A stretch of 28,497 bases of DNA from a virus. Location: the IMG/VR virus record IMGVR_UViG_3300006162_000042, positions 1 through 28,497 of that record; one strand, written 5' to 3'. Position numbers and translations under genes: made by a program. The notes below the pieces were generated by a model. That model was not told the DNA's origin. It ran no database searches and saw only the letters and a program-made list of their open reading frames with translations. Each line of letters begins with the position of its first letter. Positions within the stretch are counted from its first letter, which is position 1. This document shows positions 1 to 28,497 of the stretch, piece after piece.

Positions 1-102
1 ATATTATACCACAATAAAAGAATATAACAAGGAATTTAATAATTATTTTTCTGTTTATAACCCATCTGCCAAAATCAAACTGTAATATAATCCAAAATTA
101 TC

Positions 103-411
103 ATGAAAACATCCAAAATTTTCCGATTGACAAAGAAATATATCAAAAAAGATTATGAATTTATTTGCGTAGCAATTTCTGCGATATGTGCAAATGGTCA
201 TATCTCAGCCAAAGAACGTAACAATACAATAAAAATCATTGATAATTTATTGAACGGTTGTTACACATTAGACTCTTGGATTCTGCGTAATGTGGAAGTA
301 TCGGAAGTATCGGAATGTATGGACAATAAAGAATTTGATCGAAAGATGAAAATCACACGATTGGCATGGCTCGACTATCTTATCACAAAATACGAAAAAA
401 TTGGCGACTGA
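103..411 (+). CDS. Hypothetical phage protein, paralogue of the 2590 gene
   Basis: A 102-residue soluble protein, basic at the N-terminus, with no recognised domain. It shares a spaced pattern with the product at 2590-3006: FICVAI near residue 20, then a (L/I)xGC(Y/F)TLxxW block in the middle and (R)(L/I)AWLDxL near the end, so the two are probably old duplicates. No Shine-Dalgarno motif precedes the ATG. A TATAAT at 86-91 lies so close that a transcript starting from it would have only about five leader bases, so leaderless translation is possible but unproven. Function unknown. Confidence 0.72.
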   Translation: MKTSKIFRLTKKYIKKDYEFICVAISAICANGHISAKERNNTIKIIDNLLNGCYTLDSWILRNVEVSEVSECMDNKEFDRKMKITRLAWLDYLITKYEKIGD

Positions 412-446
412 ATACCCACAAAATTTAGTCAACTATTAAAAAAGTG

Positions 447-474
447 TTGACACATCCCTGAAACTTGATACAAT
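447..474 (+). promoter_or_regulatory. Sigma70-type promoter
   Basis: The -35 box TTGACA is at 447-452 and the extended -10 TGA-TACAAT ends at 474, with a 16-base spacer. It lies about 30 bases before the GGAG of the 505 gene. A GTCAAC at 428-433 is an inverted copy of GTTGAC at 446-451 and might be an operator half-site pair, though this could be chance. Confidence 0.75.
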
Positions 475-504
475 ACACCCATCGCAACACAATTGGAGTA
501 TCAA

Positions 505-933
505 ATGGCCTACATGAACCAAGAGAAGAAATCACAGATCGCATCTGCCCTCAAGCCCATTCTTGCAAAGTACAATATCAAGGGCACTTTGTCTGTTCGC
601 AACCATTCGACAATTGTGCTGAACATCAAGTCCGGCGCGATTGACTTCATTGAAAACTATATTGAAACTGCTCAAAACAAAAATTACGGCAAGAAATTGA
701 CTGCCGATCAAGTTGCCTACATTCGCAAGAATAACAGTTTGGATATCAACCCCTACCGGTTTCATGAGCATTATTCCGGTGTTGCCAAAGACTTCTTGAC
801 CGAAACATTGAAGGCCATGAAGTCTGGTGGCTGGTATGACAACAGTGATGCACAAATCGATTATTTTGACACCGCATACTATGTTGATGTTAATATCGGC
901 AAGTGGGATAAGCCCTACAATTTAGTCAAGTAA
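505..933 (+). CDS. Conserved phage hypothetical protein
   Basis: A 142-residue protein starting MAYMNQEKK. The ATG at 505 is preferred over the upstream in-frame TTG at 493 because GGAG at 495-498 sits six bases before it. The pattern SVRNHSTIVLNIKSG, followed by a C-terminal YFDTAYYVDVNIGKWDKPY block, resembles a protein recurrent in many phages with no known function. The N-terminal half loosely recalls the LPD29 accessory domain of polyvalent proteins, which is only a guess. It is probably cytoplasmic, as no signal peptide or membrane segment is seen. It is the first gene behind the 447 promoter. Confidence 0.85.
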   Translation: MAYMNQEKKSQIASALKPILAKYNIKGTLSVRNHSTIVLNIKSGAIDFIENYIETAQNKNYGKKLTADQVAYIRKNNSLDINPYRFHEHYSGVAKDFLTETLKAMKSGGWYDNSDAQIDYFDTAYYVDVNIGKWDKPYNLVK

Positions 934-936
934 TCA

Positions 937-965
937 TTGACACAGGCCAGAAATGGCCTTACAAT
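937..965 (+). promoter_or_regulatory. Sigma70-type promoter with a stem-loop in its spacer
   Basis: TTGACA is at 937-942 and TACAAT at 960-965, with a 17-base spacer. The spacer contains the hairpin at 944-959. The promoter starts three bases after the stop of the upstream gene and serves the 1000 gene. Confidence 0.7.
944..959 (+). terminator. Stem-loop with GAAA tetraloop inside a promoter
   Basis: AGGCCA (944-949) pairs with TGGCCT (954-959) around a GAAA loop, a GNRA-type tetraloop. It follows the stop codon of the 505 gene directly. The downstream T-run is poor, so it may terminate weakly, protect a 3' end, or slow polymerase. It occupies the spacer of the 937-965 promoter. Confidence 0.5.
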
Positions 966-999
966 TAACACATCAACAGCAATTTATCAGGAGCAAATC

Positions 1000-1413
1000 A
1001 TGGGCCTTCACGTTCAAATCACCGACACCAACGCATACATTCCAAAGCAAAACCTTGAAATTGCATACCAAAAAATGTGCGCTTTGAATGTCACGCACGA
1101 CCGCAAAAAACGCGGCGGTGCGTGGTCAATGGGTAAACAAACCGAAAAATGGTTTTCATGGATGGATTCAAACTATCCACAAACGTGCAAAGATGCTCAG
1201 GCAGTTCTTGAAGCATTGGGTTTTGGCACCGAATATGACAGCCACGGCAATTTGAGCATCTGTGGGTATGATAGCAAGACCGGCCAAGAAGAATTGTTCA
1301 TGGAAGCCATCAAAAATGAGGCTATCGGCAAAATTGATTGGGTCGATGAATATGGCGGCATTTATACCACAGAATTTTCTGGTGTCGAAATTGCCGACAC
1401 AGAAAATAATTAA
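1000..1413 (+). CDS. Conserved phage hypothetical protein
   Basis: A 137-residue protein starting MGLHVQITD. The start is set by AGGAG at 989-993, six bases upstream; an upstream in-frame TTG at 937 lies in the promoter and is rejected. Features include a RKKRGGAW block, a WFSWMDxNYPxTCKDAQAxLEALGF stretch and GYDSKTGQEELF. This layout is shared by a widespread phage protein of unknown function. There is no signal peptide or membrane helix. It is a monocistronic unit between the promoters at 937 and 1433. Confidence 0.85.
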   Translation: MGLHVQITDTNAYIPKQNLEIAYQKMCALNVTHDRKKRGGAWSMGKQTEKWFSWMDSNYPQTCKDAQAVLEALGFGTEYDSHGNLSICGYDSKTGQEELFMEAIKNEAIGKIDWVDEYGGIYTTEFSGVEIADTENN

Positions 1414-1432
1414 AAAAATTTCACAAAAAGTA

Positions 1433-1460
1433 TTGACACAACCGTAAAAACTGATACAAT
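1433..1460 (+). promoter_or_regulatory. Sigma70-type promoter
   Basis: TTGACA is at 1433-1438 and the extended -10 TGA-TACAAT ends at 1460, with a 16-base spacer. It is nearly a copy of the 447-474 promoter, including the AAAAAGT-like bases just ahead of the -35 box. It drives the 1488-2272 unit. Confidence 0.78.
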
Positions 1461-1487
1461 TTACACATCAACAACAGAGGAATCGAA

Positions 1488-1844
1488 ATGACTACTACCA
1501 AATCAGCAGAGACTTTCAATTTGCAACAAGTTCAAGACGCCTGCAATGAAGCTGGCATCCAAGCACGAACTGCCGCCAAGCAAGCCCTTGAAAAATATGG
1601 CGATAATGATGCGTGTGGTTTCAGTTGGGTGACGGTCAATGGTGTGCGTAGTAATAGCAAACTTGGCAAGGCATTGGCCGCATTTGGTTTCAGCAAAGCA
1701 TACAATGGTGGCTTGCAATTGTGGAACCCAGCCAAATTTGGTGTGCAGAGTGTCGGAATCCTTGAAGCTGGCTCGATTGCCTATGCTCAAGTGCTGCGCG
1801 ATAAGCTGGGCCTGTGTGCCTATGCTGGTTCACGTTTGGATTGA
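1488..1844 (+). CDS. Conserved phage hypothetical protein (AGSRLD C-terminus)
   Basis: A 118-residue protein with an alanine-rich helical first third, a CGFSWVTVNGVRSNSKLGKAL block in the middle and the terminal AYAGSRLD. Proteins of this layout recur across unrelated tailed phages without an assigned function. AGAGG at 1476-1480 lies seven bases before the ATG. It is probably cytoplasmic. It is the first gene of a three-gene unit with 1857 and 2096. Confidence 0.85.
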   Translation: MTTTKSAETFNLQQVQDACNEAGIQARTAAKQALEKYGDNDACGFSWVTVNGVRSNSKLGKALAAFGFSKAYNGGLQLWNPAKFGVQSVGILEAGSIAYAQVLRDKLGLCAYAGSRLD

Positions 1845-1856
1845 AGAGGTAACAGA

Positions 1857-2099
1857 ATGGCATACCGAATTCTTGGTTACAAGTACGACAAAAAGTGTGT
1901 TTTGTTGGAAGATTTGAACAGTGGTAAGACAATCACAAATGATGCCGAAAATGTATATGAAATCATGACAAAGGCATACGGTGATGGTGTTCGTGTGGTA
2001 TACTTGGACACCAACAAAGAATGGTGGGAAATTCTGGCCCCACAAACCAAAGGTGGCTTGGTTGGTTTCAAAGGTTTAAAAGGGAGTGATGACTTATGA
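1857..2099 (+). CDS. Conserved phage hypothetical protein
   Basis: An 80-residue protein with ITNDAENVYEIM and a VVYLDTNKEWWEI block followed by a short glycine-rich tail. Small proteins of this pattern occur in phages and prophages, and the function is unknown. GAGG at 1846-1849 is seven bases ahead of the ATG. Its stop overlaps the ATG of the 2096 gene by four bases, which suggests translational coupling. Confidence 0.82.
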   Translation: MAYRILGYKYDKKCVLLEDLNSGKTITNDAENVYEIMTKAYGDGVRVVYLDTNKEWWEILAPQTKGGLVGFKGLKGSDDL

Positions 2100-2272
2100 T
2101 GGCTATTGGCTTTGTGTTATTTGTGATTGGTTTTTTAATTCTTAACATTTTTCACGCAAAATTCCATTATGTTCACAATAAAGCTGATTATACCGGAATT
2201 GTATTCATTTTTTGTGGTATTATTATGCTAACTGCTGGGTTATTTAAATTTCTTTGGGCCTTTTTGCCATAA
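2096..2272 (+). CDS. Small two-helix membrane protein
   Basis: A 58-residue hydrophobic protein with predicted membrane helices near residues 3-20 and 35-57, separated by a short polar histidine- and lysine-containing loop. AGGGAG at 2081-2086 lies nine bases before the ATG at 2096; an adjacent ATG at 2099 would also be in frame. The ATGA overlap with the preceding stop supports the first ATG. It is probably in the host inner membrane. Function unknown. Confidence 0.7.
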   Translation: MMAIGFVLFVIGFLILNIFHAKFHYVHNKADYTGIVFIFCGIIMLTAGLFKFLWAFLP

Positions 2273-2297
2273 AACCAGGAATTGAATACCCAAAACG

Positions 2298-2306
2298 TGC
2301 TATACT
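2298..2306 (+). promoter_or_regulatory. Possible extended -10 promoter
   Basis: TGC-TATACT at 2298-2306 matches an extended -10. The nearest -35-like box, TTGAAT at 2282-2287, is only 13 bases away, which is too close, so this would depend on the extended -10 alone. It precedes the 2335 gene. Confidence 0.45.
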
Positions 2307-2334
2307 CTATTGGAACAAATAAGAGGATTACATC

Positions 2335-2577
2335 ATGATCGAAACTGTTACACCATATAATGTTCACATATTGACCGAACGATATGAAATAAAAATTGAC
2401 TTAAAAGAAATGTATGGATGGTTTGAACACAATGATACTGGAACTGGTGGAGGATTGTGGTTTGTACTTACAGTTGATGGTGTTGAATTGATTGATTATG
2501 ATGGTGTGGCGGTTTTGCCGAGAGAAGTGGTGATATCATTGCGTAAGATTAAGTTTATTGTTGGTGAAGATTTTTAA
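2335..2577 (+). CDS. Conserved phage hypothetical protein
   Basis: An 80-residue acidic protein with a TGGGLWFVLTVDGVELIDYD core followed by VLPREVV. This GGLWF/LxDYDG pattern is recurrent in small phage proteins of unknown function. AGGA at 2324-2327 lies seven bases ahead of the ATG. It is probably a cytoplasmic beta-rich fold. It begins a close-packed run to 3825. Confidence 0.8.
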   Translation: MIETVTPYNVHILTERYEIKIDLKEMYGWFEHNDTGTGGGLWFVLTVDGVELIDYDGVAVLPREVVISLRKIKFIVGEDF

Positions 2578-2589
2578 TAGGATTTTGAA

Positions 2590-3006
2590 ATGTCAAATGT
2601 AACTAATAAAGAAATTGCTGCCGTCTTCAAAGAAGCAAAAAAGTATATTGCCCGTAAAATCGGTGAAACTGTTTATGGTCAAGGCGAATGTCATACAAAA
2701 ACGACATTTATTTGCGTTGCCATCAAAATGTGTGCAGAGTGTGGTCAATCAGCAGAGGCTATCAAAGTGGCCGAAAGGATCATCAAAACCCGTTTGGATG
2801 GATGCTTTACCCTTTCCGAATGGTTGGACACTAAGCTGGGTGAAAACCTCGAATTGAACTACTTTGACAAAGATATTTTCAGCAAATTGCAAGCCCATCG
2901 GATTGCATGGCTGGACAAACTGGCACAAGAATTTTCCAATAACCCTACAGACAAGTATGTTATTGGGCCTGTTGTTGACAAGACACCAGAACTGGCATAC
3001 AATTGA
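2590..3006 (+). CDS. Hypothetical phage protein, paralogue of the 103 gene
   Basis: A 138-residue protein mixing lysine-rich and cysteine-containing helices. It shares FICVAI, a GC(F)TLxEW block and a HRIAWLDKL block with the shorter product at 103-411, but has longer ends (an N-terminal KKYIARKIGETVYGQGECHT region and a polar tail). AGGA at 2579-2582 is seven bases upstream of the ATG. No catalytic motif is evident and the function is unknown. Confidence 0.78.
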   Translation: MSNVTNKEIAAVFKEAKKYIARKIGETVYGQGECHTKTTFICVAIKMCAECGQSAEAIKVAERIIKTRLDGCFTLSEWLDTKLGENLELNYFDKDIFSKLQAHRIAWLDKLAQEFSNNPTDKYVIGPVVDKTPELAYN

Positions 3007-3033
3007 TACTTCATTAAACAAACAGGACTGAAA

Positions 3034-3195
3034 ATGTCAAAGACTGAAAAAGCTGTTAAGTATATGGTTTCATTGATCGAATCAGGCTGGGAATATCCCG
3101 ATGCAGAATGGAAAACCCTTGATCGGTTTCGTTCTGTCAGCCAACGTGAATTGATGGAAATGTATGATACAATGGATTTTGGGGCACTAGTATGA
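3034..3195 (+). CDS. Small hypothetical phage protein
   Basis: A 53-residue helical protein containing SLIESGWEYPDAEWK, a pattern known from small phage proteins of unknown role. AGGA at 3024-3027 lies six bases before the ATG. The terminal ATGA overlaps the start of the 3192 gene, so the two are likely coupled. Confidence 0.75.
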   Translation: MSKTEKAVKYMVSLIESGWEYPDAEWKTLDRFRSVSQRELMEMYDTMDFGALV

Positions 3196-3500
3196 ACTGC
3201 AAACCCGGCGATCTGGCAATTGTCACACGATCAACAGGCCCAAACTTGGGCAAAATTGTAAAGTGCATCCGTTTGCTGACTGCACAAGACCTCGAAGATC
3301 GTAATGTAATCGTAACTGAACGATACGGCGCAAAATGGTTGGTTGAGGGTGCAAATTTGTTTGGTCGTCGAGAGTGGGAAACTGAATTCACTGTTAAAAT
3401 TGATTGGGCACCCGATGAATGTCTCAGGCCCATCCGTGGTCAATTGGGTGAAGACGAAATGGTGACCATTGTGAAAAACAAACAATTGGAACCAGCGTGA
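3192..3500 (+). CDS. Conserved phage hypothetical protein (KPGDLAIV type)
   Basis: A 102-residue protein that begins with a KPGDLAIVTRSTGPNLGKIV block, suggestive of a small SH3-like or KOW-like beta-barrel. It ends with a DECLRPIRxxxGEDEM motif. Proteins with this start and this LRPI...GEDE end are common in phages, and the function is unassigned. It is coupled to the 3034 gene by ATGA. Nucleic-acid binding is only an inference from the barrel-like start. Confidence 0.85.
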   Translation: MNCKPGDLAIVTRSTGPNLGKIVKCIRLLTAQDLEDRNVIVTERYGAKWLVEGANLFGRREWETEFTVKIDWAPDECLRPIRGQLGEDEMVTIVKNKQLEPA

Positions 3501-3536
3501 CTTATGTCAAACTTCAGAAAGAAAAAGAGTAATGTT

Positions 3537-3659
3537 ATGAAACCCCGTAATTTTGTTGCCAAAAATGCCATCAATTCCGGTGCGGGTAAACATAAGTGCA
3601 AAAAACTAGCACAAAAGAATGGTATTGTCAAGCACAAACATCGTTCAAATGGGGAATGA
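3537..3659 (+). CDS. Small basic phage protein (PRNFVAKNA type)
   Basis: A 40-residue, strongly basic protein with the pattern MKPRNFVAKNAINSGAGKHK followed by a lysine/histidine-rich tail. The same short motif is seen in tiny basic proteins of many phages. The ATG at 3537 is chosen because the family normally begins there; an in-frame ATG at 3504 would add 11 residues, and neither has a strong ribosome-binding site. The charge suggests nucleic-acid or ribosome association, which is inference only. Confidence 0.68.
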   Translation: MKPRNFVAKNAINSGAGKHKCKKLAQKNGIVKHKHRSNGE

Positions 3660-3660
3660 T

Positions 3661-3825
3661 ATGAACATTGAAACCGAACCAAAGCCAAAACGCAACCCAA
3701 ATTGGCCTAATGTATGGCCCTTCCCACAAATTAACGGCGAAAAGTTCATACCAAAAGATGACGTTAAAGTCAAGAAGTTTAAACCTGTCATCGAAAAACC
3801 AATTTACGAACCAGCACCCTTTTAA
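3661..3825 (+). CDS. Small proline-rich hypothetical protein
   Basis: A 54-residue protein rich in proline, lysine and asparagine (KPKRNPNWPNVWPFP in the first third) and probably disordered. GGGG at 3651-3654 is six bases ahead of the ATG. The start is one base past the preceding stop. It is the last gene of the 2335-3825 run and is followed directly by a stem-loop. Function unknown. Confidence 0.68.
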   Translation: MNIETEPKPKRNPNWPNVWPFPQINGEKFIPKDDVKVKKFKPVIEKPIYEPAPF

Positions 3826-3827
3826 TA

Positions 3828-3847
3828 ACCCTACAAATTAGTAGGGT
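3828..3847 (+). terminator. Stem-loop just ahead of a promoter
   Basis: ACCCTAC (3828-3834) pairs with GTAGGGT (3841-3847) around a six-base loop. It starts three bases after the 3825 stop and ends five bases before the next -35 box. There is no long T-tract, so it may be a weak intrinsic terminator or a 3' protective hairpin. Confidence 0.6.
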
Positions 3848-3852
3848 ATTGA

Positions 3853-3880
3853 TTGACACCATTGTTCACTGTGCTATAAT
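3853..3880 (+). promoter_or_regulatory. Strong sigma70-type promoter
   Basis: TTGACA is at 3853-3858 and the extended -10 TGC-TATAAT ends at 3880, with a 16-base spacer. Both hexamers match consensus. It drives the 3907-5827 unit. Confidence 0.85.
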
Positions 3881-3906
3881 TGATTCATCGCAACAAGGAG
3901 TATATG

Positions 3907-4206
3907 ATGGATGCACTGACAGAGAAACAACAAGCCCTGATTGTCAAAAATCTGGTGGCTGCTTGCAAAAACATTGAAAAGTTGAATGGAACTGGTTACA
4001 ATTTCATTTGCATGGCCTCTGGCTTTATTGCCAACTACGATATCGGACAATTTAAGCGTGTGTATTCTGATGGTTCTTTGCGTTCGGAAATCCTTGAGAA
4101 TCAACGGTTCAATCAATGGTCTAATTTCCGTCCCGGTGACCAAAATTATGACTACTACATGAGCAAAAAAGCCGTGTATAATGCAGTTGTTCGAGAAATT
4201 CAGTAA
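3907..4206 (+). CDS. Conserved phage hypothetical protein
   Basis: A 99-residue protein with a helical start (TEKQQALIVKNLVAACKNIE), then GYNFICMASGFIA and an NQWSNFRPGDQNYDYYMSKK block near the end. The NFRPGDxNYDY pattern recurs in phage proteins of unknown function. AAGGAG at 3895-3900 is six bases from this ATG and three from the alternative ATG at 3904. An upstream TTG at 3880 lies in the -10 box and is rejected. Confidence 0.82.
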   Translation: MDALTEKQQALIVKNLVAACKNIEKLNGTGYNFICMASGFIANYDIGQFKRVYSDGSLRSEILENQRFNQWSNFRPGDQNYDYYMSKKAVYNAVVREIQ

Positions 4207-4231
4207 GTTTATTTTATTTTAGGAGTAAATC

Positions 4232-4774
4232 ATGGGAACACGTCATCTTATCGCAGTACAATTGGACGGTGAATACAAAGTGGCACAATATGGTCAGTGG
4301 GATGGTTATCCTTCATGCACAGGCGTTGATGTTCTGGAATTCTTGCGCGGTGTCGATATTGCTGCATTCAAGGGCAAAGTAAGTAAATGCAAATTTGCGA
4401 CAGACGATCAATTGGCCGAATTGGAAAAAACTGATTGGAAGAATGACTACCCACAATTAAGTCGTGATACTGGTTCTGATGTGCTGAAATTGATTATGGA
4501 AGAACCCGATGGCATTTTGTTGGCCAATAACATCGGTGTTGCCAAGGATTCTCTGTTTTGTGAATGGGCCTATGTGATCGATTTGGATACTGGTTTGCTT
4601 GAGGTATTCAAAGGGTTTAATACCCAACCAGTGGCAGAAGATGCGCGATTCAATGGTGCTCCTGATGGCGAGTATTATCCTGTTCGTTTGGAATGCGTAT
4701 TCGATATCAAGAATTTGCCGCCCAAAGATGATTTTCTTGCTGCATTGAAAGAAGAAGACGAAGAGGTAGCATAA
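4232..4774 (+). CDS. Conserved phage hypothetical protein (GTRHLIAV type)
   Basis: A 180-residue protein beginning MGTRHLIAVQLDGEYKVAQYG, with the following WDGYP, a LSRDTGSDVL block, a DSLFCEWAYVIDLDTG block and a C-terminal EYYPVRLECVFDIKNLP. This is a widespread phage and prophage family with no assigned function. AGGAG at 4221-4225 lies six bases upstream. It is probably cytoplasmic. Confidence 0.88.
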   Translation: MGTRHLIAVQLDGEYKVAQYGQWDGYPSCTGVDVLEFLRGVDIAAFKGKVSKCKFATDDQLAELEKTDWKNDYPQLSRDTGSDVLKLIMEEPDGILLANNIGVAKDSLFCEWAYVIDLDTGLLEVFKGFNTQPVAEDARFNGAPDGEYYPVRLECVFDIKNLPPKDDFLAALKEEDEEVA

Positions 4775-4775
4775 A

Positions 4776-4871
4776 ATGCTTGACAAAGTATTCAATTATG
4801 TACTAGGATTGACAATGATCGCAGCGATTGTCGTCGTTTATTTGGATTTGTCTGTTTGGAGACCTACATGA
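4776..4871 (+). CDS. Small single-helix membrane protein
   Basis: A 31-residue protein with one hydrophobic helix at about residues 8-25 (YVLGLTMIAAIVVVYL). It starts two bases after the 4774 stop, and GAGG at 4763-4766 lies nine bases upstream. Its stop overlaps the ATG of the 4868 gene by four bases. A TTGACA inside the coding region at 4809-4814 lacks a matching -10 and is ignored. Function unknown. Confidence 0.6.
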   Translation: MLDKVFNYVLGLTMIAAIVVVYLDLSVWRPT

Positions 4872-5041
4872 ATTTGGAATTGCAACAAAAATACGTGAAA
4901 TTGCTGGAAGAGCAACATCCCAATAATGATTATGAATCGGCACACAGCAATGCCGATGGTTTGTTGTGTGATTTATTGCTTGAATTGGGTTATGATGAAG
5001 TTGTTGAAGCATGGGATGGTGTTGGGAAGTGGTACGCATAA
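4868..5041 (+). CDS. Small hypothetical phage protein
   Basis: A 57-residue acidic helical protein (NLELQQKYVKLLEEQ... LLELGYDEVVEAWDGV...KWYA). GGAG at 4858-4861 lies six bases from this ATG, which overrides the in-frame TTG at 4856. The GYDEVVEAWD motif is typical of small phage proteins with no known function. The ATG overlaps the preceding stop and its own stop overlaps the next ATG by one base. Confidence 0.75.
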   Translation: MNLELQQKYVKLLEEQHPNNDYESAHSNADGLLCDLLLELGYDEVVEAWDGVGKWYA

Positions 5042-5253
5042 TGAACAAACGAATTAAACAATTGTATGTTGAGAATTGCGTAATGAAATTCGATCATCAT
5101 GATGAGAATTTCTTGGATAACATTCAAGTACATTGGGAAACTTTTCAAGAGGGTTTTGAGGCTGCTGTTAAAGAATGTGGTAATTTCACCGACCCAATTA
5201 CTCGTCATTTAATGTTTATCCATTTTGGAATCAAAAATGAGAACCAGATTTGA
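5041..5253 (+). CDS. Divergent member of the FAELIV-HFGVE small-protein family
   Basis: A 70-residue protein beginning MNKRIKQL, with FEAAVKECG in the position of the FAELIVKECG core and MFIHFGIKN near the end, where other members end HFGVE. It is the most upstream and one of the most divergent copies. The HFGI-coding DNA provides TTTTGGA ahead of the ATG of the 5237 gene, the same arrangement as in the main array. Function unknown for the whole family. Confidence 0.75.
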   Translation: MNKRIKQLYVENCVMKFDHHDENFLDNIQVHWETFQEGFEAAVKECGNFTDPITRHLMFIHFGIKNENQI

Positions 5254-5461
5254 AGCAAGCATAGACAAACGTCAGGCACTTAAAGAAGATGAAGCAAATG
5301 GGTTGGTTGCTGATTCTAAGGCGGTTCGTTTGGCGATGCTGTGGCAAGTGCATATTGGAAAGATTATTTTGCAAGATGCACAGAAACAACTTAAAAAGAT
5401 TCAAAATTCGGCAAAGAAAAACGGACTGAAAACTCGTAATCAATCATTTAATCAGGGGTAA
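5237..5461 (+). CDS. Conserved phage hypothetical protein
   Basis: A 74-residue basic helical protein with RTRFEASIDKRQALKEDEAN, a VADSKAVRLA stretch and a lysine-rich AQKQLKKIQNSAKKNGLKTR end. It overlaps the 5041 gene by 17 bases in another frame, and its ribosome-binding GGA lies within that gene's HFG codons. The pattern recurs in small phage proteins. Possible nucleic-acid binding is inferred from charge only. Confidence 0.75.
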   Translation: MRTRFEASIDKRQALKEDEANGLVADSKAVRLAMLWQVHIGKIILQDAQKQLKKIQNSAKKNGLKTRNQSFNQG

Positions 5462-5464
5462 AAT

Positions 5465-5827
5465 ATGAAAAAGAAAATTGCAGAAAAATGGGTTAAGGCA
5501 TTGCGTTCTGGTGATTACAAACAAGGCAAAGATCGATTGCGCGACGAACAAAATAACTTCTGTTGCCTTGGTGTTTTGTGCAATCTTCACGCACAAGAAC
5601 ACCCCTATTTGGCGAAGTTGGAAAAATATCCATCATCATATTTGTCGGAAACGGTGGAATTGCCAGTAAAAGTTCAAGAATGGGCTGGAATGGACGATTC
5701 ATTGGGATGCTTTTCATATCCAGTCCCTGGATATGAAGATGAGTATTCATTGGCAGAATTGAATGATGCTGGTATGGAATTCAAAAAACTTGCGAAATAC
5801 ATCGAAAAAAATTACAAGTACCTTTAA
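5465..5827 (+). CDS. Conserved phage hypothetical protein
   Basis: A 120-residue protein with KKIAEKWVKALRSGDYKQGK at the N-terminus, a FCCLGVLCNL motif near residue 35 and a SLAELNDAGMEFKKLAKYIE helix near the end. This AEKWVxALRSGxYxQGxxxLR...FCCLGVLC layout is widely shared among phages and prophages, function unknown. The cysteines could bind metal but lack a second clear pair. AGGGG at 5454-5458 lies six bases upstream. Confidence 0.87.
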   Translation: MKKKIAEKWVKALRSGDYKQGKDRLRDEQNNFCCLGVLCNLHAQEHPYLAKLEKYPSSYLSETVELPVKVQEWAGMDDSLGCFSYPVPGYEDEYSLAELNDAGMEFKKLAKYIEKNYKYL

Positions 5828-5841
5828 ACTACAAACTTTCG

Positions 5842-5850
5842 TGATACAAT
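5842..5850 (+). promoter_or_regulatory. Extended -10 promoter for the first AAA+ gene
   Basis: TGA-TACAAT at 5842-5850 repeats the -10 of the 447 and 1433 promoters. At the -35 position there is only TTTAAA (5823-5828, 16-base spacer), a partial match, so this promoter would lean on the extended -10. Confidence 0.55.
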
Positions 5851-5873
5851 AGCGTTTTAACTAAGGGTAGATG

Positions 5874-6782
5874 ATGACTAGAGGCGTACCGAAACGTGGA
5901 TACCGAATGACCAATCGTGTGAAAGCATTGATGGCTAATGGCGTACCGATTGAGCAAATCCTGAGCAATCCTACAATGACCACTTCCACCACAATGGATT
6001 TGGTTAAAACCTCGCCAGTTGCTGCCAGCTTGCCTTTCTTTACTCAACCATCAAACGAACCAGAATTCTCTATCAATGAGCGTTTTAGCTTTGTTGAAAA
6101 GCTGGTTGGTATGGTTGCCTCTGGCGTACAACAATCCGCTGTCATTACTGGCCGTGGTGGCCTTGGTAAGACCTATACTGTGTCCAAAGCATTGAGTGCC
6201 GGTGGTTATACCGACATTTCTGGTTGTGACACTATGGAAATCGACCCAGAATTCAATGCTTTCCGTGTTGTTAAGGGGTATAGTTCACCTCGCGGTCTTT
6301 ATCGCACCTTGTATGAAAATAACAATGGTGTTATTGTGTTTGATGATTGCGATTCGGTGCTGGAAAATCCAGCCAGTTTGAATGTATTGAAGGCGGCATT
6401 AGATTCATACGACCAACGCATTGTGACATGGAATGTGGAAGCCAAGGGTGATGATTTGCCTACATCATTTGAGTTCACTGGTGGTATCATCTTCATTTCT
6501 AACAAAGCACAGAATGAAATTGATCAAGCAATTCGATCACGTTCTATGCTTGTTGATTTGACAATGACTCCAGATGAAATGATTGAACGTATGTGTTATA
6601 TTGCATCACAGCCAGCATTCATGCCCGAGTTTGGGGATGACGAAAAAATGGATGCGTTGGAGTTTTTGTCCGAAAATCGTGATAAAATCAAGGATATGTC
6701 TCTGCGGTCTTTGATCACTGTGACTAAAATTCGTGCGGCCAATACTGATTGGCGCGATCTTGCAATTTATATGACTCAATAA
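5874..6782 (+). CDS. AAA+ ATPase
   Basis: A 302-residue P-loop ATPase. Walker A GRGGLGKT is at about residues 93-100 and Walker B VIVFDDCD at 153-160. A sensor-1-like FISN ends near residue 210, and an arginine-finger-like AIRSRS lies near 219-224. The N-terminal 60 residues are Ser/Thr/Pro-rich and look like a linker or adaptor region. The C-terminal helical lid contains SLRSLITVTKIR. Such ATPases recur in large phages as remodelling enzymes of unknown target. AAGGG at 5863-5867 favours the ATG at 5874 over 5871. The 8930 gene encodes a second, different AAA+ protein. Confidence 0.9.
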   Translation: MTRGVPKRGYRMTNRVKALMANGVPIEQILSNPTMTTSTTMDLVKTSPVAASLPFFTQPSNEPEFSINERFSFVEKLVGMVASGVQQSAVITGRGGLGKTYTVSKALSAGGYTDISGCDTMEIDPEFNAFRVVKGYSSPRGLYRTLYENNNGVIVFDDCDSVLENPASLNVLKAALDSYDQRIVTWNVEAKGDDLPTSFEFTGGIIFISNKAQNEIDQAIRSRSMLVDLTMTPDEMIERMCYIASQPAFMPEFGDDEKMDALEFLSENRDKIKDMSLRSLITVTKIRAANTDWRDLAIYMTQ

Positions 6783-6794
6783 GGGAAAACCATC

Positions 6795-6923
6795 ATGACA
6801 AGTTTTGATTACATGGTACAATATCTGGCTAAAGACGCTGAAAGTATCGAAAGTTACAAAAATATGTTGTTGTCTAACAGCACCATGTCAGCTTCTCACC
6901 GAGTGAAAACCTCTAAGGAGTAA
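6795..6923 (+). CDS. Small hypothetical protein
   Basis: A 42-residue hydrophilic protein (MTSFDYMVQYLAKDAESIE at the start, serine-rich end). AAGGG at 6781-6785 lies nine bases ahead of the ATG, and its last codons (AAG GAG) form the ribosome-binding site of the 6928 gene. It follows the ATPase closely and may be co-transcribed. No recognisable domain. Confidence 0.55.
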   Translation: MTSFDYMVQYLAKDAESIESYKNMLLSNSTMSASHRVKTSKE

Positions 6924-6927
6924 AATA

Positions 6928-7110
6928 ATGAATGAAATTAGAGTAAATCTAAAGGAAATTGCTGCTATACTATTCCAGTTAGTGTGTTGTGCCGCTGCTT
7001 TCAAAGGAATTTTGGATGCCAACTACATGATGACTTGTGCTTTTAGTTTGTTTTTTGTTGCTTTTGATTTTTCTGGTGAATATGAAGGAGAAGATGATGT
7101 CCGTAGCTAA
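6928..7110 (+). CDS. Small membrane protein
   Basis: A 60-residue protein with two hydrophobic stretches (about residues 10-27 and 33-48) and an acidic tail (GEYEGEDD). AAGGAG at 6915-6920 lies seven bases upstream. It overlaps the 7097 gene by 14 bases. It is likely inner-membrane, function unknown. Confidence 0.65.
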   Translation: MNEIRVNLKEIAAILFQLVCCAAAFKGILDANYMMTCAFSLFFVAFDFSGEYEGEDDVRS

Positions 7111-7228
7111 TAATGGTAAAAAGCCCCTGCCTGCTTACATGGAAGAAGAAATGACCGAAGAATTTTTCGACGAGCAAGATATCGTCAATGAATTTCGATC
7201 CGAAGATATGTTTGGTGATGATCAATAA
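7097..7228 (+). CDS. Small acidic hypothetical protein
   Basis: A 43-residue very acidic protein with a short basic start (SVANNGKKPLPAYMEEEMTE) and a FFDEQDIVNEF centre. AAGGAG at 7085-7090 is six bases from this ATG and three from the ATG at 7094. Such acidic mini-proteins in phages often bind host proteins, but nothing here shows that directly. Confidence 0.62.
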   Translation: MSVANNGKKPLPAYMEEEMTEEFFDEQDIVNEFRSEDMFGDDQ

Positions 7229-7242
7229 CTGACATAAAAACC

Positions 7243-7512
7243 ATGATTAAAAAACAACCCGAAGCCCTGCGCTTGGCTGATTATCTGCAAGGTAATTATT
7301 GGGCAAATAATCAAGCCTGTAACGCCGCCGAAGAACTACGCCGCCTATACGCTGTCAATCAAGAACTGCTGGGGGCGTTGCAATCAATGGTAGACCTTTA
7401 TAGGCCGAAAGACTGTTACATAAAAAAAGGGGATGAAAAACTTTTAATTTGGTTTCCCGAATGGGTTAAAGCCCGAGCAGCAATAGAAAAAGCAACAGGA
7501 GAAACAGAATGA
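7243..7512 (+). CDS. Conserved phage hypothetical protein
   Basis: An 89-residue protein with an ALRLADYLQGNYWANNQACNAAEELRR-like start, then LYAVNQELLGALQSM and a C-terminal KARAAIEKATGE. The pattern (ADYL, AAxELRRL, NQELLxAL, ARAAIxKA) is frequent in phages and prophages of proteobacteria, role unknown. It is helical, possibly coiled-coil. No good ribosome-binding site precedes it. Its ATGA overlaps the 7509 start. Confidence 0.8.
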   Translation: MIKKQPEALRLADYLQGNYWANNQACNAAEELRRLYAVNQELLGALQSMVDLYRPKDCYIKKGDEKLLIWFPEWVKARAAIEKATGETE

Positions 7513-7724
7513 GCAAACGAATTAAAGAACTTGCTGAACAGGCCCGTCATTGGGCACATTTTGATGGATTAGCACGAAATCCAACTTCAAGTCCAGACAT
7601 TTTGTTTGAACGAAAGTTCGCCGAGTTGATTATTCGGGAAGCCGCTGAGATTGCAACAAAAAATCAATATAAGGATTGCAATGCCGGATATTATGTATTA
7701 CAAGAGTTTGGCATTGACTTTTGA
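7509..7724 (+). CDS. FAELIV-HFGVE family protein
   Basis: A 71-residue member with MSKRIKELAEQARHW at the start, RKFAELIIREAAEIA as core and a variant end QEFGIDF instead of HFGVE. The conserved cysteine of the core is alanine here. The core is nearly identical at DNA level to the copies at 11300, 12280 and 12820. The gene is coupled to 7243 by ATGA. Its 3' end contains the -35 box of the next promoter. Confidence 0.85.
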   Translation: MSKRIKELAEQARHWAHFDGLARNPTSSPDILFERKFAELIIREAAEIATKNQYKDCNAGYYVLQEFGIDF

Positions 7725-7743
7725 GCATAAAAGATAGTATAAT
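7714..7743 (+). promoter_or_regulatory. Probable sigma70-type promoter
   Basis: TTGACT at 7714-7719 lies inside the end of the 7509 gene and TATAAT at 7738-7743 beyond it, with an 18-base spacer. It precedes the 7771 gene. Confidence 0.6.
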
Positions 7744-7770
7744 ACCGACATAGACTAAGGAGCAAATACT

Positions 7771-8187
7771 ATGACACGTAAGACAAAAGCAGAAAAACAA
7801 GCAGAACAAGAGGCAACAATGGCAGCATTCAAGGCACAGGAGGCCGCTGAATACGGGCCTCGCTTGATGAGGGCATTGGAAGAAGCCACTACGAAGAACG
7901 GCTACGATTTGACTGTTCATGATGGGCAATTCAAGTTGGTCGATTTCAATGCTAGTTATCTGGTCGATTACGGTAATGACTACCAGACTTATACCAGGAA
8001 GACCTACCTCTTTAATCCTTCCTACACTACAGAATCTTTTATGGAACTGGAAGACCTGGAATATCGTTTGCACCGCTTGGAAGAAGAACGTGTCGAATCC
8101 AATCGCTTGTATAATCTCAAGCAAGAAGCATTGTCGAAACTCACCGACGAGGAACGACAAGTCTTGGGGCTTTCTAAAACTTTTTGA
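7771..8187 (+). CDS. Conserved phage hypothetical protein
   Basis: A 138-residue protein: a highly charged N-terminal helix (TRKTKAEKQAEQEATMAAFK), a central beta-rich region with NGYDLTVHDGQFKLVDF, and a C-terminal coiled-coil-like ELEDLEYRLHRLEEER ending LTDEERQVLGL. This organisation recurs in phages, function unknown. AAGGAG at 7757-7762 lies eight bases upstream. Confidence 0.84.
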   Translation: MTRKTKAEKQAEQEATMAAFKAQEAAEYGPRLMRALEEATTKNGYDLTVHDGQFKLVDFNASYLVDYGNDYQTYTRKTYLFNPSYTTESFMELEDLEYRLHRLEEERVESNRLYNLKQEALSKLTDEERQVLGLSKTF

Positions 8188-8216
8188 TTGGTAATAAATC
8201 AGTTTAAGGTTAAATA

Positions 8217-8534
8217 ATGAAATTTGAATATGAAGTAAAAGTTGAAACTGGTGTGCTTCTTACTCTACATCCCGATTTTAAATCTGTAGAGGTACAACAA
8301 GCGTTTATGGATGATTTTTCTTCTTCCATATTCTCTGTTGATACGTTTGATGAACTTTTGCGCCATGTTGCCTCTCAGGTAGCAATTCATGGATGTGGAT
8401 TCGTTGAAGGATTTGGACACGTCCGAGAATCTTGGGATTGTGATTTCACCAATCCCATTAGCGATTTTCAAAATGTTGCTTATGCTGAGTATGAAATTCT
8501 GGAATGTGATGTAGTAAAGGTTCTAAATGTCTAA
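8217..8534 (+). CDS. Hypothetical protein
   Basis: A 105-residue acidic protein without a recognised domain. It has alternating hydrophobic strands at both ends (MKFEYEVKVETGV and EYEILECDVVKVLNV), which suggest an alpha/beta fold. AAGG lies about eight bases before the ATG. It overlaps the 8527 gene by eight bases. Confidence 0.72.
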   Translation: MKFEYEVKVETGVLLTLHPDFKSVEVQQAFMDDFSSSIFSVDTFDELLRHVASQVAIHGCGFVEGFGHVRESWDCDFTNPISDFQNVAYAEYEILECDVVKVLNV

Positions 8535-8748
8535 ACCACCAAATTGCTATGAATGTGTTTATCGCGGAGAAGTTCCTGGGTCTTGCCACAGCAGTTGCAG
8601 CAAAGGAATGGAATCCATATTTGGTAACGATACAATCAATGTAACAGGAAACGAACACGGAATTAAGAATGGTTGGTTTTACTTCCCATTTAATTTCGAT
8701 CCTGTTTGGCTTGAATCCTGTGACGGATTTGAAGCAAGAAAGAAATAA
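8527..8748 (+). CDS. Small cysteine-rich, probably metal-binding phage protein
   Basis: A 73-residue protein with CYECVYRGEVPGSCHSSC near the N-terminus: cysteines spaced CxxC and CxxxC with a histidine, fit for a zinc site. A later HGIKNGWFYFPFNFDPVWLE precedes SCDGF near the end. This combination is seen in conserved phage and bacterial proteins of unknown function. The start overlaps the previous gene. It is the last gene before a 180-base intergenic gap. Confidence 0.82.
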   Translation: MSKPPNCYECVYRGEVPGSCHSSCSKGMESIFGNDTINVTGNEHGIKNGWFYFPFNFDPVWLESCDGFEARKK

Positions 8749-8850
8749 TAATACTTAATTAACTATAGAATTATTATATCATCCTTAACACCGAGAATTA
8801 TAGCACACAAGTTTTGGTCTTGTCAAGTAGTTTATATGGTAATAATTAAA

Positions 8851-8872
8851 AGTGTTGTATTTTTACAACACT
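8851..8872 (+). terminator. Perfect 9-bp stem-loop ahead of a promoter
   Basis: AGTGTTGTA (8851-8859) pairs fully with TACAACACT (8864-8872) around a TTTT loop. It ends one base before the -35-like TTGATT. With no GC-rich stem or T-tract it could be a weak terminator or a regulator-binding palindrome. The remaining gap from 8749 to 8850 is AT-rich and shows no gene. Confidence 0.55.
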
Positions 8873-8873
8873 A

Positions 8874-8903
8874 TTGATTTAATGATTCAATTCGTGTTAT
8901 AAT
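8874..8903 (+). promoter_or_regulatory. Probable extended -10 promoter
   Basis: TTGATT at 8874-8879 and TGT-TATAAT ending at 8903, with an 18-base spacer. It serves the second AAA+ gene at 8930. Confidence 0.65.
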
Positions 8904-8929
8904 TGTTTATTAAAGATGAAAGGTTTGTG

Positions 8930-10105
8930 ATGAGTTTGAATAAGAACGCCAAAGAATTTGTTGTTGCGTGTGAGACCATTTATGGTAAAGGTGCAACTAT
9001 TGATCGAACACAGATTGACCATGTGGTTGCTGTGGCTGGTTGCAGCTATCCATACTGGTTGGTTTCAAAAAGCGAATACCGCCGCGACCGTGGCACCTAT
9101 GCTGTGCCTAGCGTAGAAGGTGATATGGACACACAGACAACCGAGGTAGCGAATCAAATTCAAAATATCGCCTTGGCTACCGCACCATCACAAACTGTAT
9201 CTGTATTGCGCCAACCCAAATTGTTGGACGAATCCGATCCCGCTATTCCGACCAAGTATCCAGATTATGTACCATTCGGGTTCTACAAGGATTTGCTGAA
9301 CATTGTTAAGACCAATATGTTCTATCCTGTATTCATTACTGGTCACTCTGGCAACGGTAAGACACTCATGGTTGAACAAATTTGTGCAGAATTGAAGCGT
9401 GAATGTATTCGCGTGAATATTTCCATTGAAACAGACGAATCAGACCTGCTAGGAGGCCCTACGCTCGTCGATGGCAATGTGGTCAATAGAGACGGCCCGG
9501 TTCTGCTTGCAATGAAGCGTGGGGCTATTCTATTGATTGATGAGGTAGACCGTGGCTCTAATAAGTTGATGTGTCTCCAAGGCATTTTGGAAGGTAAACC
9601 ATATTACAATAAAAAGTCTGGTGAGATGGTTGAACCTAAAAATGGATTCAACATTATTGCAACAGCAAATACCAAAGGTAATGGTTCTGATGAAGGCAAA
9701 TATCTTGCACAGATTCTGGATTCGGCATTCTTGGAACGGTTTCCTATTACGGTAGAACAGGATTATCCTGATGCTAAGACAGAAACCAAGATTCTAAAAC
9801 CATTGGTCAAAGATGATAACTTTGTTAAGTGTTTGGTTACATGGGCTGAAATCGTTCGTAAATCGTTCAAGGATGATGCTATCGACGAAATCATTTCCAC
9901 TCGTCGATTGGTTCACATTGCCAAGGCATTTCATATCTTTGGTGATAGGATGAAGGCTATTCAATTGTGTATCAATCGTTTTGATGAGGATACCAAGACA
10001 GCTTTTGCAGACCTTTATCAAAAGGTCGATGAAAAGGTAAATCCTCCAGCCCCGGTTGAAAAGATTAAACCTACCGAAGATATTGGTGAAGAAACGCCAC
10101 TGTAA
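8930..10105 (+). CDS. MoxR/CobS-like AAA+ ATPase (AAA_5 type)
   Basis: A 391-residue ATPase. Walker A GHSGNGKT is at residues 138-145 and Walker B AILLIDEVD at 199-207. A sensor-1 region FNIIATANTKG lies near 240-250 and LDSAFLERF supplies the probable arginine finger near 270. The first 60 residues form a separate small domain (CSYPYWLVSKSEYRRDRG), perhaps winged-helix. MoxR/CobS-type ATPases remodel partner proteins, often with a von Willebrand-A partner, and none is visible here. AAAGG at 8919-8923 lies six bases before this ATG, so the in-frame TTG at 8903, inside the -10 box, is rejected. Confidence 0.92.
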   Translation: MSLNKNAKEFVVACETIYGKGATIDRTQIDHVVAVAGCSYPYWLVSKSEYRRDRGTYAVPSVEGDMDTQTTEVANQIQNIALATAPSQTVSVLRQPKLLDESDPAIPTKYPDYVPFGFYKDLLNIVKTNMFYPVFITGHSGNGKTLMVEQICAELKRECIRVNISIETDESDLLGGPTLVDGNVVNRDGPVLLAMKRGAILLIDEVDRGSNKLMCLQGILEGKPYYNKKSGEMVEPKNGFNIIATANTKGNGSDEGKYLAQILDSAFLERFPITVEQDYPDAKTETKILKPLVKDDNFVKCLVTWAEIVRKSFKDDAIDEIISTRRLVHIAKAFHIFGDRMKAIQLCINRFDEDTKTAFADLYQKVDEKVNPPAPVEKIKPTEDIGEETPL

Positions 10106-10109
10106 ACAT

Positions 10110-10373
10110 ATGAAACTTGCAAAATCTGAACAAACTTTGCCAGAAAAGGTTGCATTCTTGATGAAATCCGGTTATACTGATCCCGAATTGATCAAGAATG
10201 CGTTCAAAGATACACCACATGAACGAGTTATGTACAGATTGCCAGCCTTGATTAACACTATCAAGAATGCGGGTGGTATTGTCAAGGTGCGTAAACAAGG
10301 TCGAAAAGTGATTGCATACGAACTATTGAATGGTCATAAGTTTAATGATATTGGGCGGTATACCAAGGAATAA
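10110..10373 (+). CDS. Small protein with winged-helix-like C-terminus
   Basis: An 87-residue basic protein. PEKVAFLMKSGYTDPELI and LPALINTIKNAGGIVKVRKQ, followed by KVIAYEL, give a helix-helix-strand-strand pattern like a small winged helix. It begins four bases after the ATPase stop and lacks a ribosome-binding site, so its translation probably depends on coupling. DNA binding is inferred only. Confidence 0.72.
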   Translation: MKLAKSEQTLPEKVAFLMKSGYTDPELIKNAFKDTPHERVMYRLPALINTIKNAGGIVKVRKQGRKVIAYELLNGHKFNDIGRYTKE

Positions 10374-10374
10374 T

Positions 10375-10728
10375 ATGAAAAAACGAAAAATTTTAGATGT
10401 GATCGCTAGAGACTGTATTCAAATTGATGATATATTTGATGGACATACTCCGCACGATATTATTGATCACATGGAAGATATTAAACAACAATTTAAAGAT
10501 CGCCATGTTTACTTTAGTGTCGCACACGATATTTACGATGGCGATATGTATTTGGAACTGCGTGAATGTCGAGAAGAAAATGACCAAGAATATGAACAAC
10601 GGTTAGCAACAGAACAGAAAATCAAAGAAAAAAAGAAAAAGAAAAAGATTGATGATGAGTCACGAGAACTTGCCGAATATGAACGATTGAAAAAGAAATT
10701 CGAAGATCGGTCTGGGGTTGAAAAATGA
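10375..10728 (+). CDS. Hypothetical protein with lysine-rich helix
   Basis: A 117-residue protein. The first 70 residues look globular (HTPHDIIDHMEDIKQQF, YLELRECREEN). The remainder is a charged, probably coiled-coil helix with a run of six lysines. AAGGAA at 10365-10370 lies four bases ahead of the ATG. Its final Gly-Val-Glu-Lys codons also supply GGGG ahead of the 10725 ATG. Function unknown. Confidence 0.75.
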   Translation: MKKRKILDVIARDCIQIDDIFDGHTPHDIIDHMEDIKQQFKDRHVYFSVAHDIYDGDMYLELRECREENDQEYEQRLATEQKIKEKKKKKKIDDESRELAEYERLKKKFEDRSGVEK

Positions 10729-10955
10729 AACAACCTAAAATTGCAAAATCGATTCAAAAATTGATTACCCAAACGCACAATTCATTTACTTATAATTGCT
10801 TGTGCGAAGATACGAAGTATGATAGCAGGCATTATATGAACATATTTGCGATTGAATTGATTTCTGCGTGTTGTGATATGATGGCTGAATTGGAACAGAC
10901 ACATTCAACCGAAGATACAATCGAAGAAATTAAGAAACATTTCGGAGTTGAATGA
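10725..10955 (+). CDS. FAELIV-HFGVE family protein with replaced N-terminus
   Basis: A 76-residue protein. The end (EEIKKHFGVE) is canonical and FAIELISACCDMMAE occupies the core position, but the start MKQPKIAKSIQKLI is unlike MNERIK. It opens the array at 10725-13543. Its terminal HFGVE codons contain GGAG at 10944-10947, placed seven bases before the 10955 ATG. It looks like a mosaic of an unrelated start with a family tail. Confidence 0.75.
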   Translation: MKQPKIAKSIQKLITQTHNSFTYNCLCEDTKYDSRHYMNIFAIELISACCDMMAELEQTHSTEDTIEEIKKHFGVE

Positions 10956-11179
10956 TGAACGAACGAATTAAACAACTTGCTGAACGGGCCACTGTATACA
11001 GAGAAGGGCTTGTTGACGGAAAATATGACATTGAGTTCTTTGACAAAGAAAAATTTGCTGAGTTGATTATTAAAGAATGTGGACAAGTAGCTTGGAGGCA
11101 TACTCCAGACTTTGAAGAATTAGATTATAGTCACTTGATTAAAGATAAGATTTTAGAACATTTTGGAGTTGAAGAATGA
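10955..11179 (+). CDS. FAELIV-HFGVE family protein
   Basis: A 74-residue canonical member: MNERIKQLAERA start, KEKFAELIIKECGQVA core, LEHFGVEE end, with a variable 30-residue middle and a variable stretch after the core. Two adjacent ATGs exist (10952, 10955). The second matches the family start and is better spaced from GGAG at 10944. There is no signal peptide or membrane helix. Function unknown. Confidence 0.88.
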   Translation: MNERIKQLAERATVYREGLVDGKYDIEFFDKEKFAELIIKECGQVAWRHTPDFEELDYSHLIKDKILEHFGVEE

Positions 11180-11421
11180 ACGAACGAATTAAAAACCTTG
11201 TATATGAAGCCGAAGAATATGCTTTGGACAAGGCAAACGAACATGACGGGGACGAAGATTATGAATACACTTTTGAAGATGACTTTCAAGAAAAGTTCGC
11301 CGAGTTGATTGTTCGGGAATGTGCTGATATTGCCAAGCATCATGTAATGAATATATCAACTTATGCTGATGCTGAATTTGTTAACGAACAGATTAAAGAA
11401 CATTTTGGAGTTGAAGAATGA
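11176..11421 (+). CDS. FAELIV-HFGVE family protein
   Basis: An 81-residue canonical member with a very acidic variable middle (DGDEDYEYTFEDDF), core EKFAELIVRECADIAKHH and end EQIKEHFGVEE. It overlaps both neighbours by four bases (ATGA). GGAG from the upstream HFGVEE codons lies eight bases before its ATG. Confidence 0.88.
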   Translation: MNERIKNLVYEAEEYALDKANEHDGDEDYEYTFEDDFQEKFAELIVRECADIAKHHVMNISTYADAEFVNEQIKEHFGVEE

Positions 11422-11639
11422 ATGAACTAATTGAAAAGTATTCCAAACAATGTTCGATTAAAACATATAATGCGTTTGGTTACTTAATTGAATTTGGTTT
11501 TAATGAACAAAAATTCGCCGAATTAATGGTTCAGCAATTCAAAAACATTGTTAAGGATGTTTACTTGAAGTCAAAACCAGAACATCGTTCCTGCTTACTT
11601 GAATTGGATGCAGTTTTAGATGAAACTTTCGGAGTTTAA
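11418..11639 (+). CDS. Divergent FAELIV-HFGVE family protein
   Basis: A 73-residue copy with MNELIEKYSKQ at the start, QKFAELMVQQF core lacking the usual ECAE, and truncated end ETFGV. It is translated from the GGAG in the preceding HFGVEE codons. The DNA after FGV (CGGAGTTTAACAATG) still serves as the ribosome-binding site for 11642. Confidence 0.82.
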   Translation: MNELIEKYSKQCSIKTYNAFGYLIEFGFNEQKFAELMVQQFKNIVKDVYLKSKPEHRSCLLELDAVLDETFGV

Positions 11640-11641
11640 CA

Positions 11642-11884
11642 ATGAACGAAAAATTTAATGATGAACTGTATTCTTCTGGTTTGTTATCTCAAGGTTGTTG
11701 GGACAAACTAGATGTGTATGATCAAAATGCGATTGAAACTTTCGGAACTTTGTTGGTGGAAAAATGTATCAAAGCGGTACTAGATACAGTGCCGCAACAT
11801 TGCTATACCACCTTTGATTTGTCGTATAGCAACAGTATTAAAGCGGATTGTATTGACAAGATCAAGGAAAGTGTGTTATCATAA
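11642..11884 (+). CDS. Highly divergent FAELIV-HFGVE family protein
   Basis: An 80-residue protein with MNEKFNDEL start and ETFGTLLVEKCIKAVLD in the core position (compare KFAELIVKECAKIV). It has IDKIKESVLS at the end and no HFGVE tail. The downstream gene correspondingly has its own separate ribosome-binding site (AAAGGA). It looks like an eroded family copy. Confidence 0.7.
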   Translation: MNEKFNDELYSSGLLSQGCWDKLDVYDQNAIETFGTLLVEKCIKAVLDTVPQHCYTTFDLSYSNSIKADCIDKIKESVLS

Positions 11885-11905
11885 GCACACTTTGAAAGGA
11901 TATCG

Positions 11906-12163
11906 ATGCACCCACACGACAAAGCAAACTTAAAATTCTTGATGACTCGAACACCGGAACAAATGATGAACTGGATGGCAAGGGCTTCGGAAGATGATAT
12001 TGCATATGCCACACAGTTGATTGAAGCCTATCGAAGAGAATTGGCTTTATCCGAGTATGCGGAATATTCTGTAGAGCAGGTCAATTCGGAAACAGCCACC
12101 GATAAAAAGTTTCCACAAGCGCGTAAAGTTCTTGAAAAATTTACATTGAAGGGGTTGCGATGA
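11906..12163 (+). CDS. Conserved phage hypothetical protein
   Basis: An 85-residue protein inserted in the paralogue array but not related to it. FLMTRTPEQMMNWMARASED followed by DIAYATQLIEAYRREL is a pattern seen in small helical phage proteins of unknown function. AAAGGA at 11895-11900 lies five bases upstream. Its ATGA overlaps the 12160 start. Confidence 0.78.
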   Translation: MHPHDKANLKFLMTRTPEQMMNWMARASEDDIAYATQLIEAYRRELALSEYAEYSVEQVNSETATDKKFPQARKVLEKFTLKGLR

Positions 12164-12474
12164 ACAAACAAATCCGAAAACTTGCTGAACAGGCCACTTC
12201 AACTCTCTCAGTGAACCATGAAGGTTACAGGGGTAGTAAAGGCTACACAGAACAAGTAAAATATTTCGACAAAGAAAAGTTCGCCGAGTTGATTGTCAAG
12301 GAATGTGGTGAACTGGTAAAAGCAAGACTAAATCATATTCCCGACGATCAATACGATTGGGTTGGTTATAATTACGGAGAAACTGCCGTTGTATATGGCC
12401 TATTAGACACATTCCAAGAACACTTTGGGGTTGACTGCGACCCGAAGAATTCTAAATTCGGAATTGCAAAATGA
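12160..12474 (+). CDS. FAELIV-HFGVE family protein with C-terminal extension
   Basis: A 104-residue member, the longest copy. It starts MNKQIRKLAEQAT, has core KEKFAELIVKECGELVK and a longer variable region, then EHFGVD followed by 13 extra residues (CDPKNSKFGIAK at the end). The extension ends FGIAK and its DNA overlaps the next ATG, so the stop has moved past the family end. Confidence 0.85.
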   Translation: MNKQIRKLAEQATSTLSVNHEGYRGSKGYTEQVKYFDKEKFAELIVKECGELVKARLNHIPDDQYDWVGYNYGETAVVYGLLDTFQEHFGVDCDPKNSKFGIAK

Positions 12475-12719
12475 ACGAACGAATTCAAGAACTTCGTAGT
12501 CAGGCAGAAGGATCTGCGTTGCAAATTCCTGCGTCATTAAAGCCACACGAGTTTAATGAAATTTTTGACGAAATCTTCGCCGAGTTGATTGTTAGGGAAT
12601 GTGCCGAAGTTTGTAAACGGCAACAATACTATGATGCCGATGATGAACATAAGCGTGGAGTAAATTCTGGTTCGTATACTTGTATGAACGCAATCAAAAA
12701 ACATTTTGGAGTTGAATGA
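12471..12719 (+). CDS. FAELIV-HFGVE family protein
   Basis: An 82-residue canonical member: MNERIQELRSQAE, core EIFAELIVRECAEVCK and end AIKKHFGVE. The ATGA overlaps the 12160 stop. Here the upstream bases lack the usual GGAG (a TTCGGAATTG lies there instead). Its own tail carries the GGAG for the next gene. Confidence 0.87.
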   Translation: MNERIQELRSQAEGSALQIPASLKPHEFNEIFDEIFAELIVRECAEVCKRQQYYDADDEHKRGVNSGSYTCMNAIKKHFGVE

Positions 12720-12946
12720 TGACAAGACGAATGAAAGAACCCTTTCACACACTGATATGGAAAGCCAGTATCGGATATAATGATAGCTGGAGTCAAGTTG
12801 ATCCAGAAGTATTGGAAAAGTTCGCCGAGTTGATTGTCAAGGAATGTGCTAAGATTGTAGAGGACAGCACATGGAACCTTCCGCATGGATATAAGGCAGT
12901 GGATCAGGCTAACTTGGTTAAGAAACATTTCGGAGTTGAAGAATGA
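12719..12946 (+). CDS. FAELIV-HFGVE family protein with altered N-terminus
   Basis: A 75-residue member with start MTRRMKEPFHTLIWKAS in place of MNERIK, core EKFAELIVKECAKIVED and end LVKKHFGVEE. Adjacent ATGs at 12716 and 12719 are both possible; the second is better spaced from GGAG. Its tail directs translation of an unrelated membrane protein at 12943. Confidence 0.85.
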   Translation: MTRRMKEPFHTLIWKASIGYNDSWSQVDPEVLEKFAELIVKECAKIVEDSTWNLPHGYKAVDQANLVKKHFGVEE

Positions 12947-13137
12947 GATTAAAAATTAGTCCAGGCTGGTGGATAGTATACTGTGGCATCATTAATGTTT
13001 GTGTCGGTGCATTCAATACTTACTATCAATGGTTCCCAATGGAACGTCAATCAGAAGTATTTTGTATCGTCTTATCATTACCGTTATGGATTCCCCCTAT
13101 CGGAAAGTGGGTCGGTGTAAGATCGTTTTGGAGTTAA
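12943..13137 (+). CDS. Small two-helix membrane protein
   Basis: A 64-residue protein with hydrophobic helices at about residues 9-25 and 38-57 and several tryptophans. It starts within the stop of the preceding family gene (ATGA) using that gene's GGAG. Its own last codons form TTTTGGAGTTAAG, which resembles the family tail DNA and lies ahead of the 13147 ATG. Inner-membrane location inferred, role unknown. Confidence 0.72.
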   Translation: MRLKISPGWWIVYCGIINVCVGAFNTYYQWFPMERQSEVFCIVLSLPLWIPPIGKWVGVRSFWS

Positions 13138-13146
13138 GTAACGAAA

Positions 13147-13314
13147 ATGATACGAGTCATTCCCAGATATGAAGATCACTTGTGGTATCCCATACTGATT
13201 AAAGCAGGTGGTGGACACATCATTCGTGAAATGCAGGGGCGAAGCGTAAATGAGTGGAACGATATGGTAAGAAAGCAATGGGAACAGGATGGAGAATATG
13301 AACGAACGAATTAA
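13147..13314 (+). CDS. Small hypothetical protein overlapping a family gene
   Basis: A 55-residue protein (MIRVIPRYEDHLWYPILIKA start, RSVNEWNDMVRKQWEQDGEY near the end). It overlaps the start of the 13298 gene by 17 bases in another frame, so its last residues (YERTN) come from the MNERIK codons. The GGAG in the preceding gene's end is about 13 bases upstream, which is far. Moderately likely to be real. Confidence 0.58.
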   Translation: MIRVIPRYEDHLWYPILIKAGGGHIIREMQGRSVNEWNDMVRKQWEQDGEYERTN

Positions 13315-13522
13315 ACAAATCATTGATATCTGTGGATTATATTTGCCACCAGATAATCCCGAAGTGCTTGAAAAAGAACTAGAGTTTTTTGCAGAGTCGA
13401 TTGTCAAAAAATGCGCCGAAATTGCCAAGAATGAACAAGCATTTAATGCTCGATACACAGATGAAAAAATGCATCTACAGGTTAAAATTGACCAATGTAT
13501 CCTAATAGAATTCGGTCTATAA
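13298..13522 (+). CDS. FAELIV-HFGVE family protein cut short by an in-frame stop
   Basis: A 74-residue member: MNERIKQIIDI, core LEFFAESIVKKCAEIAK, end ILIEFGL. The next codon is TAA (13520-13522), and the codons directly after it, in the same frame, spell HFGVEE and a TGA. The family tail has therefore been removed from the protein by a stop, yet its DNA is intact. The ATG at 13298 matches the family; an in-frame ATG at 13289 would add MEN. Confidence 0.86.
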   Translation: MNERIKQIIDICGLYLPPDNPEVLEKELEFFAESIVKKCAEIAKNEQAFNARYTDEKMHLQVKIDQCILIEFGL

Positions 13523-13543
13523 CATTTCGGAGTTGAAGAATGA
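13523..13543 (+). promoter_or_regulatory. Orphan HFGVEE coding segment acting as ribosome-binding site
   Basis: The 21 bases read HFGVEE plus TGA in the frame of the 13298 gene, but lie after its stop. They contain GGAG (13529-13532) eight minus one bases from the 13540 ATG, which overlaps the TGA as ATGA. Since the segment is no longer translated as a family tail, its preservation points to a role in initiating the 13540 gene. Confidence 0.7.
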
Positions 13544-13827
13544 ATACAATGGATGAAACCAACAGAGCAATGCTCAACACAATGTTACATCGTGGTGTTG
13601 TTACTGTTATTTTTCTAAAAAAAGATGGCTCTGAACGTGTTATGAATTGTACACTTAGTAAGCAACATTTGCCAGCGTACAACCCATCTTCTTCAAATAC
13701 CGCTTGCTCTCCTAGTAAGCCACATGAACCAAATGTAGAATCATTGCGTGTGTATGATATCGATGAGGAAGATTGGCGTTCATTCCGCTATGATTCAGTT
13801 AAACAAATGTCTCTAATTTTAGGATAA
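13540..13827 (+). CDS. SH3-like beta-barrel phage protein (WYL_2/DUF2693 type)
   Basis: A 95-residue protein. GVVTVIFLKKDGSERVMNCT, a central serine/asparagine-rich insert and VYDIDEEDWRSFRYDSVKQM near the end match the small Sm-like SH3 barrel family known as DUF2693/WYL_2, which occurs in T4-like and other large phages. The family is thought to be a ligand- or nucleic-acid-binding barrel, with no proven role. It starts from the orphan GGAG segment at 13523-13543; ATG 13549 is a possible alternative. Confidence 0.85.
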   Translation: MNTMDETNRAMLNTMLHRGVVTVIFLKKDGSERVMNCTLSKQHLPAYNPSSSNTACSPSKPHEPNVESLRVYDIDEEDWRSFRYDSVKQMSLILG

Positions 13828-13830
13828 AAA

Positions 13831-13965
13831 ATGAAAAAACCTGTTGACATGATCCCAATTCTGATGTACAATCTTATTTTGATTGTCGGAACCGCCTATC
13901 TGGTCTTTTACAAGGATGTATCTGGTTGGCTATTCCTATTAACTTTGTGTTTCATGTGGTCTTGA
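13831..13965 (+). CDS. Small membrane protein
   Basis: A 44-residue protein with two hydrophobic helices (about residues 8-26 and 31-43) joined by a YKDVSG turn. AGGA at 13821-13824 lies six bases upstream. It heads a three-gene envelope cluster with 13977 and 14612. Function unknown. Confidence 0.65.
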   Translation: MKKPVDMIPILMYNLILIVGTAYLVFYKDVSGWLFLLTLCFMWS

Positions 13966-13976
13966 AAGGAATTTAT

Positions 13977-14615
13977 ATGAAAAAGTTGACAGTATTCTTG
14001 GTAGGATTGATGCTTTGCTTCAGTGTATTTGCCAAACCCGGTAGTTTTTCTTCAGGTTCTCGCGGTGGTTCTAGTTCGCATAGTCGAGGTAGTTTTTCTT
14101 CAGCACCAGCATCACGGCCATCACCATCAATTGCTCCTTCACGGACGGTAACTACTACCACAACCACACGCAGCTACTCTTCTCATGTGCGTACTGGTGG
14201 AATGTATGGTGGCTATGGTTATGGATATCATTATAACAATGGTCTATTGACAGGCATGATCATTGGTGGTATGATGCACCCATATGGAACTATGATGTAT
14301 ATGGGGCCTGGGATGTATTACAACAATGCTTTTCTTTATCCTAATGGTCAGGTGGTAAACTCACAAGGAATTGTTGTTGGTATGTATGTTAATGGAATGT
14401 TTACTCCGGTGAATAATGGCACAATGGTTGCTCAACCGGTTCCTGCTGATGCATATGAACAAAATCAAGCACAAATGCAGCCACAAGCACAGCAACAAGC
14501 ACCCACACCAGTGATTATTCAAAATAATTCAAACGATTATAAGGAAATTATTACGATGTGTGTTTTAATTTTTGCTATTTTAATTGTTCTTTTTATTTTT
14601 GTGAGTGCAGTATGA
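13977..14615 (+). CDS. Exported low-complexity protein with C-terminal membrane anchor
   Basis: A 212-residue protein. A signal peptide (MKKLTVFLVGLMLCFSVFA, cleavage after VFA) is followed by a Ser/Gly/Arg region, a Ser/Pro/Thr stretch with a run of threonines, and a Gly/Tyr/Met-rich centre (GGMYGGYGYGYHYNNG). A Gln/Ala/Pro linker and a hydrophobic helix at about 189-211 complete it. It would cross the inner membrane and place the repetitive part in the periplasm. AAAGGA at 13965-13970 is six bases upstream. Bacterial proteins of similar composition exist, so it may be host-derived. Function unknown. Confidence 0.83.
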   Translation: MKKLTVFLVGLMLCFSVFAKPGSFSSGSRGGSSSHSRGSFSSAPASRPSPSIAPSRTVTTTTTTRSYSSHVRTGGMYGGYGYGYHYNNGLLTGMIIGGMMHPYGTMMYMGPGMYYNNAFLYPNGQVVNSQGIVVGMYVNGMFTPVNNGTMVAQPVPADAYEQNQAQMQPQAQQQAPTPVIIQNNSNDYKEIITMCVLIFAILIVLFIFVSAV

Positions 14616-14908
14616 TTCTTCTATTTTCAATTTTTATATTTTTGCTTTTTATTTTGGTATTGGTAAGGAGAGATGGCGTGATTTACGACGAATTTGATGA
14701 ATATGAAGAAGTTACATCTACCAAAACTACTACAGTCCAAGAATGTGATGATGAGGATGATTTTAAAGTGATCGGAAAGATCAAACGTAATCCAGAGGGA
14801 AAACAATACTTTGTTATTGATCCTGTCGATGCTGAAAAGATTTGGGTCAATAAATCAGATGATTTGTACCGCGATGCTTCTGGTGATGTTTGGAAAATGT
14901 ACGATTAA
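14612..14908 (+). CDS. Membrane-anchored acidic protein
   Basis: A 98-residue protein with an N-terminal hydrophobic helix (residues 1-18), then VRRDG and an acidic cytoplasmic part (YDEFDEYEEV, ECDDEDDF). A small beta-rich end follows (GKIKRNPEGKQYFVIDP). The ATG overlaps the 13977 stop as ATGA, so the two are probably coupled and may form one envelope complex. The positive RR after the helix suggests the acidic part faces the cytoplasm. Confidence 0.75.
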   Translation: MILLFSIFIFLLFILVLVRRDGVIYDEFDEYEEVTSTKTTTVQECDDEDDFKVIGKIKRNPEGKQYFVIDPVDAEKIWVNKSDDLYRDASGDVWKMYD

Positions 14909-14913
14909 TGTGA

Positions 14914-14921
14914 TATAAATA
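14914..14921 (+). promoter_or_regulatory. Possible T4-type late promoter (TATAAATA)
   Basis: An exact TATAAATA, the octamer used by T4-like late transcription (gp55-dependent), begins six bases after the 14612 gene stop. It lies ahead of the homing endonuclease gene at 15032. A similar CATAAATA occurs at 15021-15028 and a GATAAATA beside the other homing endonuclease. An eight-base AT motif can arise by chance, so support is modest. Confidence 0.4.
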
Positions 14922-14922
14922 C

Positions 14923-14946
14923 GGATATGGGAGATATCCTATGTAA
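14923..14946 (+). promoter_or_regulatory. Hairpin presenting a ribosome-binding site, followed by ATG-TAA
   Basis: GGATAT (14923-14928) pairs with ATATCC (14934-14939), leaving GGGAG in the loop. ATG at 14941 is at ideal distance from GGGAG but is followed at once by TAA, a start-stop. It may be a remnant of a gene start cut by insertion of the endonuclease, or a ribosome-stalling leader. Confidence 0.4.
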
Positions 14947-14978
14947 ATAGAGAAGCCGACATTGTGGGATTGAGATAT

Positions 14979-14999
14979 TAATTACCTTTCTTGTAATTA
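14979..14999 (+). other. Short inverted repeat before the GIY-YIG gene
   Basis: TAATTAC (14979-14985) and GTAATTA (14993-14999) could form a seven-pair hairpin with a seven-base loop. It lies in the 123-base gap upstream of 15032. It may be a weak terminator of the envelope cluster. Confidence 0.35.
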
Positions 15000-15031
15000 C
15001 TCGTTTTCAGCCGTAAAACATAAATAAATGT

Positions 15032-15901
15032 ATGAAAACATTTAAACCAACTTATCTTTACGTTAAAACCCACAATGTCACAGGGTTAAAATACTTCGGC
15101 AAAACAACCTCAAATCGTAAGCGATATCGTGGTTCTGGTCATTATTGGATTCGTCATATAAACAAACACGGATATGATGTTACTACTGAAATAGTAGGAT
15201 ATTTCACGGAACAAGATAAATGTGTAAAATTCGCCACTGAATTTTCAATATCAAACAACATCGTTGAATCAAAAGAATGGGCTAATGAGAGGATAGAAAA
15301 TGGATTAGATGGCGGCGATACTACATCCAGCAAATCAAAAGAAGACAAATACATTATTGCCAACAAACGAAAAGAAACAATTTCACGAAAGTCATCAGAA
15401 GAACTCGCTGAAATAAACAGAAAAAATAGCGATGGTGTGAAACAATATATCAAAGAAAATCCAAAAATTAGACAAGCCGCCACAGAAAAAATAGTAGAAT
15501 CTAGAAGAAACAACGGCAAACCGTGGCATAGTGAAGAAACTAGAAAAAACATAGGCAAAAATAGTAAATCCGGAACAGACGAAGTTCGACAACAAATATC
15601 CAAAACACTTACTGGTAGAAAAAATCCAGAACACAGTAAAAGAATGTCCCAGAAAACTGGACTATTAAATAAAAATACAAGAGTATTTGAAGTAATCAAT
15701 CCTAATGGTGAATCATTAATGATCATAGGGTGTGAAGCATTAGCAATTTTCTGTAAAGACAACAAGTTGGCATATGAGCAGTTTACTAGACACGTAAACG
15801 CCGGAAAAATTGAGAAGATTTTGGCTAAAAGACCTAGACCGGAAATGCGAAATTGTTTGGATTATGAGATAAAAGAAATTGGTAAAAAAAAAAACACTTG
15901 A
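15032..15901 (+). CDS. GIY-YIG homing endonuclease (Seg-like)
   Basis: A 289-residue protein. The N-terminal GIY-YIG domain shows TYLYVKTHNVTGLKYFGKTT (YLY and YFG are the variant GIY and YIG elements) followed by RYRGSGHYW with the conserved arginine and a GHYW element. A charged linker contains helix-forming modules, including RQQISKTLTGRKNPEHSKRM, typical of NUMOD3 DNA-binding repeats. A C-terminal NPNGESLMIIGCEALAIFC segment resembles NUMOD1. It cuts DNA to spread its own gene. It is free-standing, with no intron recognised, and lacks a clear ribosome-binding site. Its TGA overlaps the next promoter's -35 box. Confidence 0.9.
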   Translation: MKTFKPTYLYVKTHNVTGLKYFGKTTSNRKRYRGSGHYWIRHINKHGYDVTTEIVGYFTEQDKCVKFATEFSISNNIVESKEWANERIENGLDGGDTTSSKSKEDKYIIANKRKETISRKSSEELAEINRKNSDGVKQYIKENPKIRQAATEKIVESRRNNGKPWHSEETRKNIGKNSKSGTDEVRQQISKTLTGRKNPEHSKRMSQKTGLLNKNTRVFEVINPNGESLMIIGCEALAIFCKDNKLAYEQFTRHVNAGKIEKILAKRPRPEMRNCLDYEIKEIGKKKNT

Positions 15902-15926
15902 CATTAATCTGAAATGATGTTATAAT
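15898..15926 (+). promoter_or_regulatory. Consensus sigma70 promoter of the NAD+ operon
   Basis: TTGACA at 15898-15903, a 17-base spacer, and TGT-TATAAT ending at 15926: a full consensus match and the strongest promoter in the window. The stop codon of the homing endonuclease (15899-15901) lies inside the -35 box. Confidence 0.9.
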
Positions 15927-15942
15927 AGACATAAATAAACAA

Positions 15943-15965
15943 ACACTAAAGATAGACTTTAGTGT
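15943..15965 (+). promoter_or_regulatory. 5' leader hairpin of the NAD+ operon
   Basis: ACACTAAAG (15943-15951) pairs with CTTTAGTGT (15957-15965) around a five-base loop. It begins about ten bases after the expected transcription start. It could stabilise the mRNA 5' end or be a regulator-binding palindrome. Confidence 0.6.
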
Positions 15966-15991
15966 ATCAACATTTTACTTAGGATTTAAGT

Positions 15992-17011
15992 ATGACTAAA
16001 AAATACGACACGCTTGTTTTTATTCTCCGTGGACAACCATTCCACAATGCACACTTGGAAATAGTTCATCGAGCCACCGCACTCTGTGATAATCTAATTA
16101 TCGTTGTAGGTTCAGCAAACCAACCCCGTACATACAAAAACCCTTTCACTTTCGATGATCGCCGCCAAATGATTTGGGAAGCAACTCGTGGTTTGAGTTT
16201 GAACATCCACATCGACTCCAATATTGACACGATTTATAACGATCAAGCATGGGCGGCTAGAGTTCAACATATTGTTTCGAAATACAATATCGACGGCGGC
16301 AAAGTTGGTATTATTGGTCACAAGAAAGACGAATCTTCATTTTATCTCGCAATGTTTCCGCAGTGGCATCTTGAAGAAGTTCCGTTGTTCGAACCTCTTG
16401 ACGCTACTAATATCCGCGACCTATATTTCCGACGCAACGCTAATATGAACTTTATTAAGTCTGTGGTTCCTCCTACCACGTTCCAATGGCTTACTTTGTT
16501 TAAAGAATCTTCGGAATATCAACAACTCATTAATGAACGTGAACACATTGAGGCATATAAGAAACAGTATGCATCGTTGCCATATCCACCTATCTTTGTT
16601 ACTTCCGATGCGATTGTTGTTCAGTCGGGCCATGTACTAATGATTAAGCGCCGTTCAGAGCCAGGAAAAGGCTTGATGGCTCTTCCGGGTGGATTTGTGA
16701 ATGCAAACACCGACAATAGCGTACAGGATGCGGCCATCCGTGAGCTAAAAGAAGAAACTGGTATCAAGGTACCAGTTCCGGCATTAATCGGTAATATCAG
16801 GGCAACCAAGGTATTTGATGCGATCAATCGTTCCGCTCGTGGTCGTACTATTACTCATGCGTTCCATATCCAACTTCCTGATGGCCCACTGCCAAAAGTA
16901 AAAGGTTCTGATGATGCCGAAAAGGCAGTTTGGATTCCTATTGGTGAATTGAATTCTTCGGAGATTTTCGAAGATCATTTTGAAATTATTTCTTATTTTT
17001 TGGGTATTTAA
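15992..17011 (+). CDS. nadM: Bifunctional NMN adenylyltransferase / Nudix hydrolase
   Basis: A 339-residue two-domain enzyme. The N-terminal domain carries the nucleotidyltransferase HxxH signature (HNAH, residues 18-21, in RGQPFHNAHLEI) and the ATNIRDLYF motif near 138-146; it should make NAD+ from NMN and ATP. The C-terminal Nudix domain (from about 200) has PGGFVN at 232-237 and RELKEETGI at 250-258, expected to hydrolyse ADP-ribose or a related nucleotide. The first glutamate of the canonical Nudix box (GX5E) is not at its expected place: residue 242 is asparagine after a two-residue longer loop. AGGA at 15981 is seven bases upstream. It pairs with nadV at 17531 as the NAD+ salvage route. 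Confidence 0.95.
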   Translation: MTKKYDTLVFILRGQPFHNAHLEIVHRATALCDNLIIVVGSANQPRTYKNPFTFDDRRQMIWEATRGLSLNIHIDSNIDTIYNDQAWAARVQHIVSKYNIDGGKVGIIGHKKDESSFYLAMFPQWHLEEVPLFEPLDATNIRDLYFRRNANMNFIKSVVPPTTFQWLTLFKESSEYQQLINEREHIEAYKKQYASLPYPPIFVTSDAIVVQSGHVLMIKRRSEPGKGLMALPGGFVNANTDNSVQDAAIRELKEETGIKVPVPALIGNIRATKVFDAINRSARGRTITHAFHIQLPDGPLPKVKGSDDAEKAVWIPIGELNSSEIFEDHFEIISYFLGI

Positions 17012-17476
17012 ATGATTAAAGTCGATGGAAATTTATTTGATCTGGCCGAGAATGGCGAATTTGATGTTGTCATTCATGGTTGTAATTGTTTTAATACAAT
17101 GGGTGGTGGTATTGCACGAGAAGTCCGTGAACGATATCCAGAAGCATTTGCTGCTGATGCCAAAACTATGTACGGCGATTACAATAAACTTGGAAATTAT
17201 ACCGAATGTACTGCCGGTGAAAAAACTCGCTTTACTATTCTAAACTGCTATACTCAATATAGCACGAGTCGTGGTTATGATGTATTCGAATATCTTGCAT
17301 TTGAGATGGTATTGAAGAAGATTATTCATCATTATGGCCATCTTCGTATCGGAATGCCATACATTGGTATGGGTCTTGCCGGTGGTGATCCTCAAAGAGT
17401 TCTTGCTATTATGGCTGGATTTGCTATAATGGTGGAACAAAAGGGTGGAAGTGTGACGTTAGTTCGTTTCGCTTAA
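17012..17476 (+). CDS. Macro-domain protein (ADP-ribose-1''-phosphate phosphatase-like)
   Basis: A 154-residue single macro domain. The ADP-ribose-binding loops are clear: GCNCFNTMGGGIAREV at about residues 23-38 and PYIGMGLAGGD at 116-126. Macro domains bind or hydrolyse ADP-ribose derivatives, including ADP-ribose-1''-phosphate and ADP-ribosylated proteins or nucleic acids. The ATG directly follows the nadM stop. Its position between the two NAD+ genes suggests removal or recycling of ADP-ribose species made when NAD+ is attacked. Confidence 0.93.
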   Translation: MIKVDGNLFDLAENGEFDVVIHGCNCFNTMGGGIAREVRERYPEAFAADAKTMYGDYNKLGNYTECTAGEKTRFTILNCYTQYSTSRGYDVFEYLAFEMVLKKIIHHYGHLRIGMPYIGMGLAGGDPQRVLAIMAGFAIMVEQKGGSVTLVRFA

Positions 17477-17512
17477 CAAAAAGTCCTAGCGATAGACGCA
17501 AGGCAATTTAAC

Positions 17513-17529
17513 TTTAAAGGAGCTTTAAA
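17513..17529 (+). promoter_or_regulatory. Inverted repeat over the nadV ribosome-binding site
   Basis: TTTAAAG (17513-17519) is complementary to CTTTAAA (17523-17529) with GAG between. The hairpin would include the AAAGGAG Shine-Dalgarno (17516-17522) and reach two bases from the ATG. It is AT-rich with a three-base loop, so stability is low, but it could tune nadV translation. Confidence 0.45.
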
Positions 17530-17530
17530 A

Positions 17531-18928
17531 ATGAAATTCGCAAACTCAATCTTACTTAACACAGATTCGTATAAAGTCGGAATGGACAAAATGTATCCTC
17601 CCGGTACTCAATATGTTTATTCTTATATCGAATCTCGTGGTGATCAATACGATGAAACCCTGTTTTTTGGTCTCCAGGCATTCATGAAAGAATACTTGAC
17701 CAAACCTATTACTCAGGAAGAAATTGATTACGCAGCCGAAGTCTGGGCGGCTCATGGTGAACCATTTAATCGTGAAGGATGGGAATACATCCTGAAAGAA
17801 CATAATGGTTATTTGCCAATCGAAATTCGTGCGGTGGAAGAAGGATTGGTCATTCCTTGCAAGAATGTATTGGCTACCATTCAAAACACGGATAAAATGG
17901 TTCCTTGGCTGACCACTTGGATTGAAACTTCGTTGCTTCGTGCAATTTGGTATCCTACCACAGTGGCTACTCAATCATGGAACATCAAACAAATCATTAA
18001 ACAATATTTGGAGAAATCTGGTGACCCCACTACTATCGGTTTTAAATTACACGACTTTGGCGCTCGCGGTGTTAGTAGCCTTGAAAGTGCAGGAATCGGC
18101 GGCGCGAGCCACTTGGTCAACTTCATGGGGACGGACACTATTACTGGTGTTCTGTTTGCTCGTGAGTATTACAACGCTGACATCGCTGGGTTTTCAATTC
18201 CCGCTTCTGAACATAGCGTAATTACAAGCTGGGGTCGTTCCGGCGAAGCCGATGCATATGCTAATATGATTGACCAATTTGGCAAACCCGGAACTATCTT
18301 TGCTTGTGTTTCTGATAGTTATGATATCTATGAAGCCTGTCGCATGTGGAGTACCGGCACATTGAAACATAAGGTTATCGATTCTGGTGCAACTGTTGTG
18401 ATTCGTCCAGACTCAGGTGATCCAATCGAAGTGTTGCCAAAGATGATTCAGATTCTTTCCGAAGGCTTTGGTTATACCAAGAACGACAAGGGATATAAAG
18501 TATTGAACAATGTGCGTATTATTTGGGGTGATGGCATCAATCAACTGTCTATCCAATCTATTCTGCGTACAATGGTTGATATGTTTGGTTGGAGTGCTGA
18601 CAATTTTGCATTTGGTATGGGTGGTGCATTGCTTCAAATCGTGAACCGCGATACCTATAAATTTGCTTTGAAGTGCTCTGCTATGTGCCGTCGTGTTGAT
18701 ACTGGTTTGCTTGGTAAAGAAGAATGGATCGATGTTTACAAAGATCCAATTACGGATAGTGGTAAAAAATCTAAGAAGGGTTTGGTTACCTTGATGAAGA
18801 ATTCCGATGGCAAATATTACTCTGGTGTTGCCGATTGGACTAAGAGTGAACTTGATCTGGTGTTCCAAAACGGTGTTGTAATTAAGACACTAACCTTCGA
18901 TCAGATTCGCCAAAATTCTGAAAAGTAA
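17531..18928 (+). CDS. nadV: Nicotinamide phosphoribosyltransferase
   Basis: A 465-residue enzyme making NMN from nicotinamide and PRPP, the committed salvage step; length is typical for the family. Recognisable blocks are YSYIESRGDQYDE (about 30-42), KLHDFGARGVSSLESAG (172-188), GFSIPASEHS with the catalytic histidine at 228, SDSYDIYEACRMW (261-273), and VIRPDSGDP with R292 and D294 matching substrate-binding residues of human NAMPT. Later blocks are IWGDGINQLSIQ and FGMGGALLQ. AAAGGAG at 17516-17522 is eight bases upstream. With the 15992 enzyme it gives a complete nicotinamide-to-NAD+ path. Confidence 0.97.
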   Translation: MKFANSILLNTDSYKVGMDKMYPPGTQYVYSYIESRGDQYDETLFFGLQAFMKEYLTKPITQEEIDYAAEVWAAHGEPFNREGWEYILKEHNGYLPIEIRAVEEGLVIPCKNVLATIQNTDKMVPWLTTWIETSLLRAIWYPTTVATQSWNIKQIIKQYLEKSGDPTTIGFKLHDFGARGVSSLESAGIGGASHLVNFMGTDTITGVLFAREYYNADIAGFSIPASEHSVITSWGRSGEADAYANMIDQFGKPGTIFACVSDSYDIYEACRMWSTGTLKHKVIDSGATVVIRPDSGDPIEVLPKMIQILSEGFGYTKNDKGYKVLNNVRIIWGDGINQLSIQSILRTMVDMFGWSADNFAFGMGGALLQIVNRDTYKFALKCSAMCRRVDTGLLGKEEWIDVYKDPITDSGKKSKKGLVTLMKNSDGKYYSGVADWTKSELDLVFQNGVVIKTLTFDQIRQNSEK

Positions 18929-18929
18929 C

Positions 18930-18958
18930 TTGACAGGCCCTTCGGGGTCTGTTATACT
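18930..18958 (+). promoter_or_regulatory. Sigma70-type promoter with a UUCG hairpin as spacer
   Basis: TTGACA at 18930-18935 and TGT-TATACT ending at 18958, with a 17-base spacer almost wholly made of the hairpin at 18933-18952. It begins one base after the nadV stop and serves the RNA ligase gene at 18982. Confidence 0.78.
18933..18952 (+). terminator. C(UUCG)G stem-loop after nadV
   Basis: ACAGGCCC (18933-18940) pairs with GGGTCTGT (18945-18952), eight pairs including one G-U, closed by the extra-stable C(UUCG)G tetraloop. Terminators with this loop are common in T4-like phages. The following TATACTTT is only partly T-rich. Confidence 0.7.
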
Positions 18959-18981
18959 TTGGGCTTGATTGGAGATATATT

Positions 18982-19977
18982 ATGATTAAATTTGGAAGCA
19001 TCGAACAATTTAAAAACACTATTAAAGCTGTACGTGACCACTGTGTCAAGTACGGGAAATCATTGCCTACTTTGGAATTCATTGGGACTGTAAAGATTCA
19101 CGGAACTAATGCTTCCGTTGTGTTCAGTCACGAAGGGGTTATCGAGGCATTTCAGTCTCGTGAACGTGTATTGTCTATCACTTCGGATAATGCTGGTTTT
19201 TGTATGTGGGGAGAACGCAACAAAGATCAATTGAGTCCTCTTTTTCAAGCATTTAAAACCAAACATACACTGAATCCAGACCAAAAATTGGTGGTATTTG
19301 GTGAATGGTGTGGTCCTGGTGTACAAAAAGGCGTTGCTGTCTCACAGATTCCCGAGAAAATGTTTGTTGTATTCAACATTACAATCGCTGATCCAGATGG
19401 TAATAAAACCGAATTACCGCCCGCCGAAATTCAAGAAATCTGTAAGAGTTCTACTGCTGTTCGTTCGGTATATGAATTCGAAACATACAAAATTGATATC
19501 GACTTCAATGCACCACAATTGGCACAAAATAAACTGGTAGATCTTACTTTAGCCGTTGAGGAAGAATGTCCTGTTGGTAAACATTTCGGTGTTACCGGCG
19601 TTGGTGAAGGAATTGTTTGGTGGAATCCAGAATTGAACCTATCTTTCAAGGTTAAGGGTGAAAAACATTCAGTTTATAAAGTTCGTACTATCAAAGAAAT
19701 TGCGGCTGTTGATATCGAACGCATGGCTTCTGCCAAGCAATTTGTCGAAACTGTTATTACCGAAAATCGATTGAATCAAGGTATCGCCAAATTGGGCGAA
19801 ATGGGTCTTGATGTTGATATCAAAAACACCGGTACATTTATGAAATGGGTTGTTTCTGATGGTATCAAGGAAGAGTATGATGTGATTGTCGCATCTAACT
19901 TTGATATGAAAGAAATCGGTAAAATGGCTTCCGATGTTGCCAAAAAGTTTTGGTTTGAAAAATTGGGACAGGTATGA
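18982..19977 (+). CDS. Rnl2-family RNA ligase
   Basis: A 331-residue ATP-dependent nucleotidyltransferase. Motif I KIHGTNAS has the AMP-accepting lysine at residue 38; motif III-like VVFGEWCG, motif IV EGIVWW and motif V LSFKVKGEKHS follow in order. The HGTN form of motif I is that of T4 RNA ligase 2 relatives, which seal nicks in RNA or RNA/DNA duplexes. The C-terminal 100 residues are helical and probably guide substrate choice. It has its own promoter directly after the NAD+ operon, and read-through would link it to nadV. Confidence 0.93.
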   Translation: MIKFGSIEQFKNTIKAVRDHCVKYGKSLPTLEFIGTVKIHGTNASVVFSHEGVIEAFQSRERVLSITSDNAGFCMWGERNKDQLSPLFQAFKTKHTLNPDQKLVVFGEWCGPGVQKGVAVSQIPEKMFVVFNITIADPDGNKTELPPAEIQEICKSSTAVRSVYEFETYKIDIDFNAPQLAQNKLVDLTLAVEEECPVGKHFGVTGVGEGIVWWNPELNLSFKVKGEKHSVYKVRTIKEIAAVDIERMASAKQFVETVITENRLNQGIAKLGEMGLDVDIKNTGTFMKWVVSDGIKEEYDVIVASNFDMKEIGKMASDVAKKFWFEKLGQV

Positions 19978-20198
19978 ACGAACGAATTAAACAACTTGCA
20001 ATGAAGGTTGGCATGACCGACGACAAGTTTGGTATGTTCTTTGCCAAAAACAATCACAATGAAGATGGTGTGGATTTGGAATTATTCGCCGAGTTGATTG
20101 TGCAGGAATGTATTGACTTACTTCCTGATGCTTGCCAATCCAATAATGGTTGTCATGCATCTTGGGTAATTAAAGAACATTTTGGAGTTGAAGAATGA
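19974..20198 (+). CDS. FAELIV-HFGVE family protein
   Basis: A 74-residue member: MNERIKQLAMKVG, core LELFAELIVQECIDLL, end VIKEHFGVEE. It starts inside the RNA ligase stop (ATGA), with GGGA about five bases upstream. Its tail supplies the GGAG for the unrelated 20195 gene. Confidence 0.87.
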   Translation: MNERIKQLAMKVGMTDDKFGMFFAKNNHNEDGVDLELFAELIVQECIDLLPDACQSNNGCHASWVIKEHFGVEE

Positions 20199-20389
20199 AA
20201 AAAGCACACAAACATGCAGAAATTTTAATCAAGTGGATCAATGGTGCTGATATTCAAGTTCAGAGTCCCACTACGGATGAATGGATGGATGTACCCAATG
20301 TGAACCAGTTGGGTGAAGGTGACAATTATCTCAAACCCAATCCCCTGCACCCCGATTACGACTACAATCAAAATTGGAGAGTGAAATGA
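20195..20389 (+). CDS. Conserved phage hypothetical protein (HKHAE type)
   Basis: A 64-residue protein: AHKHAEILIKWINGADIQVQ, SPTTDEWMDV and a final YNQNWRVK. The pattern HKHAxxIxxWxxGAxIQ...W.D.V...xxYRxK is very widespread in phages and prophages, with no function assigned. It is translated from the preceding HFGVEE GGAG and overlaps the next gene by four bases. Confidence 0.87.
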   Translation: MKKAHKHAEILIKWINGADIQVQSPTTDEWMDVPNVNQLGEGDNYLKPNPLHPDYDYNQNWRVK

Positions 20390-20601
20390 ACGAACGAATT
20401 CGAGAACTTGCCGAACAATCCAATGTCAAACCGTCATATTCTGCGGTATACAATCCACGGTATATCTTTGAAGAGGAAGAATTAGAAAAGTTTGCCGAGT
20501 TGATTATTGAAGAAATGTATTGCTTTATGGTTGATGCTACATCGAACGATGAACCCTGGCCAAGTTTTGATGAGATTTTAGAACATTTTGGAGTTGAATG
20601 A
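20386..20601 (+). CDS. FAELIV-HFGVE family protein
   Basis: A 71-residue member: MNERIRELAEQSN, core EKFAELIIEEMYCFMVD (the usual ECAE is altered) and end EILEHFGVE. GGAG at 20377-20380 lies in the end of the previous gene. Its tail provides the GGAG for 20601. Confidence 0.86.
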   Translation: MNERIRELAEQSNVKPSYSAVYNPRYIFEEEELEKFAELIIEEMYCFMVDATSNDEPWPSFDEILEHFGVE

Positions 20602-20810
20602 TGATAGTATCTAATCTAAGATATGAAACTGACCCAACAACATTCGAACAAAATGCCATTGTTGATGTAAAAATAGCTAGAATGACATTATACGAAATGA
20701 ATCTTCTCGGAGAAGATATACGGAATGACATATTGATGACTCTCGGTCAAGAATTCTTTGAACAAGTACAAGAACTACAAATACAAAGGATAAAGAATGA
20801 AAGTAAGTGA
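20601..20810 (+). CDS. Hypothetical protein
   Basis: A 69-residue protein with one strand-like start (MIVSNLRYETDPTTFEQNAI) and a long helix (LGQEFFEQVQELQIQRI). Start 20601 is chosen over 20598 by distance from the family-tail GGAG (20590-20593). It overlaps the 20797 gene by 14 bases. No recognised domain. Confidence 0.68.
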   Translation: MIVSNLRYETDPTTFEQNAIVDVKIARMTLYEMNLLGEDIRNDILMTLGQEFFEQVQELQIQRIKNESK

Positions 20811-21108
20811 ACTTAAACAAATCTTGGAACACACCCGTGATGATAGTGAGGTTATGATTGCTATTAAACTGCCCTATTCCACAGTGGGTGCCATTCCAAT
20901 GGTTGCCGTTAAAAGTGCTATGAATGGCTTTGATTGGGAGAATGGAAAGTTTATTCTACACCCCGAAGAAAAACTAACCAACTTTGATGAAGATTTTGCC
21001 AAGAAAATGAAAGACATGCAAGACAAATGGGGTTGGTCTGAGTATGAGAATCGTGGGCTCAAGGCAGAAATTAAGAAATTAAAGAAACTGTTGAAGGTCG
21101 AAGATTAA
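20797..21108 (+). CDS. Conserved phage hypothetical protein
   Basis: A 103-residue protein: KVSELKQILEHTRDDSEVMI at the start, a central GFDWENGKFILHPEEKLT, and a lysine-rich coiled-coil-like helix at the end. The start (a short helix followed by a D-S/A-E-V strand) is common in small phage proteins. AAAGGA at 20785-20790 is six bases upstream. Function unknown. Confidence 0.8.
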   Translation: MKVSELKQILEHTRDDSEVMIAIKLPYSTVGAIPMVAVKSAMNGFDWENGKFILHPEEKLTNFDEDFAKKMKDMQDKWGWSEYENRGLKAEIKKLKKLLKVED

Positions 21109-21174
21109 TCGATAAAAACTGTTGCATAAAAACAACAAACAAACACAATAATAAATTTTTAGGAAACTAAAAAA

Positions 21175-21396
21175 ATGAACGAGCGAATTAAAATTCTACT
21201 AGAATCGTGTATTAATAAAGAAATGACCGACAAGCCTTGGCCATTAGTTGACAATGAAAAGTTCGCCGAGTTGATTGTCTATGAATGTATTAATGCTGTG
21301 ATTGATGGTACCAAAGAAGGTGACAATTATGCTATGCGAATTGAACAGCATTTTGATAATGGACAAGGCGGTATACTACATTTTGGAATTGAATGA
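21175..21396 (+). CDS. FAELIV-HFGVE family protein
   Basis: A 73-residue member: MNERIKILLESCI, core EKFAELIVYECINAVID, end GILHFGIE. It has no close upstream gene: 66 bases of A-rich DNA separate it from 21108, with AGGA ten bases before the ATG. Its tail reads TTTTGGAATTGAATG, a GGAA variant, before the 21396 gene. Confidence 0.86.
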   Translation: MNERIKILLESCINKEMTDKPWPLVDNEKFAELIVYECINAVIDGTKEGDNYAMRIEQHFDNGQGGILHFGIE

Positions 21397-21551
21397 TGAA
21401 AGGCCCCGCCGAACTTAAACGGTTTATAGCCAAGAATAAAGAATCGTTAAAAGGCATTCGTTGGGACTCTTTGTATGTACTGAAACTACAGACCACCTGC
21501 AAGAAGTGGTTCAAACGGAACAAAAAGATTGATAAAACGGAATGGGATTGA
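21396..21551 (+). CDS. Small basic hypothetical protein
   Basis: A 51-residue, strongly basic protein (KGPAELKRFIAKNKESLKGI, then TTCKKWFKRNKKID). Adjacent ATGs at 21393 and 21396 exist, and the second is better spaced from GGAA in the family tail. Nucleic-acid contact is possible from charge alone. Confidence 0.62.
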   Translation: MKGPAELKRFIAKNKESLKGIRWDSLYVLKLQTTCKKWFKRNKKIDKTEWD

Positions 21552-21560
21552 AAAAAGTGG

Positions 21561-21588
21561 TTGACATCCGGTTCCGTTTTGATATAAT
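21561..21588 (+). promoter_or_regulatory. Strong sigma70-type promoter
   Basis: TTGACA at 21561-21566 and TGA-TATAAT ending at 21588, with a 16-base spacer. It drives the phosphoesterase unit from 21609. Confidence 0.85.
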
Positions 21589-21608
21589 TAACACATTAGG
21601 AGAATAAA

Positions 21609-22445
21609 ATGAAAATTGCACTGTGCTCAGATTTGCATCTGGAATTCGCACCAATTGAACTAAACAACACCGAAGATGCTGATGTATTGGTTCTTTCTGG
21701 TGATATTTGTATAGCCAAAGACCTTGGTTATACTGATAATGACCGTTCAATTCAGTTCATGAAATTCTTTGAACATTGTTCGGAGCAATTCAAAAATGTA
21801 ATCTATATCATGGGCAACCATGAACATTATCATGGTGATTTTACCAAGTCACATGATCAATTGGTTACTGCATTGGCCCACCTTCCCAACATTCATGTAT
21901 TGGAAAAACAACATGTGACAATTGGCGATGTAACATTCATTGGAGGAACACTTTGGACAGATATGAACAAAGAAGACCCATTGACAATGCATGGAATTGC
22001 TGGTATGATGAATGACTTCCGTATCATTGCCAATGGTAAAAAAGTGGTATACTTCCGTGATTCTGATGGCAATACACATGAACGTATTGGTAAATTAACG
22101 CCGGAAGATGTTGTGATTGAACATAAACAGATGTTAGAATACATCCACAGCGTTGTGGACGGAAAACTTGACCAGAAGTTTGTGGTTGTTGGACACCATG
22201 CACCATCTAAGATGTCAACCAAACCACGATATCAAGGTGATGAAATTATGAATGGTGGTTATAGTTCTGATTTGTCGGAATTTATTCTGGATCGTCCACA
22301 AATCAAGGTGTGGACTCATGGACATACTCATGACACATTTGATTATATGGTAGGTTCTACCAGGATTGTTTGCAATCCCCGTGGTTATGATGGCCACGAA
22401 GACCGTGCTGATCATTTTAAATTACAATATATCGAGATTGTCTGA
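21609..22445 (+). CDS. Calcineurin-like metallophosphoesterase
   Basis: A 278-residue enzyme with the full metal-ligand series: SDLHLEF (D8, H10), LSGDI (D32), MGNHEHY (N70, H71), VVGHHAPS and a final THGHTHDT. Such enzymes hydrolyse phosphomono- or diesters using two metal ions; the substrate (nucleic acid, cyclic nucleotide or other) cannot be told from motifs. AGGAG at 21598-21602 is six bases upstream. An anti-signalling role (cleaving immune cyclic nucleotides) is conceivable but unsupported. Confidence 0.93.
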   Translation: MKIALCSDLHLEFAPIELNNTEDADVLVLSGDICIAKDLGYTDNDRSIQFMKFFEHCSEQFKNVIYIMGNHEHYHGDFTKSHDQLVTALAHLPNIHVLEKQHVTIGDVTFIGGTLWTDMNKEDPLTMHGIAGMMNDFRIIANGKKVVYFRDSDGNTHERIGKLTPEDVVIEHKQMLEYIHSVVDGKLDQKFVVVGHHAPSKMSTKPRYQGDEIMNGGYSSDLSEFILDRPQIKVWTHGHTHDTFDYMVGSTRIVCNPRGYDGHEDRADHFKLQYIEIV

Positions 22446-22609
22446 TGTTTGAATGGTTGGGATCATTATTCTCTAAATGCCAACACCATTGGACAATTAT
22501 TAAAACTGTTAAAATTTTCGAATCTGCTGGCGACAAACTGCCAATTGGTGTACAGATTATTCTTCTTTGTGATAAATGTGGCGATATAAAAACTAAGAGA
22601 GTTGCATAA
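22445..22609 (+). CDS. Small zinc-ribbon-like protein
   Basis: A 54-residue protein. Cysteine and histidines at KCQHHW (C12, H14, H15) and a CDKCG knuckle (C42, C45) form a likely zinc site. This small CxHHW...CxxCG arrangement recurs in phage proteins. Its ATG overlaps the phosphoesterase stop. Confidence 0.75.
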   Translation: MFEWLGSLFSKCQHHWTIIKTVKIFESAGDKLPIGVQIILLCDKCGDIKTKRVA

Positions 22610-22610
22610 C

Positions 22611-23039
22611 ATGGTAATTGAAAAAGCGAAACCATCTCGTGAAGAAGTCCTAGAAATGGGACGACTTCAAACAGAGCAAGAAATTGCCGAATGGAAACAA
22701 TTTTATGATGAAACTATCGTTAAAGATATGTTTGATGAGGATGGATATCCAACCGATGATGCTTTGTTTTTAGTGGAAAAATGGCATTGGTCGGAGGAAA
22801 AAGGCTGGTTCGATTTTATCAAATCAATTTGGCACATGGTTTCATATTCATGGAACGAAGGTTATGAACCAAATGATTGGAAAAACGGCGAACTGAGTTA
22901 TAGGTATTACATTTCCACTATTGGATGGTCGGGCAACGAGGCAATCATTCGTGCAATGGAAAAAAATGACATGTTGTGGGCTTTTACTTGGGTACAATTA
23001 CGCCGTGGTGGACATTACATTTTTGAATTAAGGAGTTGA
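22611..23039 (+). CDS. Conserved phage hypothetical protein
   Basis: A 142-residue tryptophan-rich protein: GYPTDDALFLVEKWHW, GWFDFIKSIWHM, then YISTIGWSGNEAIIRAM and a terminal LRRGGHYIFEL. The blocks P-T-D-D/E-A-L, I-S-T-x-G-W-S-G-N-E and RRGGHYIFE mark a widespread phage family of unknown role. The ATG at 22611 follows the 22445 gene directly; an in-frame TTG at 22602 is less likely. Confidence 0.86.
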   Translation: MVIEKAKPSREEVLEMGRLQTEQEIAEWKQFYDETIVKDMFDEDGYPTDDALFLVEKWHWSEEKGWFDFIKSIWHMVSYSWNEGYEPNDWKNGELSYRYYISTIGWSGNEAIIRAMEKNDMLWAFTWVQLRRGGHYIFELRS

Positions 23040-23040
23040 T

Positions 23041-23259
23041 ATGAAAATTGATATGGAAAAATTTGCTAGGTTTCTTGTTGTTACTTTTGTGCCCGCCGCA
23101 CTTTTGTTGGTAAATGCATTTTTCTTTGAATGGCTTTGGAATACAAACGTGCCTGGAATTTTTGGTCTCAAAGAAATTACATTTGTTAATGCGGTTGGAT
23201 TTTTTGTTATGTTTAATCTTGTAAAAAATCAACCACAAATTGGCTTTTTGGGGGAATAA
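23041..23259 (+). CDS. Small two-helix membrane protein
   Basis: A 72-residue protein with hydrophobic segments at about residues 8-30 and 45-62. AGGAG at 23031-23035 lies five bases upstream. Its stop overlaps the 23259 ATG by one base. Inner-membrane location inferred, function unknown. Confidence 0.72.
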   Translation: MKIDMEKFARFLVVTFVPAALLLVNAFFFEWLWNTNVPGIFGLKEITFVNAVGFFVMFNLVKNQPQIGFLGE

Positions 23260-23960
23260 TGAAAATCTATTTTTCAGGTTATCGCAATCATTGGGTAAGT
23301 CCTTATGATATCCTAAAAACTATTTGTTTCTGGGAGAAAAATGATGATGTATTCTATGATCTTGAAGGCAAAGGCACTAAGTATACCAAATTGGTGAATT
23401 TCCTAACACCCATTTGTCAATTATGGTCTGACTTCTTGGACATTGTACATCCTAGAATCAAGTATGTTAAGATTGACAAATACGACACATACTCGATGGA
23501 CAGCACACTGGTACCAATTATTTTGCCCATGCTGAAACAATTGAGAGACACCAAACATGGTTCACCAATGATTGATATGGAAGATGTTCCGGTAGAATTG
23601 AGAACAACCAGTTACGAAGAATATGATTCACAGAAATGTTTTGACTTCTATTATGAAGTCGATGAAAATGTTGATTATAAAGGTATTCATGACCGTTGGA
23701 CTTGGGTATTGAACGAAGAAATCTTCGCATTTGAGCGCCTTGCCGATGATTCATGGAGAGAAAATTTCCAAACTGGTAAAATCGATTTGATAACAGAACC
23801 TTGTGCATGGGATGAAAATGGAAAAGCAACCATGTATCAGTCACGCCGTGGTCCAAATTACACGTTTGAATGTGATTATGATGGAATGAGAGTTGTCGAG
23901 GATCGTATCCAGAATGGCCTAAGACTTTTTGGAAAATATTTCAATTGCCATTGGGATTGA
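23259..23960 (+). CDS. Conserved phage hypothetical protein
   Basis: A 233-residue protein. RNHWVSPYDILKTICFWEK at the start, then IKYVKIDKYDTYSMDSTL, APIILPMLKQL-like PIILPMLKQLRDTKHGSPM, a DVPVELR block and a C-terminal WTWVLNEEIFAFE. This combination is a hallmark of a very common, uncharacterised tailed-phage protein. It is soluble. GGGGGA precedes the ATG. Confidence 0.9.
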   Translation: MKIYFSGYRNHWVSPYDILKTICFWEKNDDVFYDLEGKGTKYTKLVNFLTPICQLWSDFLDIVHPRIKYVKIDKYDTYSMDSTLVPIILPMLKQLRDTKHGSPMIDMEDVPVELRTTSYEEYDSQKCFDFYYEVDENVDYKGIHDRWTWVLNEEIFAFERLADDSWRENFQTGKIDLITEPCAWDENGKATMYQSRRGPNYTFECDYDGMRVVEDRIQNGLRLFGKYFNCHWD

Positions 23961-23973
23961 TGTGAAAAAATAG

Positions 23974-24001
23974 TTGACAATAGTCTATAGTCAGGTATAA
24001 T
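23974..24001 (+). promoter_or_regulatory. Sigma70-type promoter
   Basis: TTGACA at 23974-23979 and TATAAT at 23996-24001, with a 16-base spacer. Unlike most others in the window it lacks the TG of the extended -10. It serves the 24024 gene. Confidence 0.8.
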
Positions 24002-24023
24002 ACAATTTTAATTAGGAACTTTT

Positions 24024-24350
24024 ATGTTTAAAGAAATCTCAGCATTGGTTGGTGTTATTGTAGGTGCTATCGCACTGGTGTTTGGTCTTAGTTTTCTAGG
24101 CTACAAAAGCTATGAATTCTTTGCACCAAAGTATCGTCAAGTAGATAATCAAGTGTTCAAAGAAAGTGAACAGTACAATACTGGTATGAAAATTGATTTT
24201 GATAATTTGATGTTACAATATCAAACAACAACAGATGAAGCACAAAAGTCTTCTATCAAAGCAATTATTATCCATAGATTTGCTGCTTATGATACTGATA
24301 AACTCAATTCAGATCAGCGTCAGTTTTATTATCAGTTGAAACGTCAATAA
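24024..24350 (+). CDS. Membrane-anchored conserved phage protein
   Basis: A 108-residue protein with one N-terminal membrane helix (about residues 7-28) and a helical soluble domain (ESEQYNTGMKIDFDNLMLQY, IIHRFAAYDTDKLNSDQRQF). The pattern of a helix, then YNxGM and HRF(A/S)xY, recurs in phages. Its last 47 bases overlap the - strand homing endonuclease gene. AGGA at 24014-24017 is six bases upstream. Confidence 0.82.
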   Translation: MFKEISALVGVIVGAIALVFGLSFLGYKSYEFFAPKYRQVDNQVFKESEQYNTGMKIDFDNLMLQYQTTTDEAQKSSIKAIIIHRFAAYDTDKLNSDQRQFYYQLKRQ

Positions 24351-24897
24351 ATTTACAATTGGAAAAGTGCCAACGTTTCATCATTGGACCTTTTCCCTCT
24401 TTTCCGCAATGTGGACATATGTGTTGTTCTATAATATGACAAGGTTCTTTATTTTTTATCTTTTTAGAAAGTGGATTTGAATTACCAAGAAAGTTATGAG
24501 TTCCATTTTTGACACGAGACCTTGCTAATTGTGAGGATTGTTCACTTGAAAAATTATGAGTTCCACTTTCAATTTTCTTCTTTTCTCTGTTTGAATGGAA
24601 TTCAAAATCAAGAAAATTATGAGTTCCGTTCTTTAAACGTTTTTGTTGTGCTTTACTGGAACATTCAGACAATTCAATAGGAGTTAATTGCATTCGAATG
24701 GCCATAGCCATACATTCAGCCCAATCACGTTGAAGATAATGAATTGCATAATGTTTTTTAATTGAAACACACATCAAATTCTCGATATTGTTGTTAGATC
24801 GGTTACCGTCTATGTGATGTATCTCATAACTTCTTCCATCTTCATCTTTTGGTATTGCGCCAAAATGTTGTTCGTAAATCCTGCGATAAATACTCAT
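24304..24897 (-). CDS. HNH homing endonuclease
   Basis: A 197-residue protein, the only - strand gene. The HNH core is YEIHHIDGNRSNNNIENLM with a following KKHYAIH (about residues 24-53). Three spaced copies of GTHNF at 91-95, 112-116 and 132-136 form a repeat region likely to contact DNA. A C-terminal zinc motif follows: CPHC (161-164) with H177 and C181. GGGAG lies eight bases before the ATG on the - strand. It sits between the 24024 gene and the 24981 promoter and is convergent with 24024, a pattern of late insertion. The last 15 or so residues overlap 24024 coding DNA. Confidence 0.92.
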   Translation of the reverse strand: MSIYRRIYEQHFGAIPKDEDGRSYEIHHIDGNRSNNNIENLMCVSIKKHYAIHYLQRDWAECMAMAIRMQLTPIELSECSSKAQQKRLKNGTHNFLDFEFHSNREKKKIESGTHNFSSEQSSQLARSRVKNGTHNFLGNSNPLSKKIKNKEPCHIIEQHICPHCGKEGKGPMMKRWHFSNCKFIDVSTDNKTDADLN

Positions 24898-24980
24898 GCT
24901 GATACTCCCTAAAAGTGTTAGAGTCCATGCGTATTACCAGTACGGCGATGGACATTTTTGTTGTTTAATCGCAACAAGTG

Positions 24981-25008
24981 TTGACAAATAAAAAAAATCT
25001 GTTATAAT
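24981..25008 (+). promoter_or_regulatory. Strong sigma70-type promoter
   Basis: TTGACA at 24981-24986 and TGT-TATAAT ending at 25008, with a 16-base spacer. It drives the 25037-25620 unit and lies 83 bases from the divergent HNH gene. Confidence 0.85.
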
Positions 25009-25024
25009 CATATTTATACAATGT

Positions 25025-25040
25025 AGGAGTTGAAGAATGA
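25025..25040 (+). promoter_or_regulatory. Family-tail-like ribosome-binding site without a family gene
   Basis: AGGAGTTGAAGAATGA matches the DNA end of HFGVEE genes, including the ATGA join, but no family coding sequence precedes it; a promoter does. It is either a relic of a lost paralogue or a moved copy. It supplies the GGAG for the 25037 ATG. Confidence 0.6.
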
Positions 25041-25144
25041 AAGATATTTTAATGACAATTCTTCCCGAATGGGCGGGTAAAGTCACTTACTTTGCTCTTG
25101 GTTTTATGGTTTGTTTTACTCTCTTTGTTAAAGGTATTTTATGA
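25037..25144 (+). CDS. Small single-helix membrane protein
   Basis: A 35-residue protein with a hydrophobic helix at about residues 15-32 (VTYFALGFMVCFTLFVKG). It overlaps the lipoprotein ATG by four bases. GGAG lies eight bases upstream. Small size and tight coupling to a lipoprotein suggest a shared envelope role, such as an Rz/Rz1-like or superinfection function, but this is speculation. Confidence 0.65.
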   Translation: MKDILMTILPEWAGKVTYFALGFMVCFTLFVKGIL

Positions 25145-25620
25145 AAAAACTTCTTTTGGTGTTGCCCTTTGTATTTGCTCTTACTGCTTGCGATGAGAAT
25201 CTATCTTCAACACAAATTGAGCGTAAAAAGCAAGAAGAATTGAGCCTTCAAGCAGTTCAACAAGTCGGTATGCCATCTATTGTTAACTTTGCTGAAAAGC
25301 GAATGATGAAAGATATCTTGGAGTTGCGTGATAAGAACGTAGCAACTACAACTTATTTGGTTGGTATGAACAATCAACTTACTAAGGTATGTGATTCAAT
25401 TGGCTATGGCTTGCCTTACGCAACACAGTACACTAATCCACAGCGTGTATATAGCGATCCTCATGGTTATGGTACATTGCCCCAAGCTGATCCAAATGGA
25501 TTGTATAGCCCTGCAAGTGCCGATGGTACTTGGGTACTATGTGTCGATCACAAAGATGGTAAGGCTAAACCTGTATACATCGAACCGCGAGTAATTGTCA
25601 GCCCTATTACTTTACAATAA
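25141..25620 (+). CDS. Phage-encoded lipoprotein
   Basis: A 159-residue protein with a lipoprotein signal MKKLLLVLPFVFALTAC: lipobox LTAC with the lipidated cysteine at residue 17. Aspartate follows the cysteine, the usual inner-membrane retention signal in enterobacteria. The mature part is helical at first, then rich in Gly/Pro/Tyr (SIGYGLPYATQYTNPQ) with two further cysteines (108-region and near CVDHK). Phage lipoproteins often block superinfection or act in lysis; neither can be assigned here. Confidence 0.83.
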   Translation: MKKLLLVLPFVFALTACDENLSSTQIERKKQEELSLQAVQQVGMPSIVNFAEKRMMKDILELRDKNVATTTYLVGMNNQLTKVCDSIGYGLPYATQYTNPQRVYSDPHGYGTLPQADPNGLYSPASADGTWVLCVDHKDGKAKPVYIEPRVIVSPITLQ

Positions 25621-25621
25621 C

Positions 25622-25837
25622 ATGGACGAACGAATCAAAGAACTCTCCAATCAAGCATACTCATATGCCTCTGAACAAACTGGCGAATTTACTCCAGAGT
25701 TTATGGGTTTCTATGACGAAAAGTTCTCTGAGTTGATTGTCCGGGAATGTGTGGATACCTGTTTAAAAATGGCGTATTCTAATCCTGGACCACATCATTA
25801 TGCGGTAATGATCAAAGAACATTTTGGAGTCGAATGA
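25622..25837 (+). CDS. FAELIV-HFGVE family protein
   Basis: A 71-residue member: MDERIKELSNQAYSY, core EKFSELIVRECVDTC, end MIKEHFGVE. It starts two bases after the lipoprotein stop and has no visible ribosome-binding site, so coupling is likely. Together with 25960 it shares the FSELIV variant (TTCTCTGAGTTG), suggesting these two are recent sisters. Confidence 0.86.
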   Translation: MDERIKELSNQAYSYASEQTGEFTPEFMGFYDEKFSELIVRECVDTCLKMAYSNPGPHHYAVMIKEHFGVE

Positions 25838-25956
25838 TGGAATCAGAATTCCCATTTGGACACGAATATTGGTTTCATCAATATTGTAGACATTATTCGG
25901 TATATATGTCAGAAGCAGTTAGAGAACATCGTAATTTTAGTTTGTTAAAAGGTTAA
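25837..25956 (+). CDS. Small hypothetical protein
   Basis: A 39-residue protein rich in aromatic residues and histidine (FGHEYWFHQYCRHYSVYM). It is translated from the family-tail GGAG of 25622, with start 25837 preferred over 25834 by spacing. No recognised domain. Confidence 0.55.
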   Translation: MESEFPFGHEYWFHQYCRHYSVYMSEAVREHRNFSLLKG

Positions 25957-25959
25957 ACT

Positions 25960-26169
25960 ATGAACGAGCGAATTAGAGAACTTAAAAACCAGGCTGCTGA
26001 ATACGCAAACGAAGTATTTGAATATCACGGCAAAGACTATCGAGAAATTGTGATGGAAAAGTTCTCTGAGTTGATTGTCAAGGAATGTGCTGAATTGGCT
26101 ACGAAAGAATATAACAATCGTGGTGCAATTCACGGTAATGATTTGTTAGAACATTTCGGAGTTGAATGA
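25960..26169 (+). CDS. FAELIV-HFGVE family protein
   Basis: A 69-residue member: MNERIRELKNQAAEY, core EKFSELIVKECAELAT, end DLLEHFGVE. AAGG in the previous gene's end serves as ribosome-binding site. Its tail provides GGAG for the small membrane protein at 26166. Confidence 0.87.
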   Translation: MNERIRELKNQAAEYANEVFEYHGKDYREIVMEKFSELIVKECAELATKEYNNRGAIHGNDLLEHFGVE

Positions 26170-26279
26170 TTATGTGTGGTTTAGTAGTATTTTTTATTGC
26201 ACTAATGCTCTGGCTAATCGCGGCCTATGGAATATATCGGTGCGATGAGGAAGAAAAACAAAACAACGAAAGAAAATAG
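26166..26279 (+). CDS. Small single-helix membrane protein
   Basis: A 37-residue protein with a helix at about residues 4-24 (LVVFFIALMLWLIAAYGIY) and a charged tail (RCDEEEKQNNERK). The ATG at 26166 overlaps the previous stop as ATGA; ATG 26172 in the same frame is an alternative with longer spacing from GGAG. Function unknown. Confidence 0.6.
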   Translation: MIMCGLVVFFIALMLWLIAAYGIYRCDEEEKQNNERK

Positions 26280-26280
26280 A

Positions 26281-26721
26281 ATGAAATCAAAATCTTTCGA
26301 ATTTTATGACTGGAAAGAAGATTTCGAACCGGAACTTCTTAAAAGTATGAATGAAATTTTGGTATCGGAAGGTATCGATCCACTATCACAAATTTATGGT
26401 GGAACATTCAAAGATGGTAAATGGGTTAGTTGTGTTAATAGCAATGATTATCGGAACTATTGGCACATTTACATTGAATTGTGGGGAGAGAATTTGAACA
26501 ATGATCAATATCAAACCACCTATTTTCCACACCCAGATGATATTGAAGAGTGGGGCAAACTGACACTTATGGCAATTGATAGTGCAGTTAGCCGAACATA
26601 TGAACACAGTGATCCAACATGGCCTCGCCATTTAATTTATGCGGTTCGCAAAGTTCTAAAAGACAACAATATGATCAAAGACCCTGATGGGGATTTCATT
26701 ACTTTTTGGTGGAGTTGGTAA
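26281..26721 (+). CDS. Conserved phage hypothetical protein
   Basis: A 146-residue protein. DWKEDFEPELLKSMNEIL at the start, YRNYWHIYIELWGE in the middle and FITFWWSW at the end give a distinctive tryptophan-rich pattern that recurs in phages. ATG 26281 is chosen; ATG 26245 in the same frame would extend it into the previous gene. A strong ribosome-binding site is lacking. Function unknown. Confidence 0.8.
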   Translation: MKSKSFEFYDWKEDFEPELLKSMNEILVSEGIDPLSQIYGGTFKDGKWVSCVNSNDYRNYWHIYIELWGENLNNDQYQTTYFPHPDDIEEWGKLTLMAIDSAVSRTYEHSDPTWPRHLIYAVRKVLKDNNMIKDPDGDFITFWWSW

Positions 26722-26897
26722 TGGATATAAACTATGATACGATTCTAGCGGATCTCGAAGCTGAATTTGGTGATAAACTACCAGATCCAGAAAAAGAACC
26801 AAAACGAGCCGACTATTATATCAAATTGTTTTTATATGAGAGGTACTTGAATGAGCAACGAGCAAGACAAAATCAAACACAGCAAGCGTCTTCATAA
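26721..26897 (+). CDS. Small hypothetical phage protein
   Basis: A 58-residue charged helical protein (ILADLEAEFGDKLPDPEKEP, then KRADYYIKLFLYERYL). Its ATG overlaps the previous stop by one base. The last codons of that gene form GTGGAGTTGG, which provides GGAG as in the family-tail joins. It overlaps the 26851 gene by 47 bases. Confidence 0.68.
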   Translation: MDINYDTILADLEAEFGDKLPDPEKEPKRADYYIKLFLYERYLNEQRARQNQTQQASS

Positions 26898-27117
26898 AGA
26901 AGAATCAGCAATTAAGAAACAGGTTAAAATTGCTAAAGAAGTTCTAGGCCACCAATTCAATGACAAAACTATCCGTGAACCACACCGTTTGGCTAAACAC
27001 CATGTTGCAAATTGTGGTGATCCAAAATGTGTATTGTGCATGAATCCACGTAAATCAATGGGTGAAAAAACAATCCAAGAACAACGATTTGAACAATCAG
27101 GATTATATGATGAGTGA
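26851..27117 (+). CDS. Conserved phage protein with probable zinc site
   Basis: An 88-residue basic protein: a lysine-rich helical start (KIKHSKRLHKEESAIKKQ), then EPHRLAKHHVANCGDPKCVL with CMNPRK. Cysteines spaced CxxxxCxxC next to histidines suggest zinc binding. The HRxxKHHxxNCGxPxCxxCxNPRK pattern is widespread in tailed phages, with no assigned function. GAGAGG precedes the ATG by eight bases. Confidence 0.87.
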   Translation: MSNEQDKIKHSKRLHKEESAIKKQVKIAKEVLGHQFNDKTIREPHRLAKHHVANCGDPKCVLCMNPRKSMGEKTIQEQRFEQSGLYDE

Positions 27118-27289
27118 AGAAGATTACGATATAGTGCTGGATACGTTACAGAATCAACGAGCAATTCTCTGGAAGATGACTGAATCCAACATGAATAACG
27201 ACCTATTCAATATTATGGATCAAATTCGTTTAGAACAAATTGACCAACTGGATAAAGCAATCGTAATGTGGAAGGCAAGAAATGAGTGA
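27110..27289 (+). CDS. Small helical hypothetical protein
   Basis: A 59-residue protein predicted as two helices (LDTLQNQRAILWKMTESNMN and IRLEQIDQLDKAIVMWKAR). Start 27110 lies seven bases from AGGA at 27099-27102, better than ATG 27107. It overlaps both neighbours by eight bases. No assigned function. Confidence 0.72.
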   Translation: MSEEDYDIVLDTLQNQRAILWKMTESNMNNDLFNIMDQIRLEQIDQLDKAIVMWKARNE

Positions 27290-27635
27290 AGTTGCATACC
27301 GAGAAAAGTATTGGTGGGAGAATTACCCATTACACAAACTATGGTGCAATGATGCCTGTCCATTGGTGCCACGCTTTGATTACCAAAAAGGCGATGAGTA
27401 TAATGCTAATGGTTGGTCGTTGCATTGGTTGCTATTTCAAATTTGGACACTGGAACATTTTGCATTTAATATTGAGGCTAACATTGCACCAGACAGTATA
27501 TCAATTGGTCTAATGGTTCCTTATCTGCGAGTGTTCATTGGATTTCACCATGTGTGGAATTGGACATGGTTGTTCAAACTTGGTCGTATGTTGCGCCGTA
27601 AACCGGCTTTGAAAAATGAAAAAAGGAGAATATAA
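27282..27635 (+). CDS. Conserved phage hypothetical protein
   Basis: A 117-residue tryptophan- and phenylalanine-rich protein: YWWENYPLHKLW, SLHWLLFQIWTLEHFAFNIE, then LMVPYLRVFIGFHHVWNW and a basic tail (GRMLRRKPALKNEKRR). The pattern LHWL(L/G)xxIWT...PYLRV recurs in phage proteins of unknown role. Membrane association is possible, but no clean helix is seen. Confidence 0.8.
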   Translation: MSEVAYREKYWWENYPLHKLWCNDACPLVPRFDYQKGDEYNANGWSLHWLLFQIWTLEHFAFNIEANIAPDSISIGLMVPYLRVFIGFHHVWNWTWLFKLGRMLRRKPALKNEKRRI

Positions 27636-28157
27636 ATGAGTAATTTAATGAATCATGCGGAGACTGAATTTAAGGCCGCAGGTTGGACCGATGAGAACGG
27701 TAAATTCAATGATGAAATGCAAGAAATGATTTGCAATCATGTATTGAAATTGATTGAGATTTTCTCCGAAGAAGGACATTCAGGTTCTTCAGCACCATAT
27801 GCTATCAATTTATTTAAACGATTGGCTATGTTTAAACCAATTGCGCCATTGACTGGTGAAGATGATGAATGGACTGATGTGAGTGGATATAGTGGAACAA
27901 CTACATATCAAAACAAGCGTTGTTCTTCCGTATTCAAAGAAGGCAAAGACAGTGAAGCGTATAACATTGACGGCAAGGTCTTTTGGGAATGGTGCAAAGA
28001 TTACGATGGAAATGCATTCAAATCATATTATGTAAGCCGCGAATCACGAGTTCCTGTAGCATTCCCTTATGTCGTACCCGATGAACCAATCTATGAGTAT
28101 CGTCAATCGGATGCGGAACCAAAATCACCACCACAAAACGAACAAGGTTTTCTATAA
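27636..28157 (+). CDS. Conserved phage hypothetical protein
   Basis: A 173-residue protein: HAETEFKAAGW, MICNHVLKLIEIFSEEGHSG, then SAPYAINLFKRLAMFKPI and PLTGEDDEW, followed by QNKRCSSVFKEG and a C-terminal ESRVPVAFPYVVPDEP. These blocks define one of the most common uncharacterised proteins in tailed phages. AAGGAG at 27623-27628 is seven bases upstream. Confidence 0.92.
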   Translation: MSNLMNHAETEFKAAGWTDENGKFNDEMQEMICNHVLKLIEIFSEEGHSGSSAPYAINLFKRLAMFKPIAPLTGEDDEWTDVSGYSGTTTYQNKRCSSVFKEGKDSEAYNIDGKVFWEWCKDYDGNAFKSYYVSRESRVPVAFPYVVPDEPIYEYRQSDAEPKSPPQNEQGFL

Positions 28158-28171
28158 ATTAGGAGAATTAA

Positions 28172-28459
28172 ATGGAAAAATATGTACCACCACCATTACA
28201 AGCAGGAGTTGACACTCTTACAGGCCAATTCGATTTCATTAATAGATCATTGGACGATTTATTTGTTTCTATAGATACACTAGCACAAAAATTGCAACCA
28301 ATAATGGCAGGTAATTTTGATAAGACGCAACAATCAACAGAAAAACATTTATCATATCCTCCAATTCCTCCGATGGTTGAAATGGCAGAAACTATGAATG
28401 AAAGAATCCTTCTAGCATATTTTAGACTAATTGATATTAGTGATCAGGTGAAAATCTAA
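28172..28459 (+). CDS. Hypothetical helical protein
   Basis: A 95-residue protein with two probable amphipathic helices (FINRSLDDLFVSIDTLAQKL and MNERILLAYFRLIDI) separated by a proline-rich segment (LSYPPIPPMVEM). The internal MNERI is coincidental and lacks the family core and tail. AGGAG at 28161-28165 is six bases upstream. The remaining 38 bases of the window hold nothing recognisable. Confidence 0.7.
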   Translation: MEKYVPPPLQAGVDTLTGQFDFINRSLDDLFVSIDTLAQKLQPIMAGNFDKTQQSTEKHLSYPPIPPMVEMAETMNERILLAYFRLIDISDQVKI

Positions 28460-28497
28460 TATTTTTTACTTGTATGAGCATAAATGTTACATTAACT

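Follow-up and report, generated by a model that had tools for sequence, protein, structure and literature searches.

An intact, untranslated copy of a protein-tail sequence as the likely ribosome-binding site of the next gene in a viral array of small genes

In the viral DNA considered here, a gene for a small protein ends at a TAA codon beyond which the same reading frame spells HFGVEE and TGA, the tail of the very family to which the protein belongs, and the question arises why this tail stands intact behind a stop codon and directly before the next start. The preliminary description proposed that a paralogue had lost its tail to an in-frame stop while the tail DNA was kept as the ribosome-binding site (RBS) of the following gene. 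The window, that is, the whole stretch of DNA analysed, is a complete virus record of 28,497 bases, and the features on which the question turns are the following.

11625..11644, plus strand: second moved stop in the window, with ...TFGV-TAA inside the box GGAGTTTAACAATG; the spacing of 7 is kept and the next gene is at 11642
12716..12946, plus strand: paralogue with an identical box (12926-12946), translated as the HFGVEE tail and overlapping the next ATG
13147..13314, plus strand: gene upstream of the 13298 gene, whose final codons, ERTN-TAA, lie within ATGAACGAACGAATTAA, the start of the 13298 gene
13298..13522, plus strand: 74-aa protein of the MNERIK...FAELIVRECAE...HFGVEE family of small proteins, with the C-terminus ...ILIEFGL-TAA (from sequence and alignment)
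13508..13522, plus strand: the 13298 gene's own diverged tail, EFGL plus TAA, in which GGAG is now GGTC (A1 alignment)
13523..13543, plus strand: HFGVEE box CATTTCGGAGTTGAAGAATGA, intact and untranslated, identical to 12926-12946
13529..13532, plus strand: GGAG Shine-Dalgarno (SD) core, 7 nt before the ATG at 13540
13540..13827, plus strand: 95-aa WYL_2 protein (Sm-like SH3 barrel), with the box as its presumed RBS (PF10902, phrog_1086)
21175..21396, plus strand: paralogue with an in-frame double tail, HFDNGQGGIL-HFGIE

The 3' end of the 13298 reading frame is ATA GAA TTC GGT CTA TAA, with the TAA at 13520-13522, past which the frame runs on as CAT TTC GGA GTT GAA GAA TGA (13523-13543), and the ATG at 13540-13542 overlaps this TGA. 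The preliminary description had placed the stop, the HFGVEE and TGA in the same frame and the overlapping ATG exactly to the base, and it was also right that GGAG and its spacing are intact, the 7-nt spacer running from 13529-13532 to the ATG. The 13298 protein has the hallmarks of the family (MNERIKQI, FAESIVKKC and EFGL in the A1 and A2 alignments), and the 13540 product matches PF10902 in Pfam (E=7.5e-12) and phrog_1086 in PHROG (E=7.1e-21). Folding of the RNA at the junction gave -19.1 kcal/mol (z -1.83) with the GGA of the SD in a loop, a result that is unconvincing.

The box, whose 20 bases usually encode the six C-terminal residues of family proteins in uncultured phages, is a repeat, with 10 matches in the window at up to three mismatches against 0.00 expected from shuffled sequences, and stretches of viral contigs with an exact copy number at least 120. 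The family members tested had no match in Pfam or PHROG, and a tblastn search of 50,697 records of named phages returned no family match; among bacterial genome assemblies only six family loci occur, all of them in metagenome-assembled genomes. The only match to a solved structure was weak (E=0.06) and was disregarded. In the literature searched, HFGVEE appears in no paper, and the search on boundary sequences and PeSL gave nothing useful.

The reading preferred here, to which a probability of about 0.7 is given, is that the box is dual-use DNA and that its second, untranslated copy at 13298-13543 by itself serves the WYL_2 gene as RBS. In the usual case, the box would encode the C-terminus of a small accessory protein of the phage while also supplying GGAG-(7 nt)-ATG to the next gene, whose start overlaps the stop (ATGA); in these canonical members, the ribosome would translate through GGAG and terminate on the overlapping start, so that termination-reinitiation would be favoured. 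At the 13298 locus, the upstream gene would end at the decayed EFGL-TAA with the intact second box untranslated behind it, and 13540 would be initiated de novo on the GGAG of the box. Ribosomes are thus predicted to initiate at this box, and 13540 is probably translated independently of 13298, the two genes being uncoupled, because 17 nt separate the stop from the start and a stop-to-start distance of about 20 nt almost abolished coupling in the experiments described in the relevant passages of a published study (Huber et al. 2023, PMC10666635).

The role of the box in initiation can be followed across the family, for which the comparison set comprised 548 non-redundant members (about 550). 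The canonical overlap of stop and start (ATGA) is found in 392 of the 548, and in 59 of them the stop comes one codon earlier, in the variant GGAGTTGAATGATG, where it is a second ATG that stands 7 nt from GGAG. Of the 472 recognisable tails, 429 have a start codon at precisely 7 nt past the GGAG position; GGAG itself occurs in 402 of those 429 tails (94%) versus 9 of the 18 tails without a nearby start (Fisher p=1.5e-6). The Gly codon of tails followed by ATG is GGA in 414 of 430 cases (96%) versus 26% in gene bodies, and at loci chosen without reference to the box the corresponding figures are 219/224 and 28%. The Phe codon of the tail varies freely between TTC and TTT, and the first and second bases of the Phe, Gly, and Val codons are 94-100% conserved (98.7% for Phe, positions 4-5); the box is therefore conserved as protein too, which implies that selection on the RBS would not be the sole force and that the tail is under both constraints.

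It is well supported by these sequence comparisons that the bases of the HFGVEE tail, and not only its amino acids, are conserved as the RBS of the next gene. The earlier suggestion of selection on the bases for initiation consequently stands at the level of the family, where the spacing of 7, the GGA bias, the loss of GGAG without a following start, and the displaced intact boxes speak for it; it does not stand on the single box at 13298, which is identical to its twin at all 21 bases. Since these intact bases include six (CATTTC) that no RBS needs, the event at 13298 is probably recent, and a box so recent and so complete shows by itself no purifying selection.

Reading frames were counted for 424 boxes with up to two mismatches, of which 347 share the frame of a family gene, eight are in the +1 frame (TFRS*) and two in the +2 frame; one box, that of the 13298 locus, is untranslated behind a family gene, and the remainder stand behind other or no long frames. 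Intact boxes read in a wrong frame give TFRS* or ISELKN, and those in the +2 frame belong to L213 and to L222 with its duplicate L221. All 11 displaced family boxes are perfect, which is partly a selection effect because many loci were fetched by an exact-box search. The box would persist as DNA when the upstream frame changes because RBS function is independent of the reading frame. In L214, an intact untranslated box lies between a non-family gene, which has already terminated, and a family gene. The body of the gene can also be missing: at L134:7766-7807, a 13-codon mini-gene, MNEQIKQHFGVEE, consists of the family start and, immediately after it, the tail box, and L135 carries a full family gene at the same place, followed by a next gene 99.5% identical over 200 nt; in an exact search, L134 was the one contig that matched the mini-gene.

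The family genes of L018, L063, L071, L044, L003, and L094 are frameshifted just before a perfect box, which is read as TFRS*, and several of these frameshifts resemble one-base gains in A-rich stretches. In L111 and L154 the box or its start region is in the +2 frame (...ELKNERTN*), and foreign genes gain in this way a C-terminus that extends into the next family start.

The copy behind the 13298 gene does not appear to be the tail of that gene. EFGL aligns on the HFGV column of the family (A1 alignment with 14 relatives, over few residues), and Glu at the position of the tail His is found also in the 7509 gene of the window (QEFGIDF) and in L006 (EEFGIKE). The junction probably consists of two tandem tails, a translated and decayed EFGL and an untranslated and intact HFGVEE, and the untranslated box would be an additional copy and not a severed tail, because the 13298 gene still has its own EFGL. 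Double tails occur elsewhere in several frames. The box follows HFEVD in the +2 frame and intact in L213, HWDID in the +1 frame in L029, HFDN...GIL in the +1 frame in L212, and HFGID plus an extension in the +2 frame in L221/L222; in-frame double tails are found in the subfamily of the 21175 gene of the window (L132, L195, L134, L070; HFDN...HFG[IV]E) and in the 12160/L135 pair. In particular, L212 holds an orthologue of the 21175 gene whose outer box, displaced by a single base, reads TFRS*. In these double tails, GGAG is gone from the inner tail, and ahead of the ATG the outer box retains GGAG or GGAA. Such a mixture of frames is expected from joining at the DNA level but not from nonsense mutation alone.

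The proposal that the tail was lost to an in-frame stop is not borne out by these data, in that a degenerate tail of the gene's own sits right before the TAA, the outer boxes of other double tails are in some cases in frame and in others not, and about 20 other contigs hold distant homologues of the 13540 gene (WYL_2) with no box in front (tblastn, fetched loci). As regards the conservation of the stop among relatives, suggested earlier as a check, the nearest relative, L001 (48% identity), is without the stop and its tail is translated as HWSIEE. A pattern scan of viral contigs for orthologues of the 13540 gene confirmed none. Homologues of the 13147 gene in L034 and L186 have different ends and no family gene directly behind them; both neighbours of the 13298 gene thus exist elsewhere without a member of the family, which supports a joint at this place.

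Most likely, judging from the arrangement of the genes, a recombination joint placed the WYL_2 gene behind a ready-made RBS, and we infer that the box arrived with this joint, through short homology at the box or its flanks, and not by nonsense mutation. Unrelated upstream and near-identical downstream genes meet at the box in L134/L135, L151/L175, and L212/window; in the last case the box of L212 precedes a gene 98% identical over its first 200 nt to the 20797 gene of the window, which is without a box. A first count of unrelated upstream sequences (22/27 pairs with a box versus 66/197 without) was too generous, and with matched close gene pairs, clustered, the figures are 8/12 versus 11/29 gene clusters (p=0.17), a trend only. 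Recombination is suggested rather than demonstrated, because the enrichment of joints at the box is not significant with matched controls.

A history by nonsense mutation, in which the ancestral gene ran through ...EFGL-x-HFGVEE without a change of frame and a point mutation turned x into TAA, leaving the tail DNA as only an RBS, is economical at the 13298 locus, where the box and the gene share a frame with no indel and one substitution would be enough, and the in-frame double tails of the 21175 subfamily and of the 12160/L135 pair are precedents for such an ancestor. No relative with EFGL-x-HFGVEE was found, however, the nearest (L001) having a single tail, and a joint is indicated by homologues of the two neighbouring genes that lack the box; moreover, in none of the three other viral contigs with a stop directly before an intact box is that stop a nonsense codon in the frame of a family gene. 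This history is considered unlikely. The probability is lower still for the view that the box is conserved mainly as a functional protein tail, GGAG being incidental and the untranslated copy a recent accident in decay: the conserved codons for Phe, Gly, and Val, the large majority of boxes in frame, and the identity of the 13298 box with its twin at 12926-12946, which indicates a recent origin, agree with it, but it leaves unexplained the 96-98% of GGA versus 26-28% in gene bodies, the fixed 7-nt spacing, the loss of GGAG where no start follows, and the intact wrong-frame boxes of several independent genes.

The TAA could finally be an error of sequencing or assembly in a metagenomic contig, with the protein continuing into HFGVEE. 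The locus is known from a single contig, no second assembly of it having been found in the viral contigs; this contig has no sign of error, the frame before the stop is intact, and untranslated or out-of-frame boxes are present in other contigs, some of them in pairs from separate assemblies (L018/L063, L221/L222). Such an error is the least probable of these explanations, and the tandem EFGL-HFGVEE arrangement would remain even if the TAA were a single-base assembly error.

Among known systems, termination-reinitiation coupling at ATGA overlaps is the closest to the canonical members, which have a 4-nt overlap and an SD in the last codons of the upstream gene; the relevant passages of Huber et al. 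2019 (PMC6728339) report that SD motifs precede most overlapping downstream starts and that reinitiation was reduced without an SD in four of five E. coli pairs. The 13298 locus resembles this type of coupling in the SD at a suitable spacing from 13540, which is inside the coding region in canonical members and here behind the stop, and differs from it in that the stop ends at 13522 and the ATG is at 13540, so that there is a 17-nt gap in place of the overlap. The relevant passages of the two studies (PMC6728339, PMC10666635) mention no tail sequence that is nearly fixed throughout a family and persists out of frame.

Within 12400-14000 the plus strand showed no terminator-like site, and a scan for sigma-70-type promoters gave no promoter-like site inside the box. 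T4-type phages carry mobile regulatory cassettes, short repeats between accessory genes that offer homology for the shuffling of modules; those cassettes are early promoters with stem-loops between genes, whereas the HFGVEE repeat is a coding tail with an RBS. The cassettes were reportedly described by Arbiol et al. in 2010 (Genome Biol Evol 2:140), a study cited in PMC4177764. In lambdoid phages, short conserved boundary or linker sequences at gene borders have been proposed as recombination joints, from which the box differs in having a defined dual role and in recurring many times within one genome.

A wider and more tentative reading, possible though held with less confidence than its contrary, is that the box is a portable gene-joining element, which would combine a protein tail, an RBS for any next gene, and a short homology for the joining of accessory genes. 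If it is true, arrays of small genes can grow and be reshuffled, any newly joined gene being translatable at once, and the protein tail encoded by the box would in some cases be dispensable. SD motifs inside upstream genes are already well known, and we know of no precedent for a portable box of this kind, the underlying principle being known already. The natural variants of the box (in frame, out of frame, untranslated, and with the gene body deleted) make selection on the protein and on the RBS separable, and they also allow testing how arrays of phage accessory genes gain genes without losing expression. In particular, the published experiments on stop-codon distance in translational coupling have a natural counterpart in the 13298/13540 pair.

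As to the other genes of the window, 20797-21108 corresponds to L212:3059-3374 on the minus strand (96% over 316 nt); the window copy is preceded by unrelated sequence, and the order of this gene relative to the 21175 gene is reversed between the window and L212. Two proteins, encoded at 15032-15901 and at 24304-24897 (minus strand), look like GIY-YIG and HNH homing endonucleases, which we take them putatively to be. The region 15992-18928 contains putative NAD salvage genes, for a nicotinamide-nucleotide adenylyltransferase/Nudix-like and a nicotinamide phosphoribosyltransferase-like protein, which resemble those of the Synechococcus phages B23 and BUCT-ZZ01.
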